Shown piece after piece: positions 1 through 63,683 of a stretch of DNA of 63,683 nucleotides. Source of the stretch: Pseudoselenomonas ruminantium (GTDB lineage: Bacteria > Bacillota > Negativicutes > Selenomonadales > Selenomonadaceae); NCBI RefSeq assembly GCF_900142515.1, contig NZ_FRBC01000021.1, forward strand, positions 1-63,683, in the 5' to 3' direction. Numbering within the stretch: position 1 is the first letter of the stretch; each line of letters begins with the position of its first letter. The notes beneath the pieces were generated by a model. The model ran no database searches. It was not told the origin of the DNA and saw only the letters and a list, made by a program, of their open reading frames with translations. The position numbers and the translations under genes are program-made.

Positions 1-15
1 GTAAATTTTACCACA

Positions 16-60
16 AAAGGCGGTTAGCTGACTTGGTTTTAGTCAGCTAACCGCCTTTGT
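16..60. terminator. Strong bidirectional terminator hairpin
   Basis: A perfect 18-bp inverted repeat (16-33 with 41-58) surrounds a 7-nt loop, with A-rich and T-rich ends on either side. It probably ends a gene lying to the left of the window and isolates the potassium-uptake operon that follows. Confidence 0.85.
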
Positions 61-149
61 TATAAGGGGGCGTGTTATTTCACAGCTCCTTTTTTGTATT
101 TTTGGGGATGCAGGAGAATTTGTGTTAAAATAGAGCGGGAGGTGGTGTT

Positions 150-1520
150 ATGGTTAGTGATCTGCAGGAGGCCACAGCGTTCAAGGCCCAGCAGAAATTT
201 CGGTTGAAACCCACCCAGACAATCCTGCTCAGTTTCGTGTTGATGATTGGCATCGGGACCGTGTTGTTGATGCTGCCGGTCAGTACCACGAATCATGCGG
301 GGCTGCCCTTTATGGACGCGTTGTTTGTGTCCACCTCAGCGTCCTGTGTTACAGGGCTGACGGTGGTTGATGTGCAGAACGATTTGAGTTTTTTCGGCAA
401 ATGTGTGCTGCTGCTCCTGATTCAGGTCGGAGGGCTGGGCATCATGACGCTGGCTACCATGGTGGCGCATGCTATGGGGTACAGGTTCCCGTTGAAGCAG
501 AGCATTATCGTGCAGGAGTCACTGAGCCAGAGCGGCCGCGCCGGGCTCTTTGCCCTGATTCGCCGGATGATTTTCTATACGTTCATGGTGGAGGGCTTCT
601 TTGCCCTGCTGCTGACGGTGCATTTTTATCCCGAATTCGGCTGGGAGGCCATTGGCTATGGAATCTTTCATGCCGTGTCCGCTTTCTGCAATGCGGGGTT
701 CGATTTATTTGGCAACTATGACAGCCTGTGCAAGCGGGCGGATGATTTTGTCCTGCTGGCTGGAATCGGCCTGCCCATCATTTTGGGTGGTATTGGCTTC
801 ACGGTTATATATGATGTGCTTCATTGCCGCAGCTGGCGGCAGTATTCGCTGCATACGAAAATCGTATTGGTCAGCAATCTTGTCCTGCTTACAGTCGGTA
901 CGCTGTTGATCTGGGCGCTGGAAGCCAATAACGGGGGCACGCTGGCGGATGTGCCTGTGGCGGGACAGCTGGCCCAGTCGGCGTTCATGTCGGTGTCCTG
1001 CCGGACGGCGGGATTCAATACTTTTGATTTGGCAAAGGCGACACAGATCACCCAGCTCATCATGATCATCCTGATGTTTATAGGCGCCTCGCCGTTGTCT
1101 ACGGGCGGCGGCATCAAGAGCACGACCATGTTTGTGATCATGCGCTCAGTCTGGGCGGTGTTCCGCGGGGAGAGTGAACTGGTCGTTTTCGGCCGCACTA
1201 TCACCAAGGATTTGCGTGATCAGGCTTTTGCGACCTTTACAGTTGGTACTATCTGGGTGGTGATTATGGGGATGCTTCTCTCGGTGCTGGACGGGGAAGT
1301 CCATGAGTTGGAGGAAGTAATCTTTGAAACCGTGTCGGCTTTTGGCACTGTGGGCATGGGCATTGGCCTCACGCTCAGCTGGAATGACTGGGGCAAGGGC
1401 CTGCTGGCGCTGACCATGCTGCTCGGCAGAGTGGGCATCATGTCCTTTATGTTGTCCTTTATCAAGCAGAAGCAGTCTGCGGTCATCAAATATCCGGAAG
1501 AAGAAATCATGCTGGGTTAA
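150..1520 (+). CDS. ktrB: TrkH/KtrB-family potassium channel subunit
   Basis: Membrane subunit of a Trk/Ktr potassium uptake system. All four pore-loop repeats of the family are visible: SASCVTGLT (63-71), SAFCNAGFD (177-185), SCRTAGFN (283-290) and SAFGTVGMG (396-404), each with the filter glycine, between hydrophobic helices. At 456 aa it matches KtrB rather than the longer TrkH of enteric bacteria, and the partner encoded next is a single-RCK KtrA-like protein, which supports a Ktr-type system. The ATG at 150 follows GGGAGG. The KtrA gene starts 12 nt after the stop, so the two are co-transcribed. Ion coupling (sodium or proton) cannot be read from the sequence. Confidence 0.93.
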   Translation: MVSDLQEATAFKAQQKFRLKPTQTILLSFVLMIGIGTVLLMLPVSTTNHAGLPFMDALFVSTSASCVTGLTVVDVQNDLSFFGKCVLLLLIQVGGLGIMTLATMVAHAMGYRFPLKQSIIVQESLSQSGRAGLFALIRRMIFYTFMVEGFFALLLTVHFYPEFGWEAIGYGIFHAVSAFCNAGFDLFGNYDSLCKRADDFVLLAGIGLPIILGGIGFTVIYDVLHCRSWRQYSLHTKIVLVSNLVLLTVGTLLIWALEANNGGTLADVPVAGQLAQSAFMSVSCRTAGFNTFDLAKATQITQLIMIILMFIGASPLSTGGGIKSTTMFVIMRSVWAVFRGESELVVFGRTITKDLRDQAFATFTVGTIWVVIMGMLLSVLDGEVHELEEVIFETVSAFGTVGMGIGLTLSWNDWGKGLLALTMLLGRVGIMSFMLSFIKQKQSAVIKYPEEEIMLG

Positions 1521-1532
1521 GAAGGAATGGAT

Positions 1533-2189
1533 ATGCAGAAAAAGAAACAATTTGCTGTTTTGGGGTTGGGACGTTTCGGTGTCAGTGCAGCCCTGACCTT
1601 GGAAAATATGGGCTATGAGGTGCTGGCAGTGGATATGGACACGAATCTGGTGTCGTCCCTGACCGAGAAGCTGTCCCAGGTGGTGAGCTTTGATATGCGG
1701 GATGCCCGGGCGATGGACCAGGCGGGCATCGGCAGTTTCGATACGGTGATCATCGCCACCAAGAATCTGGAAGCCAGCCTGATGGCGGCGATGCTTTGCA
1801 AGGAGCGTCATGTTCCGGAAATCGTGGTCAATGCCTTTGACGAGCGCCATGCGGAGATGGCACGGCGTCTGGGCGCTACGAAAATCATCTTTTCTGAGCG
1901 GGATATGGCTCGCAGGATGGTCATGCATCTGGTATCGCCTAATGCGGTGGATTATATCGATCTGGCTGGCAGCATCAAGATTGTCAACGTCACGACGCCG
2001 CGACGTCTGGTGGGCAAAAACCTGGTGGAGGCCGACTTGCGCAGGCATTATAATCTGGTGGTGGTGGCCATCCGCCATGCGGGGGAGATGATTGTCACCC
2101 CTTCGCCGGATTATCGCTTTGCAGAAGGGGATAATCTCTTTATCATCGGCAAGGAATCATCCTTTGTGGAGTTTGAACGGGATTTTTGA
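1533..2189 (+). CDS. ktrA: KtrA/TrkA-type RCK regulatory subunit of potassium uptake
   Basis: Cytoplasmic gating subunit that binds nucleotides and forms a ring beneath the KtrB channel. The N-terminal RCK_N domain (about 1-130) has the Rossmann motif GLGRFG near residues 11-16 followed by an acidic residue at the end of the second strand (AVDMD), as in NAD/ATP-binding RCK domains. A TrkA_C domain occupies roughly residues 135-215. The length (218 aa) is typical of single-domain KtrA. I chose the ATG at 1533, not the one at 1527: the GAAGGA ribosome site ends at 1526, so it abuts the first ATG but lies 6 nt from the second. Confidence 0.93.
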   Translation: MQKKKQFAVLGLGRFGVSAALTLENMGYEVLAVDMDTNLVSSLTEKLSQVVSFDMRDARAMDQAGIGSFDTVIIATKNLEASLMAAMLCKERHVPEIVVNAFDERHAEMARRLGATKIIFSERDMARRMVMHLVSPNAVDYIDLAGSIKIVNVTTPRRLVGKNLVEADLRRHYNLVVVAIRHAGEMIVTPSPDYRFAEGDNLFIIGKESSFVEFERDF

Positions 2190-2207
2190 TGTTTTGACTT
2201 TTATCTC

Positions 2208-2236
2208 TTGACTTTTTGTTCTATAAGGGGTATTAT
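2208..2236 (+). promoter_or_regulatory. Sigma-A promoter of the hrcA-grpE-dnaK-dnaJ operon
   Basis: The -35 box TTGACT (2208-2213) and -10 box TATTAT (2231-2236) are separated by exactly 17 bp, placing the start of transcription just ahead of the CIRCE operator. A second TTGACT lies at 2194-2199, so the stretch TTGACTTTT occurs twice here, as it does around clpB. Confidence 0.8.
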
Positions 2237-2252
2237 CTTTATAGACTTAAAT

Positions 2253-2279
2253 TTAGCACTCACCATTTCAGAGTGCTAA
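2253..2279 (+). promoter_or_regulatory. CIRCE operator (HrcA binding site)
   Basis: Perfect consensus CIRCE: TTAGCACTC (2253-2261), nine bases, GAGTGCTAA (2271-2279). It lies in the untranslated leader about 25 nt before hrcA, so HrcA represses its own operon. This is the classical heat-shock arrangement of Firmicutes. Confidence 0.97.
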
Positions 2280-2302
2280 CAGAGTCGGGAGGAGGGGTGT
2301 GA

Positions 2303-3346
2303 ATGCCGGATAAGCTCTATGAGCTGGATGAGCGCAAACAGCGTGTGCTCAAGGCCGTGATTGATGATTACATCGAATCGGCAGAGCCTGTTGGTTCCCG
2401 CACATTGGCCCGTAAGTACGATCTAGGTGTCAGCCCTGCCACCATCCGCAATGAGATGGCGGATTTGGAAATGCTGGGATATCTGCAGCATTTGCATACA
2501 TCCTCCGGGCGGGTGCCTTCATCCAAGGGCTATCGGTTCTATGTAGATGGACTGATTCCGCCCAAGCCGGTCAGTGATGAAGAGAAAGCATTGATTGACC
2601 GCTGGTATAAGACCAGAGTCAAGCGCATTGATCAGGTCTTTGAGGAAACGGCGAGGCTCATCTCGGCCGTGACGAAGAATGTTTCGTTGGTATTGGCGCC
2701 GCAGATGAATCAGGCGCAGTTCCGCTGCTTGCAGTTTTTGCCGCTGGACAGCCGGCGGGTCATCACGGTACTCATGACCGATGCAGGCTTTATCGAGAAC
2801 AAGATCATCGAAATGCCGGAGGGCGCGGTGTTTGAAGACTTCCAGCGCATGGCGGCGGTGATCAACAAGAATCTGGCGGGGCATACGCTGAAGACCATCG
2901 AACATCATTCGTTGGCAGAGATACGGGATGAGATCCGGGATGAAAGTCTCTATGAATCGGCGCTGGCCATCATTCAGCGGGCCTTGGATACCGGCAAGCA
3001 GGAACGCCTTTATCTGGGCGGTACCACGAAGATGCTGGAACAGCCAGAGTACCATGATGTGGAAAAGGTCAAGCATATGCTGATGACTTTGGAGGAAGAA
3101 GAACTTATGAAGGATATTCTCCGGGCGCATATCGGTGACGGTTTGGAAGTCACGATTGGCCAGGAGAATGAGGACAGTCACTTCAAGGACAGCAGTATCA
3201 TCACAGCGACCTACCATCTGGATGGGGAGCTTCTGGGCACTATTGCAGTGCTGGGGCCCACCCGCATGGAGTACGCCAAGGCCATGAGCCTGCTGGAGTA
3301 CATGAACAATAATCTGACACAGGTTATCAAACGCTTTCACTGGTAG
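2303..3346 (+). CDS. hrcA: Heat-inducible transcription repressor HrcA
   Basis: Repressor of class I heat-shock genes; binds CIRCE and depends on the GroE chaperonin for activity in known systems. The N-terminal winged helix is recognisable (VLKAVIDDYIESAEPVGSRT, then SPATIRNEMADLE, about residues 14-65), followed by the GAF-like dimerisation region and the conserved tail ending in a helix with NNNLTQVIKRF. The length of 347 aa is typical. The ATG at 2303 follows GGGAGGAGG. It is the first gene of the operon and sits immediately downstream of the CIRCE operator it recognises. Confidence 0.97.
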   Translation: MPDKLYELDERKQRVLKAVIDDYIESAEPVGSRTLARKYDLGVSPATIRNEMADLEMLGYLQHLHTSSGRVPSSKGYRFYVDGLIPPKPVSDEEKALIDRWYKTRVKRIDQVFEETARLISAVTKNVSLVLAPQMNQAQFRCLQFLPLDSRRVITVLMTDAGFIENKIIEMPEGAVFEDFQRMAAVINKNLAGHTLKTIEHHSLAEIRDEIRDESLYESALAIIQRALDTGKQERLYLGGTTKMLEQPEYHDVEKVKHMLMTLEEEELMKDILRAHIGDGLEVTIGQENEDSHFKDSSIITATYHLDGELLGTIAVLGPTRMEYAKAMSLLEYMNNNLTQVIKRFHW

Positions 3347-3396
3347 CTGCCAGTATTGGAGCGAAATATAAAATACCTTGGAAAGAGGTGAAGAAA

Positions 3397-4014
3397 TTGC
3401 CATCATTCATGAAAGATGAATTAAAGAAGAAGGATGAGCAAAAGCTGGAGGAAATGCAGCAGGAAATCAACGCTGCTGATGCTGATGAAGCCGATGAGGC
3501 CGAAGAAGCAGCCAGCGAAAGCGCAGAAAGCGAGAATGAAGACAATCAGGAACCCCAGGATGAAAATGCCGCTCAGATTGAAAAACTGACGGCGGACCTC
3601 AAGGAGAAAGAAGACCGCGTCCTGCGCCTGCAGGCGGATTTTGAGAATTTCCGCCGCCGTACGGGCAAGGAAAAGGAAGAACTCTCCGCTGTGGTCACAC
3701 AGGGAATCCTGAAGGATATGCTGCCACTGCTTGACAACTTCGAGCGGGCTATGGCCGCTGAAGCCAAAGACGGCGAGGCTTTCCAGAAGGGCGTGGAAAT
3801 GATTTTCACCCAGTTCACGGAAATCCTCAAGAAGAATGGTCTGGAACATATCGAAGTAGAGGGTCAGAAATTCGATCCGAACTTCCATCAGGCCGTCATG
3901 CGGGTACAGAATGCAGATATGGAAGATGATGACATCGCCCAGGAACTGCAGAAGGGTTATATGGTCAAAGGCCGTGTGATCCGTCCCAGCATGGTGCAGG
4001 TTGTGGCAAACTGA
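3397..4014 (+). CDS. grpE: Nucleotide exchange factor GrpE
   Basis: Co-chaperone that releases ADP from DnaK. An acidic, low-complexity N-terminus (many Glu/Asp/Ala, about residues 5-60) leads into a long coiled coil and the beta-wing domain with GVEMIFTQF and VMRVQNADM-like segments. The reading frame is open back to a GTG at 3388, but the AAGAGGTGA ribosome site (3383-3391) overlaps that GTG. A TTG at 3397 has proper spacing and gives 205 aa, so I place the start there. An ATG at 3409 is a less likely alternative. It lies 42 nt after hrcA and 34 nt before dnaK in one operon. Confidence 0.93.
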   Translation: MPSFMKDELKKKDEQKLEEMQQEINAADADEADEAEEAASESAESENEDNQEPQDENAAQIEKLTADLKEKEDRVLRLQADFENFRRRTGKEKEELSAVVTQGILKDMLPLLDNFERAMAAEAKDGEAFQKGVEMIFTQFTEILKKNGLEHIEVEGQKFDPNFHQAVMRVQNADMEDDDIAQELQKGYMVKGRVIRPSMVQVVAN

Positions 4015-4048
4015 TTTAGCAAATAAAGTTTTTTAGGAGGATATACAA

Positions 4049-5905
4049 ATGTCAAAAGTTATTGGTATTGACTTAGGTACGACGAACTCTGTTGTATCCG
4101 TTATGGAAGGCGGCGAACCGACCGTTATCACCAACCCGGAAGGCAGCCGTATCACCCCGTCCGTTGTTGGTTTCACGAAAGATGGTCAGCGTCTCGTCGG
4201 CCAGCTGGCAAAGCGTCAGGCTGTGTCCAATCCGGACCGCACGATTGCTTCCATCAAACGCCATATGGGCGAGAATGACTACAAAGTCAGCGTTGATGGC
4301 AAGGATTACACGCCGCAGGAAATCTCCGCTATGGTTCTGCAGAAGCTCAAGGCTGATGCTGAAGCATATCTCGGCGAAACTGTAAGCCAGGCTGTTATCA
4401 CGGTTCCGGCTTACTTCAACGACAGCCAGCGTCAGGCTACGAAAGACGCTGGTAAGATTGCCGGCCTCGAAGTCCTGCGTATCATCAACGAGCCGACGGC
4501 TGCTGCTCTGGCTTACGGCCTCGACAAGGACGAAGACGAAACGGTTCTCGTATTCGACCTCGGCGGCGGTACGTTCGATGTATCCATCCTCGAACTTTCC
4601 AGCGGTACGTTTGAAGTTCTCGCTACCAATGGTGATACTTACCTCGGTGGTGATGACTTCGACCAGAAGGTTATGGACTGGATGGTTGACGAATTCAAGA
4701 AGGAAAACAACATCGACCTGTCTCAGGACAAGATGGCTGCTCAGCGCCTGAAGGAAGCTGCTGAAAAGGCTAAGATCGAACTTTCCAGCATGACGCAGAC
4801 CAACATCAACCTGCCGTTCATCACGGCTGATGCTACGGGCCCGAAACACCTCGACCTGACGCTGTCCCGCGCTAAGTTCGATGAACTGACCCGTGACCTC
4901 GTAGAACGCACGATGGAACCGACCCGCAAGGCTATGGCTGATGCTGACCTGTCCGGCAGCGATATCAGCAAGGTAATCCTCGTCGGTGGTTCTTCCCGTA
5001 TCCCGGCTGTGCAGGAAGCTATCCGTCAGTTCCTGGCCAAAGAACCTTCCAAGGGCGTTAACCCGGATGAATGCGTATCCGTTGGTGCTGCTATTCAGGG
5101 TGGCGTTCTGGTCGGCGAAGTCAAAGACGTACTGCTCCTCGACGTTACGCCGCTGTCCCTGGGTATCGAAACCCTCGGCGGTGTCTGCACGAAGATCATC
5201 GAGCGCAACACGACGATTCCGACGCACAAGAGCCAGGTATTCTCCACGGCTGCTGATAACCAGCCCTCCGTTGACATCCATGTCCTGCAGGGTGAACGTG
5301 AAATGGCTGCCGGCAACAAGACGCTGGGCCGTTTCGAACTCTCCGATATTCCTCCCGCACCGCGTGGTGTACCTAAGATTGAAGTTTCCTTCGATATCGA
5401 TGCCAACGGTATCGTGCATGTATCCGCAAAAGATCTGGGTACGGGCAAGGAACAGAAGATCACCATCCAGTCCGATGGCGGCATGACCAAAGAAGACATC
5501 GACCGCATGGTGAAAGAAGCCGAAGCTCATGCAGCTGAAGACAAGAAGCAGAAGGAAGCTGTTGAGGTCAAGAATCAGGGCGAAAGCCTTGCATATCAGG
5601 CCGAAAAGACGCTGAAAGACCTCGGCGACAAGGCTGACAAGACGCAGGCGGCAAGTGTACAGGCTGGTATTGACAAGTTGAAAGAAGCCCTCAAGGGCAG
5701 CGACACCGAAGCCATCAAGAAGGCAACGGAAGAACTGCAGAAGCCGCTCTATGAAATGAGCGCTGCCGCTTATCAGCAGGCTCAGGCCGCTGGCCAGCAG
5801 GGGGCACCGGGCGCTGATGCAGGTGCAGGTGCTCAGCAGCAGGCCAAGGCTGATGATGATGTAGTTGACGCTGAATATACGGAAGTCAAAGACGATAAGA
5901 AGTAA
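4049..5905 (+). CDS. dnaK: Hsp70 chaperone DnaK
   Basis: ATP-dependent cytosolic chaperone. The nucleotide-binding domain begins with [10 protein letters not shown] (5-14) and contains [12 protein letters not shown] and the adenosine motif [10 protein letters not shown]. The substrate-binding domain and helical lid follow, with a flexible Gln/Ala-rich tail ending in the usual VVDAEYTEV. The length of 618 aa is normal. The ribosome site TTAGGAGG is strong. Codon use is noticeably more biased than in neighbours, as expected for a highly expressed gene. A hairpin after the stop separates it from dnaJ. Confidence 0.99.
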
Positions 5906-5924
5906 TTAGAGGTTTTTGATGGAT

Positions 5925-5956
5925 TATTGGGAGCCGTATGGCTCCCAATAGTTTTT
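5925..5956 (+). terminator. Hairpin between dnaK and dnaJ (attenuator-like)
   Basis: An 11-bp perfect stem (5925-5935 with 5940-5950) closed by a GTAT loop is followed by GTTTTT. Inside the operon it could cause partial termination or protect the 3' end of dnaK mRNA, giving less DnaJ than DnaK. Which of these applies is inference. Confidence 0.7.
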
Positions 5957-5970
5957 AAGGATGGTGCAAC

Positions 5971-7137
5971 GTGAGCGAAAAACGCGATTACTATGAGGTG
6001 CTGGGCGTTGACAGGAGTGCCTCGGACGCCGAAATCAAAAAGGCGTATAAAAAAATGGCCCGCAAATATCATCCCGACCTGAACCGTGATGACCCGAAAA
6101 CTGCCGAGGAAAAGTTCAAAGAAGTCAATGAGGCTTATGATGTCCTCAAAGACCCGCAGAAGAAAGCAGCTTATGACCAGTTCGGCCATGATGCCTTTGC
6201 CAATGGCATGGGCGGTGGCGGCGGAGCCGGTGGCTTTGGCGGTTTCGGCGGCGGCTTTGGTGGTTTTGGCGGAGCTGGCGGCTTCGAGGATATCTTCGAG
6301 ACCTTCTTCGGTGGCGGTGGCCGCCGCCGTTCCGGCCGTCCTGGTCCGGAGCGGGGCAGTGACCTGCGCTATGATCTGGAGATTACCTTTGAAGAGGCAG
6401 CCTTCGGCAAGGAAGCAGAACTTACCGTACCTCGTACGGAGGAATGCGACCACTGCCATGGTACAGGCGCAGCACCGGGCACCAGCCCGGAGACCTGTCC
6501 GGACTGTCAGGGGACAGGTACCCGCCAGACGGTGGCCAATACGCCCTTTGGCCGCATGGTCAATCAGACCACTTGCGGACGCTGTCATGGTACGGGCAAG
6601 ATTGTCAAGAATCCTTGCTCTAATTGTAATGGTACAGGCCGCAAGAAAGTCTCCCGGAAGATCAAGGTCAATATCCCGAAGGGCGTGGACAATGGCTCCC
6701 GCGTGCGCGTAAGCGGCGGCGGTGAAGCCGGTGTGCGCGGCGGTGGCAATGGCGATCTCTACGTTTACATTTTCATTCGTCCGCATAAGATCTTCCAGCG
6801 TGAAGGCTATGACGTGATTGTGGAAGTGCCTATTTCCTTTGTGCAGGCTGCCCTGGGCGATAAGGTACAGGTACCCACCATCGATGGCCCTGTGGAAATC
6901 AAGGTGCCGGCGGGCACTCAGTCCGGCAAGATCCTGCGCCTGCGGGAACGTGGAATTCCCCACCTGCGCGGCAACGGCCGGGGCGATGAGCATGTGGTCA
7001 TCAAGGTGCTCACCCCGCAGAACCTCAACCAGCGCCAGAAAGAACTCCTCAAGGAGTTCGGCGAAATCAGCGGCGACAAGGTGAATCCGGAACAGAAGAG
7101 TTTCTTAGACAATATCAAGAATCTCTTTAAAAAATAA
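5971..7137 (+). CDS. dnaJ: Hsp40 co-chaperone DnaJ
   Basis: Stimulates the DnaK ATPase and delivers substrates. Domains in order: J domain with HPD at residues 34-36; a long Gly/Phe-rich linker (about 78-115); a zinc domain with four CxxCxGxG repeats ([32 protein letters not shown]); then two beta-barrel C-terminal domains. At 388 aa this is a full-length type I DnaJ. The start is a GTG at 5971, preceded by AAGGATGG; no ATG is available in a suitable place. Last gene of the CIRCE-controlled operon, closed by a terminator at 7151. Confidence 0.98.
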
Positions 7138-7150
7138 AAGTTTGCAATAA

Positions 7151-7186
7151 AGCAGTAAATGTTAACAGACATTTGCTGCTTTTTTA
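7151..7186 (+). terminator. Terminator of the dnaK operon
   Basis: A 12-bp stem (7151-7162 with 7169-7180, one G-T pair) with a 6-nt loop runs directly into a T tract. Confidence 0.85.
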
Positions 7187-7230
7187 TTGGAAAATTGTTT
7201 TAGTAAACTATAATTAGGACTAAAAGACTA

Positions 7231-7259
7231 TTGAAAAGTATTTTTTAGGTTATTATAAT
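7231..7259 (+). promoter_or_regulatory. Promoter of the pgaABCD operon
   Basis: TTGAAA (7231-7236), a 17-bp spacer and TATAAT (7254-7259). Another possible pair with a 16-bp spacer lies just upstream (TATAAT at 7210). No operator is obvious. Confidence 0.7.
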
Positions 7260-7314
7260 TACATCCTATAGTTTTGAACTAATATATTAATAATGTATGA
7301 AAGGATGGGAATGG

Positions 7315-9237
7315 ATGAATAAGAAATGGCAGGCCGGCGGTGTGCTGGCTGCCTTTTGTTTTGTGGAAAGTGTCTGCGCATGGGGACATGCGTCGCCACT
7401 GGAACAGGAGGTACATGAAGCTGATGAGAATTTTGCGACATTGAATGTGGCAGGGCAGGAAGCCATCCGCCACAGGGATTATGTGTTGGCGGAACATAAG
7501 TTTCGAGAAGCGCGAGCGTCGGCTTTTGCTGCGGGGCATCCCGAGTTTGTGAGGGAGATGGATGCCCGGCGGGCAGCCATGTATATAAATGATAATGAGC
7601 CAAGCCGTGCGGTGCTAATCTTAAGTCCCTATATCAAACCTGGCGTAGATAAATATATGCTTAGCGACTACCTTTTGGCGTTGCGTTTGACGAATCAGCC
7701 CAAGGAAGCGGTCAAAGTATTTACGGAATACGTGCGGGACTGGCAGGATTTTCCGACATACGGTTTGCAGTCCATGGGGGATTTATACCTGCGGCAGAGG
7801 AAGTATAACAAGGCCGCTGAAGTCTATGCGCACATCTTATCCCGGGAGAAGATGGAGGATGTGCCTTATGTACAATTAGGCTATGCCCTGGCATTGGCGC
7901 GGCAGGGGAAAACTGGCAGGGCAGCAGTGGCTTATCAGAAGATGGCAAACCTGTCACCACGGTACAATAATGCCATTGCCGGGGACGGCGCGGCATTCAT
8001 TGCGGAAGGCCGTGTTGGGCTGGCTCGAAAACTGTTTGCGTCTTTGGGCATTACGGAGCATGAGCGGGAATATTGGCTGCTGCGATATGCGCAGGAGCTT
8101 GTGCAGGCGGGACAGGATTACGGCAATGATGCCGTGAATTTCAAACGGGATGAGCGTCTGGCCAATCGCAGTTATTACCATGAAGCGGCAAAGATCTTGC
8201 GGCAGCTTATCCATAGCCAGGATGAAGATATCGCCCATGAGGCCCAGGCAGCGATGGCCGTCAATAAGATGCACAATGAACTTTTGGCAGACAGCCGCAG
8301 AGGCTTGCAGGACATGCTCGACAAGGATAATGAGGATATGTTGGCATTGGCGGCAAGGGGAGAATACGAACGTCTGCAGCTGCACAATCTGAAAGCCGGA
8401 TATAGCAGCAGCCTGGACGATAAGCGGAATCGGGAACAGACAGCCAATATTGATTATGACAGCTATTGGGGCCGGAATTTTTATTTGAGTCAGGAATATG
8501 CCCGTCACTGGCTGCAGGATGATGATGACAACGTGGCTTTTGGAGAAAGTGCCACAGGTTTGCGCAAGAAATTTGTCTGGGGTGAGATTGCCGGTGAATG
8601 GATTCGCTATGATGGCGCCAGAGCCAAAAATGGCTATTCCTTATCGGTGGAATACGATTTTAACGATGTGACACATTTGGATTATCAAGTGGGCCGCCGT
8701 CTGCATGATCATGCCGGAACCGTGCGGGAAGGCATCCGCGAAAATTATCAGGAAGTATCCGTCCTCCATCAGCTGACGCCTCAGACCACTTTGCAGGGAA
8801 GCTATCAATGGGCAGATCTGACGGATCAGAATAAATATCGGGAGTATGACGCAGGCCTTGCTCATCTTTTGCAGATCAAACACAATTATAGTGACAGATT
8901 GCAGTTGAATTATAGTCATAGCAAATATAAGCGGGAAATGTGGTCCTACGATTCTCCTCAGCGGCGGGTGGAATATACGGCAGGATTCAGACGGGAATGG
9001 AATCTGCCACAGAAAGGAGTGACCTGGCAGTGGCAGTCAAATCTCAACTGGAGCCAGGACAATGATGAACGTATGGGTTTTTCACCTTATACGCGCCTGG
9101 CATATAAAAAGGAGTTTCCGCATAATCAAAGTCTGGAACTGGGTGGTACCTATCGAAAGTATTACCGACGGACAGGCCAGAATCCTCGCCGTCGTGATGG
9201 TTATGCATTGGATATCAGCTATAATTGGGGGTGGTGA
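7315..9237 (+). CDS. pgaA: PgaA-like outer-membrane exporter of poly-beta-1,6-GlcNAc
   Basis: Probable outer-membrane porin that exports poly-N-acetylglucosamine. A signal peptide is present at residues 1-25 (Lys-Lys then a hydrophobic stretch, ending near AWGHA). Residues from about 30 to 330 are helical, TPR-like repeats; from about 390 to the end the chain shows alternating aromatic/polar residues typical of a beta-barrel and finishes in YALDISYNWGW, an aromatic C-terminus used for barrel assembly. At 640 aa it is shorter than E. coli PgaA (about 800). The AAGGATGG ribosome site fits ATG 7315, not ATG 7297. The identity is supported mainly by the pgaBCD genes that follow; sequence similarity alone would be weak. 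Confidence 0.85.
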   Translation: MNKKWQAGGVLAAFCFVESVCAWGHASPLEQEVHEADENFATLNVAGQEAIRHRDYVLAEHKFREARASAFAAGHPEFVREMDARRAAMYINDNEPSRAVLILSPYIKPGVDKYMLSDYLLALRLTNQPKEAVKVFTEYVRDWQDFPTYGLQSMGDLYLRQRKYNKAAEVYAHILSREKMEDVPYVQLGYALALARQGKTGRAAVAYQKMANLSPRYNNAIAGDGAAFIAEGRVGLARKLFASLGITEHEREYWLLRYAQELVQAGQDYGNDAVNFKRDERLANRSYYHEAAKILRQLIHSQDEDIAHEAQAAMAVNKMHNELLADSRRGLQDMLDKDNEDMLALAARGEYERLQLHNLKAGYSSSLDDKRNREQTANIDYDSYWGRNFYLSQEYARHWLQDDDDNVAFGESATGLRKKFVWGEIAGEWIRYDGARAKNGYSLSVEYDFNDVTHLDYQVGRRLHDHAGTVREGIRENYQEVSVLHQLTPQTTLQGSYQWADLTDQNKYREYDAGLAHLLQIKHNYSDRLQLNYSHSKYKREMWSYDSPQRRVEYTAGFRREWNLPQKGVTWQWQSNLNWSQDNDERMGFSPYTRLAYKKEFPHNQSLELGGTYRKYYRRTGQNPRRRDGYALDISYNWGW

Positions 9238-9239
9238 AG

Positions 9240-11072
9240 ATGATCAGAAAAATAATGGTGGGGCTCATATGCCTGCTCTGTCTGGGCGGGCTGATCTGGG
9301 GCCGGGCAGAAGCTGCCGTGGCAATCTTCTGCTATCATGAAGTTGACCGCGCGAATGATGATTTTGCGGTGAGTCATCAGCAGTTGGAGCAGCAGCTCAA
9401 ATACATGAAGAAACAGGGGTACCATTTTGTAAGTCTGGATGAGTATCTGCGGTATACCAAGGGGGAACTTGCTCTGCCGGAAAAGAGCGTGATGATTACA
9501 TTCGATGATGGTTATCGTTCCTTTTACACCAAGGTTTATCCGCTGCTGCAGAAGTATCAGATCCCGGGGATGCTGGCTATCGTGAGTTCCTGGACGAATC
9601 ATGAGGAGAAGCCTAATGATGTCCGGGATACGGCCTCGTGGGAGGAGCTGCGGGAGATGGAGGCAAGTGGTCTCGTAACCGTGGTATCCCATACCCATGC
9701 TATGCATAAACAGCAGGCAATCAATCCTCAGGGCGGGCGCAATGGTGTTGTAGGCAGCCATCTCTATGCGGATGGCCAGTATGAAAGCGATGCAGAATAC
9801 CAGGCGCGGATCCAGCATGATATTGATGAAGTCCAGCGGCTTTTTCAGGAAAAGCTGGGGCATAAGTCCCGGGCTATGGTGTGGCCGTATGGCATCTATA
9901 CCAAAGAAGCTGTGGATATCGCCATAGCTTCCGGCATGGAGGGCACTTTCCTGTTGGATGGTGGTGTTAATGAGCCGGGGGAAGATGCACGTATCTATGC
10001 CCGCCGCATGATCATGGAGCGGGATGTGACGACGGCTAAACTGCAGAAACTCCTGACCGTTGACCATGATGCCTGGAATACCAAGAAGCTGCGCATGGCT
10101 CAGGTGGATCTGGATAATATCTGCAGTGATGATTCGGCAGCATATGAACGCAATGTCAAGGCAATGCTGGACAACTTGCAGAGTAATAATATCAATGTAG
10201 TGGCACTGCAGGCCTTTGCTGACCCGGATGGGGATGGCAATGTGGAAAAGGTGTACTTCAAGAATCGTGAAATCCCGGTGGAAGCGGATATCTTCAATGA
10301 TGTGGCCAACCGTCTGGAGCAGCAGGGATTCACCGTGCTGGCTTGGCTGCCGGTGTTGAATTATCAGGATTTCATCAAGGATGATAACAGCAATGCGGTG
10401 AAATCCAGGGGGGAAAAGGGCTGGTATCATCGTTTGAGCCCCTTTGCCGTGGAGGATCTGCAAAAGGTCAATGGCCTGTTCTACGACTTGGCGGCCAACA
10501 CGCAGATAGATGGCGTCTTGTTGCAGGATGATCTGTACCTGAATCAGGACGAGGATGTATCCCAGCCCGCACAAACGGCATACCGGGAGCAGTTCGGGCA
10601 GGATTTGCTGACAGCAGTCAAGGATAAGAAACAGCAGCCGGCAATCACCCGTTGGAAGATAGCAGCTTTGGACAAAGCTGCTGATGATGCGCTGGCGGCT
10701 TTCAAGAAAGTCCGTCCGCATGCCATCGTGATGCGGGATATCTACGCTGGTGCGTTGCTTTATCCTGGGGCAGAAACGTGGCTGGGACAAAGTTATGCAG
10801 ATTATCTGCGCAAATACGATTATACGGTGGTCATGGCCTATCCGTTCATGGATAAAGAAGAGGAACCATATGAATACCTGCGGAAGGTAGCACAGGCAGT
10901 CAAAGCTGCGAATGGCACGGACAAGACCATTGTCAAGATCCAGTCCTTTGACTGGGAGGCAGATAAATGGCTGGATGCCGATGTATTTGCCAAGCAGTTG
11001 AAGACCTTGCAACGGGCAGGCATGAAGAATCTGGGGTATTATCCGCTGGGATTTTACCATTGGGAAAGATAA
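9240..11072 (+). CDS. pgaB: PgaB: poly-GlcNAc N-deacetylase with C-terminal glycoside hydrolase domain
   Basis: Periplasmic enzyme that partially deacetylates poly-beta-1,6-GlcNAc so it can leave through PgaA. A signal sequence occupies residues 1-25. The NodB-type deacetylase domain carries FDDGY (88-92, metal-binding Asp) and SHTH (150-153, metal-binding His pair). From about residue 270 onward lies the PgaB C-terminal (GH153-like) barrel with the acidic motif DGVLLQDD. At 610 aa it has the full two-domain form of E. coli PgaB rather than the single-domain IcaB of staphylococci, in line with a periplasm. The ATG at 9240 follows the pgaA stop by 2 nt; an in-frame TTG at 9225 is less likely. 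Confidence 0.93.
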   Translation: MIRKIMVGLICLLCLGGLIWGRAEAAVAIFCYHEVDRANDDFAVSHQQLEQQLKYMKKQGYHFVSLDEYLRYTKGELALPEKSVMITFDDGYRSFYTKVYPLLQKYQIPGMLAIVSSWTNHEEKPNDVRDTASWEELREMEASGLVTVVSHTHAMHKQQAINPQGGRNGVVGSHLYADGQYESDAEYQARIQHDIDEVQRLFQEKLGHKSRAMVWPYGIYTKEAVDIAIASGMEGTFLLDGGVNEPGEDARIYARRMIMERDVTTAKLQKLLTVDHDAWNTKKLRMAQVDLDNICSDDSAAYERNVKAMLDNLQSNNINVVALQAFADPDGDGNVEKVYFKNREIPVEADIFNDVANRLEQQGFTVLAWLPVLNYQDFIKDDNSNAVKSRGEKGWYHRLSPFAVEDLQKVNGLFYDLAANTQIDGVLLQDDLYLNQDEDVSQPAQTAYREQFGQDLLTAVKDKKQQPAITRWKIAALDKAADDALAAFKKVRPHAIVMRDIYAGALLYPGAETWLGQSYADYLRKYDYTVVMAYPFMDKEEEPYEYLRKVAQAVKAANGTDKTIVKIQSFDWEADKWLDADVFAKQLKTLQRAGMKNLGYYPLGFYHWER

Positions 11073-11113
11073 GGGGACGTATACAGGAATTCTCAGGGAG
11101 GAAGAATTAGGCT

Positions 11114-12379
11114 TTGATTTATACATTCATTTTGTGGTTAGCGGATTTTGTTTTCTACTATCCCGTTATCATGAGTCTGGTCTGGATGGTCGGCGGTATT
11201 TATTTTTTCTGGCGGCGGGAGAAAGGGAAGGACAAGAATCCGCCCAAGCTTGACCGGATGCCTTTGGTATCGGTGTTTATCCCGGCACACAATGAAGAAC
11301 GGGACATTGCCGATGCAGTGGACTCTATTTTTGCCAACCATTATAAGAATCTGGAAGTCATCGTGATAAATGATGCCAGCACGGATAATACGCAGGGAGT
11401 TCTGGAATCCCTGATGGGCCAGTATCCCGGGTTGAAGGTGCTGCGCATGGAAAAGAATCTGGGGAAGGCTAACGGATTGAATCTGGCATTCGCCATGAGC
11501 CATGGAGATATAATCGTTACGTTGGATGCGGATTCCATGTTGGATGAACATGCCATCGAATGGGCGGTATGGCATTTCAACCATTATCCGCGGGTAGGCG
11601 CCGTTACGGGGAATCCCAAAGTCCGCAACCGCACCAGCCTGTTGGCCAAGATCCAGACGGCTGAATATGCCAGCGTGATCGGTCTTATCAAGCGCACGCA
11701 GCGGATTATCGGCAAGGTCATGACCGTATCCGGTGTGGTGGCGGCCTGGCGGCGCACGGCCATAATCAATGCAGGGCTTTGGGATAATACGGCGATTACA
11801 GATGATATTGAAATGACCTGGCGCATGGAGACCAAGTTCTGGGATGTGCGTTATGAACCCAATATGGTTTGCTGGATGCTGGTACCGGAGACGCTCAAGG
11901 GAATCTGGGTGCAGCGGAAGCGCTGGGCGCAGGGCGGCATTGAAGTGATCCGCACTCATCTGGATGTTTGGCGGCAATGGCGGGAGCGGCGCATCTGGCC
12001 TGTGTATCTGGATTATTTCCTGGGAATTTTCTGGGCGTATGCCTTTGTGATCTGTGCCCTGTTATGGGTGGCGCGCCTGTTCTTTGATGTCACGGGCAGT
12101 GGCTATGGTGCCATGCTGCCGGATCTGGGGAATCCATTGATCAGTTGGAGAGGTTCTGTGATTTCCATGGTATGCCTGTTGCAATTCCTGGTGAGTATCT
12201 TGCTGGACTCACGTTATGATAAGAAGCTGCCGGGCATCTATTTCTGGGTGGTATGGTACCCTGTGGTCTATTGGATTTTCAATGCTTTGGCAGCAGTGGT
12301 AGCGACACCGGTCGCATTGAAGCGGGATATGACGACTACGGCAGTATGGGTCAGCCCGGATAGGGGGATGAAAGCTTGA
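11114..12379 (+). CDS. pgaC: PgaC: poly-beta-1,6-N-acetylglucosamine synthase
   Basis: Family 2 membrane glycosyltransferase that polymerises UDP-GlcNAc. Two N-terminal hydrophobic segments (about 5-35) lead into the GT-A domain with VSVFIPAHNEE (52-62), LDADS (137-141), the acceptor-site ITDDIEMTW region (228-236) and QRKRW (267-271). Three or so C-terminal membrane helices follow. The length of 421 aa matches PgaC/IcaA. The start is TTG at 11114, with GGGAGGAAGA 8-10 nt upstream; no closer ATG or GTG exists. The stop overlaps the pgaD start (TTGA). Confidence 0.95.
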   Translation: MIYTFILWLADFVFYYPVIMSLVWMVGGIYFFWRREKGKDKNPPKLDRMPLVSVFIPAHNEERDIADAVDSIFANHYKNLEVIVINDASTDNTQGVLESLMGQYPGLKVLRMEKNLGKANGLNLAFAMSHGDIIVTLDADSMLDEHAIEWAVWHFNHYPRVGAVTGNPKVRNRTSLLAKIQTAEYASVIGLIKRTQRIIGKVMTVSGVVAAWRRTAIINAGLWDNTAITDDIEMTWRMETKFWDVRYEPNMVCWMLVPETLKGIWVQRKRWAQGGIEVIRTHLDVWRQWRERRIWPVYLDYFLGIFWAYAFVICALLWVARLFFDVTGSGYGAMLPDLGNPLISWRGSVISMVCLLQFLVSILLDSRYDKKLPGIYFWVVWYPVVYWIFNALAAVVATPVALKRDMTTTAVWVSPDRGMKA

Positions 12380-12846
12380 AGCAGGAGACAAGGATGGATC
12401 GTGACGCAGTGAAAGAGCCAGTTTACGAGGCAAAGGATAAGCAGAATCGGCTGGTGAGAATAGTGGAAAAAGTTATAGCGGTCGTGGCTACGATTGCCTT
12501 ATGGGTATTTTTGGTATTGACGTTGTATCATAAGTTGTTTGTCGATGTTACGCCCAGCCTGATACGGGTATTGTGGATACTGGCCCGGTCTCTTGGGGGC
12601 GCAGTGCTGATTATGGGGGTATGGCAATCCTATAACTGGTTCCGCTTCCACAAGAAAGCCCGGCGCAAGGAGTTCAAGAGACAGAGCCTGGCGGATTTAG
12701 GCAGCCTTTATGGTATCTCTGCCCAGAATATGGAGCGGCTGCAGGAAATCCGCAGCGTGGCCGTGGTGGAATTCAAGAACCATCGTTATTACTATTGTAT
12801 TGCGGGGGAAGCTCCCATTGAAATCGGTATGCTGCGGAAGCGTTGA
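12376..12846 (+). CDS. pgaD: PgaD: small inner-membrane subunit of poly-GlcNAc synthase
   Basis: Auxiliary subunit that forms the synthase with PgaC and, in E. coli, takes part in cyclic-di-GMP activation. Two hydrophobic helices are visible (about residues 35-57 and 63-92), then a basic cytoplasmic tail. The length of 156 aa is close to E. coli PgaD (137). The TTG at 12376 overlaps the pgaC stop by 4 nt, the usual sign of translational coupling; an ATG at 12394 is an alternative. Assignment depends on position after pgaC and topology, since PgaD is poorly conserved. Confidence 0.85.
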   Translation: MKQETRMDRDAVKEPVYEAKDKQNRLVRIVEKVIAVVATIALWVFLVLTLYHKLFVDVTPSLIRVLWILARSLGGAVLIMGVWQSYNWFRFHKKARRKEFKRQSLADLGSLYGISAQNMERLQEIRSVAVVEFKNHRYYYCIAGEAPIEIGMLRKR

Positions 12847-12952
12847 ACGGCAAAAAAAACTTTTTCCTTGTATATATCCCTTGTTGGTTGCAGGTTTTTT
12901 GTATGTCAATGGTAAAGATATAGGTGGCAGCGCTCTTTTGTAATTTTTGCAG

Positions 12953-12981
12953 TTGCGAAAAGGAGTGGAATTTGCTACAAT
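12953..12981 (+). promoter_or_regulatory. Promoter of nrdD
   Basis: TTGCGA (12953-12958), 17-bp spacer, TACAAT (12976-12981). The -10 box overlaps the first NrdR-like box, so repressor binding would block polymerase directly. Confidence 0.75.
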
Positions 12982-13017
12982 ATATACCGTTACGACAAGT
13001 GTTAACCACAATATATA
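12977..13017 (+). promoter_or_regulatory. Two NrdR-like boxes upstream of nrdD
   Basis: The sequence ACAATATATA occurs twice, at 12977-12986 and 13008-13017, exactly 31 bp apart (three helical turns). It matches the known NrdR consensus core (ACAcwAtATaTwGTGT), and two boxes in phase on the helix are the usual NrdR arrangement. NrdR represses ribonucleotide reductase genes when dATP is high; the nrdR gene is not in this window. Confidence 0.8.
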
Positions 13018-13062
13018 GAGGGGGCGTAAGGAAATACCGCAAATATAGTGGTATCCATAATT

Positions 13063-15324
13063 ATGAATTTAAAAACTGTTACGAAGCGTTCCGGGCATAC
13101 GGTGCCTTATAATCGCGAGAAAATCTATAATGCTATTGCTGGTGCCAATAATGATGGCGGCCACAAGATGACGGAAAAGGATATCGATGAAGTGACCAGC
13201 CAGGTGGAATGGGATATCCAGGACCGTGAAAACGTCAGCGTGGAGGATATCCAGGATATCGTAGAGCAGGAACTGATGAAATATGATTTCTACGATATTG
13301 CTAAGAAATACATCACGTATCGTCAGAAGCACGCTGAACGGCGTACGGCGCAGAAACATCTCATGTCTGCCTATAAGGACATCTTTTTTGCTGATGCCGT
13401 GGATGTAGATTCCAAGCGCGACAATGCCAATATCAATACGGACGCATCCATGGGCATCATGCTGAAGCTCGGTGCTGAAGGTGCCAAGCACTTTGTGGAT
13501 AATTATGTTCTCACGGATGAATTCCGCGAGGCTGATAAGGAAAATTGGATTCATATCCATGATAAGGATTTTTCCCTGATCACCTTTAACTGCTGTCAGA
13601 TCGATCTGCTGAAGTTGTTCCATGGTGGTTTTTCCACAGGACATGGCTTCCTGCGCGAGCCGAACTCAATCCGTTCGTATGCATCCCTCGCGGCGATTGC
13701 CATCCAGTCCAATCAGAATGATATGTTTGGCGGTCAGTCTATCAATGCCTTTGACTATGCTATGGCAGAAGGGGTGCGCAAGTCCTTCTGCAAGGCGGTT
13801 ATTGCTGAAGCCCATAAGGCTTTGATGTATCAGTTCGATACCTATGATTTTGGCAGCGAAAAAGAATTCAAGACCTATTTCAAGCCTGCCATGAACTTTG
13901 CAGCTTGCAGCTATACGGAAAGCAAGGAAGATCCCAAGGCAGTGGAATCGATGGAGTCGATCAAGGCAGCATTGGATACGGTGCTTAATGAAACGTATCA
14001 TTTGCCCAGCGATGAAGCAGAGCGATTGGCCCGCAATGTATATCGTATGGCCTGCGCAGATGTGGAGGAAGAGACGCATCAGGCTATGGAAGCTATGATT
14101 CATAACTTCAACACCCTGCACAGCCGTGCTGGTGCGCAGGTTCCGTTCAGTTCCTTGAACTATGGCATGGACACCAGCCCAGAGGGCAGACTGGCAACCA
14201 GAGAGGTACTCAACGCCATTTGGGCCGGCCTGGGCAATGGCGAGACGCCGATTTTCCCGATTTCTGTGTTCCAGCTGAAGGCTGGGGTCAACTATAATCC
14301 GGAAGATCCCAACTATGACCTTTTCCAGCAGGCATGCAAGACCAGTGCCAAGCGTTTGTTCCCGAACTTTGTCAATATCGATGCGCCTTATAATCTGCAG
14401 TATTACAAGCCCGGCGACTATAATTCCACGGTAGCGACTATGGGATGCCGTACCCGTGTCATGAGCAATGTCAATGGCCCGGAAGAATCCGGCAGCCGCG
14501 GTAACTTTGCCTTCACGACGCTGAATCTGCCTAAGCTGGCTTTGGAAGCCAAGGGCGATATGGATAAGTTCTGGCAGCTTTTCGATAAGTATATCGATAT
14601 CAGCCACGATTATATTCTGGCTCGTCTGGCCGTCATTGAAGAGAAGCATGTCTACAATTATCCGTTCCTGATGGGACAGGGGGTTTGGATGGACAGCGAG
14701 AATTTGAAGGCGAATGACAGCATCAAGGATGTGCTGAAGCATGCTTCTTATTCCATCGGCTTCTGCGGCCTGGCAGAGTGCTTGAAGGCGCTGGTAGGCA
14801 AACATCATGGTGAAAGCGCTGAAGCACAGGAACTGGGGCTCAAGATCGTAGGTCATCTGCGCGAGCGTACCGATAAATATTCGGCAGATGAGCATATGAA
14901 CTGGACATGCTTCGGTACGCCTGCAGAATCCACCGCTGGCCAGTTCCAGCGTTCCAACCGCAAGCAGTATGGTGTAATCGAAGGCGTGACGGATAGGGAT
15001 TATATGACCAACAGCAGCCATGTGCCGGTTTACTATCCGATCAAAGCTATTGACAAGATCCGCATTGAGGCACCTTATCATGCGCTGGAAAATGCTGGTC
15101 ATATTGCCTATATTGAAATGGATGGCGATCCCACGAAGAATGTCAAGGCATTCGAACGTCTGGTACGCGCTATGCACGATGCTGATATGGGATATTTCTC
15201 CATCAATCATCCTGTAGACCGCGACCCCGTCTGTGGCTATACAGGCCTGATTGAGAACGAATGCCCGCATTGTCATCGCAAAGAAGTGGAGAGCGGTCGT
15301 TTCACGATCAAGCGTATGAAATAA
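13063..15324 (+). CDS. nrdD: Anaerobic (class III) ribonucleoside-triphosphate reductase, apparently without the glycyl-radical tail
   Basis: Makes deoxyribonucleotides without oxygen. An ATP-cone regulatory domain covers residues 1-95. The barrel follows, with FNCCQIDL near 175 and the thiyl-cysteine loop MGCRTRV. Near the C-terminus the zinc site (DPVCGYTG ... CPHC) is present, but the protein ends 16 residues after the last Cys with FTIKRMK. In characterised NrdD proteins the RRxxGYLG glycyl-radical loop lies at about this distance after the zinc site; here it is missing, and no frame downstream restores it. Start: ATG 13063 is conserved in position but lacks a good ribosome site; GTG 13048 is possible. 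No nrdG is adjacent. Confidence 0.92.
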   Translation: MNLKTVTKRSGHTVPYNREKIYNAIAGANNDGGHKMTEKDIDEVTSQVEWDIQDRENVSVEDIQDIVEQELMKYDFYDIAKKYITYRQKHAERRTAQKHLMSAYKDIFFADAVDVDSKRDNANINTDASMGIMLKLGAEGAKHFVDNYVLTDEFREADKENWIHIHDKDFSLITFNCCQIDLLKLFHGGFSTGHGFLREPNSIRSYASLAAIAIQSNQNDMFGGQSINAFDYAMAEGVRKSFCKAVIAEAHKALMYQFDTYDFGSEKEFKTYFKPAMNFAACSYTESKEDPKAVESMESIKAALDTVLNETYHLPSDEAERLARNVYRMACADVEEETHQAMEAMIHNFNTLHSRAGAQVPFSSLNYGMDTSPEGRLATREVLNAIWAGLGNGETPIFPISVFQLKAGVNYNPEDPNYDLFQQACKTSAKRLFPNFVNIDAPYNLQYYKPGDYNSTVATMGCRTRVMSNVNGPEESGSRGNFAFTTLNLPKLALEAKGDMDKFWQLFDKYIDISHDYILARLAVIEEKHVYNYPFLMGQGVWMDSENLKANDSIKDVLKHASYSIGFCGLAECLKALVGKHHGESAEAQELGLKIVGHLRERTDKYSADEHMNWTCFGTPAESTAGQFQRSNRKQYGVIEGVTDRDYMTNSSHVPVYYPIKAIDKIRIEAPYHALENAGHIAYIEMDGDPTKNVKAFERLVRAMHDADMGYFSINHPVDRDPVCGYTGLIENECPHCHRKEVESGRFTIKRMK

Positions 15325-15353
15325 GATACAAAAAGTACATATCCTTACATAAT

Positions 15354-15397
15354 AAGAGGTCTAATGCGAACTGTATGGGTTTGCATCAGACCTCTTT
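15354..15397. terminator. Bidirectional terminator between nrdD and the DUF4127 gene
   Basis: Arms 15354-15367 and 15383-15396 pair with one mismatch (AAGAGGTCT core), flanked by A and T runs on both sides. It serves nrdD and the convergent minus-strand operon. Confidence 0.8.
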
Positions 15398-15419
15398 CTT
15401 ACAGATATGGAATTATTGG

Positions 15420-17111
15420 CTAAGATTCGAGGGGAGCAGGCGAAACGCTTAGGAATGGAATGGTTTCCAAATAGATTTCAAACGTTCTGGGCCAGGGGAA
15501 GCTTAGGTCGATGGTCATATCTGTGATGGTCAGCGTGAAGTCACCCTGGTTGGTACGGATGATGGCAGGAGCACGGAAGGCTTGCGTTTGTTTGTAGGTT
15601 TGCAGGTGCTTGTTCATGCTCTGCTGGAGCATATGGTTAGCCCAGCGCCAGTTGTGTTCCAAATCCAGATCGGCAGTGTTGCGATAGCCAGCTTTTTTGA
15701 TGGTGTGATTGATGGTGTCGATATCTTCTTTTAAATAGAAGTAATCCTCCAGAATGCGATTTTGGAGAAACTTTATATTGCTGGCGGCAATGCCCATGGC
15801 TTCGTTTGGGTCATAGGCATTTTTTTGTGCGCTGGTATAGAGACTGGCAGAAGCCGTGGCTGTACCGATGGCGTTGCTGGCCGTATTCCAGCCGGCATAG
15901 GCTGTCAGGCTGTTTAAGGGAGTCTTTTTGTCAATCAGCAAAGGCAGCAGCGTTTCCTGGGCTGTGAAGTGTTTGGACAAATCGACCAGTGCGACATGTT
16001 TTGCCTGGTCAAGATAGTTTTTTATTTCGTTCACGCTGGTATTGCGGGTGCATACGGTACCTTTTTCGTAGTCATTGGCAGAGAGGTAAAGGATGAAATC
16101 AGCATCGTCCGGAGAGAAGGCTTCCTGACCATGCAAAAGGGCAATCTTTTCCCGGGCGGTAGCAGCCATGTCAACCGCCATATAGGGCATGATGGTATTG
16201 GCCGTTTGCGGGTGATTATAGGCGATGTAGATTTGTGGCTGATATCCCAGTCGTTCATTTTGATAGGCGGCCAGCATGCTCAGCGCGATTTCATCAGCGC
16301 CGTGGGTAATCACGGCCTTTTCTTCGGGGAGACCTTCTTGTTGGATATATGCCCAGAGATGGGATTTTTCGATATTGGGGATGCTGTATTCTTCACCATC
16401 GTCTTGTCCCAGCACCAATTGGTTTAATACACCTTCTTTTACCAGTGCGATGAGCTGGCGGTTAAGAGCCTCGTTTTCAGCAAAATGCTGCAGATATTTC
16501 TGCATGCTTTCTGGGCTGATGGCTGCTTCCAGACGATGGAGTTCTTCGTCATCAATGGGAAGGCCGGCGGCTTGGCGGCCCTTCAGGCGTGAATAAGCCA
16601 ATAGGTCTTTTTTCTCTTGATAGCCGTCAATGGTGTCCTGAGGTGTCTGGCGAGGAAGAATGCTGAAAGCCAGCAGGGGCTTATCTGGATTTTCCGCGTG
16701 CAGCTGCCGCAGAAAATTTATAAGTTCGTCCTGCTGGGCAGGCGTGGCCTCTTTTTCGCGGGCGGCCAAAAGGCCACCATAGAGCAGCTGGTCTATGGCG
16801 ATGATGGCGGCTTCATGCTGGGGGAGATTCTGGGATAGCCATTGGCGCATGCCGGCAGTATCTCCAGGGGCAGAGTAATAATCCTGCAGTTCGGAAGGAG
16901 GCGTAATAACGTTGTACCCGGCAATGGTGCCTGCATCCATGACAAATTGTCTGCAGGGGGGGCGTCCGTCCAAGGGAATCAGCAGGATGTTCCGTGTGGG
17001 ATTGTTGGGTTGGATTGCTGTGGCGGCAGGCTGGCTGGGATGGATTCCCAGATGCCATAGTATTGGCAATAAGCTCAGGCAAAGGAGCAACAGGATATAT
17101 GTTCGTTTCAA
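15420..17111 (-). CDS. DUF4127-family exported protein
   Basis: Member of the DUF4127 family, whose function is unknown. A signal peptide or N-terminal anchor covers residues 1-22. The conserved family signature is visible after it (LLIPLDGRPPCRQF near 43-56, then YNVITPPSELQDYY), and later stretches such as QLLYGGLLAARE and VLGQDDGEEYS have acidic residues that look like a metal or substrate site. The family length is about 500 aa; this one has 563. It follows an AEC-type transporter by 10 nt on the same strand, so the two probably act on or respond to the same compound. That link is inference. Confidence 0.8.
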   Translation of the reverse strand: MKRTYILLLLCLSLLPILWHLGIHPSQPAATAIQPNNPTRNILLIPLDGRPPCRQFVMDAGTIAGYNVITPPSELQDYYSAPGDTAGMRQWLSQNLPQHEAAIIAIDQLLYGGLLAAREKEATPAQQDELINFLRQLHAENPDKPLLAFSILPRQTPQDTIDGYQEKKDLLAYSRLKGRQAAGLPIDDEELHRLEAAISPESMQKYLQHFAENEALNRQLIALVKEGVLNQLVLGQDDGEEYSIPNIEKSHLWAYIQQEGLPEEKAVITHGADEIALSMLAAYQNERLGYQPQIYIAYNHPQTANTIMPYMAVDMAATAREKIALLHGQEAFSPDDADFILYLSANDYEKGTVCTRNTSVNEIKNYLDQAKHVALVDLSKHFTAQETLLPLLIDKKTPLNSLTAYAGWNTASNAIGTATASASLYTSAQKNAYDPNEAMGIAASNIKFLQNRILEDYFYLKEDIDTINHTIKKAGYRNTADLDLEHNWRWANHMLQQSMNKHLQTYKQTQAFRAPAIIRTNQGDFTLTITDMTIDLSFPWPRTFEIYLETIPFLSVSPAPLES

Positions 17112-17121
17112 CGTTCAAGCC

Positions 17122-18075
17122 TCAATGCAGACAGAAAAACAGCAAGGGGAAAATGGCCAGCAGGAAGGCGGCTGTGGTGATGACGAACGAGGACACACAA
17201 AGGTCGACGTTCAGTTTGTAGAGTTTGCAGGCTAGTACAGCATTGATAGCCGTGGGGCAGAAGGTCAGGATCATCAACGTACCGCGCAGCAGGGAATCGC
17301 TGACGAGAAAATAGGTAATGGCGTTGAAGATCAGCGGTGTAATGACAAAACGCAGCAAGGTCAAAGTCTGGATATTCTTGGCGTAGCGGCGTACCTGCCG
17401 GAAATCAATCAGGAAGCCCACGGGCAGCATGGCAATCCAGGCGCCGATATGGACAAGGCTTTGGAAGATTTCTCCCAGTACAGGCGGACGCTGAATGCCA
17501 TTGGCGTTGAGGATCAGGCCGGTGGCCATGCCCAGCAGGCTCAGCTGATTGATGGAGAAGAACATTTCCCGGAAATTATGGCTGGCGCTGGATTTCCTGA
17601 GGGAAGCGCTGTGCTTCAGATAAAAATACTGAGCCATGGGGAAGACCACAATGCAGAGCAGGATATTCTGTGTCGTGCCGATAAGCTGGGCGTAGGCGTA
17701 GCCTTGCTCGTTATAGAGGATAAAAGCACAGACGCCGCCCAGGGTACCCAGATTGGCCAGCATAGCACTGGCGATAAAGGCACCACGATCGAGCAGGTTT
17801 TCCATACGGTTGGCAAAGAATAACCAGCCAATGGCTCCCGGCAGGAGAACCAGAGCTGCACCGAACAGTGGTACCAGCAGCAGGTTCCAGGATAAGGGTA
17901 AGACCCAGAAACTTAAAAGCGACAGAGTGGTGTAGACACAGATGACATTGAAGCGGATGACTTTGTTGATGATATTATCCGATACCCAATGCCGATGATG
18001 CATGAAGTAACCCACCACCAAAGGGCAAATCAAGTCAGTCAGCACATAGAGAATACGCAGGGAAGCACCGTCCAA
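17122..18075 (-). CDS. AEC-family (auxin efflux carrier type) transporter
   Basis: Ten-helix inner-membrane transporter of the bile/arsenite/riboflavin-transporter superfamily; bacterial AEC members usually move dicarboxylates or related anions. About ten hydrophobic segments are evident over 317 aa, with the central NANGIQRPP region and the C-terminal TFCPTAINAVLACKLY segment typical of the family. The open frame begins at a GTG (18084), but the AAGGAGTG ribosome site overlaps that codon; a TTG at 18075 has correct spacing and is my preferred start. First gene of an operon with the DUF4127 protein. Substrate unknown. Confidence 0.85.
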   Translation of the reverse strand: MDGASLRILYVLTDLICPLVVGYFMHHRHWVSDNIINKVIRFNVICVYTTLSLLSFWVLPLSWNLLLVPLFGAALVLLPGAIGWLFFANRMENLLDRGAFIASAMLANLGTLGGVCAFILYNEQGYAYAQLIGTTQNILLCIVVFPMAQYFYLKHSASLRKSSASHNFREMFFSINQLSLLGMATGLILNANGIQRPPVLGEIFQSLVHIGAWIAMLPVGFLIDFRQVRRYAKNIQTLTLLRFVITPLIFNAITYFLVSDSLLRGTLMILTFCPTAINAVLACKLYKLNVDLCVSSFVITTAAFLLAIFPLLFFCLH

Positions 18076-18150
18076 AATTTTCACTCCTTCATGTAAATAG
18101 GAAATATTATACTTATCCTAACATTTTTCGTGTATGGTGTAAACAAAACA

Positions 18151-18180
18151 TTGCCTGGTCCTGACCGATAGTGTTATAAT
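18151..18180 (+). promoter_or_regulatory. Promoter of dedA
   Basis: TTGCCT (18151-18156), 18-bp spacer, TATAAT (18175-18180), 28 nt before the dedA start. Confidence 0.7.
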
Positions 18181-18207
18181 AGCCAAGACACGAGAAAGGA
18201 GTTTGTG

Positions 18208-18825
18208 ATGGAACATTTTTCAACATTCTTTTTGGATTTTATCGCATCTTGGGGATATGTGGCAGTGGCTATTCTGATGGCTGCGGAGAACGCCTGCATT
18301 CCTATTCCCAGTGAATTGATCCTGGGGTTTGCTGGTTATCTGATCTTTGCTGACCAGATGACTTTTACAGGCGCGCTGATTGCCGGTATGGTGGGCGGCA
18401 TGGCTGGGTCTATATTCGCCTATGCTGTCGGACATTATGGCGGGCGTACCTTCGTGGATAAATATGGGCATTATTTTTTCGTGAAAAAATCACATGTGGA
18501 TATCGCCCAGAACTGGTTTGATAAATATGGCCTTAAAGCTGTGTTCTTCAGCCGCATGCTGCCGGTGGTGCGCACCTTTATTTCCCTGCCGGCTGGTTTT
18601 GCCCATGTGGATATGAAGAAATTCCTGACCCTGACCTTTTTAGGTTCTCTTCCCTGGACGGCACTGATTCTTTTTGCCGGGATGATGCTGGGCAAGAGCT
18701 GGGAAATCATGCTGGCTGTTGGACATCAGGCAAGCCTGATTTTTGTCGGTGTGTGTGCCGTGGTCATTGCCATCATGTATCTGCGTTATCGTAAACGCAA
18801 GCAGCAGAAACAGGTTTTTGAATAA
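18208..18825 (+). CDS. DedA-family membrane protein
   Basis: Inner-membrane protein of the DedA/VTT superfamily, whose members act as lipid (undecaprenyl phosphate or phosphatidylethanolamine) flippases in several bacteria. The family signatures are present: ENACIPIPSELIL near 28-41, the G-rich turn GGMAGSIFAYAVGHYGGR, and FSRMLPVVRTFISLPAG with the conserved Arg residues about 115-131. There are four to five hydrophobic segments and a basic C-terminal tail; 205 aa is usual. ATG 18208 lies 6 nt after GAAAGGAG; the upstream in-frame GTG is less well placed. Single-gene unit. Confidence 0.92.
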   Translation: MEHFSTFFLDFIASWGYVAVAILMAAENACIPIPSELILGFAGYLIFADQMTFTGALIAGMVGGMAGSIFAYAVGHYGGRTFVDKYGHYFFVKKSHVDIAQNWFDKYGLKAVFFSRMLPVVRTFISLPAGFAHVDMKKFLTLTFLGSLPWTALILFAGMMLGKSWEIMLAVGHQASLIFVGVCAVVIAIMYLRYRKRKQQKQVFE

Positions 18826-18865
18826 GCCTTCCTCCTTCCTCTGGTATAGGGGAAGGCTTTTTTTA
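18824..18865 (+). terminator. Terminator of dedA
   Basis: Nine-bp stem (18824-18832 with 18851-18859) followed by a run of T. The stem begins at the dedA stop codon. Confidence 0.8.
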
Positions 18866-18873
18866 TAAGTAAA

Positions 18874-18901
18874 ACAAAAAAGAAGCCGCAATACGGCTCC
18901 T
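18874..18901 (-). terminator. Terminator of the tRNA-Gln transcript
   Basis: Read on the minus strand, a GAGCCG/CGGCTTC-type stem with a TATTG loop is followed by TTTTTTG, 13 nt past the tRNA 3' end. Confidence 0.75.
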
Positions 18902-18913
18902 TGAATTTTCATA

Positions 18914-18989
18914 TGGCAGGGGTAGCTGGACTCGAACCAACGCATGCGGGATTCAGAGACCCGTGCCTTACCAACTTGGCGATACCCCT
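18914..18989 (-). tRNA. tRNA-Gln (anticodon CUG)
   Basis: A 76-nt cloverleaf can be folded completely: acceptor AGGGGTA/TACCCCT with discriminator G and encoded CCA; D arm GCC/GGC; anticodon arm with loop CTCTGAA, giving anticodon CTG; T arm GTTGG/CCAGC around TTCGAGT. One mismatch closes the anticodon stem (T-T), as in other bacterial tRNA-Gln. Since this genome also carries gatCAB, this tRNA may be charged by Glu-tRNA amidation; that depends on whether a GlnRS exists elsewhere. Confidence 0.96.
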
Positions 18990-19014
18990 GTGTGACGTCT
19001 GTCAACGAATATAG

Positions 19015-19043
19015 ATTATACGGGTATTTTTACTGTTTGTCAA
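19015..19043 (-). promoter_or_regulatory. Consensus promoter of tRNA-Gln
   Basis: On the minus strand: TTGACA (19038-19043), exactly 17 bp, TATAAT (19015-19020). A perfect sigma-A promoter, as expected for a stable RNA, with the start about 20 nt before the tRNA. Confidence 0.9.
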
Positions 19044-19058
19044 TAGTTTTTTTGAAAT

Positions 19059-20465
19059 TTATTTTAAACTGGCTGCCTGAGGGAGGTGAGGGTATTTTCT
19101 CAGGCCAGTTTTGGCGGTCTTCTGCTGCATGGTACGGAAGCTGCGTGCCTGGTCGTAGAGAAGGAAGGCAGAGAGCAGTACGGCGGCCAGGTCGGCAGCA
19201 GGCACAGCCAGCCAGACACCGCTGAAGCCGATAAGCTGGGGCAACAGCAGCAGGAAGATCACAATCCCTGCCAGATTTCGGGCAAAGGAGGCAATAGCCG
19301 AGGTCTTGCCATCGGAAATGGCGGTGAAGAACCCGGATGTAAAGAGATTGAAGCCTGACAACAGGAAACTGAAGCCAAAGAGCAGGAACCCATTGACCGT
19401 GATGTCGTAAGCGGAACCGCCTTCAGGCAGGAACAGATGGATCAGAGGTTCGGCCAGGATGCGGGACCCCGCAAAGGCGGTCAGTGAGAAGCCGGCAATA
19501 CTCAAAAGGGCCAGTTTCATCAGCCGCAGGAGTTCCGGATAATTCTTTGCGCCAAACTGATAGGAGAAGATAGGGGCAACGCCGTTGCTGAAGCCAACCA
19601 GTACCGAGGTCAGCAGCATTTCTGCATAGAGGATGACGGAGATAGCGGCTACGCCGTCTTCGCCGGCCCAGGAGAAGGTGATGATGTTGAAGAGAAATGT
19701 GGTGAGCCCTATGGAAAGTTCTGTGACAAGTTCCGAAGAGCCGTTATACATGGCCTGGCTCAGAGCGCGCCATTCCAGTTGGGGAGCCTTGAAACGAATC
19801 AGGCGGCTGCGGCAGCTGAAGTAATGGAGGCCGATGAGAACAGCAGCGGTTTCGCCAAGGCCTGTACCTAAGGCAGCACCGGCAATGCCCATGTTAAGCT
19901 GGGCCATGAAGAGATAATCCAGTAAAGCATTCAACAATCCTGAGACCACGGAGACCAGAAAGCCCTGAATGGGACGTCCGTCGGCGATGAAGAGAGCGTT
20001 GAAGATCATCATCATGGCAGCTGCGGGGAAGAAGGGGAGCAGGGTGACGATATAGTCCACGCATTCCGTGTAGAGAGCGGGACTGGCCCCCAAAAAGGAC
20101 AGCATCGGTTCCATGAAGAGCCAGAGAGAGAAGGCCAGGAGGGTGCTCAAAATCGCCCCGTTGATGGTGATCAGGGTAAAGCGTCTACTGGCAAGCTCGC
20201 GATTACCCTCGCCTAAGGTCTTGGCAACCAGTGCCGAACCACCTGCGGCGAGCATAATGGCCAGCCCCAATACGAGATTGAAGGCCGGGTAGACGATGTT
20301 GGATGCAGCCAATGCGTCACTGCCAATGTAGCGGCCAATCAAGATGCCATCGGTGACGGTGTAAAGGGAAATCACAATCATCATGCCGATGGAAGGTGCC
20401 GCAAACTTCAGCAGTGACCATATACTGTGGTGATAGGCTAAGGGATTATGTGTTCGTTTTGACAT
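19059..20465 (-). CDS. MATE-family multidrug efflux transporter
   Basis: Twelve-helix cation antiporter of the MATE/NorM (MepA-like) group. The two halves show the family pattern; the first segment holds SIGMMIVISLYTVTDGILIG (about 26-45), the motif in which helix 1 begins, and later PIFSYQFGAKN in the second half. At 468 aa the length is typical. The start is the ATG at 20465, 6 nt after AGAAAGGAAC; the longer frame adds 22 residues without a ribosome site. It is divergent from a MerR-type regulator, and its promoter has the MerR geometry, so expression is probably drug- or ligand-induced. Confidence 0.92.
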   Translation of the reverse strand: MSKRTHNPLAYHHSIWSLLKFAAPSIGMMIVISLYTVTDGILIGRYIGSDALAASNIVYPAFNLVLGLAIMLAAGGSALVAKTLGEGNRELASRRFTLITINGAILSTLLAFSLWLFMEPMLSFLGASPALYTECVDYIVTLLPFFPAAAMMMIFNALFIADGRPIQGFLVSVVSGLLNALLDYLFMAQLNMGIAGAALGTGLGETAAVLIGLHYFSCRSRLIRFKAPQLEWRALSQAMYNGSSELVTELSIGLTTFLFNIITFSWAGEDGVAAISVILYAEMLLTSVLVGFSNGVAPIFSYQFGAKNYPELLRLMKLALLSIAGFSLTAFAGSRILAEPLIHLFLPEGGSAYDITVNGFLLFGFSFLLSGFNLFTSGFFTAISDGKTSAIASFARNLAGIVIFLLLLPQLIGFSGVWLAVPAADLAAVLLSAFLLYDQARSFRTMQQKTAKTGLRKYPHLPQAASLK

Positions 20466-20526
20466 AAAAATGTTCCTTTCTGTGAAAATAATCTTCTTGC
20501 AACCAAAGGTTTTCTCATGTATATTA

Positions 20527-20557
20527 AGCATAAAGGATACAGTAACTGTAATGTCAA
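20527..20557 (-). promoter_or_regulatory. MerR-type promoter/operator of the MATE gene
   Basis: Minus strand: TTGACA (20552-20557), an over-long 19-bp spacer, TATGCT (20527-20532). Inside the spacer is a perfect 13-bp dyad TACAGTTACTGTA (20538-20550). This is exactly the layout MerR-family activators recognise, twisting the DNA to realign -35 and -10. The cognate regulator gene starts at 20570 on the other strand. Confidence 0.85.
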
Positions 20558-20569
20558 GGGGGATTTTTC

Positions 20570-21418
20570 ATGGCACGGCATATGACCTTTCATATCGGTG
20601 AATTCGCTCGTATGACAGGTGTGAATAAGCGCACATTGCACTATTATGACAGTGAAGGCATCTTTCAGCCGGATTCTGTAGAACCTAACGGCTATCGTGC
20701 CTATTCGTCCCGGCAATTTTATCCATTCTATATGATCCGGATGTTCCGGGATATGGGGTTGGATCTGGCTGAAATCAAGGAGTATATGGAAGGCCGGACG
20801 CCGGAGAAGTTCGGTGCGCTGCTGGCCGGTCAGGAAGAATGGCTGGATCAGGAAATGGCGAAATTGAAGCGCATGAAGCAGATTGTGATCAATCAGCGCA
20901 GGAATCTTCAAAAAGCCAGGCATGTCCAATTGGATACTGTAGAGGAAGTGGAGCTGCCTGAGCAGCGTCTGGTGGTATCGGAAAAGCTGCGACAGTTATA
21001 CTTGAAAGAGGATTGGGAAGGCGTAGAGCAAAAATTCGCTGCGCATATGCGGGATGTTATGGAAGGTGAAATACTCACCGGCTATACCTTTGGGGCAATG
21101 GTGGCACAGGAAGATTTTATGCGTCCGGGGTTTGAACAGGTAGTGAGCTGCTTTTATGTGCCCACGGATAAAGCCTGGCGGAATTTACCCAAAGGGCAGC
21201 GGCGCTTGCGGCCGGCTGGCCGTTTTGCTGTGACATATTTTGGTGGAGACTATATGGATACCACAGCTGCTTATCAAAGGTTAAGAAACTATATGGCAGA
21301 ACATGATCTGATTCCGGCAGGAGTTTCTTATGAGGAAAGTTTGCTGGAGGATATGAGCACCAGCAATGTTCAGGAGTTTATTACACGTATTGCTGTGCCC
21401 GTGCAAGGGAAAATTTAG
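20570..21418 (+). CDS. MerR-family activator with GyrI-like effector domain (BmrR-type)
   Basis: One-component regulator predicted to control the divergent MATE pump. The winged-helix MerR domain covers residues 1-75 (IGEFARMTGVNKRTLHYYD, then NGYRAYSSRQF), followed by a coiled-coil dimerisation helix (about 80-120) and a C-terminal GyrI-like ligand-binding domain (about 125-282; PAGRFAVTYFGG and a final Ile-Val-Pro beta strand). BmrR, which senses lipophilic cations and activates a multidrug transporter, has the same organisation. ATG 20570 follows AAGGGGGA. The ligand is unknown. Confidence 0.9.
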   Translation: MARHMTFHIGEFARMTGVNKRTLHYYDSEGIFQPDSVEPNGYRAYSSRQFYPFYMIRMFRDMGLDLAEIKEYMEGRTPEKFGALLAGQEEWLDQEMAKLKRMKQIVINQRRNLQKARHVQLDTVEEVELPEQRLVVSEKLRQLYLKEDWEGVEQKFAAHMRDVMEGEILTGYTFGAMVAQEDFMRPGFEQVVSCFYVPTDKAWRNLPKGQRRLRPAGRFAVTYFGGDYMDTTAAYQRLRNYMAEHDLIPAGVSYEESLLEDMSTSNVQEFITRIAVPVQGKI

Positions 21419-21429
21419 TGGTTAAATAG

Positions 21430-21458
21430 TTCACTATTTTTGCAAAGTATGCTAAAAT
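21430..21458 (+). promoter_or_regulatory. Probable promoter of rsmD-coaD operon
   Basis: TTCACT (21430-21435), 17-bp spacer, TAAAAT (21453-21458), 30 nt before rsmD. Moderately close to consensus. Confidence 0.55.
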
Positions 21459-21487
21459 AGTAATGTTTCTTTAGGGAGTGAATTTTT

Positions 21488-22072
21488 ATGCGTATAATTA
21501 CCGGTTCGGCCCGCGGATGCCGCCTGAAAACGCCCAAAGGGGCAGAGGTTACCCGTCCTACGGCAGACAGGGTGAAAGAATCCTTGTTCAATATTCTGGG
21601 AAATATGGTTGTGGGCCGCAAGGTTCTGGATATTTTCGCAGGTACCGGCAATTTGGGGCTGGAGGCACTCTCCCGGGGGGCGCAGTCCGCGGTCTTTGTG
21701 GATAAAGCCACGGCAAAATTGATTGAGGAAAATCTCCGGCTGACCAGGCTGGCAGAAAAAGCCAGGGTATGCAGTTGTGATGTGTTTGCGGAACTTGCCA
21801 GGCAAGGGGCGGGTTCGGCGGAGTTTTCCTTGATATTCTGTGACCCTCCTTATCATAAAGGCTTATGGCAGCAGGCTCTGCGACAGATCGATCAATCAGA
21901 GGGACTGCTGGCAGAAAATGGTATCCTGGTGGTAGAGCATGGGGCTGATGAAAATGATGTCCCTGAGCTGAAACGGCTGCTTCTGGTGCATAATCGTCGT
22001 TATGGCCATACCACGCAGATCAGTTTTTTCCAGTGGCGTTCCTATGTGGACGCAGAAGAGGAGGACGCATGA
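21488..22072 (+). CDS. rsmD: 16S rRNA (guanine(966)-N2)-methyltransferase RsmD
   Basis: Methylates G966 of 16S rRNA in the 30S subunit. The family's N-terminus MRIITGSARG is exact, followed by RPTADRVKESLFNIL, the SAM-binding segment VLDIFAGTGNLGLEALSRGA (about 42-61) and the catalytic DPPY (about 119-122). The length of 194 aa is usual. The ribosome site TTAGGGAG precedes ATG 21488. The stop overlaps the coaD start (ATGA), a very common rsmD-coaD arrangement in Firmicutes. Confidence 0.96.
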   Translation: MRIITGSARGCRLKTPKGAEVTRPTADRVKESLFNILGNMVVGRKVLDIFAGTGNLGLEALSRGAQSAVFVDKATAKLIEENLRLTRLAEKARVCSCDVFAELARQGAGSAEFSLIFCDPPYHKGLWQQALRQIDQSEGLLAENGILVVEHGADENDVPELKRLLLVHNRRYGHTTQISFFQWRSYVDAEEEDA

Positions 22073-22563
22073 GGCGGGCAGTGTGCTCGGGAAGTTTTGA
22101 TCCGGTGACGCTAGGTCATGTGGATATTTTTGAGCGGGCAAGCCGCATGTTTGATGAGCTGATCATCTGCGTATTCCGGAATGAAGCCAAGCGGGGCTTT
22201 TTCCCCGTGGAACAACGGGTGGAGCTTATCCGGGAGGCTGTGAAGCATCTGCCTAATGTGCAGGTGACATCTTTTTCCAGCCTGATTACCGATTTTATGA
22301 TTCAGCATGATGCCAAGGTTATTGTACGAGGCGTGCGCTCGGTGAAGGATCTGGAATACGAAGAGAACGAAGCCTATATGATAAGGCATTTACAATCTGA
22401 TATCGATACCGTGTTTTTGCTGACGCGGCCAGACCTTTCCTATGTAAGTTCTTCAGGGGTGCGGGAGGTCTTTCACTTTGGCGGCAGTGTGCATGGTTTG
22501 GTGCCTGAGTGTGTGGAGCAGGCGATGATGAATTGGCAAACAGATGGGGAAGAAAGGAAGTAA
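22069..22563 (+). CDS. coaD: Phosphopantetheine adenylyltransferase
   Basis: Fourth step of coenzyme A synthesis: 4'-phosphopantetheine plus ATP to dephospho-CoA. The nucleotidyltransferase signature TLGH is at residues 14-17 after CSGSFDPV, and the second conserved block DLSYVSSSGVRE is near 124-135. At 164 aa it has standard length. The start is the ATG at 22069, which overlaps the rsmD stop and follows GAAGAGGAGGA; the frame extends further upstream but without support. Confidence 0.96.
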   Translation: MRRAVCSGSFDPVTLGHVDIFERASRMFDELIICVFRNEAKRGFFPVEQRVELIREAVKHLPNVQVTSFSSLITDFMIQHDAKVIVRGVRSVKDLEYEENEAYMIRHLQSDIDTVFLLTRPDLSYVSSSGVREVFHFGGSVHGLVPECVEQAMMNWQTDGEERK

Positions 22564-22567
22564 CAGT

Positions 22568-23137
22568 ATGTCAGTACGCGAGACTTTGGATAAAATCGAG
22601 AATATGGTTGTGGGAGCTTCAAGGCTTCCCTTTACGGAAAAGACGCTTATCAATGATAATGAGCTGGTGCATTATGTAGAGGAACTGCGCAATGATCTGC
22701 CCAAAGAGCTGAATAAGGCTGATGAGATCATGCGTACGCGTGAGAAGATCATCAAAGAAGCGGAAGAGGAAGCTGAGGACATCAAGCGCAAGGCTAAGGA
22801 GTATGCCGAGCGTATCACTGACGAACAGGAAGTCGTAAGGGAGGCCAGAGAAAAGGCACGGGCGATTGTTCAGCAGGCACAGGACCAGGAAAAGGAAATC
22901 ATGGAACGCACGCAGGCTAATGCAACCCAGTTGCAGAGCAATGCTGATGCTTATGCGAATCAGGTGTTTGATCAGCTTATCAGCCATGTCAATGGCACTT
23001 TCCAGGGGGTACGTCAGGCAGAGGCTGGTCTGCAGCAGGCACTCAATGTACTGCAGCAGGCCAAGGCGCAGATGAATCAGCAGGCTGCTCGTCAGCAGCA
23101 ACAGGGACAGCAGTTCCTGCCGACTCAGGGTGAATGA
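22568..23137 (+). CDS. Coiled-coil protein of unknown function (ATP synthase subunit b-like)
   Basis: I do not recognise a characterised family. The protein is soluble: a short N-terminal segment, then a highly charged heptad-rich coiled coil (about residues 40-135, with runs of Glu/Lys/Ala), and a Gln-rich C-terminus (from about 160). Proteins of this kind are often labelled 'ATPase' or 'F0 subunit b-like' because of the coiled coil, but there is no membrane anchor and no ATP site. It begins 4 nt after coaD with AAGGAAG at good spacing to ATG 22568, so it is the third gene of the rsmD operon. Confidence 0.75.
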   Translation: MSVRETLDKIENMVVGASRLPFTEKTLINDNELVHYVEELRNDLPKELNKADEIMRTREKIIKEAEEEAEDIKRKAKEYAERITDEQEVVREAREKARAIVQQAQDQEKEIMERTQANATQLQSNADAYANQVFDQLISHVNGTFQGVRQAEAGLQQALNVLQQAKAQMNQQAARQQQQGQQFLPTQGE

Positions 23138-23172
23138 TGCTTTTTATGACAACTCGATAATTGATATTTATG

Positions 23173-23202
23173 AAAGAGACTTTTTTATAGTCTCTTTTTT
23201 AT
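23173..23202 (+). terminator. Terminator of the rsmD-coaD operon
   Basis: Nine-bp stem AAAGAGACT/AGTCTCTTT (23173-23181, 23189-23197) followed by T residues. Confidence 0.8.
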
Positions 23203-23287
23203 TTTGCAGGAATAATAATAGGGATGGAGAATAACAGAAAGAGAACTATTCCAAATGAAGTGTATTGAGTAAAGGAGGTTTTATGAC

Positions 23288-24835
23288 GTGGACAAAAGAC
23301 AATCAGAAGCAGATGCGGTGAAGGCGGCAGAAGAGGCCTTTGACCGCAGGCGGCGTACGATTGGATTATTTGGTGCGCCTGTTTTGGCGGTATTGGTGTT
23401 TTTGACACCAATTGCCGGGCTGACTGTAGCAGCTCACAAATTACTGGCTATTATGGTACTGGTTGCTCTTTGGTGGATCACGGAGCCGGTACCTATACCT
23501 GTTACTTCGCTTTTGGGGCCGACGTTAGCGGTTATTACAGGCGTAGTACCGGTGGGGACAGCATTTGCGGCCTTTGCCAACTCCATGATTTTCCTGTTCA
23601 TGGGTGGTTTCATTCTGGCCAAGGCTATGATGACACATGGTCTGGACAAGCGGTTCGCCTATTGGCTGCTGTCACGGGACTGGGTGGGGTCCAATCCCAA
23701 ACGGATTTTCCTGGCAGTTGGTCTGGCCGCAGCACTTTGTTCCGGATGGGTCAGCAACACGGCCACGGCAGCAATGATGTTCCCAATTTGCCTAGGGTTG
23801 TTGACCTCTATCAAGGAAATGTTTGCGGCCAATGGGCGGGAAATCCATCTCCATGAGTATAAATACGCTACCGGTCTGATGCTGATGACGGCGTATTCCT
23901 GCTCTATCGGTGGTGTCCTGACGCCTATTGGCACGCCGCCGAACCTTATCATGCTGGGCTTTTTGGATACCATGTGCGATATCCATGTTTCGTTTTTCCA
24001 GTGGATGACCTGGGGCCTTATTGCCATGGTAGTTTATTTTTGCATTGCTTATGTGGTTCTTTCGCATATGTTTCCTGCAGATGTGGAACGCATCGAAGGG
24101 GCGGATGTTTTCATCAAGACGAAGAGGGCAGAACTGGGCAGCTGGACCCGCGCCCAGAAGAATACACTCTGTGCGTTTATCGTGGCAGTGACCTTATGGG
24201 TATTGCCGGGCTTTATGTCTATTGCCTTTGGCAGTACAGATCCTATGCTGAAAATGTATAATCATCTGTTCCCTGAGGCTATTGCAGCTATGACAGGTGC
24301 GTTGCTGTTATTTATCATGCCAGTGGATTTCAAGGAACGTCAGTTTACCCTGAAGTGGTCGGATGCCATGCAGGGGATCGAGTGGGGGACGCTGATCCTT
24401 TTCGGTGGCGGCCTGGCTATGGGCGGCATGATGTATAAGACGGGCTTGTCTCAGTGGGTGGGCGACCTGATTGTCAGCTCTATGGGCGGTTCGCCTTCGG
24501 AGGTGGCTATGGTGGCCATTTTCTCAGTGATGGCATTGCTGCTCTCCGAGCTGACCAGTCATACGGCGGCTACCAATATGATTGGTCCTTTGGCCATTAC
24601 GGCGGCGATTTCAGCAGGTATCAGTCCGATTCCTGTGTCAGTCGGTATTGCCCTGTCCGCATCTTTGGGCTTCATGTTGCCAGTATCTACGCCGCCTAAT
24701 GCTATCGTTTATGCATCTGGTTATATTCCTATTACCAAGATGATCAAGACTGGCGTCTATATCGATTTTATCGGCATTGCCTGTGTGACGATTCCGTTAG
24801 CGATTTACTTTGTGAACTGGATTACGGGGATGTGA
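23288..24835 (+). CDS. DASS/SLC13-family sodium:dicarboxylate symporter
   Basis: Inner-membrane carrier of the divalent anion:sodium symporter family, moving citrate, succinate, malate or similar acids. Both hallmark Ser-Asn-Thr-like motifs of the two repeats are seen: SNTATAAMM (about 156-164) and SHTAATNM (about 419-426), each next to a Pro-rich re-entrant loop, as is the start of the transport domain (WWITEPVPIPVTSLLGP). There are about eleven hydrophobic segments in 515 aa. The start is GTG 23288 with AAAGGAGG about 10 nt upstream; the ATG at 23283 is in another frame and stops at once. It precedes the SHMT-like gene by 13 nt. Confidence 0.92.
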   Translation: MDKRQSEADAVKAAEEAFDRRRRTIGLFGAPVLAVLVFLTPIAGLTVAAHKLLAIMVLVALWWITEPVPIPVTSLLGPTLAVITGVVPVGTAFAAFANSMIFLFMGGFILAKAMMTHGLDKRFAYWLLSRDWVGSNPKRIFLAVGLAAALCSGWVSNTATAAMMFPICLGLLTSIKEMFAANGREIHLHEYKYATGLMLMTAYSCSIGGVLTPIGTPPNLIMLGFLDTMCDIHVSFFQWMTWGLIAMVVYFCIAYVVLSHMFPADVERIEGADVFIKTKRAELGSWTRAQKNTLCAFIVAVTLWVLPGFMSIAFGSTDPMLKMYNHLFPEAIAAMTGALLLFIMPVDFKERQFTLKWSDAMQGIEWGTLILFGGGLAMGGMMYKTGLSQWVGDLIVSSMGGSPSEVAMVAIFSVMALLLSELTSHTAATNMIGPLAITAAISAGISPIPVSVGIALSASLGFMLPVSTPPNAIVYASGYIPITKMIKTGVYIDFIGIACVTIPLAIYFVNWITGM

Positions 24836-24848
24836 GGGGGATTCGTAA

Positions 24849-26186
24849 ATGCAAAATCAAACGCTTACCGAAAGCCTGGCCGCTTTCGATCCGGAAATAT
24901 ATGGTCTGCTGCGGGAAGAAATCCAAAAGCAGCGTTTTACACTGTCGCTTCTGCCTACTTCAAATGCAGTCTCGCCGTTCAGTGCTTATCTCAAGGGGAG
25001 TATTTTCGGCAATGGTCACCTCGATCATCATGTGGTACGGAGCCATATGCAGTTGGAAGAGATTGCGGAGAAGCGGGCGGCAAGGCTGTTTGGTGCAGAC
25101 CATGCTATCGTGAGGATTTCAGATATTGCGGCAGCCTCCCGGGTGGTGTTTCAGGCACTGGTTAAGGCAGGGGATACGATCCTTTCGTTCAATCGCCGTA
25201 AATCTGAACATTGCATCGGTGAGCATCTGCGGTATGATTTTGTTTCGTTCAGCATTGAGCCGAAAACTGAGCAGATCGATCTGGCACGGGTGGAACAGCT
25301 GGCCAAGGCGCGCAATCCCCGGCTGATCATCTATTCACCGGTGAATTATCCCTTGCACTTGGATTATAAAAAGCTAGGGGAAATCGCTCAGGAAGTGGGC
25401 GCTTATCTATGGGTGGACATTGGGCAGAATGCAGGAGCTGTGGCTGCGGGCTGTGCGCCGTCTCCGGTTCCCTATGCTGATGTGGTGACATTCCCTACGG
25501 GGGATTCTCTTCATGGCCCGCAGAGTGCAGTCATCCTGACGCGTGAAGGATTAGCTGAAAAGATGGATAAGGCTATGTTGAACACAGGGCATTCAATGGT
25601 GAAGAAGAATGTGCTGGCGGCATTGGCGACTACGTTCCTGGAAGCGGGCAGCGATGCATTCCAGGCGTATTGCAGGCAAGTGCTCAAGAATGCGAAAGCC
25701 TTGGAAAAAGGGTTGCAGGATGCAGGAATGCAGACCTTGTGCGGTGCAACAGAAAATCATCTGGTCTTGGCAAGATTGCCGGAAGAGCAGGATCTGGGCA
25801 AGATAACAGACATGCTTCGTGATACTGGTTTTTTGGTGAAGGGAGATTGCCTGCTGACCGCTGATGAGGTACAGACTTTCCCCTGCCTGCGGTTGTCGGC
25901 TTTAGATCCGACCACACGGGCATTGAAGGAAACTTCCCTGCAAACGATAGGGCGGCTGCTGGGAGAACTTATCCTGTCTGGAGGAGAACCTGCTGTCCGG
26001 AATAAGGCAAGGGGACAGATTCGCGCCATCCTTATGGACAAGCCGCTGTTCTCCGATGAGTGGCTGCCCCAAAACATCAAACTTACACCCGGCTACGGGA
26101 AAAAAGACCTGAATATTGCGCAAGAAGTGGAAGCTGAAAAGCAGGAGGCACAGGCAGAACGCATGTGGAGTTTCTGGGATAATTGA
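24849..26186 (+). CDS. Serine hydroxymethyltransferase-like protein lacking the PLP lysine
   Basis: The fold and conserved frame are those of GlyA: GADHAIVRI (82-90), VDIGQNAG (189-196, SHMT VDMAHxAG) and PVPYADVVT (206-214). The catalytic block that reads TTTTHKTLRGP in SHMT is TFPTGDSLHGP here (214-224): the Schiff-base Lys is Asp219, the preceding His is Gly218, and the cofactor-stacking His of DMAH is Gln193. It therefore should not bind PLP covalently and is probably not an SHMT. At 445 aa the length is normal and the frame is intact, so it is not a simple pseudogene. It is co-transcribed with a dicarboxylate transporter, which suggests a sensing or binding role, but that is inference. 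Confidence 0.85.
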   Translation: MQNQTLTESLAAFDPEIYGLLREEIQKQRFTLSLLPTSNAVSPFSAYLKGSIFGNGHLDHHVVRSHMQLEEIAEKRAARLFGADHAIVRISDIAAASRVVFQALVKAGDTILSFNRRKSEHCIGEHLRYDFVSFSIEPKTEQIDLARVEQLAKARNPRLIIYSPVNYPLHLDYKKLGEIAQEVGAYLWVDIGQNAGAVAAGCAPSPVPYADVVTFPTGDSLHGPQSAVILTREGLAEKMDKAMLNTGHSMVKKNVLAALATTFLEAGSDAFQAYCRQVLKNAKALEKGLQDAGMQTLCGATENHLVLARLPEEQDLGKITDMLRDTGFLVKGDCLLTADEVQTFPCLRLSALDPTTRALKETSLQTIGRLLGELILSGGEPAVRNKARGQIRAILMDKPLFSDEWLPQNIKLTPGYGKKDLNIAQEVEAEKQEAQAERMWSFWDN

Positions 26187-26232
26187 TGCTTGTGACAGTA
26201 AGTCTGTGGGCTTTCCATGGAATGACAGGGAA

Positions 26233-26278
26233 ACCATGTTATCATGCAAGAGCTTTTACAAATAGATGATAACATGGT
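26233..26278 (+). repeat. 13-bp perfect inverted repeat upstream of the aldose epimerase gene
   Basis: ACCATGTTATCAT (26233-26245) and ATGATAACATGGT (26266-26278) are separated by 20 bp, ending 12 nt before the ribosome site of the next gene. No T tract follows, so it is more likely an operator or an mRNA leader hairpin than a terminator. Confidence 0.6.
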
Positions 26279-26304
26279 AACATAGGAAAGCGAGGTGAAT
26301 GAAT

Positions 26305-27183
26305 ATGCTTTATAGTTTGGAAAATGACAGATTATGTGTGCAAGTGCGCAGTTATGGCGCGGAGCTGCGTTCTATCAAAGAACGTGCGGACGAGACCGAG
26401 TATATTTGGGACGGCAATCCGCAGTGGTGGAAGTATAGCTCTCCGGTGCTCTTCCCGATTGTCGGCAAGTTGCAGGATGGGAAATATCGTGTGGACGGTC
26501 AGGAATATGAACTGCCGGGCCATGGCTTTGGACGCATTTCGGAATATGAGTTGGTGAAGCGGGAAGCCGATTATATCGAATTTGCCCTGAAATGGTCGGA
26601 GGATACGCTGAAGGTCTATCCTTGGAAGTTCCAGCTGAATGTAGCTTATGCGTTGAAGGATAATGAGGTGGAAGTCATCTGGAAGGTGCAGAACCTCGAT
26701 GATCAGGAAATGGTCTATTCCATCGGTGCGCATACGGCATTCCGCTGCCCGTTGGTGCCTGGGGAAGAATTCGGTGACTGTTATCTGACCTTCAATCAGG
26801 CTGAGGATAATGTCAATATGCCGCTGAACAGCAAGGGACAGTTCCTGAAGACACCGGGGACGGCACACCTGCAGGGGCAGCAGCTGGAGTTGGATTACGA
26901 GATGTTTGCTGGCGATGCTCTGGCTTATAAAGGCCTGAAGTCTGATGTGGTGACAATCTGTTCCCATAAGAGTGAGAAGAAGGTCTCCATGGTGGCTAAG
27001 GACTTCCCCTTCTGGGGATTCTGGACGCCGGCGCAGGGCGGCGCACCGTTCCTGTGCCTCGAACCGTGGCAGGGTCATGCGGATTATGAAGGCTACACGG
27101 GGAATTTCAAGGACCGTGAAGGCAGCCTGACACTGGCCGCAGGGGAAGAACAGAGCTTCCATTACACGATAAAGATTGGCTGA
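26305..27183 (+). CDS. Aldose 1-epimerase family protein (LacX-like)
   Basis: Mutarotase-fold enzyme of the LacX/YeaD-like branch. The opening pattern (LYSLENDRLCVQV ... SYGAELRSI), the ILFP-like segment PVLFPIVGKLQDG (about 48-60) and HGFGR (about 73-77, with the catalytic His) are typical, as is the later His in SIGAHTAFRCP and the ending WQGHAD. At 292 aa it has the usual length. The substrate may be a free sugar or a sugar phosphate. ATG 26305 is preferred over ATG 26299, because the GCGAGGTGA ribosome site directly abuts the latter. Monocistronic, between an inverted repeat and a terminator. Confidence 0.88.
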   Translation: MLYSLENDRLCVQVRSYGAELRSIKERADETEYIWDGNPQWWKYSSPVLFPIVGKLQDGKYRVDGQEYELPGHGFGRISEYELVKREADYIEFALKWSEDTLKVYPWKFQLNVAYALKDNEVEVIWKVQNLDDQEMVYSIGAHTAFRCPLVPGEEFGDCYLTFNQAEDNVNMPLNSKGQFLKTPGTAHLQGQQLELDYEMFAGDALAYKGLKSDVVTICSHKSEKKVSMVAKDFPFWGFWTPAQGGAPFLCLEPWQGHADYEGYTGNFKDREGSLTLAAGEEQSFHYTIKIG

Positions 27184-27188
27184 TATAA

Positions 27189-27231
27189 CAATGCCCCCGC
27201 AGGGATTATCCAAATCCTTGCGGGGGCATTG
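27189..27231. terminator. Bidirectional terminator between aldose epimerase and accC
   Basis: A 19-bp GC-rich inverted repeat (27189-27207 with 27213-27231, one mismatch) lies between the two convergent genes. Confidence 0.8.
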
Positions 27232-27244
27232 TCTATGGTTATGA

Positions 27245-28654
27245 TTATGCGAGGTACATGCTTTCGCTGATGGTGTTGGCGAGCTCTTCCTCGTTCATGT
27301 CTTTCGTATCTTTCGGTGCAGCTTCATAGGCATCCATGCGTTTCTTGATGAACTGGGTGTCGATGTTGCCAGTTCGGAAGTACGTGTCCTTGAGAATCTT
27401 CTTGTGCAGGGAAACGGTGGTCTTGACACCGTCGATGCGGAATTCCTTGAGGGCGCGTTCCATGATCTTGATGGCGTCACCACGGGTGCGGCCATGGACG
27501 ATGATCTTGGCAATCATGGAATCGTAGTACGGCTCGATGGAGAGACCTGCCGTCACGCCGGAATCGAAACGGACGCGGGGGCCGCTGGGTTCATGCAGGA
27601 AGGAAATCTGTCCCGGGCAGGGCATGAAGTTGTTTTCCGGATCTTCGGCGTTGATGCGGCATTCAATGGCATGGCCGGTGAAATTCACATCATCCTGCGT
27701 GATTTCCAGTGCCTCGCCAGCAGCGATGCGAATCTGGGTGCGTACGAGGTCGATACCCGTAACGGCTTCGGTGATACCATGTTCAACCTGAATGCGGGGA
27801 TTGATTTCCATGAAGTAGAATTCGTTGTTGGAAAGGTCCAGCAGGAATTCTACCGTACCGATGTTGGAGTAATGGACGCTCTTGGCGGCCTTGACAGCCA
27901 GACGGCCTACGCGGTTGCGCATATCCTGCGTGAGCGCGATGGAGGGGGATTCCTCCAGCAGTTTCTGGTTGCGGCGCTGCAGGGAGCATTCACGCTCGCC
28001 AAGGTGCAGGACTTCACCGTAGTTATCGGCCACAATCTGCACTTCGATATGGCGGGAGCGTTCGATATAATGTTCGAAGTAGTATTTCGTCTTGGTGATA
28101 TCCACCAGCAGGTTCAGGATGTTCTTGAGGTCATTTTCATCATGAGCCACGCACATGCCCTTGCCGCCGCCACCGGATACCGGTTTCAGGATGACGGGAT
28201 AACCGACCTCAGCGGCAACTCGGATGGCTTCTTCGTTGCTGGTCAGAGGATCGCTGCCCTTGGCCATGGGGATACCGGACGGTGCGATGGATGCGCGGGC
28301 GATATCCTTATCGCCTACGAGACGGATGGTTTCCGGCATGGGCCCAATCCAGGTGATACCAGCTTCCGTAACCTGTTCGGCAAAGTCTGCATCTTCGGAG
28401 AGGAAGCCGTAGCCGGGATGGATGGCATCCGCATGGGTTTCGCGGGCAGCTTTCAGGATAGCATCTTTATTGAGATAGCTCTCCAGAGCATCTGCCGGGC
28501 CGACATTGACCGCGATATCCGCCAGGCGGACATGCAGGGCATTGGCATCCGCTTCGGAATATACCGCTACGGTTTCGATGTCCAGCTCCTGGCAGGCACG
28601 GATGATGCGGACGGCAATTTCGCCGCGGTTAGCAATGAGAATGCGTTTAAACAT
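27245..28654 (-). CDS. accC: Biotin carboxylase (AccC-type subunit)
   Basis: ATP-grasp enzyme that carboxylates biotin on a carrier protein. The N-terminus FKRILIANRGEIAVRIIRA, HPGYGFLSE, the glycine-rich ATP loop KPVSGGGGKGM and the C-terminal VEHGITEAVTGIDLV motif are all present. At 469 aa it is slightly longer than AccC (about 450), with an extra acidic tail. There is no accB, accD or carboxyltransferase gene next to it, so whether it serves acetyl-CoA carboxylase or another biotin enzyme (propionyl-CoA, pyruvate) cannot be told. The ATG follows TTAGGAGG. It has its own promoter and a long leader with a FapR-like sequence. Confidence 0.93.
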   Translation of the reverse strand: MFKRILIANRGEIAVRIIRACQELDIETVAVYSEADANALHVRLADIAVNVGPADALESYLNKDAILKAARETHADAIHPGYGFLSEDADFAEQVTEAGITWIGPMPETIRLVGDKDIARASIAPSGIPMAKGSDPLTSNEEAIRVAAEVGYPVILKPVSGGGGKGMCVAHDENDLKNILNLLVDITKTKYYFEHYIERSRHIEVQIVADNYGEVLHLGERECSLQRRNQKLLEESPSIALTQDMRNRVGRLAVKAAKSVHYSNIGTVEFLLDLSNNEFYFMEINPRIQVEHGITEAVTGIDLVRTQIRIAAGEALEITQDDVNFTGHAIECRINAEDPENNFMPCPGQISFLHEPSGPRVRFDSGVTAGLSIEPYYDSMIAKIIVHGRTRGDAIKIMERALKEFRIDGVKTTVSLHKKILKDTYFRTGNIDTQFIKKRMDAYEAAPKDTKDMNEEELANTISESMYLA

Positions 28655-28730
28655 AGGATTACCTCCTAAAACTTTACAAATTAATTAATATTATTAACAA
28701 TTGTTGTATCAAGTTGTACATCAACAGGTG

Positions 28731-28747
28731 TTATAACCAGCTACTAA
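28731..28747 (-). promoter_or_regulatory. FapR-box-like sequence in the accC leader
   Basis: The 17-mer TTAGTAGCTGGTTATAA (minus strand) matches the known FapR operator type TTAGTACCTGGTACTAA at 14 of 17 positions and lies about 10-26 nt after the predicted accC start. FapR represses fatty-acid genes and responds to malonyl-CoA, the product of acetyl-CoA carboxylase. The match may be chance; no fapR is in this window. Confidence 0.4.
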
Positions 28748-28763
28748 AACAACTATGGTATGA

Positions 28764-28792
28764 ATTGTAGCACAATTTTTTTGGCTGGTCAA
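28764..28792 (-). promoter_or_regulatory. Promoter of accC
   Basis: Minus strand: TTGACC (28787-28792), 17-bp spacer, TACAAT (28764-28769). It leaves a leader of about 100 nt, AT-rich with repeated GTTGTA motifs, before the ribosome site. Confidence 0.75.
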
Positions 28793-28911
28793 TGATAAAG
28801 TGAAGGTATAGAAGTTATTCCTTAAAAGAATAATGAATGTTGTATACAAGAAATTTTCATATTTTTGTTGTATAGTGTGGTAATATAGTTAAAGTGGGAG
28901 GAAGTGAAGAT

Positions 28912-30738
28912 ATGACCGATATTGTAGCGGAGAAATTGAAATTGTTGCCGGATAAGCCCGGCGTCTATATCATGAAGAATGCCGAAGGGCGGATCATCTA
29001 TGTGGGCAAGGCTATTGTGCTTAAGAACCGGGTGCGGCAGTATTTCCAATCCGGTAAGAACCATAGCCCCAAGGTCAGGGCGATGGTGAGTCATATTGCA
29101 GACTTTGAGATCATCATGACGGCTTCGGAAGTGGAGGCGCTGATCTTAGAATGCAATCTCATCAAGAAACATCGTCCCCGCTATAATATCAGCCTCAAGG
29201 ATGACAAGAGTTATCCTTATGTGAAGGTGACTGTGCAGGAGGATTTCCCGCGGGTGTTCATTACCCGTCGGATATTGAAAGATGGTGCCCGCTATTTTGG
29301 CCCCTATACCAATGCCACGGCGGTGCATGAGAGCCTGAAGCTCCTACGGCGCTTGTTCCCTTTGCGCACCTGCAAGCATTTGCAGGAACGGCCCTGCCTG
29401 GAGTATCATATCAAAAGATGCTTGGCCCCCTGTGCTGGCAAGGTAGAAAGGGCAGATTATGATGCCATGATCAAGGCGGTGTTGCTCTTTCTCGAGGGAC
29501 GCACGGAAGATGTGGAAAAGGAATTGCAAATCCGCATGGAGCAGGCGGCGGAGAGCTTCAATTTTGAAGTGGCGGCTCGGCTGCGGGATCAGCTGTTGGC
29601 TGTGCGCAAGGTGGCAGAAAAGCAGAATATCGTCACAGGTTCCGGCGATCAGGATGCCATCGGCATTGCCCGCTCGGAAATCGGCGTGGTGGTGCAAGTA
29701 TTCATGATTCGCGCGGGCAAGATGATTGGCCGGGAGCACTTCCTGCTGCAGGGCAGTGAGGATGAAAGTGATGGAAAGCTTCTGGCGGCCTTCCTGCAGC
29801 AGTATTACCATCGAGCAACCTTTATCCCGCGGGAAATCCTGCTGCCCTTGGCAATCCCGCAGGGAGAGCAGGAACTCCTGGAAAAATGGCTGTCGGAGAA
29901 AAAACAGAAGGCCAAAGTCCAGCTTATCCTGCCTCAGCGGGGCACGAAAAAGGATATCGTGGATATGGCTGTAGGAAATGCGGAGAAATATCTGCATGAT
30001 GAAGCGGCCCGTATCAAGCAGGCCAATGACCAGACCTTAGGGGCTGTGGAAGAATTGGGGCGTTGTCTGGGGTTGGCCAAAATGCCGGATCGCATGGAAT
30101 GTTTCGATATCTCCCATAATCAGGGCAGTGAGACGGTGGCCTCCATGGTGGTCTTTGAAGGCGGCCTGCCGAAGAAGTCGGATTATCGGCGCTTCAAGAT
30201 ACAGAGTACCGAAGGCAAGCCGGATGATTTTCTGTCCATGCGGGAGGTTACAACCAGGCGTTATGTGGATCTGCCGGAGGAGGAACTGCCGGATCTCATC
30301 ATTATCGATGGCGGCAAGGGACAGTTATCTTCGGCACTGGAAATCATCCGCAATGTGGCGGGGCATAAAAAGGTGCCGGTGGTAGGGCTGGCCAAGCAGT
30401 TTGAGTTGGTGTTCACCGAGGGCAATCCGGAACCTGTGGTCCTGCCACGGCATAGCCAGGCTTTGTATTTGATTCAGCGGATCCGCGACGAAGCTCATCG
30501 TTTTGCCATCACTTATCACCGGAAACTGCGGGGCAAGCGAAATCTGGTGTCAGTGCTTGACCATATCGTGGGTATCGGGCCGAAACGGCGGCAGGCGCTT
30601 TGGAGCCACTTTGGCAGTATCAATAAGATAAAGGCCGCTTCGTTGGAGGAACTGCAACAGGCAGCGGGGATGAACAAACCTGCTGCAGAGGCGGTGTTCA
30701 ATTTCTTTGCGGCGCAGAAGGAATTGCGTGGCAAGTAG
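28912..30738 (+). CDS. uvrC: Excinuclease ABC subunit C
   Basis: Nuclease of nucleotide excision repair, making both incisions with UvrB. Domains in order: GIY-YIG nuclease at the N-terminus (PGVYIMKN ... GRIIYVGKA, about 15-90), a Cys-rich segment (CLEYHIKRCLAPC), the UVR UvrB-binding helix (about 200-235), the RNase H-like 3' nuclease domain with CFDISHNQG and DGGKGQ, and C-terminal helix-hairpin-helix motifs. The length of 608 aa is usual. ATG 28912 lies after GGGAGGAAG; the in-frame GTG at 28894 precedes that site. The PHP gene follows after 26 nt. Confidence 0.97.
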   Translation: MTDIVAEKLKLLPDKPGVYIMKNAEGRIIYVGKAIVLKNRVRQYFQSGKNHSPKVRAMVSHIADFEIIMTASEVEALILECNLIKKHRPRYNISLKDDKSYPYVKVTVQEDFPRVFITRRILKDGARYFGPYTNATAVHESLKLLRRLFPLRTCKHLQERPCLEYHIKRCLAPCAGKVERADYDAMIKAVLLFLEGRTEDVEKELQIRMEQAAESFNFEVAARLRDQLLAVRKVAEKQNIVTGSGDQDAIGIARSEIGVVVQVFMIRAGKMIGREHFLLQGSEDESDGKLLAAFLQQYYHRATFIPREILLPLAIPQGEQELLEKWLSEKKQKAKVQLILPQRGTKKDIVDMAVGNAEKYLHDEAARIKQANDQTLGAVEELGRCLGLAKMPDRMECFDISHNQGSETVASMVVFEGGLPKKSDYRRFKIQSTEGKPDDFLSMREVTTRRYVDLPEEELPDLIIIDGGKGQLSSALEIIRNVAGHKKVPVVGLAKQFELVFTEGNPEPVVLPRHSQALYLIQRIRDEAHRFAITYHRKLRGKRNLVSVLDHIVGIGPKRRQALWSHFGSINKIKAASLEELQQAAGMNKPAAEAVFNFFAAQKELRGK

Positions 30739-30764
30739 AGTCAGGATAGATTGAGAGGAAATTA

Positions 30765-31628
30765 ATGAAGACGATTGATTTACATGTGCATTCTCTGGTA
30801 TCCGATGGCAGTTTTACGCCCAGGGAACTGGCTGTTCATGCCAAGGAGCAGGGGCTTTCCGCCTTTGCCCTGACCGACCATGATGTGATTGCGGGAACGG
30901 AAGAAGCTGCCGCGGCTGCACAGGAAGTGGGTGTGGAATTCATCAATGGCATGGAGCTGACCGCAGATTTCAAAGGACATAAGATTCATGTGGTGTGTCT
31001 GGGCTTTGATGCGAAACATGCTGCCTTCCAAACCGTATACAAGAAGGTGCGGGCTATCAAGGAGGGCCGCATTGAGGATATCATCGAATTCGTGCGACGC
31101 AAAGGTGTCGATATCAGCTGGGAGAAAGTGGAAAAATTTGCCTATCAGGGGCTGATGGACCGCTATGCTATCATGCGCTATCTGGTATCCTTGCAGATGT
31201 ATGACCGGGCGCAGCCTCTTTGGGATAATTACCTCGATCCGGCAGCGGTGGAACTGGGGCTTAATTTCAGCATCACAGCAGAAGAAGCCCTGCCGCTTAT
31301 CCATAAGGCGGGCGGCGTGACGTCGCTGGCGCATTTCCATAAGAATATCGGCCTGGGAAATCTCGACAGCCGCCAGCAGCAGGAGCAGGCTATCTTGGAA
31401 CTGCATCAGCTGGGGCTGGATGGCATGGAGCGGTATTATCCCAATTACACGGCTGAAGATGAAGCGTTTGCGGCACAGATGATCCAAAAGTATGATCTGC
31501 TGTCGACTGGCGGAACGGATTTCCACGGGTCGAACCGGCCCCAGATCGAGATGGGGACGGGGATTGATGGGAATATGGAAATACCTTATTCATTTTTTGA
31601 AGAAATCAAGACTCGGCTGGAGAAGTAA
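30765..31628 (+). CDS. PHP-domain phosphoesterase (YciV/RNase AM-like)
   Basis: Metal-dependent phosphoesterase of the PHP superfamily. The metal ligands appear in the usual order: HVH at 7-9, SDGSFTP, TDHD near 38-41, the Glu of NGMELTAD, SLAHFHK and the final GGTDFHG. At 287 aa it matches the single-domain group that includes 3',5'-nucleotide bisphosphate phosphatase and RNA 5'-exonuclease (RNase AM). The substrate cannot be fixed from sequence. GAGAGGAAA precedes ATG 30765. It follows uvrC, possibly in the same transcript. A second PHP protein of similar size is encoded in the accessory island (55456). Confidence 0.88.
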   Translation: MKTIDLHVHSLVSDGSFTPRELAVHAKEQGLSAFALTDHDVIAGTEEAAAAAQEVGVEFINGMELTADFKGHKIHVVCLGFDAKHAAFQTVYKKVRAIKEGRIEDIIEFVRRKGVDISWEKVEKFAYQGLMDRYAIMRYLVSLQMYDRAQPLWDNYLDPAAVELGLNFSITAEEALPLIHKAGGVTSLAHFHKNIGLGNLDSRQQQEQAILELHQLGLDGMERYYPNYTAEDEAFAAQMIQKYDLLSTGGTDFHGSNRPQIEMGTGIDGNMEIPYSFFEEIKTRLEK

Positions 31629-31696
31629 AATATTTTTCTTATTGGCAGGATTTGCCCTGAATAAGCTAGAACTACTCAACAAGCAATGCATTGTGT

Positions 31697-31810
31697 GTAC
31701 TTTTCTTTGGTGCAAAGAAAAGTACCAAATACCCTGACGGGTGCAGGCGAAATTGCGGACTGAAATCCCATCCGGGGATTTATGTTCGCGGGCGCCCTTC
31801 CTTGGGCGCC
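31697..31810 (+). repeat. Four consecutive stem-loops between the PHP and rubredoxin genes
   Basis: Within 114 nt there are four hairpins: 31697-31709/31713-31725 (13-bp perfect stem, 3-nt loop), 31731-31734/31739-31742, 31763-31769/31775-31781 (7 bp) and 31791-31797/31804-31810 (7 bp, all G-C). A T run then leads directly into the rubredoxin ribosome site. The sequence has no credible gene and may be a dispersed REP-like element or a structured RNA leader. Confidence 0.6.
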
Positions 31811-31844
31811 AGGATTGCATGGTCTTTTTTAGGAGGGCTGGCGT

Positions 31845-32003
31845 ATGAAAAAATGGGTTTGTACGGTTTGTGGCTGGATTTATGATGAGGAGACCGGGGA
31901 CAGTGAGTATGATCTGGCTCCAGGCGTGGCTTTTGCGGATCTGCCAGAGGATTTTGTCTGCCCGCTGTGCGGAGTAGGCAAGGATATGTTTGAAGAACAA
32001 TAG
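31845..32003 (+). CDS. Rubredoxin
   Basis: Small iron protein with a single Fe(Cys)4 centre, an electron carrier in anaerobes, often for oxygen or peroxide detoxification. It has 52 aa with the two exact iron-binding motifs CTVCG (C6, C9) and CPLCG (C39, C42), plus the usual aromatic residues W4, Y13 and the DLPEDFVCP segment. TTTTAGGAGGG precedes ATG 31845. It is shorter than the usual ORF cut-offs and easily missed. Its redox partner is not adjacent. Confidence 0.97.
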
Positions 32004-32154
32004 GATATCTGAAAAGACAGGAACAGTTATATTGACCAATCAAAAACAGGGGATGCGAAATAACGCAGGCCCTGTTTTTGGTATAGCCATTTGCAGGAAC
32101 GATATTCATATTGATGGAGCGCAGCTTGTTTGGAATGAAAAGGAGGCAATGGTA

Positions 32155-33183
32155 ATGAAGCCCGTGCGCAATGTTTACGTTTGTTTGCAAGCATGTTTTT
32201 TCGTTGTGTGCTTGCTGGTGATGGGGGCAAGCTATGGTGATGCCCGGTCCCTGTACAGGCAGCCGGTTATCCTGGACACGGATATTGGCAATTCGACCGA
32301 TGATCTGTATGCCATGGATTTGCTTTATAAGATGGCTCGTCGTGGCGAGGTCGACATAAAGGGCATAGTGGTGGATCGGCAGGGGGATGGTTTTGCCGAT
32401 CTGGCAGATATCATGAATACCTATTATGGGTTCCCGGACATTCCTATCGGTGTGGAACGGCAGGGTGTGGTCAATAGTACCATCCATATCGATTACCGCA
32501 TGCTGGATGATTTGAAAAATGCTGATGGCAGCAAGATGTTTGCCCGTACGGACACGAATCTGCAGGATAATTTAGATGGATATAAGCTGTATCGCAAATT
32601 GCTGGCTGAGTCCAAAGACCATTCTGTTAAGATCATTGGCATTGGCTTTGTGTCCAGTCTGGTGCAATTGTTGGAATCGGGGCCGGATGAATACTCGGAT
32701 CTGCCGGGCAGAGAACTGGTAAGACGCAAGGTGGATTCCTTTTATTTTATGGCTACCAAGCTGGGGAAAAACGCAGATCCTGGCTATAATCTGCGCTTCG
32801 ATATTCCCTTGTCCAGGCGTTTTCTGACTGAGTGGCCCTGGGAGGTAAAGGTATATCTTTCCCCAAGTCCTGTGGGAGGGGCAATCGAATATCCAGTGGA
32901 AATGGTAATGCAGGATTTGGCCAATGAGGAGAAGCATCCTATATTGCAGGTCTATCGCAACAAGGATTGCAATACAGGGCAAAAAATGTGGGATTTTCTC
33001 TGTGTGGTAAATGCCGTAAAGCCGGAAGTCTTTGCCTATTCTCCGACGGGCTTTGTGTCCTTGGATGAAGCTGGGCAGATCTGCTTTACCAAAGATAAGC
33101 AGGGAAATTACGTCTATCAGCTGGCGGGGAATAAAAAGTGGAATGACAAGATGCTGGCATTTTTAAGATTTTATGGTAAGTAA
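32155..33183 (+). CDS. Exported nucleoside-hydrolase-like protein
   Basis: Relative of the inosine-uridine nucleoside N-ribohydrolases. After a signal peptide (residues 1-30) comes the calcium-binding signature DTDIGNSTDD (41-50), then GIVVDRQGDGFADLADIMN and the substrate-strand IKIIGIGFVSSL, as in secreted members of this superfamily. Many of those have not been tested, so the substrate (nucleosides or something else) is open. At 342 aa the length is in range. The ribosome site AGGAGG fits ATG 32155 better than ATG 32149; the open frame upstream to 31990 overlaps the end of the rubredoxin gene and is not used. Confidence 0.8.
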   Translation: MKPVRNVYVCLQACFFVVCLLVMGASYGDARSLYRQPVILDTDIGNSTDDLYAMDLLYKMARRGEVDIKGIVVDRQGDGFADLADIMNTYYGFPDIPIGVERQGVVNSTIHIDYRMLDDLKNADGSKMFARTDTNLQDNLDGYKLYRKLLAESKDHSVKIIGIGFVSSLVQLLESGPDEYSDLPGRELVRRKVDSFYFMATKLGKNADPGYNLRFDIPLSRRFLTEWPWEVKVYLSPSPVGGAIEYPVEMVMQDLANEEKHPILQVYRNKDCNTGQKMWDFLCVVNAVKPEVFAYSPTGFVSLDEAGQICFTKDKQGNYVYQLAGNKKWNDKMLAFLRFYGK

Positions 33184-33264
33184 ATTTTCTTGTTAGCAGG
33201 TCATAAGACTATTAGACAAATTTATGATAAGATAAAAAATAATAAAAATATTTGCCGCTTTTTA

Positions 33265-33293
33265 TTGCTTTTTTTGTCCGACTTTGTTATAAT
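33265..33293 (+). promoter_or_regulatory. Promoter of mdh
   Basis: TTGCTT (33265-33270), 17-bp spacer, TATAAT (33288-33293), placing the start near 33300 and leaving a leader of about 110 nt. Confidence 0.8.
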
Positions 33294-33302
33294 TATCACG
33301 TA

Positions 33303-33385
33303 ATGAATCATAAGTTTGATTCATAGTTCCTGGCATTCCGAAAGCGGTTTCCATTATGGTATTTTGGTTTCGGGTAATCGCTTTC
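33303..33385 (+). promoter_or_regulatory. Structured 5' leader of mdh with alternative pairings
   Basis: A perfect 8-bp hairpin (33303-33310/33317-33324) is followed by GAAAGCG (33340-33346), which can pair with CGCTTTC (33379-33385), and CCGAAA (33338-33343), which can pair with TTTCGG (33368-33373). The two pairings share bases and exclude one another. The ribosome site lies 9 nt further on. This may be a regulatory leader; no known riboswitch class was recognised. Confidence 0.4.
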
Positions 33386-33408
33386 TAATTTTAAGGAGGC
33401 TTTTGATT

Positions 33409-34377
33409 ATGAAGGTAACAGTTGTTGGTGCAGGTAACGTAGGCGCTACCGTAGCAAATGTGCTGGCAGTGAAGAATTTCTGCAGCGAAGTCATGCTCGT
33501 GGACATCAAGAAGGGGTTTGCTGAAGGCAAGGCCATGGACATCATGCAGACGGCACATCTCCTGAACTTTGACACCACGGTAACGGGCGTTACGGCCGAA
33601 ATCGGTGACGAGAACGGCTATGCACCGACGGAAGGTTCCGATGTTGTGGTTGTTACTTCCGGTATGCCCCGCAAACCGGGTATGACCCGCGAAGAACTCA
33701 TCGGCGTAAATGCAAAGATTGTCAAAGGTGTTGTTGACCAGGCGCTGAAGTATTCTCCCAACGCTATCTTCATCATCATCTCCAACCCGATGGACGCTAT
33801 GACGTTCCTGACGCTGAAAGATTCCAAGCTGCCCCGCAACCGTGTTCTCGGTCAGGGCGGTATGCTCGACAGCAGCCGTTTCCGTTATTTCCTGTCCAAG
33901 GCTCTGCAGGAAGCTGGCTATCCGGCAACCCCGACCGACATCGATGGCACGGTTATCGGCGGCCACAGCGACAAGACGATGGTTCCGCTCACGAGCCTGG
34001 CTACCTATCGCGGTATCCCCGTTTCCCAGCTTCTCTCCAAAGAACAGCTTGATGATGCCGTTGCTCAGACGAAAGTGGGCGGCGCAACGCTGACGGGCCT
34101 CCTGGGCACTTCCGCTTGGTACGCTCCGGGCGCAGCAGCTGCTGCCATGGTTGAGGCTATTGCTCTCGATGCCAAGAAACTCATGCCTTGCTGCGTATAC
34201 CTCGATGGCGAATACGGCGAGAAAGATCTCTGCATCGGCGTACCCGTTATCCTGGGCAAAGATGGCATGGAAAAGATTGTGGAGTACAAACTGGAAGGCG
34301 ACGAAAAAGCTAAGTTTGATGAAAGCGTAGCTGCTGCTCGCAACACGAACTCCAAACTCGGCGATGCCCTGAAGTAA
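33409..34377 (+). CDS. mdh: Malate dehydrogenase (LDH-like type)
   Basis: NAD-dependent interconversion of malate and oxaloacetate, here probably feeding the fumarate-succinate-propionate route. The dinucleotide fold opens with GAGNVG (7-12). The substrate-loop motif RKPGMTR has Arg where lactate dehydrogenases have Gln, which indicates malate rather than lactate. The catalytic His is in GGHSDKT. The length of 322 aa is usual for this type. Strong codon bias points to high expression. ATG 33409 follows TTAAGGAGG; the longer frame back to 33316 lies in the leader. Confidence 0.95.
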   Translation: MKVTVVGAGNVGATVANVLAVKNFCSEVMLVDIKKGFAEGKAMDIMQTAHLLNFDTTVTGVTAEIGDENGYAPTEGSDVVVVTSGMPRKPGMTREELIGVNAKIVKGVVDQALKYSPNAIFIIISNPMDAMTFLTLKDSKLPRNRVLGQGGMLDSSRFRYFLSKALQEAGYPATPTDIDGTVIGGHSDKTMVPLTSLATYRGIPVSQLLSKEQLDDAVAQTKVGGATLTGLLGTSAWYAPGAAAAAMVEAIALDAKKLMPCCVYLDGEYGEKDLCIGVPVILGKDGMEKIVEYKLEGDEKAKFDESVAAARNTNSKLGDALK

Positions 34378-34386
34378 GCAATTGAT

Positions 34387-34425
34387 AAGAGGTTCAAAGA
34401 TTTTTCTTTGAACCTCTTTTATTTT
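34387..34425 (+). terminator. Terminator of mdh
   Basis: A perfect 13-bp stem (34387-34399 with 34406-34418) is followed by TTTATTTTT. Confidence 0.9.
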
Positions 34426-34504
34426 TGCAGACTATTAAGTTTTGTTCTAATTGATACGATATATCAAATAAGAAAGGCGATTTAGGGCAAAGGGGGTGTC
34501 TGCT

Positions 34505-34783
34505 ATGTTAGAACGAATTGAGCGCGTTGCCCGTATCAAAGGGGTGGAAGGCCGTGCCTTTGAGCGTAAGGAAGGATATAGTGAAGATAAGAGGAATAAA
34601 CAATCGTTCAAGAATGCCCTGAACAATGAACTGGATAAAGAGGCCCGGCTGGCAAATGAGGCAGGTATCGATGCTCCTGGTGCTTATAAGCTGGAGTTAT
34701 CCACGCATCCTACACAGTCATTGTTTTATAAGGAATACATTGATTTCAGGGAATTGGAAAACAGGATCAATCCTGTAGAGTGA
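34505..34783 (+). CDS. Small conserved-looking hypothetical protein
   Basis: I do not recognise this 92-aa protein. It is soluble and rich in charged residues (many Arg, Lys, Glu and Asn in the first 60 residues), without Cys pairs, signal or membrane segment. A proper ribosome site (AAGGGGG) precedes ATG 34505, and a terminator at 34838 follows, so it is probably a real single-gene unit. A short dyad TTGATA-N5-TATCAA at 34453-34469 lies upstream and might be an operator. Confidence 0.65.
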   Translation: MLERIERVARIKGVEGRAFERKEGYSEDKRNKQSFKNALNNELDKEARLANEAGIDAPGAYKLELSTHPTQSLFYKEYIDFRELENRINPVE

Positions 34784-34837
34784 ATAGGGAAGGGTATGGA
34801 CTGATGCGAGACAACTTTATAGGTGTTCTTATAGGAA

Positions 34838-34880
34838 AAAAACTCTCCTTGTGCTAGAATAATGCTAAGGAGAGTTTTTG
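34838..34880 (+). terminator. Terminator after the 92-aa protein gene
   Basis: AAAAACTCTCCTT (34838-34850) pairs with AAGGAGAGTTTTT (34867-34879). It ends 15 nt before the tadA start, so tadA must be transcribed through it or start within it. Confidence 0.75.
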
Positions 34881-34894
34881 CTTTGAGGTGTGTA

Positions 34895-35398
34895 ATGTAC
34901 AAAGACGATATTTATTATATGCAGGAGGCTTTGAAGGAAGCGCAGGCAGCTTATGACTTGGAGGAAGTGCCTATTGGTGCAGTATTGGTGGACAATGTTA
35001 CGGGAGAAATCGTGACACGTGGACACAATATGCGGGAGATCTGGCATGATGCTACCGCACATGCTGAGCTTATCGCTATACAAAACGCCTGTAAGGATTT
35101 AGGCCGTTGGAGGCTTTCGGGATTGACGCTTTATGTTACAATAGAGCCCTGCCCGATGTGTGCCGGAGCCATTGTCAACAGCCGGGTGGACCGGGTAGTC
35201 TACGGCAGCACCGATAGCCGGGCTGGTGCCTGTGAGTCGGTTTTCAACATTCCGGGCAATGAGCGCTTGAACCATCGACCGGAAATCACGGCTGGTGTCC
35301 TGCAGAACGAATGTGCAGGCATCATGAAGCGCTTTTTCAAGGAACGCCGGGAGAAGAAAAAACGGGAAAAACAGCAGGCAAAAGAAGCGGAGGCGTGA
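34895..35398 (+). CDS. tadA: tRNA(Arg) adenosine-34 deaminase TadA
   Basis: Converts A34 to inosine in tRNA-Arg(ACG). The cytidine/deoxycytidylate deaminase fold has the zinc site HAE (56-58) and PCPMC (85-89). The family's GAVLVDN and AHAELIAI segments fit TadA well. There are 167 aa with a very basic lysine-rich tail. ATG 34895 follows GAGGTGTG; earlier in-frame codons lie in the terminator. It is followed after 2 nt by nagB. Confidence 0.93.
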   Translation: MYKDDIYYMQEALKEAQAAYDLEEVPIGAVLVDNVTGEIVTRGHNMREIWHDATAHAELIAIQNACKDLGRWRLSGLTLYVTIEPCPMCAGAIVNSRVDRVVYGSTDSRAGACESVFNIPGNERLNHRPEITAGVLQNECAGIMKRFFKERREKKKREKQQAKEAEA

Positions 35399-35400
35399 CC

Positions 35401-36162
35401 ATGCGGATCATCATTACGGATTCTTATGAAAAGATGGGGCTGGAGGCGGCCAACATTGTGGCAGGGCAAGTCTATCTGAAACCTAACAGCGTTTTGGGGC
35501 TGGCCACGGGCAGTACGCCGGTTTCCATGTACCAGCGTCTGGCAGCAGTGCATAAAAACGTGGGGCTGGATTTTTCGGAAGTGACCACGTTCAATCTCGA
35601 TGAATATATTGGCATGAGTCCGGATAATCCCCAGAGTTATCATTATTTCATGCAGGAAAATTTCTTCCGCCATATAAACATCCGTCCGGAGAACGTTTAT
35701 CTGCCTAATGGTATGGCTGAGGATATGGTGGAAGAAGGCCAGCGCTATGAAAAACTGATTGAGTCCAAAGGTGGCATAGACCTGCAGGTCCTGGGGATCG
35801 GTCAGAATGCTCATATCGGTTTCAACGAGCCGGATGTGAAATTCGCGGCGACCACCCACAAAGTACAGCTGGATGAAGAGACCATCCAGGCCAATTCCCG
35901 TTTCTTCAAAAGTGCAGAAGAGGTCCCACGTTATGCCATAAGCATGGGCATCAAGACAATCATGATGGCGGAACACGTCATTCTGCTGGCCAATGGCCGC
36001 AATAAAGCGGAAGCCGTATACAAAGCTGTCTGTGGCGATGTGACGCCGGAGGCGCCAGCTTCAATCCTGCAGTTGCACAGAGATGTGGCTGTCATTGTGG
36101 ATACCGAAGCGGCGGGGCTGTTGCCTAAGGCAATCCGTGGCATCAATATAACCTATAAATGA
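35401..36162 (+). CDS. nagB: Glucosamine-6-phosphate deaminase
   Basis: Converts glucosamine-6-phosphate to fructose-6-phosphate and ammonia. The family motifs are present: LGLATGSTP (31-39), TTFNLDEYIG (about 62-71, with the catalytic Asp pair) and GIGQNAHIGFNEP (about 137-149, His and Glu). At 253 aa it resembles the short Firmicute enzymes. ATG 35401 has AGCGGAGG upstream and comes 2 nt after tadA; the pair is therefore probably co-transcribed. It could supply or drain the amino-sugar pool also used for poly-GlcNAc. No nagA is adjacent. Confidence 0.94.
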   Translation: MRIIITDSYEKMGLEAANIVAGQVYLKPNSVLGLATGSTPVSMYQRLAAVHKNVGLDFSEVTTFNLDEYIGMSPDNPQSYHYFMQENFFRHINIRPENVYLPNGMAEDMVEEGQRYEKLIESKGGIDLQVLGIGQNAHIGFNEPDVKFAATTHKVQLDEETIQANSRFFKSAEEVPRYAISMGIKTIMMAEHVILLANGRNKAEAVYKAVCGDVTPEAPASILQLHRDVAVIVDTEAAGLLPKAIRGINITYK

Positions 36163-36163
36163 A

Positions 36164-36868
36164 TCAAATGTCCCAATGCAGCATATCCGGATTGGGAGTA
36201 GCTTTATCGACTTCGGTCAGTATCCATGAAGCATTGTCATGGTCGGCAGCAAAAGCCTTTTCCAGACCAGCCTGGTATTTTTCGGGGATTTCCATGGCAT
36301 GGATGGCCATATGCATATAATCCTTGGCCACCAGCGTTACGCCCCGCGCTGCAGCCAGCTGTGCCTTGAAGCGGTAGCCGTAATAGAGATAGCTGTTATG
36401 TTCAATGGGGATATCCTTATAGGCTTCGATGCGTTCATCCACTTCTTTTTCGGCATCGGCAGTCATGCCCATCTTGTGCATGATATTCCAGCGATCTGCC
36501 CAAAGTTCGCCACGCAGGATATATTTGTAGAGGAAATCCGTTCCTTCACCAGCTTCGATGGCCTGATTGATATGGTTCAGTGCTTCGTCATATTTTTCCT
36601 GTTCCTTTTCCAGGGCACTGAGTTTCTGCAGGGCAAAGACATATTCTTCGACTTCTTCGCTGTTATCCTCATCATAGTCTGCTTCGACGACGCTATGGAA
36701 AAGTTCGCTGGCTTCGTCCTTCTTGTCGATCTCATCCATGGCCAGGAAATGAGCCAGCCGGGCTCTGGCCCGCCAGCTGTCCATGCCGCCATTGAAGAGG
36801 CTTTCGGGGGGCTTGGCTTTGGAGTCCATTACCACATGGACTAATTTATGGAATTCGTTTTGTGTCAT
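36164..36868 (-). CDS. TPR-like helical protein divergent from clpB
   Basis: Cytoplasmic helical protein of 234 aa with no characterised relative that I recognise. It is strongly acidic and shows tetratricopeptide-like pairs (for example ALQKLSALEKEQEKYDEALN and the following helix, about 95-130; RARARLAHFLAMDEIDKKDE about 33-52). No signal or membrane segment. ATG 36868 follows TAAGGAGGA. Its promoter and that of clpB flank one large dyad, which suggests a shared control and a possible role in protein quality control; this is inference. Its stop lies 1 nt from the convergent nagB stop. Confidence 0.75.
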   Translation of the reverse strand: MTQNEFHKLVHVVMDSKAKPPESLFNGGMDSWRARARLAHFLAMDEIDKKDEASELFHSVVEADYDEDNSEEVEEYVFALQKLSALEKEQEKYDEALNHINQAIEAGEGTDFLYKYILRGELWADRWNIMHKMGMTADAEKEVDERIEAYKDIPIEHNSYLYYGYRFKAQLAAARGVTLVAKDYMHMAIHAMEIPEKYQAGLEKAFAADHDNASWILTEVDKATPNPDMLHWDI

Positions 36869-36899
36869 GAAAAAATCCTCCTTATACTTGACTTTTTTC

Positions 36900-36929
36900 A
36901 TTATAGCCTAAAATAAGCAGGTAAGACAA
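36900..36929 (-). promoter_or_regulatory. Promoter of the TPR-like gene
   Basis: Minus strand: TTGTCT (36924-36929), 18-bp spacer, TATAAT (36900-36905). Confidence 0.7.
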
Positions 36930-36934
36930 GATTT

Positions 36935-36975
36935 AAAGTCAAAAAGTCAGAAATAGTATTTGACTTTTTGACTTT
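36935..36975. promoter_or_regulatory. Large dyad between clpB and the divergent TPR-like gene
   Basis: AAAGTCAAAAAGTCA (36935-36949) and TGACTTTTTGACTTT (36961-36975) form a perfect 15-bp inverted repeat around 11 bp; each arm is itself a tandem repeat of GTCAA with an 8-bp period. The right arm overlaps the clpB -35 box. CtsR operators are tandem GTCAAA heptads with a 10-bp period, so this is related in sequence but not in spacing. Confidence 0.65.
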
Positions 36976-36987
36976 ATTCTGTATAAT
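36960..36987 (+). promoter_or_regulatory. Promoter of clpB
   Basis: TTGACT (36960-36965), 16-bp spacer, TATAAT (36982-36987). The -35 box lies inside the dyad, so a bound regulator would exclude polymerase. Confidence 0.8.
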
Positions 36988-37034
36988 AGAACTTGAAGAT
37001 GAAACTTAACCGCGAAGTTACGGAGGAATACATT

Positions 37035-39608
<2,574 letters not shown>

Positions 39609-39630
39609 ATACTAAATAGGAAGTTGGGAC

Positions 39631-39664
39631 GCAGTGCGAAATCATTGTTTCGCACTGCGCTTTG
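39631..39664 (+). terminator. Terminator of clpB
   Basis: An 11-bp stem GCAGTGCGAAA/TTTCGCACTGC (39631-39641, 39648-39658) with a weak T tract; its right arm overlaps the -35 region of the gatC promoter. Confidence 0.65.
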
Positions 39665-39673
39665 TGCTATAAT
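39645..39673 (+). promoter_or_regulatory. Promoter of gatCAB
   Basis: TTGTTT (39645-39650), 17-bp spacer, TATAAT (39668-39673). Confidence 0.75.
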
Positions 39674-39723
39674 ATCGACGTGTGTTTCTAAATGATAAAT
39701 AAACATCTATGGATGGTGAGAAA

Positions 39724-40014
39724 ATGAAAGTTACCAAAGAAGATTTGCAGAATGTAGCTGTTCTTTCCCGTCTGGCAATTCCCGCCGACCAAGAAGAAAA
39801 GTACATCGGCCAAATGGATAAAATCCTGACTTATATGGATAATCTTGCCGAACTGGACACGGAGAATGTCAAGCCGACCACCTATGCTCTGCCCATGCAG
39901 AATGTGTTCCGCAAGGACGAAGTGAAAGAGTCCCTCGACCGTGAGGCTGCTCTGGCTAATGCTCCCTTGAAGGAAGACGGCTATTTCAAGGTTCCGAAGG
40001 TTCTGGAAGACTAA
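39724..40014 (+). CDS. gatC: Asp-tRNA(Asn)/Glu-tRNA(Gln) amidotransferase subunit C
   Basis: Small stabilising subunit that wraps around GatA and GatB. The 96-aa length and the pattern [17 protein letters not shown] ... [19 protein letters not shown] ... VFRKDEV are typical. ATG 39724 has GGATGGTGAG upstream; the frame is open back to ATG 39709, but this lies in the ribosome-site region. First gene of gatCAB in the usual order, 16 nt before gatA. Confidence 0.95.
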
Positions 40015-40030
40015 GGCAGGAGGATTGAAC

Positions 40031-41500
40031 GTGAGATTATATGAAAAACCGGCTCATGTACTTCATGACATGCTGGTGAATAAAGAGATTACAAGCGTAG
40101 AGCTCACGGAAGACGTGCTGGCTCGCATTGACGAAGTAGAAGGGGATGTCAAGGCTTACCTGACCATCACCCGTGACGAGGCACTGGCTCAGGCCAAGGC
40201 TGTGGATGAAAAGATTGCCAATGGTGAAACGATTTCCTTCCTCGAAGGTATCCCGGGCGCCATCAAGGACAATATCTGCACCAAGGGCATCAAGACCACC
40301 TGCGCTTCCAAGATCCTGGAAAACTTCGTGCCGCCTTATGATGCTACAGTCATGACGAAAATCAAGGCCGAAAATCCGGTTATCCTGGGCAAGCTCAACA
40401 TGGACGAGTTCGCTATGGGCGGTTCCACGGAAAATTCCGCTTACCATCCGACCTGCAACCCCTGGAACACGGAATGCGTGCCCGGTGGTTCCTCAGGCGG
40501 CAGCGCTGCTTCCGTGGCTGCTGGTACGGCTATTTGGTCCCTGGGTTCCGACACCGGCGGTTCCATCCGTCAGCCGGCATCCTTCTGCGGCGTGGTTGGC
40601 CTGAAGCCGACCTATGGCCGTGTTTCCCGCTATGGCCTCGTGGCCTATGGTTCCTCTCTGGACCAGATCGGCCCTGTGACCCGTGATGTGACGGACTGCG
40701 CGAACATCCTCAACATCATCGCCGGCCATGATGATATGGACTCCACTTCCAGCGTAGCTGAGGTGCCTGACTTCACCAAGGCGCTGGTGGAAGATGTGAA
40801 GGGCCTCAAGATTGGTCTGCCGAAAGAATACTTCGTCAAGGGCATGGACCCCGAAGTGGAAAAGGCTATCCGCACGGCTATTGAAACGTACAAGGAAATG
40901 GGCGCTGAAATCGTCGAGATTTCCCTGCCGCATACGGATTATGCCATTTCCGCCTATTACCTGATTGCTCCGGCAGAAGCTGCTACCAACCTGCAGCGCT
41001 ATGACGGCGTAAGCTACGGCGAGCGCGTGGATGGTGAAGACCTGGTTTCCATGATGACCAACACCCGCACGGAAAAATTCGGCGAAGAAGTGAAGCGCCG
41101 TATCGTTATCGGCAACTACGCTCTGTCCGCCGGTTACTATGATGCGTATTACCTCAAGGCCATGAAGGTGCGTACCCTCGTTGCTGAGGACTATGCCAAG
41201 GCCTTTGAACAGGTTGATGTGATTCTGGCACCGGTAGCGCCCACCACCGCCTTCAAGATCGGCGAAATGGCTGGCGCCCCCCTGCAGATGTACCTGCAGG
41301 ATGCCTGCACGGTACCTTTGAACCTGGCTGGCCTGCCGGGCATCTCCATTCCCTGCGGCATGAGCAGCAAGGGAATGCCCATCGGCATGCAGCTCATCGG
41401 CAAGGCCCTGGACGAGGAAACCATCATCCGCGCAGCTTATACCTATGAGCAGAGCCAGGATTATCACACGAAAATGCCGCAGCTGGGAGGTAACAACTAA
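40031..41500 (+). CDS. gatA: Asp/Glu-tRNA amidotransferase subunit A
   Basis: Glutaminase (amidase-signature) subunit that supplies ammonia for converting Glu-tRNA(Gln) or Asp-tRNA(Asn). The Ser-cisSer-Lys triad is visible: Lys79 in GAIKDN, and the Gly/Ser-rich stretch [10 protein letters not shown] with [14 protein letters not shown] (about 153-190). The length of 489 aa is normal. I start at GTG 40031, 6 nt after GGCAGGAGGA; the TTG at 40025 abuts this ribosome site. The stop overlaps gatB by one base. Confidence 0.97.
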
Positions 41501-42939
41501 TGAAGTACGAAGCCGTCATTGGCCTGGAAATACATTGTGAATTAAAGACGAAAACCAAGATTTTCTGCGGCTGCGCCACGGAATTCGGTGCTGACCAGAA
41601 CACCCATGTATGCCCGGTGTGCCTTGGTATGCCCGGTGTGCTGCCCACGGTAAACCAGCGGGTAGTGGAGTTCGGCATCAAGGCCGGCTTGGCTACCAAC
41701 TGCGAAATCAACAAGTACAGCAAGTTCGACCGCAAGAACTACTATTATCCTGACCTGCCGAAGAACTGGCAGACCTCCCAGTATGACCTGCCCATCGCAG
41801 AGCACGGCTGGGTGGATATCGATGTGAACGGCGAAAAGAAGCGCATTCGCCTGACCCGTATCCATATGGAGGAAGACGCTGGTAAGCTCGTACACTCCGG
41901 CACGACCATCAAGGATTCCAATTCCAGTAACGTGGACTACAACCGTACCGGTGTGCCTCTTCTCGAAATCGTATCCGAACCGGATATGAGCTCCGCTGAG
42001 GAAGCACGTGCTTACATGGAAAAAATCAAGGCCATCATGGAATACATCGATGTGTCCAACTGCCGCATGGAAGAAGGCAACCTGCGTGCCGACATCAACG
42101 TTTCCCTGCGCCCCGTAGGCACGAAAGAGCTCGGCACCCGCACGGAAATGAAGAACATCAACTCCTTCAAGAATCTCGAAGACGCCATCAACTACGAAAT
42201 CGAGCGTCAGACGGAAGTTCTGGAAGACGGCGGCCATATCGTGCAGGAAACCCGCACTTATGACCCGGCTCGCGGCATCACGCTGTCCATGCGCAGCAAG
42301 GAAAATGCCCATGACTACCGCTATATGCCGGAACCGGACCTGCCGCCCATTGTGACCAGCGAAGAAACCATCGAGAAGTACCGCAGCGAGCTGCCGGAAC
42401 TGCCGGATGCCCGCCGTGCCCGCCTCGAAGAGGAATTCGGCCTGTCCGATTATGATGCCGGCATCATCACCAGCTCCCGCGCCATGGCTGAATACTTTGA
42501 CGCTGTGGTAGCTACCGGTGCCGATGCCAAGCTGGCTGCCAACTGGATGATGGGCGACCTGCTGAAGAACCTCAACGATGAGGGCATTGATATCAGCAAG
42601 TCCCCCGTTGAGGCACAGCGCCTGGGCGAGATGATCCAGCTCATCATGAAGGACACCATTTCCGGTAAGATTGCCAAGAAGGTCTTCAAGGAAATGTGGA
42701 CGAACACCGACAGCCCGGAAAAAATCGTCAAGGACAAGGGCCTGGTACAGATTACCGACACCAAGGCCATCGAAGGCATTGTGGACGAAGTTATCGCCAA
42801 CAATCAGAAGGCCGTTGACGACTACAAGGGCGGTAACAAGAAAGCCATCGGCGCTCTGGTGGGGCAGGTCATGAAGGCCTCCAAGGGTAAAGCTAACCCG
42901 CAGATGGTCAACAAGCTCTTGGCCGAAAAATTAGGCTGA
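41500..42939 (+). CDS. gatB: Asp/Glu-tRNA amidotransferase subunit B
   Basis: tRNA-binding kinase/transamidase subunit. The N-terminal catalytic cradle has [13 protein letters not shown], the zinc-site cysteines (FCGCATEFG ... CPVCLGMPG) and [18 protein letters not shown]; the tail domain (from about 300) ends with the YqeY-like [13 protein letters not shown]. The length of 479 aa is usual. ATG 41500 overlaps the gatA stop (TAATG) and has GGGAGG upstream. Last gene of gatCAB. Confidence 0.98.
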
Positions 42940-42949
42940 TTTTTATAGG

Positions 42950-42992
42950 ATACAGAAAGGGGATGCCAGCGGGCATCCCTGTATTCTCTTTT
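42950..42992 (+). terminator. Terminator of gatCAB
   Basis: GGGATGCC/GGCATCCC (42960-42967, 42972-42979) extended by ATACAG/CTGTAT and followed by a T-rich stretch. Confidence 0.7.
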
Positions 42993-43004
42993 GGGGAGGA
43001 AATT

Positions 43005-43412
43005 ATGGCAGAAGGAAAAGAAAAATTACCCGGTGAAACCTATTGTTTTGCCTGCGGTCCGGAAAATCCCATCGGTCTGCATTTGGATTTTCATTTTGCG
43101 GATGACAAATACATTGCCGAAAAAGCTCTGCCTCATGAATACCAGAGCTATGACGGTGTGGTTCATGGCGGTATTGTGACCACCATGCTGGATGAGGCCA
43201 TGGGAGGCTGTCTGTATTCTGCCGGGGAAAAGGCCGTAACTGCCCGTTTGGATGTCCGCTACCGCAAGCCTACCCCGGTAGGGGAAGCCCTGACCATCAC
43301 CGGTTGGGAAGAAAGCCGCCGCGGCAGCTTTGTCAATATGAAAGCCACGATTGCGCTGGCAGATGGCACAATCACAGCTGAGGGTACGGCTAAGATGGCC
43401 TTAGTGGATTGA
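43005..43412 (+). CDS. Hotdog-fold thioesterase (PaaI/YbdB-like)
   Basis: Probable acyl-CoA thioesterase of 135 aa. The hotdog helix motif VVHGGIVTTMLDEAMGG (about 53-69, with the catalytic Asp/Glu) and LDVRYRKPTPVG are typical of the PaaI/4HBT group. The N-terminus has a Cys-containing segment, CFACGPENPIGLHL, seen in this subgroup. The acyl substrate is unknown. ATG 43005 is preceded by GGGGAGGA. The HAD phosphatase gene follows after 20 nt, so both probably share a transcript with rlmD. Confidence 0.88.
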   Translation: MAEGKEKLPGETYCFACGPENPIGLHLDFHFADDKYIAEKALPHEYQSYDGVVHGGIVTTMLDEAMGGCLYSAGEKAVTARLDVRYRKPTPVGEALTITGWEESRRGSFVNMKATIALADGTITAEGTAKMALVD

Positions 43413-43432
43413 TAAGGAAGGTGCACTGGATT

Positions 43433-44092
43433 ATGCAGTATAAAGCCGCCATCTTTGATCTGGATGGCACATTGATTGACTCTTTAGCCGATTTGGCCGA
43501 CAGTGCCAATGAAATGCTGGACAGCTATGGTTTTGCCCAGCATGATATAGATGCTTACCGTTATTTTGTAGGCAACGGTTCCCGCAAGCTCATTGAGCGC
43601 TGCCTGCCGGCGGACAAGGCAAAGGACAATGCGTTCGTTGATGAGGCTTTGGCTCGCTATAAGGCCTGCTATGATAAGAACCTTACCCATAAGACTGCAT
43701 GCTATGCAGGCATTGAGAAAATGTTGCGCGCTTTGCAGGAAAAAAACATTCCTTTGGGAATATGTACCAATAAGCATCAGTCAGCTGCGGATGAAATCTG
43801 CCAGAAACTCCTGTCTGCGCATGACTTCGTGGAAATCATCGGCGACCGCGCAGGCTTGCCTCGCAAGCCGAACCCGCAGAAGGTGCTGCTGATTGCGTCG
43901 AAAATGGGCGTTGAACCGGCAGAAGTGGCTTATCTGGGTGACACCAGCGTGGACATGGATACGGCGGTGAACGCAGGCTTCCTGCCTGTCGGCGTGACCT
44001 GGGGGTTCCGTCCCCGGGAGGAGCTGCTGGAGCATGGTGCCAAGGTTTTATTGGACAGCCCGGAAGAACTGCTGACCAAAGTTGTATTTTAA
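43433..44092 (+). CDS. HAD-family phosphatase (phosphoglycolate phosphatase-like)
   Basis: Haloacid-dehalogenase hydrolase of the Gph/PGP type, probably removing 2-phosphoglycolate or a similar small phosphate ester. Motif I is FDLDGTLIDS (8-17), motif II the Thr of ICTNKHQ, motif III the Lys in LPRKPNP and motif IV GDTSVDMD. A helical cap of the C1 type lies between motifs I and II. The length of 219 aa is usual. ATG 43433 follows AAGGAAGGTG at slightly long spacing; the TTG at 43409 overlaps the previous gene and is unlikely. Confidence 0.88.
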   Translation: MQYKAAIFDLDGTLIDSLADLADSANEMLDSYGFAQHDIDAYRYFVGNGSRKLIERCLPADKAKDNAFVDEALARYKACYDKNLTHKTACYAGIEKMLRALQEKNIPLGICTNKHQSAADEICQKLLSAHDFVEIIGDRAGLPRKPNPQKVLLIASKMGVEPAEVAYLGDTSVDMDTAVNAGFLPVGVTWGFRPREELLEHGAKVLLDSPEELLTKVVF

Positions 44093-44131
44093 GTTTCAGG
44101 ATTGTAAGGATATTTAGGAGAGGAAAGACAG

Positions 44132-45505
44132 ATGAGCAAAAAAGTTCCCGTGGAAAAAGGAAAAGCTTATGAAATCGCAATCAACACGCTGGGAACCAGC
44201 GGCGAAGGAGTGGGGCGCTATCAGGACTTCACGGTGTTCGTGCCCTATGCTCTGCCGGGAGAAAAAGTGCTGGCGATCATTGACGAGGTGAAGAAGACCT
44301 ATGCCAAGGGCCATGTGAAGGAAATCCTGACCAAAAGCGCTGACCGGGTGGAGCCCGTCTGCGGCATTTACGACAAATGCGGCGGCTGCCAGCTCCAGCA
44401 TCTGGATTACATGGCCCAGCTGCAGGCCAAGCGCCAGCAGGTAATCGATGCCGTCACCCGCATCGGCAAACAGCCGGACTTGCGGGTGGAGCCTACCATC
44501 GGTGCGGCCACGCCTTGGAATTACCGCAACAAGATGCAGTTTCCCATCGGCCGGGACAAGGGCAAGACCATTATCGGCTGCTTTGCTCAGGGCAGCCATG
44601 AAATCATCGACACCACCGACTGCCATATCCAGAAGGAAGGCAATAATGAAGTGGTCAATGCCGTGCGGGAAATCATCACCAAGCTGAATATTCCCGTCTA
44701 CAATGAGGATAAGCATAATGGCGTCCTGCGCCATGTGGTAGGCCGCGTAGGCAAGAACGGCGATATCATGGTGGTCATCGTCACCGCGACCACGAACCTG
44801 CCTCGGGAAAAGGAATTCGTGAAGATGCTGCGGGCTAAACTGCCCAAGGTGGTCAGCGTTCATCAGAACATCCAGACCTATCGCAACAACGTGATCATGG
44901 GCCGGGATACCAAACTCCTCTGGGGCCGTCCCACCATTCAGGACAGCATTGGCCGTCTGACCTTCCACATCTCGCCCCGTTCCTTCTTCCAGGTCAACAC
45001 CAGCCAGGCAGAAGTTCTCTATAACAAGGCGCTGGAATACGCCAACCTTTCCGGTCAGGAAACGGTTATCGATGCCTACTGCGGCACCGGCACCATCACG
45101 CTGTTCCTGGCCCAGAAAGCCCATAGCGTCATTGGCATCGAAATCGTCAAGCCTGCCATCCTCGACGCCCAGAAAAATGCTCGGGACAACAACGTGCGCA
45201 ACGCCGAGTTCATCGTAGGCGATGCCACTCAGGTTATGCCCCGGCTCTACAAACAGGGTGTGCGAGCCGACGTGGTAGTGGTAGACCCGCCCCGTGCCGG
45301 CTGCACGCCCACGGTGCTCGAAACCTTTGCTAACATGCAGCCGGAACGCATTGTCTACGTTTCCTGCAACCCCGCTAGCCTCGCTCGTGACATCGCCATC
45401 CTTGACGAAATGGGCTATAAGGCCGTAAAAGTGCAGCCGGTGGATATGTTCCCCTGTACTTCGCATGTCGAATGTGTGACGTTGCTACAACGGAAAAAAT
45501 CGTGA
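44132..45505 (+). CDS. rlmD: 23S rRNA (uracil-C5)-methyltransferase of the RlmD/RumA family
   Basis: SAM-dependent 5-methyluridine methyltransferase acting on 23S rRNA (U1939, possibly also U747 as in RlmCD). An N-terminal TRAM domain (about 1-65) precedes the 4Fe-4S cysteines C77, C83 and C86 with the fourth in DTTDCHIQ. The methyltransferase domain has FFQVNTSQAE, DAYCGTGTITLFL, DPPRAGC with the nucleophilic Cys, and VSCNPASLARD. 457 aa. ATG 44132 has TTTAGGAGAGGA upstream. It is the last core gene; an insertion-sequence remnant follows its terminator. Confidence 0.93.
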   Translation: MSKKVPVEKGKAYEIAINTLGTSGEGVGRYQDFTVFVPYALPGEKVLAIIDEVKKTYAKGHVKEILTKSADRVEPVCGIYDKCGGCQLQHLDYMAQLQAKRQQVIDAVTRIGKQPDLRVEPTIGAATPWNYRNKMQFPIGRDKGKTIIGCFAQGSHEIIDTTDCHIQKEGNNEVVNAVREIITKLNIPVYNEDKHNGVLRHVVGRVGKNGDIMVVIVTATTNLPREKEFVKMLRAKLPKVVSVHQNIQTYRNNVIMGRDTKLLWGRPTIQDSIGRLTFHISPRSFFQVNTSQAEVLYNKALEYANLSGQETVIDAYCGTGTITLFLAQKAHSVIGIEIVKPAILDAQKNARDNNVRNAEFIVGDATQVMPRLYKQGVRADVVVVDPPRAGCTPTVLETFANMQPERIVYVSCNPASLARDIAILDEMGYKAVKVQPVDMFPCTSHVECVTLLQRKKS

Positions 45506-45666
45506 AACTCTTTGATTTCACTTGCTTCTGGCCATATTTTGAGTTCAAGTTAAAGCCCGATGGAGGCCGTGAAAAAGTGCATTTTTCAGGCTTTCGAGTG
45601 GAGCTACGATTACATATGGTATAAGGAAACATATTAAAATATAACGCATAATTTGATAGGTTCGCT

Positions 45667-45720
45667 AAAAAAGCAACCGACTGATATCAGTTAAATGATA
45701 TTAGTCGGCTGCTTTTTTTA
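45667..45720. terminator. Strong terminator after rlmD
   Basis: A long stem (about 20 bp, 45667-45689 with 45696-45718, few mismatches) with A and T runs on both sides; works in either direction and marks the end of the core region. Confidence 0.85.
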
Positions 45721-45749
45721 TACGAGGGGGGGATGCTTATGAATGTAAA

Positions 45750-45785
45750 AAAATAGACCGGCTCTAGCACCTGCCGGTCTTAAAA
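45750..45785 (-). terminator. Terminator at the end of the transposase remnant
   Basis: AGACCGGC/GCCGGTCT (45755-45762, 45773-45780) followed, on the minus strand, by seven T. It lies just downstream of the truncated transposase and probably belongs to that element. Confidence 0.75.
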
Positions 45786-45841
45786 GAAATATACCATATC
45801 GCGGAATTTCAATTTCTTATATCCTAAAATCCCGAGATTTT

Positions 45842-46168
45842 TTAACCTACGGGATCCTCAAATCCTAAGGCCTTGAATATCTCATGTTGTTCCTTGCTAA
45901 TTGGCTGAACGATACGCTTACCATTCAACCGGGCTACGCGGAGCTTGCGTACCTTCAAGAGCATTTCATGCATGGTGTAGGTCTTGTAAAGACCGCCACG
46001 CAGCATCCGCTGGTGAAGTTCACTGATAAGCAGCAAGGCAATAAAGCTGATGAACAGCTTGTTTTCCATTCGCTCATTGTTATGGACACGCAGACGATTT
46101 AAATCTAGTGTGTTCTTCAGTCGGGAGAAGCTTTTCTCGACAACATCTTTTGTTCTGTAAATGGTCAA
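45842..46168 (-). pseudogene. C-terminal fragment of an IS4/IS1634-type transposase
   Basis: Only about 108 codons remain. The segment YRTKDVVEKSFSRLKNTLDL, with the final Glu of a DDE transposase, followed by RVHNNERMENKLFISFIALL, is the C-terminal end of IS1634/IS4-like transposases. The first two catalytic Asp residues and the rest of the N-terminal half are absent: upstream, at 46169 and beyond, the sequence turns into an unrelated GC hairpin (GCGGCG/CGCCGC). A relic, not functional. Confidence 0.85.
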
Positions 46169-46267
46169 TTATCTTGTTGCGGCGGGAAGCGCCGCAGTGT
46201 AATGGTCTGTAATGGTTTGAGAGGAATACATGGACACCGTGTAGAAAATAAGCAGAAAGATGATGGG

Positions 46268-46290
46268 GCGATGTTAATAATTAACATCGC
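46268..46290 (+). repeat. Palindrome copy 1, core GTTAATAATTAAC
   Basis: A perfect 23-bp palindrome with 11-bp arms centred on base 46279. It lies just upstream of the ribosome site of the zinc-ribbon gene, where an operator or a leader hairpin would sit. Two more copies of the core occur within 2 kb. Confidence 0.75.
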
Positions 46291-46309
46291 GAGGAGGGAG
46301 GATGCTACG

Positions 46310-46534
46310 ATGGCTAAATACTACGATGGTTGTCCCCGGTGTGGCAGGCGGGATTTTGGGGAGATACTACACTGCAAGAGGTGCAATACGGATTTTTGCA
46401 CGAAGTGCCAGGGGAAACGGAAGCTGGCTGATGGTACAGAATATGCGTGCTGTCCCCGGTGTGGTGCAGAAATTGACGATGACGATACCGTAGTCGTTGT
46501 AACGACCGAGAAAGAAAACATCAAGAACAGATAA
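46310..46534 (+). CDS. Small zinc-ribbon protein
   Basis: A 74-aa protein with four CxxC pairs (C8/C11, C22/C25, C30/C33, C48/C51), enough for two zinc-ribbon knuckles, and an acidic tail containing DDDD. I do not recognise a specific family. Such proteins often bind nucleic acid or act as partner-binding modules. The ATG at 46310 is preceded by GAGGAGGGAGGA. It lies between the transposase remnant and the cyclase gene, with palindrome copy 1 directly upstream. Confidence 0.75.
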   Translation: MAKYYDGCPRCGRRDFGEILHCKRCNTDFCTKCQGKRKLADGTEYACCPRCGAEIDDDDTVVVVTTEKENIKNR

Positions 46535-46608
46535 AGTGTATCTTTGTATAGTGTAAACAAACAGATAATACTAAAAATGGGAAATTAAGCTGATTTTTTG
46601 CAATAAGT

Positions 46609-46637
46609 GTTGACATCACCTCCAGAATATATTATAT
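46609..46637 (+). promoter_or_regulatory. Promoter of the cyclase-family gene
   Basis: TTGACA (46609-46614), exactly 17 bp, TATATT (46632-46637). Confidence 0.85.
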
Positions 46638-46680
46638 TACCTATCAAACAAATGTGTAATAGACTATGGGGGTGCGTTCT

Positions 46681-47448
46681 ATGAGTCATCAGCTTTGGAA
46701 TCTTATTAACGAGTTGCAGTCAGAGAAATATGAATGGGTAGATTTAAGCCATTCCTTGAACAATGACAGCCCTTACTGGGCAGGTATTCCTGAAGGGTCG
46801 GTGGAGCTGTCCAAGACAGTATTTGACTGGGGCAATCCTATACTTGAATGCCTGATTCAGACCTTCAAATTTCCGGGGCAGTTCGGTACGCATATTGATT
46901 TCCCTGGTCATTTCGTCAAAGATGCGCCTCTATCGGAAAAATTTGGTGTCAGGCATATGCTTTACCCGCTGGTCGTAATAGATATCAGCGATAAGGTGCG
47001 CGAGGATGTGCATTACGCTGTTACGGTGGAGGATATCAAGGCATTTGAAGCAAAATATGGGGATATCCCGGATGGAGCTTTTGTAGCGTTGAATGCCGGC
47101 TGGGCAAAGAATTGGCCGGATATGAATAAACTATCGGGGATAGATAAGGACGGCAATGAAAATGCTCCCGGCTGGTCGCTGGAAGCATTGAAGTATATCT
47201 ATGAGGTGCGCAATGCGGCAGCCAATGGTCATGAAACCTTGGATACCGATGCCAGTGCAGTTGCTGCCGCTGCTGGTGACCTGGCCTGCGAGCGCTATGT
47301 GCTCAGTAAAGGGAAACTGCAGATTGAGGTGCTAAATAATCTGGATAAAGTAGCACCGGTGGGAGCATTGCTGTTCGCCGCTTGGCCAAATATCGAGCAG
47401 GCCACCGGTTTGCCGGTTCGTGTGCTGGCAATTACGCCCCAAAAATGA
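46681..47448 (+). CDS. Cyclase-family hydrolase (kynurenine formamidase-like)
   Basis: Metal-dependent hydrolase of the 'putative cyclase' family that includes bacterial kynurenine formamidase KynB and isatin hydrolase. The family signature GTHIDFPGHF (about 75-84, His and Asp metal ligands) is present, along with WVDLSHSLN near the start and NAGWAKNWPD and VAPVGALLFAAW later. There are 255 aa, about 40 more than KynB. ATG 46681 has GGGGGTG 7 nt upstream; ATG 46666 lies at the ribosome site itself. The substrate is unknown. It has its own strong promoter and terminator and is intact, unlike several neighbours. Confidence 0.87.
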   Translation: MSHQLWNLINELQSEKYEWVDLSHSLNNDSPYWAGIPEGSVELSKTVFDWGNPILECLIQTFKFPGQFGTHIDFPGHFVKDAPLSEKFGVRHMLYPLVVIDISDKVREDVHYAVTVEDIKAFEAKYGDIPDGAFVALNAGWAKNWPDMNKLSGIDKDGNENAPGWSLEALKYIYEVRNAAANGHETLDTDASAVAAAAGDLACERYVLSKGKLQIEVLNNLDKVAPVGALLFAAWPNIEQATGLPVRVLAITPQK

Positions 47449-47460
47449 TTGGCTGAATGA

Positions 47461-47492
47461 GAAAAGAGTCTTGCGGATGCAAGGCTCTTTTC
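47461..47492 (+). terminator. Terminator of the cyclase-family gene
   Basis: GAAAAGAG(T)CTTGC pairs with GCAAG(G)CTCTTTTC around a GGAT loop, ending in T residues. Confidence 0.8.
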
Positions 47493-47503
47493 GGTATACC
47501 AAT

Positions 47504-47516
47504 GTTAATAATTAAC
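47504..47516 (+). repeat. Palindrome copy 2, core GTTAATAATTAAC
   Basis: The same 13-bp core as copy 1, but the outer arms have diverged (AAT on the left, GTC on the right). It lies between the cyclase terminator and the RadC remnant. Confidence 0.7.
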
Positions 47517-47542
47517 GTCGGCAATGGGGATGTTCTGATGCA

Positions 47543-47815
47543 CTATCGGATATATCCCAGTTTCTTCATGCTACAGTATCTTTTCTCGCCGATGATAACA
47601 TGGTCTACTACAGGAATGTCCATAATTTTGCCGGATTTGACCAGTTTACGGGTAACGGAAATATCTTGTCTGCTTGGGTCGGGGTCGCCGCTGGGGTGGT
47701 TATGGACAAGAATGATAGACGTACCTTCTTTTTTACAGCCTCTCTCCACATAGAAAAAGACACTGGTGCTTGCAGTGCCTACTGTTGTATGGTATGCTGT
47801 TGGAACTGTCAGCAT
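47543..47815 (-). pseudogene. Truncated, frameshifted RadC-family (MPN/JAB) gene
   Basis: The C-terminal half of RadC is clear: SIILVHNHPSGDPDPSRQDI (JAMM metal site) and DHVIIGEKRYCS. Upstream the frame gives VGTASTSVF and then nonsense-like residues; in the neighbouring frame the expected SMWREAVKK is readable. The two frames meet at a run of six A (minus strand, near 47729), so a one-base slip has probably occurred. The N-terminal helix-hairpin-helix part is absent. RadC genes of this kind are common in integrative elements. Confidence 0.75.
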
Positions 47816-47856
47816 AAATGCGGCATGATGACTTAGATGATGTGGAGGATATTGGT

Positions 47857-48099
47857 TTGTTGAGATTTGAAGGCGAGGATTATCCCACGAGATTGATTGC
47901 GTTTGATTTGCCTGAAATCAGCGGAAAACACTTGATTTCAGTAGACAGCCTGGACGTTGCTCTTATGACTAAAGACGGCTGTTATGTCTCGGAGGAAGCG
48001 CGGGCCGTTGATGAAAAGATTTTCGTCTATGTTCCGGACAAGATGATTGATGCTGAGGAGAATACTCTCATACAGTATGTGAAGGAAATGGTTGCATAA
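47857..48099 (+). CDS. Hypothetical protein, about 80 aa
   Basis: I do not recognise this family. The protein is soluble, acidic, with an ordered-looking core (RFEGEDYPTRLIAFDLPEI, SVDSLDVALMTKDG, IFVYVPDKMI). The open frame starts with ATG at 47818, but GGAGGAT at 47845-47850 lies downstream of that codon and is well placed for TTG at 47857 or 47860, so I use the shorter form. It diverges from the RadC remnant and may be a leftover from the same mobile element. Confidence 0.55.
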   Translation: MLRFEGEDYPTRLIAFDLPEISGKHLISVDSLDVALMTKDGCYVSEEARAVDEKIFVYVPDKMIDAEENTLIQYVKEMVA

Positions 48100-48124
48100 A
48101 GTGCAGCCAGGTTTGACCTGCGTC

Positions 48125-48143
48125 GATGTTAATTATTAACATC
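48125..48143 (+). repeat. Palindrome copy 3, core GTTAATTATTAAC
   Basis: A perfect 19-bp palindrome (arms GATGTTAAT/ATTAACATC around T48134). Same arms as copy 1, with the central base changed from A to T. It lies in the 332-bp gap (48100-48431) before the immunity-like gene series; apart from this and the terminator at 48227 I see nothing else in that gap. Confidence 0.75.
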
Positions 48144-48226
48144 CAATAAAGGGATGGAAGTCCAGTAATCTGGTATTTCATTCGCATTGGTAAGTGGATA
48201 TCGTTATATAGAGAGAAAGAACCAAC

Positions 48227-48257
48227 ACTCCGAGGGATGAAACCTTCGGAGTTTTTG
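48227..48257 (+). terminator. Terminator-like hairpin at the entrance of the island
   Basis: ACTCCGA/TCGGAGT stem (48227-48233, 48246-48252) followed by TTTTTG. Confidence 0.65.
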
Positions 48258-48431
48258 CTGTATAAATGATAAAAATGGTTGAAGGTCTAATAAATTCTTA
48301 AGAAAGAACTAAACAGATTCTAATAAACAGGTGATAAAATTTATCAGTATTTATATGAAACTTAGAAAATAGCACTGCAGATGCTGTGCAGCCAAGAATT
48401 TTGGTGAAATGGAAGAAAGGGTGTCAGATTA

Positions 48432-49124
48432 GTGGAAGCAGAATTAAATGAGGTACAGGAAGCGAAAAATGAGCCAGTAGACAAGGGATGGTACAGTTAT
48501 TTTCTATGGGTGAATTGGTTGGTTACATACGCAACTTTACGGCAAGATACAATACAAGTGCTTATTGCAAGTGTTGCCTACGCGCTGATAACCTTTTATG
48601 TGGCCTGTCGGAGCAAAAGCCTACAGTTTTGTCTGAAGATGCTCCCGGGAGTATTACTGAGCATGTTCCTAGCTTTAAAAGGTTTTGAGTTGATTGGGGG
48701 AGTGGCCTTTGGAATAGCACTCATTGCAGCATTGTACTCAAATAGGAAGCGGTTCAAGATGTATGGGAAATACAAGCCCTTTATGGCCTTTTATGGCTCT
48801 CTTGTGCTTATGTGGATTGGGTTCGTTGGAATTCCCTTCATCGCGCTGATGCTGGGCAATATCGGTCAAACTGTAACTTATACAACACCCCGCTGGGTGG
48901 ATATAACCTGGAGCATACTGACCTGCTTAGCTTTGTGGTGGCTGTTTCATAGGGAACAAACAAATGGCCGCAGATTTTGGGAAACAATGCGAATTTTGTA
49001 TCTTTTTCCTATAGTATTTGCGATACTCCTAATCGATTGGGCTACACTGATACCAATAAAATTCATCTCCGGCAAGAGTACTTTGGGGGATGATGAACAT
49101 GATTATTTTGCATGGGAAAGCTAG
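48432..49124 (+). CDS. Multi-spanning membrane protein of unknown function
   Basis: A 230-aa protein with about six hydrophobic segments (roughly 22-40, 43-58, 68-85, 88-103, 118-140, 155-170 and 185-208), a short acidic N-terminus and a charged C-terminus rich in Asp/Glu. I recognise no transporter or enzyme motif. The start is a GTG at 48432 with GAAAGGGTG upstream at long spacing. It is the first gene of the AT-rich same-strand series. Small and medium membrane proteins are frequent in immunity-gene arrays, but nothing in the sequence proves that role. Confidence 0.6.
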   Translation: MEAELNEVQEAKNEPVDKGWYSYFLWVNWLVTYATLRQDTIQVLIASVAYALITFYVACRSKSLQFCLKMLPGVLLSMFLALKGFELIGGVAFGIALIAALYSNRKRFKMYGKYKPFMAFYGSLVLMWIGFVGIPFIALMLGNIGQTVTYTTPRWVDITWSILTCLALWWLFHREQTNGRRFWETMRILYLFPIVFAILLIDWATLIPIKFISGKSTLGDDEHDYFAWES

Positions 49125-49194
49125 AATATAAGTAAAAATAGCCAAAGAAGAAATAGTATATGGAGTTATTGCACCACTAGGAGATGATTAAATC

Positions 49195-49800
49195 ATGAAT
49201 ACTTTTTGGAAGCGATTTATTATAATAGGACTTCCTATGCTTGTTCTTATGACAATAAAATATTCCAATAAAATAGAAAGCTATACCCATAGTCAATTGC
49301 CTATAGTTGCTGAAAAAAATATCACCAGCTGGCAATCGGCGAACTTAAAGCAAGATGATGGTAGGATGCTCAGCCTTGAACTGCCTTTTAAACTTGACAA
49401 ACACATGGATTTGTCATCAAAGGGAGATCCTAACCTTAAAAAAGCTGAAAGCTATACTCATGAGGGGATGGAGGGCGGAATATTTGTTGTTGCTTACCAT
49501 GGTGTTGTGTCGGATCCAAATATCAAAGTAAATTTCAATAAGCGGACTTTCATGTCTAGTTTTAATAACAGTGAGAAACAAAAAACAGAAGTTCAGTCAC
49601 TTGAACCGCGAATAATAAACGGACAAAATGTGACTTACGCGAAAATAAAGTATGCTGTTGATGATGAAGAATGGGAGATGCAAGGACTTGGTATAAATGA
49701 GAGCAACGAATTCTGGAAAATAATGTGCTGCTATCGTGCAGATAATGATAAAGCTGCCCAAAATGCCAAACACACTATAGAGTCTCTAAAAATACAATAA
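49195..49800 (+). CDS. Membrane-anchored or exported protein of unknown function
   Basis: 201 aa with one N-terminal hydrophobic helix (about 8-22, Lys-Arg before it), then a polar extracytoplasmic domain with several beta strands (GGIFVVAYHGVV, NVTYAKIKYAV) and a final segment FWKIMCCYRADNDKAA. There is no lipobox. I do not recognise a family. ATG 49195 has TAGGAGATG upstream at slightly long spacing. Codon use is AT-rich like its neighbours. Confidence 0.65.
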   Translation: MNTFWKRFIIIGLPMLVLMTIKYSNKIESYTHSQLPIVAEKNITSWQSANLKQDDGRMLSLELPFKLDKHMDLSSKGDPNLKKAESYTHEGMEGGIFVVAYHGVVSDPNIKVNFNKRTFMSSFNNSEKQKTEVQSLEPRIINGQNVTYAKIKYAVDDEEWEMQGLGINESNEFWKIMCCYRADNDKAAQNAKHTIESLKIQ

Positions 49801-49887
49801 TCATGACAACACTAAAAAGTACCATTTCACAATGGGGAGTTGCCGCGTAATAATGAGTATAAGGTGTGTAGAATAGAAGGATTTCAA

Positions 49888-50307
49888 ATGGATGATAGAA
49901 ACGAGAGTCCCTGGGGAGTTTTGATATTTTTAATTATTTTGCTTGTGGTGTTAGGGCGAGGATACTTTGTGGAAGATGAGGTTTGCGAGAGGGATATCAG
50001 GGAGATGTATTCTATTTACGATTCCTTAGCTGTTCCTGAACAGACCGTTGAAGTTAAACTGCATGATAGGAAAAAGTGGGGGAGTTCTGTTTCATTGGAT
50101 GCAGAATTTGCAACTTCCTTATCCGATGATGAAATTAGAGACTTTTACATGCAATATTTAACTGAAAATGGATGGGATTATCATGAGAAAGATAATAGAT
50201 ATATGAAAGATGGATTGAGACTTGTTGTCAGGAAAAAGAAAGAAGGAAAGTACTCTATAGGAATAGTTAAGTTTTATAACTATAGACTTGCCAATGTGAA
50301 AGAGTAA
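49888..50307 (+). CDS. Small membrane-anchored protein of unknown function
   Basis: 139 aa. One hydrophobic helix (about 9-28) follows a short charged N-terminus; the rest is a small polar domain with LSDDEIRDFYMQYLTENGWD and strands that follow it, a pattern seen in many single-domain extracytoplasmic proteins. ATG 49888 follows AGAAGGA; the longer open frame starting at 49840 has no ribosome site. Function unknown. Confidence 0.6.
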   Translation: MDDRNESPWGVLIFLIILLVVLGRGYFVEDEVCERDIREMYSIYDSLAVPEQTVEVKLHDRKKWGSSVSLDAEFATSLSDDEIRDFYMQYLTENGWDYHEKDNRYMKDGLRLVVRKKKEGKYSIGIVKFYNYRLANVKE

Positions 50308-50329
50308 AGTGTTAGAAAAGGTGGAGCAT

Positions 50330-50845
50330 ATGAAAAAGGTTAATTTCAAGTATTTTCCAAACATATATGAAGATGACGCTTTGATTCATGCAGAGGGAGT
50401 ATGCCAATGCTGCGGCAAGAATGTATATGAATATATCGATACACTGTATTCCCAAGATGATGTTGACTGCATATGTCTCCAGTGTGTCAGTGATGGAAGT
50501 GCCGCGGCAAAATTTCACGGCGATTTTATTGAAGATGCAGATCCGGTAAGTGATCCAGCTAAGCGGGACGAATTATTTCATAGGACACCAGGGTACCTTT
50601 CCTGGCAGGGAGAATACTGGCTGGCATGCTGTGATGATTATTGTAAGTATATTGGATATGCAGGAATCGAAGAACTCGAAAAATTGGGATGTAAAGAGGA
50701 AATTCTCAAGGAATATGTGGAACGTGATCCATTAATCCCTATAGAAGATTTAGAAGAATGCTTAAATAAAGATGGATATATGCGTGGATATTTATTTCAA
50801 TGCCTGCACTGTGGAAAATATCATTTGTGGGTTGATATGGATTGA
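50330..50845 (+). CDS. CbrC-family (UPF0167) protein
   Basis: Member of the CbrC/UPF0167 family; E. coli CbrC is linked to colicin E2 tolerance. The pattern fits well: FKYFPNIYED near the start, two Cys pairs CQCCGK and CICLQC (about 28-52) that could bind zinc, GYLSWQGEYWLACCDDYC (about 91-108) and the final LFQCLHCGKYHLWVD. 171 aa. ATG 50330 lies after AAAGGTGGAG. Proteins of this family often occur in immunity-gene arrays next to SUKH proteins, as here. Molecular function unknown. Confidence 0.82.
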   Translation: MKKVNFKYFPNIYEDDALIHAEGVCQCCGKNVYEYIDTLYSQDDVDCICLQCVSDGSAAAKFHGDFIEDADPVSDPAKRDELFHRTPGYLSWQGEYWLACCDDYCKYIGYAGIEELEKLGCKEEILKEYVERDPLIPIEDLEECLNKDGYMRGYLFQCLHCGKYHLWVDMD

Positions 50846-50873
50846 TGAAAAATGAGCGGAGATTGATAAATCG

Positions 50874-51221
50874 ATGAGCAGCAATAACGTAAAAAAGAAG
50901 TTTTATGAGGATATGCAATCGTTTTATGACCAGCAGGATAAATATAATTTTTTGTATGCAATATCTAAATGTGAAATAAGAGAATATTTGCGGGGGGATG
51001 GGAAATATAGGAAATACTCAGCCTCTGATTTTTACATTGCCTATGAACCTACGGATACATGCAGGGTGATAAAAGATGTCTTTTATGCAGAAGCAGCTAA
51101 AGTGGGCGCCGTAGATATGTTTTTTGATTATCTGAGACAGATGGCTGAAGAATCAGCATTGGGGGCGTATTTATCCTTTGATTACTCTAAATTAAAGAAT
51201 AAGGAAGGACAGGTGGTTTAA
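50874..51221 (+). CDS. Hypothetical protein, 115 aa
   Basis: Not recognised. A soluble, mainly helical protein with many Tyr, Phe, Lys and Asp residues (KKFYEDMQSFYDQQDKYNFL near the N-terminus; VIKDVFYAEAAKVGAVDMFFD in the middle). No Cys pair, signal or membrane segment. ATG 50874 has only a weak ribosome site (GGAGATTGA at 50862). It ends 1 nt before the AIM24-like gene, which suggests coupled translation. Confidence 0.6.
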   Translation: MSSNNVKKKFYEDMQSFYDQQDKYNFLYAISKCEIREYLRGDGKYRKYSASDFYIAYEPTDTCRVIKDVFYAEAAKVGAVDMFFDYLRQMAEESALGAYLSFDYSKLKNKEGQVV

Positions 51222-51222
51222 A

Positions 51223-51903
51223 ATGAAATATGAAATTATGCACTCAGAGGCTTTTCCAATTGTAAAATGTCAGCTGGAGCGAGGTGAAAAACTGAAGGCA
51301 GAATCAGATGCTATGATAACGATGTCAGCCACTATTGATGTGGAAGGCAAGATGAATGGCGGATTGTTATCTGGACTTGCTCGGAAGTTTTTGACTGGTG
51401 AAAGTTTCTTCTGTCAGGAGTTAATTGCGTCCAGAGGAGCAGGTGAGGTACTGCTGGGACATTCTCTGCCCGGTGGCATACTTGATTTAGCATTGAATGG
51501 CTCTTATGGCTGGAGAGTGCAAAAAGGCAGCTATATGGCAAGTACAGAGGGAATTGAGTTTGATACAAAAATGCAGAACCTGTCTAAGGGACTGTTTTCA
51601 GGGGAAGGTTTCTTTATATTAAACGTTAAAGGAAGTGGAACCTTATTTGTAAGCAGTTTCGGTGCAATTCATCCCCTAAGTCTTGCTGATGGAGAAGAAA
51701 TCATCATTGACAATGGAAATCTGGTTGCATGGCCGGACTATATGGATTATACAATCGAAAAAGCTTCCAGCGGATGGATATCTGGGATTAAGTCAGGGGA
51801 ATGTCTGGTGACGCGGTTCCGGGGGCCGGGCACGGTATTGATTCAGACAAGAAATCCCAGTGGTTTTGAAGCATGGATTCGTTCGATGGTGCCGGTAAAA
51901 TAA
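51223..51903 (+). CDS. AIM24/TIGR00266-family protein
   Basis: Beta-helical protein of the AIM24 (TIGR00266) family, widespread in bacteria and related to mitochondrial AIM24; the function is unsettled. The frame is typical: a start with amphipathic AFPIVKCQLERGEKLKAESD, MSATIDVEGKMNGGLLSGLARKFLTGESFF (about 35-64), GFFILNVKGSGTLFVSSFG (about 127-145) and the ending MVPVK. 226 aa. ATG 51223 overlaps the upstream context without a gap. In the same island are TPM and TFIIB-type zinc-ribbon proteins, which accompany membrane-stress modules in other Firmicutes. Confidence 0.85.
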   Translation: MKYEIMHSEAFPIVKCQLERGEKLKAESDAMITMSATIDVEGKMNGGLLSGLARKFLTGESFFCQELIASRGAGEVLLGHSLPGGILDLALNGSYGWRVQKGSYMASTEGIEFDTKMQNLSKGLFSGEGFFILNVKGSGTLFVSSFGAIHPLSLADGEEIIIDNGNLVAWPDYMDYTIEKASSGWISGIKSGECLVTRFRGPGTVLIQTRNPSGFEAWIRSMVPVK

Positions 51904-51928
51904 CGGTGATGTGTGCAGGAGACGCAGG

Positions 51929-52393
51929 ATGAACAATAAGATCAATTCATCATATCCGAAAATTGGAAACGCGGAAATTGTAAGAGCGGAAAAGCTTTTA
52001 GGAATCAGGCTGCCGGAGAGTGTGAAAAAGTTCTATTTGGAAAATAATGGCGGCATGCCGGAGTGTGATGTTTATATTAGCGATGGCTATGCGTATATGG
52101 TGAATTATTTTATGCCGCTAATTCTTCCCGATGGGCTGGATGACACAGTGATAGCCACCAAAAGACTTATTGATGACGTGTCACCAAGCTGGTTTATTCC
52201 TATTGCCGATGATGGAGGAGAGCTGCTTTATGGTTTCAGTACAGCTGACGAAGAGCCAGGAGCCATTTACTGCTGGATAACGGATTGTGAGTGCAATGAA
52301 ATTCCGGAGGATTATAATCCAGACGATTACATGGTGTATCTAAGTGGAAATATACAGGACTTCATCGAGGGTATGATAAAGGTCGAAGATTAA
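51929..52393 (+). CDS. SMI1/KNR4 (SUKH) family protein
   Basis: Single SUKH domain, the most common immunity fold against polymorphic toxins. Its markers are visible: IVRAEKLLGIRLPESVKKFYLENNGG (about 18-43), a loop with ISDG, FIPIADDGGELLYGFS and the final helix DIQDFIEGM-like segment. 154 aa, acidic. ATG 51929 follows GCAGGAGACGCAGG. It stands next to a second SUKH-containing gene. In other bacteria SUKH immunity proteins neutralise nuclease or deaminase toxin domains; which toxin, if any, is matched here cannot be read. Confidence 0.85.
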   Translation: MNNKINSSYPKIGNAEIVRAEKLLGIRLPESVKKFYLENNGGMPECDVYISDGYAYMVNYFMPLILPDGLDDTVIATKRLIDDVSPSWFIPIADDGGELLYGFSTADEEPGAIYCWITDCECNEIPEDYNPDDYMVYLSGNIQDFIEGMIKVED

Positions 52394-52411
52394 TCGGACA
52401 GAGGCGGGAAC

Positions 52412-53191
52412 ATGAATATAGCGGAGACAAGGGCAAAACTGGAAGAAAGCCATGTGCCTAAGGATATGTATAGCTTTGGCTGGACAACCTCGGAAATGAT
52501 GTGCATCGAGTATAAGAAGAAACAGTGGGAGGTTTATTACAGCGAAAGAGGCTCTAAGTGTGGTGTCAAGACATTCAGGAAAGAAAATGAAGCATGTAAG
52601 TATTTCTATGACATGGTAATGCAAGATTTTAAGCAGCATCAGGAATATCTTCTGCATTATAGAATAAACAAATTAAGACCACTCTTGGAAAGACCTTATC
52701 GGGAGAATGATTTGTTTTACCGGGATGATATGATTGTTCCGCACAGCAAGGAGGAATGGGACAGGCTTCAAAAGGAACACAATATAAAATTCCCGCTTGA
52801 TTACATGGATTATATCAATGCGTATGGGCTGGGAGCGGTAGATAACGTCTTATGGATATATAGTCCGTGGTGTGAGATTGATGGCTTTAATTTATTTAAA
52901 GCTGGCAAAAAAGTCCTGGAGGCATATAGAGCTTCACTGAAAGACTTTCCTGAAGGATTGCTCCCCTTGGGAAGAACTAATAATGGAGTCGATATTTTTT
53001 GGCGGAATACGGATGAAGATCCAGATAAGTGGCATTTGATTGTATGTAAAGGATGTTCGGCTGAATTTTATGAATATGAGATGTCCATTACAGAGTTTCT
53101 AGTGGGAATAATAAAAGGGATAGTGCAGTGTGATGCCTTACCGGAAAATTGGAGTGGTGCAGGGCATTTGGAGTTTATCTCCTATAAGTAA
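52412..53191 (+). CDS. Two-domain protein with C-terminal SUKH-like domain
   Basis: 259 aa with two parts. The N-terminal ~85 residues (WTTSEMMCIEYKKKQWEVYYSERG split over about 25-48, then CKYFYDMVM) form a small alpha/beta domain found in several immunity-type proteins. The C-terminal part, from about residue 100, has SUKH features (SKEEWDRLQKEHNIKFPLDYMDYINAYGLG in two pieces, then LLPLGRTNNGVDIFWR and DPDKWHLIV). ATG 52412 has GACAGAGGCGGGA upstream. It begins 18 nt after the first SUKH gene. Probably a duplicated or fused immunity protein. Confidence 0.72.
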   Translation: MNIAETRAKLEESHVPKDMYSFGWTTSEMMCIEYKKKQWEVYYSERGSKCGVKTFRKENEACKYFYDMVMQDFKQHQEYLLHYRINKLRPLLERPYRENDLFYRDDMIVPHSKEEWDRLQKEHNIKFPLDYMDYINAYGLGAVDNVLWIYSPWCEIDGFNLFKAGKKVLEAYRASLKDFPEGLLPLGRTNNGVDIFWRNTDEDPDKWHLIVCKGCSAEFYEYEMSITEFLVGIIKGIVQCDALPENWSGAGHLEFISYK

Positions 53192-53242
53192 CAATCTGGA
53201 TACAAGAAACATCAGGAATAAGGAATGTCGGGAGGTGGTTGG

Positions 53243-53683
53243 ATGAAGTTTGATATAGCAGAATTACGAGAGCCGATGCGAATTGTTTACGATATACAAG
53301 GCAAGGGAATCTTTCACAGCCCGGAATATGTTGAGATAAACAATCCCTCACTGGAACAGTTGTTTGCAGTAATCGGTCTGCTAGATGGAGAAAATACAAC
53401 GGAAGTATCCCTGGAGAGTGAAAATGCTGGCAAATGCATGATTATAGGCGGGGGCAATCAAGGGCTGTATAATGTGGTGTACAGCGAAGAGTATGGTAAG
53501 AGAAACTATACGTTGCTGAAGGAAAGATACATAGAAGGAAAAGTGCATAAGCTGGTATGTGGCGGCCAGATGGCAGATTTTGAGGATGAAATCTGTGTAG
53601 ATTTAGACAAGGTAAAAGAAACTGTAAAGCACTATTATCGGGAGCAGGGCTTGTTTGATGAAAAATGCTGGAAACAGGAGTAG
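53243..53683 (+). CDS. Probable immunity-type protein, 146 aa
   Basis: No firm family assignment. The pattern of an early beta strand with PEYVEINNPSLEQLFAVIG, a central MIIGGGNQGLYNVVY (about 66-80) and a later LVCGGQMADFEDEICVDL (about 104-121) resembles small acidic immunity proteins of the Imm1/DUF6911 kind. Soluble, without signal. ATG 53243 has CGGGAGGTGG upstream. The gene lies between the SUKH genes and a broken membrane-protein gene. Confidence 0.6.
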   Translation: MKFDIAELREPMRIVYDIQGKGIFHSPEYVEINNPSLEQLFAVIGLLDGENTTEVSLESENAGKCMIIGGGNQGLYNVVYSEEYGKRNYTLLKERYIEGKVHKLVCGGQMADFEDEICVDLDKVKETVKHYYREQGLFDEKCWKQE

Positions 53684-53733
53684 TTCCTTATAATGCCGAT
53701 ATGCACAGCGAAAATATTTAGGAGCGGTTTAAT

Positions 53734-54065
53734 ATGGCGGAAAAGATATGGTATAAGTTATTCGGAGGGAATAAAAGAGCATTTATACACTGGTATATCG
53801 TCATGTATGTTATATCAGTAACCCATCATGAATATCATTCAATAATGCATTTTTCCCTATAAAACTGATACCATATCTTTTCGCCAGAGATATTGGTGAA
53901 TTGTGCTATAAGAGGGCAATGAAAATCAGCAATCCACAGGTACAAATATCAGAAGAATTTAAGAAACTGATAATAGAGGATGGCATAGCATCTCTATTCG
54001 GACTGGTGATAGTATTACTTCTGGAACATATATCAGGGCAGGACTTGATTTGGCTTCTTATGTGA
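53734..54065 (+). pseudogene. Frameshifted small membrane-protein gene
   Basis: An ATG at 53734 with TTAGGAGCGG upstream starts a 43-codon frame that ends in TAA at 53862. From about 53845 the next frame is open to 54065 and reads sensibly: NNAFFPIKLIPYLFARDIGE, then SEEFKKLIIEDGIASLFGLV and a hydrophobic end. Joined, the two parts would form a protein of about 105 residues with a C-terminal membrane helix. A one-base indel around 53830-53850 is the simplest explanation. The family is not recognised. Confidence 0.6.
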
Positions 54066-54105
54066 AAGGATATCGAATAGGCCTATGTGAAGCGAGGATA
54101 ATGAT

Positions 54106-54438
54106 ATGAAAAATAAAGAATTATTACTTGAAGCAATAAATAATACAATAGTTGAACTGGAGAAGGCATATACACAAGAAGAACTGAGTAAGGGAATTTT
54201 ACATTTAGTCTATAAATACTATAAAAGAGATAGAGAGATTTTAGAATCCGGACATGAACCATGGGATTCTGATGGCTGGGTGCTGGCAGGCGGCTGCCAT
54301 GCATATGCAGATCAAGCTGGATATCAATATAAGGATTCAGAAGCAGTAGGGAACTGTATGCACCAGGCAGAAAAACTTATGAAGGAGGAAATGGATTTGG
54401 CGATAAAGGAAGGGAAATTTAAGATAAAAGATGCCTAA
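54106..54438 (+). CDS. Hypothetical protein, 110 aa
   Basis: Not recognised. Helical N-terminus (LLLEAINNTIVELEKAYTQE), then a Trp/Gly/His-containing segment HEPWDSDGWVLAGGCHAYAD (about 51-70) and a Lys/Glu-rich C-terminus. No membrane segment or metal motif beyond scattered Cys and His. ATG 54106 follows GCGAGGATAATG. It is intact, in contrast to the genes on either side. Confidence 0.6.
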   Translation: MKNKELLLEAINNTIVELEKAYTQEELSKGILHLVYKYYKRDREILESGHEPWDSDGWVLAGGCHAYADQAGYQYKDSEAVGNCMHQAEKLMKEEMDLAIKEGKFKIKDA

Positions 54439-54524
54439 GCGGCATAAGATTATAATGCCTGACTGTTGGCGAAGTGTACTTGAGTAGAATCTAAAAGAAA
54501 AACTATAAATAAAGGGAGGGTTAT

Positions 54525-54675
54525 AGACCATATATTTGTTGATTTACATAGTGAGAATCTGTATTTGGAAAAAGACAGAAAGAAATATATGCAGGAAGAG
54601 CCTCACAAACGCGTTTATAAAATAATCGATAAATATAAAGCGCAGAATGTTGAATTGACAAGTCAGAAAAATTAG
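54525..54675 (+). pseudogene. Possible gene remnant without a start codon
   Basis: The frame VIDHIFVDLHSENLYLEKDR... runs to a TAG at 54675 and looks protein-like (charged, with CPH-free helical C-terminus KRVYKIIDKYKAQNVELTSQ), but there is no start codon with a ribosome site and the 5' part is missing. The rest of the 54439-54775 gap holds nothing I can name. Confidence 0.3.
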
Positions 54676-54775
54676 GTTATCAATCATATTCCACTGAGAA
54701 GATTCCATTTTATCGGACAGCAGGATGGTAATAAATATTGTTTGTGAAATAGATACAATAATCTTGGAGGTAACT

Positions 54776-55300
54776 ATGGGAATGTTTTTTTCAATTTATA
54801 AGCGGGTTACTGCAGTGCTGGTGTTGCTGTATTTAACGAATCATCTTCTGCTGGGTGGCGCTTCCTATGGCTTTGCAGATTATACAGGATGCTATGCAAT
54901 CGGGGAGAGTGGAGATTATTTACCGGTTTCAGCAGTATATTACTATTTTGATTTCATAACATTTTGGGGATTTGGTCTGCTTGCGTTGTTAAGCCCATGG
55001 ATAATTTGGAACTCCTTGAAATCTACGTACAAAATCATACAGCAAAGGATAAAGCATGAAAAGAATAAAGTGAGAGTGGCCACGGGGATGGAATATGCGT
55101 TATACGTTGGTTGGTATTTTCCTGGTATAATTAAATCGTTTCTGAAGAAAAAGGGAGACTGGCAGCAGAAATGGCAAAAATTGTGCATGGAAAATAATGT
55201 AACCAAGTTGTTGGTTTTCGACTCGGGGATAGCGTTTTACTTTTGGTGTATGTTGTTTTTTTCATATATTGTAGGGATATATCATAAGTTCGCAATATAA
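54776..55300 (+). CDS. Small membrane protein of unknown function
   Basis: 174 aa with three hydrophobic helices (about 5-27, 54-76 and 148-170) around a basic cytoplasmic-looking stretch (KSTYKIIQQRIKHEKNK, about 82-98). No recognisable motif. ATG 54776 is well supported by TTGGAGGTAACT; the open frame to 54725 has no ribosome site. Fits the pattern of unrelated small membrane proteins in this island. Confidence 0.6.
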   Translation: MGMFFSIYKRVTAVLVLLYLTNHLLLGGASYGFADYTGCYAIGESGDYLPVSAVYYYFDFITFWGFGLLALLSPWIIWNSLKSTYKIIQQRIKHEKNKVRVATGMEYALYVGWYFPGIIKSFLKKKGDWQQKWQKLCMENNVTKLLVFDSGIAFYFWCMLFFSYIVGIYHKFAI

Positions 55301-55455
55301 CTTTCTTTATAGTTAATGCGATTTTTCATTCACAAAAAATATTATCGGTTTACTATCTTATCTGGCCTTCAAATCGTTCAACATCCATCATATAATCAGT
55401 GGAGGCAGAGACATCTGTAATGGTGGAGATACAAACGATTGGATTGGAGAAAAAG

Positions 55456-56301
55456 ATGATTGATTTACATATACATACTTGTGCTTCAGATGGGACGGAT
55501 GACACCCGCAGCCTGTTGGAACGGCTTAGACAAGCAGGGATAAAGACGTTTGCTGTTTCTGACCATGATACTGTGGATGGTATTTCGAGTATAGAGCCTT
55601 TGGTTCCTGAGGATATGATGTTCATCCGGGGAATTGAGTTTGGATGCATTACGGAGGTAAGGAACTGCCATATTCTGGGGTATGGTTTTACGCCAGTGGC
55701 GAAAGCCTTTGTGCGGATACTGGAAAAAGCCTGTCAGAAAAAACAGGAGGTTATTCATAGGCATATCGGCTTTATTGCCAGCCAATATGGAATTAAGCTT
55801 GAAGAGGAGCTTATACAGCTGCAGGGAAATGGTGATTGGAAGCAGCGACTGGGTGAGATTTTGGTTTCCATGGGGAAAGCCGATGATATAAAAATGGCTA
55901 TTGAAAAGTACATCAAACCATGGCAAACTAATGATATACGTTTGGAGGCACGGGAAGCGATAGAGGCCATCCTGGCGGCTGGTGGCATTCCGGTATGGGC
56001 ACATCCCTATGGCGGCTATGGCAAACGTGACATGGATGACGAAGAATTCAATAAACAGCTGCATATCCTTATGGATGCAGGTTTGCAGGGGCTGGAGTGC
56101 TATTATTCAGCCTTTGACCAGGAACAGGTTGAAAAGTTGCTGGCCACAGCCCAAAAGTATAATCTGCTTGTTAGCGGCGGCAGTGATTATCATGGGGATA
56201 GGAAGAACATACAGCTTGGGACGCTGAATGCTTATGGCAAGATAGTGACGGAAGAAGAACTTACCATTGTGGACGCATTAAAACAGCGACAGAATAGATG
56301 A
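55456..56301 (+). CDS. PHP-domain phosphoesterase, second copy
   Basis: Same superfamily as the gene at 30765 but clearly diverged. Metal ligands: HIHT (5-8), SDGTDDT, SDHDTVDG (about 35-42), the Glu of RGIEFG, VWAHPYGGYG and GGSDYHGD. 281 aa. ATG 55456 follows TTGGAGAAA; the open frame runs back to 55399 without support. Its GC content is higher than that of the small genes around it, so it may have come from a different source or an older insertion. Substrate unknown. Confidence 0.85.
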   Translation: MIDLHIHTCASDGTDDTRSLLERLRQAGIKTFAVSDHDTVDGISSIEPLVPEDMMFIRGIEFGCITEVRNCHILGYGFTPVAKAFVRILEKACQKKQEVIHRHIGFIASQYGIKLEEELIQLQGNGDWKQRLGEILVSMGKADDIKMAIEKYIKPWQTNDIRLEAREAIEAILAAGGIPVWAHPYGGYGKRDMDDEEFNKQLHILMDAGLQGLECYYSAFDQEQVEKLLATAQKYNLLVSGGSDYHGDRKNIQLGTLNAYGKIVTEEELTIVDALKQRQNR

Positions 56302-56355
56302 AATGTCCCTATGTAATGCTTAGGTAATGGTTTTGTAATCTAAGAGTGGCAAAAG

Positions 56356-56723
56356 ATGCCGGCTGGCAGCAGGTTCCAAGGGTTCCTGCCCGATGTGGTA
56401 ACGGCACCAAGTTTCATCATCCGCAAGCATACGGAACGGGAGCTTACCCTTACCGATTACGTTGATGACGGCGTGCTTACGGCAAGACAGCGGGAAATCA
56501 TACTGGGGGCCATCCGGGACAGGAAGAACATCATCGCGGCAGGGAAAACCAAGTCGGGGAAGACCACGTTCCTAAACGCCATCCTGGCAGAAATATCCAG
56601 AAGCGATGACCGGATTGTGATGCTGGAGGATACAAGGGAACCGGACGTGTAGTAGAGGAGATATTGAGCATTGACGGCTATGACGGTGAAAAAGGCAGAT
56701 ACATAACACATCCATTGCAATAA
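56356..56723 (+). pseudogene. Deleted remnant of a TrbB/VirB11-type conjugation ATPase
   Basis: The first ~95 codons match the middle of P-type conjugative-transfer ATPases: RFQGFLPDVVTAPSFIIRK, ARQREIILGAIRDRKNI, a Walker A (GKTKSGKTTF, where GGTGSGKTT is usual) and MLEDTREPD. Immediately afterwards, in a different frame, comes VVEEILSIDGYDGEKGRYIT, which looks like the C-terminal end of the same protein. So the N-terminal domain and the second half of the ATPase have been deleted. It shows that a conjugative element once stood here. Confidence 0.75.
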
Positions 56724-56740
56724 AAAGAAATAGCAGAAGG

Positions 56741-56772
56741 GCTCCGAGGCTTAAGTTCCTCGGAGCTTTTTT
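56741..56772 (+). terminator. Terminator after the TrbB remnant
   Basis: GCTCCGAGG/CCTCGGAGC (56741-56749, 56758-56766) followed by TTTTTTT. Confidence 0.85.
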
Positions 56773-56921
56773 GTAAATACAGTCTAAGAAACTGTTAAGG
56801 AAAAATTAATCATAGTTTAATGATATTGTAATATAATTTTTTTGTATTTACATGAAAATGAAAACAAGTAGCAATAGAAGCTGTTAGGAGAACGGAAGAT
56901 GAGGATGGCAGGTAGGGAATA

Positions 56922-57085
56922 ATGAAAAGAATAGATGTGAGTTTCTCGCTGGAGACTGAAGCTGTATTAGGAAAAATGATTGGCAAGGAATTTTAATTTG
57001 TTTTGGTAAGTTAGAAGATGTAGCAATATTCAGGCTGCAACAGGCTGATAAGGAATATGGTAATTATAAAATAGCTTTTGCATAG
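56922..57085 (+). pseudogene. Frameshifted small gene remnant
   Basis: ATG 56922 starts MKRIDVSFSLETEAVLGKMI and stops at 56996; the adjacent frame then continues with CFGKLEDVAIFRLQQADKEY to a TAG at 57085. The parts together would make about 54 residues. A small deletion probably broke a short gene. The stretch 56773-56921 shows nothing else that I can support. Confidence 0.4.
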
Positions 57086-57100
57086 TTCGGAGGTAGAAAA

Positions 57101-57454
57101 TTGATAAAACTGATTGAAAAAATGATGTATAAGGAAGATATTGCGTACTGTGAAATTGTTAATATAGATACATGGGAAAGGATATGTCTGGGCGATCGGT
57201 GGAGACTTCATCCTAATGATCTAATCAGGATGAATGAAGAAGAAAATGATCTAAAGGGGTTGTACAGATGTACGGAAGGAAAACCATTGCCGCGACATTG
57301 GAGGCAGGGTGACGTTAAAATGCTCGTTTGCTTACCAAGGGAAAATTTAATGGTAATGTTTTATTACTATGCCTATGGAGAATTAAAAGATGAAATTAAA
57401 AGAGGTAAAAGATTTGATGCCGAGCTGAAGAGAATTGTGGCTCAGGCATCATGA
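57101..57454 (+). CDS. Hypothetical protein, 117 aa
   Basis: Not recognised. Basic/acidic soluble protein with a Trp/Arg-rich centre (RICLGDRWRLHPNDLIRM, about 27-44; PRHWRQGDVKMLVCL) and an aromatic strand MVMFYYYAYGEL near the C-terminus. The start is TTG 57101: a strong ribosome site, TCGGAGGTAG, lies directly upstream and no better-placed ATG exists (ATG 57122 is too far). It stands 20 nt before the next gene. Confidence 0.6.
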   Translation: MIKLIEKMMYKEDIAYCEIVNIDTWERICLGDRWRLHPNDLIRMNEEENDLKGLYRCTEGKPLPRHWRQGDVKMLVCLPRENLMVMFYYYAYGELKDEIKRGKRFDAELKRIVAQAS

Positions 57455-57474
57455 TATAAAAATGGAGAATAAGA

Positions 57475-58701
57475 ATGGCATATAAAAATGAACATATCTT
57501 TTTTCCCTTGGTACAAAAAGCCAGAAAGAAAAAATGCTTAGACAAACTTTTAGCAGGCAGAGGTGAATGGTTTGTCGTACAGACGGACATGTTTGGAGAT
57601 TTTCCAGGACGGCCTACGGCAGTCAATGACATATATATTTTTGGCATTTATCCAATTTACAAGAATGGAGATGCCAGTATTGCTCAGGAAACAGAGGATG
57701 CAATCGTGAAAATATGTCAGCAGAAGTATGATGATGATGCGTATTTGGCTGCACACGCTCTGTACTATCATATATCAGGGAGTGGGCCGCTGTTTCCCAT
57801 GGATAAAGATCGGCTGCAGACGGCAATTCGGGAATGTATAAAGCGGGATGAAGAGAAACTAAAAAAATGCAGCAAATGGGTGTATACGCTGCATGATACC
57901 AATGGCCCAAGAGACTTGTATCATTTCCTGCAACTGCAGAATAGTATATACCTGCCACTGGGAGTTGACTTATTTGAAGAAACTCGTATAGAACACGAAG
58001 AAACTAATGAGATTGCAGAGATACTACAAGGAAGACCTGTGGATGAAGAACTGCTGGTAGAGTATCCGGGAGGTACGATTGTATCTGGAGTGATAGATGA
58101 GATTCGCGAGAATTATGATTATATAGGAATGGATGAACCCCTATACCGGAAACATGAAGACTATATCTTACATGTACATGATGTAATTCAGGATGGGAGA
58201 GAGGAAATAGGGCCAGGACGGTTACTTGCTCTTAATAGCCGTGAGAAGCCAAAGAGAATTATGGATAGCAATGGGAATGTTATATGGGGGGCTCCACGTA
58301 ACAAATATAAGGGTAACAGACGGAGAAAGGGGATAAACATGTTGAAAAAAATAGTAGAAATAAGTATGCGATATAAGATATTGATGCTGGTTTTTCTGAT
58401 TCTCATAGGTGTCGGAGCATTTTATTGGGGATATTCATTGGTAAATCAGGATACTAAAGCGGACAATATGGTTGTTGAGACAAATACCGAGAAAAGCACA
58501 ACAGAAAGTTCCGTAGAGACGGCCAATACAAAAGCAGAGGAAGATTTAGAAAAAATGGCCAGGGAACTTGACGAACATAAGAAAAAAGTGGAAGAAGACA
58601 AGTCTATAGGTACAAGAACAAACGGAACGGTGAAAGTTGCACCGCCTAAATTTGAAGCACCTAAAGACTTGAAGGTCAGACAGGCTGATTTTAAGGATTA
58701 A
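57475..58701 (+). CDS. Large single-pass membrane protein of unknown function
   Basis: 408 aa, the largest protein of the island after removal of remnants. The N-terminal ~290 residues are soluble, with no signal peptide, and look like an alpha/beta domain (for example EWFVVQTDMFGDFPGRPTAV about 31-50, YLPLGVDLFEETRIEHEETN about 158-177). A single hydrophobic helix lies at about 303-322 (ILMLVFLILIGVGAFYWGYS), followed by a Thr/Ser/Lys/Glu-rich, partly coiled tail. A cytoplasmic domain anchored by a late helix is suggested. No family recognised. ATG 57475 has only a weak ribosome site (GGAGAATAAGA). Confidence 0.6.
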   Translation: MAYKNEHIFFPLVQKARKKKCLDKLLAGRGEWFVVQTDMFGDFPGRPTAVNDIYIFGIYPIYKNGDASIAQETEDAIVKICQQKYDDDAYLAAHALYYHISGSGPLFPMDKDRLQTAIRECIKRDEEKLKKCSKWVYTLHDTNGPRDLYHFLQLQNSIYLPLGVDLFEETRIEHEETNEIAEILQGRPVDEELLVEYPGGTIVSGVIDEIRENYDYIGMDEPLYRKHEDYILHVHDVIQDGREEIGPGRLLALNSREKPKRIMDSNGNVIWGAPRNKYKGNRRRKGINMLKKIVEISMRYKILMLVFLILIGVGAFYWGYSLVNQDTKADNMVVETNTEKSTTESSVETANTKAEEDLEKMARELDEHKKKVEEDKSIGTRTNGTVKVAPPKFEAPKDLKVRQADFKD

Positions 58702-58765
58702 GCATAAGACGGCAGAATGGTCTACGGTTTCGTATGTAGGTTCAAGATGAGAGAAGGGTGGCAGA

Positions 58766-59920
58766 GTGGCGGATACTTCAGTGGCATATAAATGTCCGAA
58801 CTGCAGTGCCCCGTTGGAATTTCAACCTGGTACGCAGAAAATAAAATGTGAGCATTGTGATACGGAACTCGAAGCAGCAGCAATAGAGGAGCTGTATCGG
58901 GCTAAAGAGCTGATGGCGGCCCAGGCAGCAGATAACGAAGATATAAAGTGGAACAAAGCTAATGCGGAAAAATGGAGTCACGAAGAAGTGGCATCCATGA
59001 AGATGCTTGTCTGTGAATCCTGTGGAGCAGAAATCATTGCGGATGGCAATACTATGGCTACCGAATGCTGCTACTGCGGTCATGCAGTTATGATACCACA
59101 GCGATTTAGTGGTTCGTTGCGGCCTGATTATATTATCCCCTTCAAAACGACGAAGGATGAGGCCATGAAAGCAATATCGGAATTCTATAAGGGGTTGTGG
59201 CTGCTTCCAAGTGGATTTATGACAAATAATCGGATTGAAACTGTTCAGGCCATATATGTTCCATTCTGGCTCTTTGATTCCTTTGTAAACACGTTGGCCA
59301 GTTTTCATGCTAAAAAAATACGAGTTTACACGGATGGAGATGAAACGGTGACGGAGACCAGTCATTATGAGTGCCTGCGGCAAGGGAATATGAGTTTTGA
59401 CAAGATTCCCGTAGATGGCAGCGAAAAAATGAATAATGACTATATGGAAAGTATCGAGCCGTTTGACTACGCAGATATGGTTCCTTTTACCAATGGTTAT
59501 ATGACAGGCTTTTTGGCGGATAAGTACGATGTAGATGCCGAGGTAGCAATGCCAAGGGCCGACGAACGGGTAAAAGAAAGTACTATTGAGAAACTGAAGG
59601 AATCTGTACAAGGGTATGAAAGTGTTGAGTGTACGGATTCCGTAATGCATAAAATCCAGGGCAGTGTATCCTATGCCATGGCTCCGGTGTGGATAGTTAC
59701 CAGTCGTTATAAGAACAAAATCTATACGTTTATGATGAACGGACAGACAGGTAAAGTCGCTGGGGATCTTCCTGTGAGCTGGATAAAGACAAGCCTGTTT
59801 TTTATCTTGACATTTGGTGTTTTCTGGGGGATTTTATATTACATAATCAAGATAGGTTGGCCTTATATTGGCGAATATGTACTTATGTGTATACCGATAA
59901 TTCTATCAATTGTTTTATAA
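58766..59920 (+). CDS. TFIIB-type zinc-ribbon membrane protein (YdjG-like)
   Basis: 384 aa. A zinc ribbon at the N-terminus (C10, C13, C28, C31), a second Cys quartet around residues 83-105 (CESCG ... CCYCG), a long domain with FKTTKDEAMKAISEFYKGLW and VPFWLFDSFV, and two hydrophobic helices at the very C-terminus (about 338-380). B. subtilis YdjG, which recruits the membrane-stress protein YdjI (SPFH) together with YdjH, has this type of organisation. The start is GTG 58766 after GAAGGGTGG. A TPM-domain protein (YdjH-like) is encoded two genes downstream. Confidence 0.75.
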   Translation: MADTSVAYKCPNCSAPLEFQPGTQKIKCEHCDTELEAAAIEELYRAKELMAAQAADNEDIKWNKANAEKWSHEEVASMKMLVCESCGAEIIADGNTMATECCYCGHAVMIPQRFSGSLRPDYIIPFKTTKDEAMKAISEFYKGLWLLPSGFMTNNRIETVQAIYVPFWLFDSFVNTLASFHAKKIRVYTDGDETVTETSHYECLRQGNMSFDKIPVDGSEKMNNDYMESIEPFDYADMVPFTNGYMTGFLADKYDVDAEVAMPRADERVKESTIEKLKESVQGYESVECTDSVMHKIQGSVSYAMAPVWIVTSRYKNKIYTFMMNGQTGKVAGDLPVSWIKTSLFFILTFGVFWGILYYIIKIGWPYIGEYVLMCIPIILSIVL

Positions 59921-59939
59921 GCATACACAGGAGGGAAAT

Positions 59940-60266
59940 ATGACCGGCGATGATTTTGTAAAACTATGTCATGATGAAAAAGAAAAGTTGATGAATGATT
60001 ATTTTGAGGAAGAATCTAACCTTGCGGTATCGAATATAATCAAAAAAATGATTCAATCTGGGACAGACAAGAAGGAACTTGTTAAATTAATCGATGAAGT
60101 GCTGAATGAGAGCTTTTACACAATGCTGTTGGGATTGGATGGAGAGTGTTCACTTGGCGACCAGCAAAACAGCTACAAGCTGTATGATGAGGATGGGCAT
60201 TGCTTAAATCCATGTGGAGAATTAGAGGAAAGTGCCTACAGCTACTTTATGGAGCAAGAAATATAG
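59940..60266 (+). CDS. Hypothetical protein, 108 aa
   Basis: Not recognised. A small acidic helical protein (DDFVKLCHDEKEKLMNDYFE at 4-23; KKELVKLIDEVLNESFYTML; then DGECSLGDQQNSYKLYDEDG). The pattern of a helical domain ending in a short GExEESAY-like tail resembles small immunity proteins. ATG 59940 has CAGGAGGGAA at ideal spacing. It sits between the YdjG-like and TPM genes and interrupts that pair. Confidence 0.6.
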   Translation: MTGDDFVKLCHDEKEKLMNDYFEEESNLAVSNIIKKMIQSGTDKKELVKLIDEVLNESFYTMLLGLDGECSLGDQQNSYKLYDEDGHCLNPCGELEESAYSYFMEQEI

Positions 60267-60284
60267 CAGAAGGGCGGTGTAAAT

Positions 60285-61115
60285 ATGAATGATATTCTAT
60301 ATAGAGGTAGAGTTAACGGCTATACATCATTCGTGAAAAATATTACAGTAATTATTCAAGCATTGTGTTTGGTATTAATCCTGTTTCAACCGACAGCATT
60401 TGCAGCCAGAATTGACTCTCCAATGGACTGTTATAATGATGAGGTCGTTGACCAGGCAAAAATATTGACCAGGGAACAACGTGATAAATTAGAAGTTAAA
60501 ATTAAAGAGGTAGAAAGAAAACAAAAAGTAAGAATTGGCGTTAATATCATAAAGAAATTGCCTGATGGTACGGAGATTTCTACGTATGCACATAAAATAC
60601 TGGATGAAAGATATAGTGATGCTTCCAATGGCGAGATTCTATTGCTGGTGGATATGGAAAACCGAAAATGGTATATCGCCACCAGTAAGAAAATCAAGAA
60701 AAAAATTACGGATGGCAAGGGCATAGATAAGCTGAAAGAGAGCTTTCTATCCGACTTATCCAATGGCAAGTATATGGATAGTTTCACTGCCTTCACGGAA
60801 GGGGTAGATAAACAGCTGTCTGGAGATGATGAGGAAAAAGATAGTGATCCGGACAGATATAATAAGATTTATGCGGCGGTGGCCGGAATATTAGCTTTTA
60901 TTATAGCAGTAATCTCTACCGTGCTGTTGGTAGACTGTATGGGAAATGTTGCACCAGCCAAGGAAGCGAATGATTATTTGAAAAAAGATAGCGTAGATAT
61001 TACGAATCAAAAGGATACCTTTGTTGGTATGACGGTTGTCCGTGTGAAAAAATCCAGCAGTTCGAGTGGTAGCAGCAGTAGTAGTGGAGGTGGCGGAGGA
61101 GGCGGCAGCTTCTGA
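60285..61115 (+). CDS. TPM-domain membrane protein (YdjH/YgcG-like)
   Basis: 276 aa. Signal or anchor helix (about 22-40), then a TPM domain exposed outside the membrane (VVDQAKILTREQRDKLEVKI about 55-74, GVNIIKKLPDGTEISTYAHK about 84-103, ILLLVDMENRKWYIATS), one central membrane helix (about 200-222) and a Ser/Gly tail ending GGGGGGGSF, the usual ending of this family. TPM proteins assist membrane-protein quality control or repair. With the zinc-ribbon protein two genes upstream it recalls the YdjGH part of the B. subtilis ydjFGHI operon; the SPFH and PspA partners are not visible here. ATG 60285 has GGGCGGTGT upstream. Confidence 0.82.
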   Translation: MNDILYRGRVNGYTSFVKNITVIIQALCLVLILFQPTAFAARIDSPMDCYNDEVVDQAKILTREQRDKLEVKIKEVERKQKVRIGVNIIKKLPDGTEISTYAHKILDERYSDASNGEILLLVDMENRKWYIATSKKIKKKITDGKGIDKLKESFLSDLSNGKYMDSFTAFTEGVDKQLSGDDEEKDSDPDRYNKIYAAVAGILAFIIAVISTVLLVDCMGNVAPAKEANDYLKKDSVDITNQKDTFVGMTVVRVKKSSSSSGSSSSSGGGGGGGSF

Positions 61116-61142
61116 TGACAGGTGAGCGAAGGGGGAAAACAT

Positions 61143-61772
61143 ATGATTCGAAGCAATAATGGCCAAATTGCTATATTCGGTAAAAGTGGATATGGGCACT
61201 ACTTTGGAGGAAATACGTGGAAAATGCCAATCTGTTCAATCTGTGATGAGCCTTATCATCAGATACTGACATTAGACACTAAGGATGAACAATTAAACTG
61301 GCTTGAATGCTCATTAAAGGAACTCCCTTTAATATCTTGTGTAAATTGCTCTACCTGCTGAGAGAGGCAGTTTTATCATATCGATGAGAAAGATAGGGCA
61401 GTAAATATGCTAGAGGTTGCTACCGCAGATGCATGGCAACAAGATGAGGAAGATAAAATTGAATATCCATTGCCTGTACGGAGATTGAAAATGGAGCCGT
61501 TAGAATGCTTCGATGATGAAGAAATCATTGAAAGCATGGGGCGTGATTATTTCTGCAAACTGGGTGGTAAACCTGTATTCTTGACTGATCCCATAGAGAT
61601 GTGTTGCAAAGAGTGTGGGAGAAAAATGCAGTATGTAGGAGTATTAACAGGCAGTGATTTTGAGAACATTGAATTGCTGAATGGCGTAGATTTCTATTTT
61701 GGTGACATGTTTTTGTATTTCTATTATTGTGATGCGTGCGATGTAGTAGGGGTTGATTCACAGCCATTATGA
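61143..61772 (+). pseudogene. Cys-rich protein gene interrupted by one in-frame UGA
   Basis: ATG 61143 (ribosome site AAGGGGGA) opens a frame that reaches TGA at 61359-61361 and then continues in the same frame without another stop to 61772, about 209 codons in all. Both halves look like one protein with CSICDEPYH, CVNCSTC before the stop and CCKECGRKM and YCDACDVVGVD after it, suggesting two treble-clef or zinc-ribbon sites. Trp (TGG) at this position would restore the gene; Sec insertion is a remote alternative. Family not recognised. Confidence 0.65.
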
Positions 61773-61879
61773 AGAAGGATATTGAAACAGATGAGGCTGA
61801 CCAATATGGCAGATACAGATGGAACTATACAATAGACTCCGAGAATAAAATTATTTGTAAGAGGTGTCTGGCGTATTAA
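61769..61879 (+). CDS. Very small ORF, 36 aa, uncertain
   Basis: Its ATG overlaps the stop of the preceding frame (ATGA) and it reads MKKDIETDEADQYGRYRWNY and then a short CKRC-containing end. The overlap and the Cys pair make a gene fragment plausible, for example the lost C-terminus of a neighbour; there is no independent ribosome site. Confidence 0.3.
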   Translation: MKKDIETDEADQYGRYRWNYTIDSENKIICKRCLAY

Positions 61880-61908
61880 AAGGTGTTCTACTGAAAGAGA
61901 GAGTTTTG

Positions 61909-62454
61909 ATGAAGAAAACTATGCCGAGAATTTATCAAGAGTGGCTTGATAATAATCCTATAGGTGTTATGTGGGAAAACGGAATCAAAATATATGGCTC
62001 ACAAGAGTTGGAGGAAAGAAATATTACTTTTGAATGTGATAAATATTTACCTCTGTATGTAGCGGTGGGTGATGATAGCGGAGATGCGTTATTTTTTATG
62101 CAACGTGATGTGTCATCTAAAGTCGTATATGCAAGCGATGTTGGAGATATGACGGAAGCAAATATGGTAATCGTAAGCAATGATTTTAACAAATGGATTA
62201 AAGGAATAAATGAAGCAGAAGAATTGGATAATAATGGTGATTACTGTGCGGTTTATATAGAAAAGATACCTGAAACTATTACGGATGTAATTCATATTAA
62301 AAAATATCTCCGATTAAATTTATCGACAGGTGAGATAATGAAAACATTAAAGAAACAGCAACCTGTTCTGCTGCTTCCAAGAATTCATAAATGTAAGTTG
62401 CGAGTTTTAATGAGAGGGCATGAAGAATTGCTTAATTATCTAAGTTTGAAATGA
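61909..62454 (+). CDS. SMI1/KNR4 (SUKH)-like protein
   Basis: 181 aa. The central pattern YLPLYVAVGDDSGDALFFMQ (about 46-65), followed by SSKVVYASDVGDMTEANMVI and the SNDFNKWI helix, is that of SUKH-like immunity proteins (a basic variant with the GDDSGD turn). ATG 61909 has AAAGAGAGAG upstream. It is the third SUKH-type gene in the island, separated from the other two by about 10 kb of unrelated genes. Confidence 0.72.
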   Translation: MKKTMPRIYQEWLDNNPIGVMWENGIKIYGSQELEERNITFECDKYLPLYVAVGDDSGDALFFMQRDVSSKVVYASDVGDMTEANMVIVSNDFNKWIKGINEAEELDNNGDYCAVYIEKIPETITDVIHIKKYLRLNLSTGEIMKTLKKQQPVLLLPRIHKCKLRVLMRGHEELLNYLSLK

Positions 62455-62627
62455 GTTGCTATTCTTGAAAAGATGTGTGGCCGTTTATGTGATATTATCA
62501 AATGCATTATGCAGAGAGAATGGATGAATTATGGATATAGAGGATATATATGCTTTTGTGATGATTCGTTACAGCTGGTTTGTCCAAAAGGTATGCGATG
62601 ATTAAAATAATGGATGAGGGATTACTT

Positions 62628-63074
62628 ATGATAGATTATGACGGCTCTGGAGTAGCGCTTTTAATAGTGGAAAAAACTATTGTTTTTATTTCGATTTTTA
62701 TTTTAATGTACGCAGGTAATAAAAGGAACTGGAAGTGGTATAGGTTATCCGAAACATTGGATAAAAAGACATATCTTACACGATGGAAATGGTTAATGCT
62801 TGGTTGCTTTCTGGTATTTATGATAAATAAAAATATAGAAAATGCTTTTTTATATATTACGTTATGTTTAGCTACTGCTGTGCCGGTTTACTCAATAATG
62901 CTGGCTACGATAGTAAAGAGAGCATCAGTATTGCAATATAGACAATTGATTATAGTTGCAGTGATTGCATTTATGCCTATTGGTGTAATTTTATCTCCTT
63001 GTATTTATGGGCTGGCCTGTCTTAGCCTGTATTATTTACCTGAAAAAGATGGCGCTGCATGTTTATGTGATTAG
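62628..63074 (+). CDS. Small membrane protein of unknown function
   Basis: 148 aa with four hydrophobic segments (about 10-27, 54-70, 76-98 and 108-132) and short basic loops. No motif recognised. Of several in-frame starts (TTG 62580, ATG 62598, 62610, 62628) only ATG 62628 has a ribosome site at the right distance (GAGGGA). A 24-codon frame just before it (62531-62605) may be a leader or remnant. Confidence 0.55.
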   Translation: MIDYDGSGVALLIVEKTIVFISIFILMYAGNKRNWKWYRLSETLDKKTYLTRWKWLMLGCFLVFMINKNIENAFLYITLCLATAVPVYSIMLATIVKRASVLQYRQLIIVAVIAFMPIGVILSPCIYGLACLSLYYLPEKDGAACLCD

Positions 63075-63113
63075 TTCTTGTTATTATTAGAATGGATTAT
63101 TAGGAGTTTAGAT

Positions 63114-63377
63114 ATGGTGCATGAAGATACATATTTGGTTTTCTTAACTATATTTAGTTATATATTTGCTTTTATAATGCTATGGGTCGGTACGGAGTTG
63201 AAATTGCCATGGCTAGACTTAGAAAGGCCTATGTCGAGAAGAGAGTTTTTAGGATGGTGGTGGAAGATTTTACTACTGATGGGAGGGACCATCCTGTTGG
63301 AAGCAACAATAGTGGTGGCAGTAGAGTCATTAAAAGATACAAATAATGGTCCTATGTCAAGATTTAGTACAACATAA
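63114..63377 (+). CDS. Small membrane protein, 87 aa
   Basis: Two hydrophobic helices (about 8-27 and 51-68) with a polar loop containing LKLPWLDLERPMSRREFLGW. Not recognised. ATG 63114 follows TTAGGAG; the frame to TTG 63078 is not supported. Last gene of the series before the transposase; it may be co-transcribed with the previous membrane protein. Confidence 0.55.
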   Translation: MVHEDTYLVFLTIFSYIFAFIMLWVGTELKLPWLDLERPMSRREFLGWWWKILLLMGGTILLEATIVVAVESLKDTNNGPMSRFSTT

Positions 63378-63398
63378 AATGAGAAATTTTAATTATTT

Positions 63399-63683
63399 TC
63401 AACTTACCAATCGTGATTCTCTAGCAACGCTCGCATTGTAAAGTTTTTCAAAGTCATCTGGCGAAAGATATCCACAATGGCTGTGAATCCGCTTTGTGTT
63501 ATAAAATGCTTCAATATACTCAAAAATTAGGCTGTGAGCATGATTAAAATCCCGGATTCTAAAGCGGTTCAGCCATTCACGCTTTATCAATGCGTGAAAT
63601 GACTCGATACAGGCATTATCCCATGGATAAGCTTTCTTGGAATAGCTCCGCTGCATTCGTGCGGTGGCCTTCTTATATTCTTT
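63399..63683 (-). CDS. IS3-family (IS150-like) transposase OrfB, partial at the window edge
   Basis: The C-terminal part of an IS3-type DDE transposase. WDNACIESFHALIKREWLN holds the third catalytic acidic residue (Glu of IESF), and RIRDFNHAHSLIFEYIEAFYNTKRIHS plus LSPDDFEKLY (in pieces) follow as in IS150-like OrfB. The gene is cut by the right edge of the window, so its N-terminal half, OrfA and the left inverted repeat are not seen. One end of the element must lie near 63390. It marks the right border, or an internal insertion, of the accessory island. Confidence 0.9.
   Translation of the reverse strand, partial: KEYKKATARMQRSYSKKAYPWDNACIESFHALIKREWLNRFRIRDFNHAHSLIFEYIEAFYNTKRIHSHCGYLSPDDFEKLYNASVARESRLVS

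What the first reader, a model, noticed from the sequence alone, without database searches (positions are those of the whole stretch)
15210..15324. Class III ribonucleotide reductase stops before the glycyl-radical loop
Seen: NrdD has the ATP cone, barrel and C-terminal zinc Cys pairs but ends 16 residues after the last Cys, with no RRxxGYLG-like motif and none in any frame before the terminator. Known: class III NrdD needs a glycyl radical shortly after the zinc site. Either the enzyme is inactive, the radical loop is supplied by a separate polypeptide, or the gene has been truncated with another reductase taking over. A separate radical spare-part, as known for pyruvate formate-lyase (YfiD), would be a new arrangement for NrdD.
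Basis: partly seen in the sequence, partly recalled or inferred. Interest (0 to 1): 0.66.

Follow-up and report, generated by a model that had tools for sequence, protein, structure and literature searches.

The report
Anaerobic reductase with separate radical subunit
This bacterium's only DNA-building-block enzyme lacks the piece that carries its essential radical, and the missing piece is made by a separate small gene elsewhere in the genome, next to the gene that charges it; other anaerobic bacteria and their viruses carry similar small genes.

Summary
The window's NrdD stops about two residues short of the radical glycine, as in 20 of 21 same-genus genomes (the 21st is cut by a contig end). 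The genome encodes the missing piece on another contig: a 94-residue protein with an unfamiliar beta-alpha-beta-beta domain and the canonical NrdD loop RIRRITGYLVGT, one base before the genome's only over-cut-off NrdG. Both unlinked units carry paired NrdR-type boxes 31 bp apart. No class I/II reductase was found in this genome, so the split enzyme should be essential. Of 60 genomes (59 relatives and this one), all 39 with a truncated NrdD have the stand-alone tail; of the other 21, 13 do. The small protein also occurs with intact NrdD in Clostridia and Coriobacteriia, with truncated NrdD in Saccharibacteria MAGs and virus records, and without any NrdD match in 43 of 50 chosen virus records (possibly fragments). 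An NrdD tree needs at least 12 changes between the two states. Best explanation: an obligate, trans-acting glycyl-radical subunit, probably derived from a spare-part protein. Biochemistry is untested; ten searches of open-licence papers found no description.

The parts
12975..12990 (+). NrdR-type box 1 (CTACAATATATACCGT)
   Evidence: 12 of 16 letters of a consensus that I recalled; paired with box 2 at 31 bp; best-scoring pair in the window at spacings 30-32. Pair geometry from passages of PMC12051234
13006..13021 (+). NrdR-type box 2 (CCACAATATATAGAGG)
   Evidence: 13 of 16 letters. A single box at up to 3 mismatches is not significant in the window (2 found, 0.68 expected, 15 of 100 shuffles as many); the pair is what counts
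13063..15324 (+). nrdD: ATP-cone, catalytic barrel and zinc region of a class III reductase, without the glycyl-radical loop
   Evidence: NF005497 E 8e-286 to 713/746, PF13597 E 1.6e-173 to 534/562, PF03477 ATP-cone; aligns with solved NrdD structures 8p23, 9d3x and 1h78
15210..15324 (+). zinc region and truncated end; the stop falls two residues before the position of the loop glycine of intact relatives
   Evidence: C-termini of relatives
15354..15400 (+). hairpin AAGAGGTCT...AGACCTCTT and T-rich stretch, likely terminator
   Evidence: read by eye; not scanned

Best explanation
The organism (Selenomonadaceae, probably Selenomonas; inferred from the named relatives) makes deoxyribonucleotides with a class III ribonucleotide reductase split into two polypeptides. 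The large one, NrdD in this window, holds the ATP-cone, the barrel with its active-site cysteine motifs and a zinc region, and ends about two residues before the position of the radical glycine. The small one, 94 aa, is encoded with nrdG on another contig. It has an N-terminal beta-alpha-beta-beta domain, presumably for docking, and a C-terminal NrdD glycyl-radical loop and tail. Proposed cycle (inferred): NrdG puts the radical on the loop of the free or docked small subunit; its tail then inserts into the NrdD barrel as the covalent domain does in ordinary NrdD; the glycyl radical makes the active-site thiyl radical and NTPs are reduced. NrdR represses both units together (inferred from boxes). 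Shown by sequence: the truncation, the separate tail, linkage to nrdG, paired boxes on both units, no other reductase found, and co-occurrence. Inferred: binding, radical formation, activity. The small protein probably began as a spare part for O2-cleaved NrdD and became obligatory in several lineages when NrdD lost its own tail.
For: Own-genome search finds one NrdD body and one stand-alone tail over cut-off; the tail ORF lies one base before nrdG and that NrdG is the only one over cut-off. No PF02867 match in this genome; 32 of the 39 genomes with truncated NrdD lack one. Co-occurrence: 39 of 39 genomes with truncated NrdD have the tail, against 13 of the other 21. In 7 genomes (G025, 26, 27, 28, 30, 34, 36) the order is nrdD - small - nrdG. 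Paired NrdR-type boxes on both units; NrdR encoded. Purifying selection on both genes. The profile of the small family matches P. copri NrdD (8p23) across its ITGYL loop at E 1.1e-12. A read-through AF2 model of an in-frame pair from G027 aligns with 8p2s_B over model 95..859 / chain 85..735, Z 47, rmsd 2.7 over 629 residues. At least 12 state changes on the NrdD tree, 7 forced by starred branches.
Against: No biochemical or expression data. The loop of the read-through model has pLDDT under 50 at 831-844, and its alignment held intact NrdDs, so its placement is not independent evidence. The N-domain has no recognisable relative, so docking is a guess. Many genomes keep an intact NrdD beside the small protein (24 of the 33 tail-bearing genomes), so it is not always an obligate subunit. 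Seven of the 39 genomes with truncated NrdD (G008, 17, 26, 31, 34, 36, 47) also have a class I/II match. Single NrdR-type boxes are not significant in the window, and 3 of 19 nrdD and 2 of 14 small-gene upstream regions lack a good pair. G270 has only a doubtful N-domain ORF beside a run of N, its NrdD running off a contig, and G273 has neither gene; unexplained.
Confidence: 0.92

Rival explanations
1. The small protein is only a YfiD-like repair part, and NrdD here is inactive or a relic.
For: Intact NrdD and the small protein coexist in many genomes; YfiD shows that repair in trans works for PFL (PMC8683613 passages).
Against: In the window's genome no NrdD copy has a loop to be damaged, no class I/II large subunit was found, and both genes are under strong purifying selection.
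Confidence: 0.04
2. The small protein serves another glycyl radical enzyme such as pyruvate formate-lyase.
For: It resembles YfiD in plan.
Against: Its tail matches PF13597, and no PF01228 match appeared at E up to 10; the genome's one PF01228 match is in a 743-codon frame with its own loop, with a radical-SAM activase-like match close by; the small gene lies beside nrdG and has NrdR-type boxes.
Confidence: 0.02
3. Assembly error, frameshift, intein or trans-splicing hides a normal covalent NrdD.
For: Split nrdD genes, several with introns or inteins, are known in phages (PMC3653736, section 9 part 1).
Against: In the single-contig genome G011 the two genes lie 1.8 Mb apart on the contig; the split recurs with different C-termini in several lineages; the small ORF has its own start and N-domain and, in 12 of 14 cases tried, its own box pair. 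No intein-like sequence was noticed by eye; none was searched for.
Confidence: 0.02

Closest known systems
Canonical class III ribonucleotide reductase NrdD/NrdG (for example P. copri NrdD, PDB 8p23; T4 NrdD, 1h78)
   Same: Homologous barrel, ATP-cone (as in P. copri), active-site cysteine motifs, zinc region and NrdG; the loop sequence is the same type.
   Different: The radical glycine and everything after it is on another polypeptide with an extra N-domain.
YfiD (GrcA) of E. coli and Y06I of phage T4, autonomous glycyl radical cofactors of pyruvate formate-lyase
   Same: [quoted passage not shown] phages carry it too (PMC8683613 passages).
   Different: Different family (NrdD tail, not PF01228), different enzyme, and apparently obligate in this lineage rather than a repair part for O2-cleaved enzyme.
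Split class II reductase NrdJa/NrdJb
   Same: A reductase divided into two chains.
   Different: B12 enzyme; [quoted passage not shown]
Phage split nrdD genes
   Same: nrdD in pieces.
   Different: In the part read (PMC3653736 section 9, part 1 of 2) the nrdD cases are an intron in T-even phages and an unexplained fragmentation in phiAS4; no added N-domain or trans radical subunit is described there. The paper counts 6 cases; I did not read all of them.
Class I reductase R2 subunit (recalled)
   Same: The radical is made on a separate small subunit (works like it in plan).
   Different: No homology seen; metal-based radical made with oxygen.

Membership tests
Class III ribonucleotide reductase (NrdD) | Homologous catalytic barrel with NrdD family match over cut-off | tested here: met
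   NF005497 950 bits (cut-off 764), PF13597 579 bits (cut-off 26.2)
Class III ribonucleotide reductase (NrdD) | Active-site cysteine motifs (NCCQID at 176, MGCRTRV at 460) | tested here: met
   Aligned with solved NrdD chains including 8p23 and T4 NrdD; roles of the residues recalled
Class III ribonucleotide reductase (NrdD) | C-terminal four-Cys zinc site | tested here: inconclusive
   Three Cys and an Asp; intact relatives share the Asp
Class III ribonucleotide reductase (NrdD) | Radical glycine in a C-terminal loop of the same polypeptide | tested here: not met
   Ends at PF13597 534/562; loop encoded on another contig
Class III ribonucleotide reductase (NrdD) | Dedicated radical-SAM activase NrdG | tested here: met
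   TIGR02491 154 bits, over the 126.1 cut-off, directly after the small gene
YfiD/GrcA autonomous glycyl radical cofactor | Small stand-alone protein carrying a glycyl-radical loop | tested here: met
   94 aa; R.RR.TGYL invariant in 132 aligned members
YfiD/GrcA autonomous glycyl radical cofactor | Gly_radical domain PF01228 | tested here: not met
   Only PF13597 over cut-off, no PF01228 at E up to 10
YfiD/GrcA autonomous glycyl radical cofactor | Restores O2-cleaved enzyme after activation | not testable with these tools
   needs biochemistry

The most novel reading that the evidence does not exclude
NrdD has its own family of trans-acting glycyl-radical proteins, spread over several bacterial phyla and phages. 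Where NrdD is intact it works as a spare part after oxygen damage; in several lineages NrdD has lost its own loop and the spare part became an obligate subunit; and phages carry the radical subunit alone to boost or repair the host's NrdD during infection. NrdD would then be the second glycyl radical enzyme with a spare part, and the first to depend on one permanently.
Probability: 0.6. Interest if true: 0.9.

Novelty: new variant of a known kind. Interest (0 to 1): 0.82.

Why it matters
Ribonucleotide reductase is essential, and the covalent glycyl-radical domain is treated as a standard part of class III. Here the radical would be carried by a removable subunit, so activation by NrdG could be studied on a small protein without a domain having to flip out of the barrel. 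It bears on a suggestion in the YfiD work that spare parts may exist for other glycyl radical enzymes (PMC8683613 passages), offers several apparent steps from repair part to subunit, and suggests a new phage auxiliary gene. It also warns annotators: among Pfam and NCBIfam models the small gene is matched significantly only by NrdD models, and its NrdD looks merely truncated.

Tried and rejected
Origin of the N-domain in NrdD itself: hhalign of the N-domain profile against whole NrdD and 13 segments gave nothing (best probability 0.2%). Its fold: Foldseek gave no match at E<=0.001; VIA-align's best was Z 4.7 (ToxR periplasmic domain), then ribosome hibernation factors; taken as non-specific. 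Among 132 members all match NrdD models in Pfam and NCBIfam; scattered weak hits (for example PF04696 in 19 members) were judged chance.

Named phage and plasmid collections: 11 phage records matched the small protein (2 cover at least 80% of it, both unannotated faecal phage records); 22 plasmid records matched but none covers 80%, and the listed ones match only the tail, as intact NrdDs do.

The column 'NrdDB' used a query from a wrong reading frame and is ignored. My first intact/truncated labels were wrong for a few sequences (GYIG and VVGYL types; L035 and L251); the tree used corrected labels. A wider class survey (160 genomes) and a family survey (71 genomes) had capped lists, so I count; I use only for G142 and G172 (intact NrdD, single match), G270 and G273.

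An exact-pattern search for the first box of the small gene found that site and one other with a mismatch; its backward control gave as many hits, so it carries no weight.

Paper searches: ten, full text of open-licence PMC papers; subscription papers are mostly not covered. I saw listings, 'find' passages of PMC9531940, PMC9669993, PMC8683613, PMC4390871, PMC11528403, PMC12288474, PMC11226230, PMC12051234, PMC12662201 and PMC3653736, and part 1 of 2 of section 9 of the last. None of what I saw describes a separate NrdD radical polypeptide; the claim goes no further.

Full report
WHAT IS IN THE WINDOW. The window is a whole contig (G000:C15) of a 3.12 Mb genome, 99.98% complete. Its nrdD runs 13063-15324 (+). 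It matches NCBIfam NF005497 (950 bits) but stops at 713 of 746, and Pfam PF13597 stops at 534 of 562. The C-terminus is ...DRDPVCGYTGLIENECPHCHRKEVESGRFTIKRMK*: 16 residues after the last Cys. In the intact relative L008 (G032) the loop glycine is the 18th residue after that Cys, so the stop falls two residues short of it. In the closest solved enzyme, P. copri NrdD, the radical glycine is Gly711 in a domain spanning 676-739 (PMC11226230 passages). The NCCQID and MGCRTRV motifs align with solved NrdDs.

THE MISSING PIECE. A search of the same genome with PF13597 gave two matches over cut-off: the window's body (1-534) and a stand-alone tail (532-562) at G000:C34:57390-57488; five weaker ones (E 0.03-0.4, positions 485-532) were set aside. 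The ORF (L002:1330-1614, 94 codons from the second of two adjacent ATGs; a GTG 12 bases further up is possible) reads MVNDVAVTIDGLSDVTEAEIAQYIGYVEEQTNEKLNELTLTPAADGQIHLDYVLQPQKFERIRRITGYLVGTIDRWNDAKKAEEHDRVKHTVMH. NrdG starts one base after its stop codon. That NrdG (154 bits) is the only one over cut-off in the genome. The one PF01228 match is in a 743-codon frame, so no YfiD-like small protein was found. No class I or II large subunit: 0 PF02867 matches in G000.

CO-OCCURRENCE. One search covered 60 genomes (59 relatives and G000). I classed NrdD by where the profile match ends. Same family (37 with G000): 35 have a truncated NrdD (end at 529-540) and 35 of 35 have the stand-alone tail; one of them, G031, also has a full-length NrdD of another type; G016's NrdD is cut by a contig end (it has the tail); G032 has an intact NrdD and no tail. 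Other families of the class (23): 4 have a truncated NrdD (G044, G047, G048, G056), all 4 with a tail; of 19 without one, 12 have a tail and 7 do not (G039, 41, 49, 50, 54, 55, 59). In sum 39 of 39 with truncated NrdD, and 13 of the other 21. Three of the tails (G038, G046, G047) are below Pfam's cut-off (24.6-25.4 bits against 26.2), but the fetched ORFs have the RRITGYL loop. These genomes share ancestry, so I give no p-value. 32 of the 39 have no PF02867 match; 7 have one. In the single-contig genome G011 the two genes are 1.8 Mb apart on the contig. Of 41 loci around small genes, 20 have a NrdG match in the stretch held (20 of the 23 from the window's family; 0 of the 18 from other families), and in 7 the order is nrdD - small - nrdG.

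BEYOND THE FAMILY. In 77 of the 80 loci the loop lies in a frame of at most 421 codons; three (L145, L152, L157) are intact NrdDs. The titles name Clostridia, Erysipelotrichaceae, Coriobacteriia (Adlercreutzia, Raoultibacter, Enterorhabdus), Verrucomicrobia MAGs and Saccharibacteria MAGs (proteins). I searched the genomes of 36 of the 80 loci (35 held). 33 of 35 have a stand-alone tail; of the 33, 9 have only truncated NrdD (G060, 61, 62, 63, 87, 88, 89, 92, 93), 2 have both kinds (G078, G091), and 22 have only an intact NrdD end, counting partial ones at contig ends (G066, G079) and leaving G075's second NrdD (end 553) unclassed. The loci were chosen because they carry a tail, so this is no frequency. 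G087, G089 and G092 are the Saccharibacteria MAGs; contamination is possible, though three agree.

VIRUSES. 80 viral loci were kept. I searched the whole records of 50 of the 80: 7 carry a truncated NrdD and a tail; 43 carry a tail and no NrdD body match (one, G257, below cut-off). The choice was not random: the 30 left out include 4 already seen with an intact NrdD (L222, L224, L225, L233) and 4 with a truncated one (L186, L193, L195, L228). Records may be fragments. L160 carries the small gene among ParA, ParB, HNH and terminase matches. The second small gene of G017 (L042) has the same ParA - ParB - small order, and L044 in G020 looks alike by ORF sizes and starts, so these are probably prophage copies.

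EVOLUTION. In a tree of 87 NrdD bodies (48 truncated, 39 intact; tails cut off, ATP-cone cut off only where my pattern found its end) the two states need at least 12 changes, 7 of them forced by starred branches (quick method, SH-aLRT only; several long-branch warnings; the count cannot tell loss from gain; paralogues included). The truncated ends differ by lineage (...IIPRMCCSNA...FTIKRMK...SERILRIRR...PFEKLCNCAKGK...AQVRRVKKA), which fits repeated loss better than one ancient split. G032, and G142 and G172 with a single full-length match, are intact members inside the mostly truncated family: a regain, a transfer or a retained ancestor.

REGULATION. NrdR binds pairs of 16-bp boxes, with 14-17 or 24-27 bp spacers (PMC12051234 passages). 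With a consensus that I recalled, the window has a pair at 12975 and 13006 (31 bp, 15-bp spacer) before nrdD; at a summed score of 24 or more and spacings 30-32 the window holds only this pair and one that shares its second box. L002 has a pair at 1196 and 1227 before the small gene. Single boxes: 2 in the window where 0.68 are expected (not significant); 1 in L002 where 0.02 are expected. Of 14 small-gene upstream regions tried, 12 had a pair reached by at most 1 of 300 shuffles; the two probable prophage copies did not. Of 19 nrdD regions tried (of 87 bodies), 16 had a pair reached by at most 3 of 300; L248, L252 and L253 did not (single-base shuffles, a weak control). NrdR is encoded.

SELECTION AND STRUCTURE. 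dN/dS of the small gene against five relatives is 0.024-0.053, of nrdD against one 0.033 (synonymous changes near saturation in some). In 132 small proteins R61, R63, R64, T66, G67, Y68, L69, K80, E83, R87 and H90 are invariant. AF2 gives the N-domain (1-60) block means of pLDDT 82-90 with beta-alpha-beta-beta order and a loose tail (54-67). The N-domain has no clear relative. A read-through model of L050 (mean pLDDT 87.4) aligns with 8p2s_B from model residue 95 to 859 and chain residue 85 to 735, i.e. the tail of the small protein ends where the glycyl-radical domain ends. Because the alignment held intact NrdDs, the two chains were made one, and the loop is below pLDDT 50, this shows compatibility only.

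MECHANISM. In ordinary class III enzymes the glycyl-radical domain flips out of the core to meet NrdG (PMC12662201 passage). A separate small subunit needs no flip, which fits its place beside nrdG rather than nrdD in this genome. Binding, radical formation and turnover remain untested.

COMPARISON. It works like YfiD with PFL, and like a class I reductase in having the radical on a small subunit, but it is a member of neither: the tail is NrdD-type (PF13597). By descent NrdD is a class III reductase that fails one defining feature, the radical glycine in the same chain. I file the pair as a new variant of class III reductase.

Noticed in passing
L160:3974-4279; L042:2273-2599; L044:2129-2425: Phage-type small radical genes next to ParA/ParB genes (terminase in L160 too); the two same-genus copies (L042, L044) lack NrdR-type box pairs and come besides the nrdG-linked gene.
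   Followed up: partly
L288:1405-1737: In G270 an ORF with the N-domain but a degenerate end instead of the loop, beside a run of N; its NrdD runs off the contig. Could be an assembly artefact.
   Followed up: partly
G273: A same-family genome (96% complete, 320 contigs) in which neither NrdD nor the small gene was found.
   Followed up: no
C-termini of L029, L031, L024, L026, L034: Several truncated NrdDs end in one to three cysteines (for example ...IIPRMCCSNA); possible redox tail or metal ligands.
   Followed up: no
L258, L259, L260; L147, L151, L155: Saccharibacteria MAGs (0.7-0.9 Mb) have a truncated NrdD and an unlinked tail in a frame of 151-197 codons; the one I read (L147) has a different N-terminal sequence.
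   Followed up: partly
9225-12846: Genes upstream of nrdD that by eye look like poly-N-acetylglucosamine synthesis (deacetylase, glycosyltransferase, small membrane protein); not tested.
   Followed up: no
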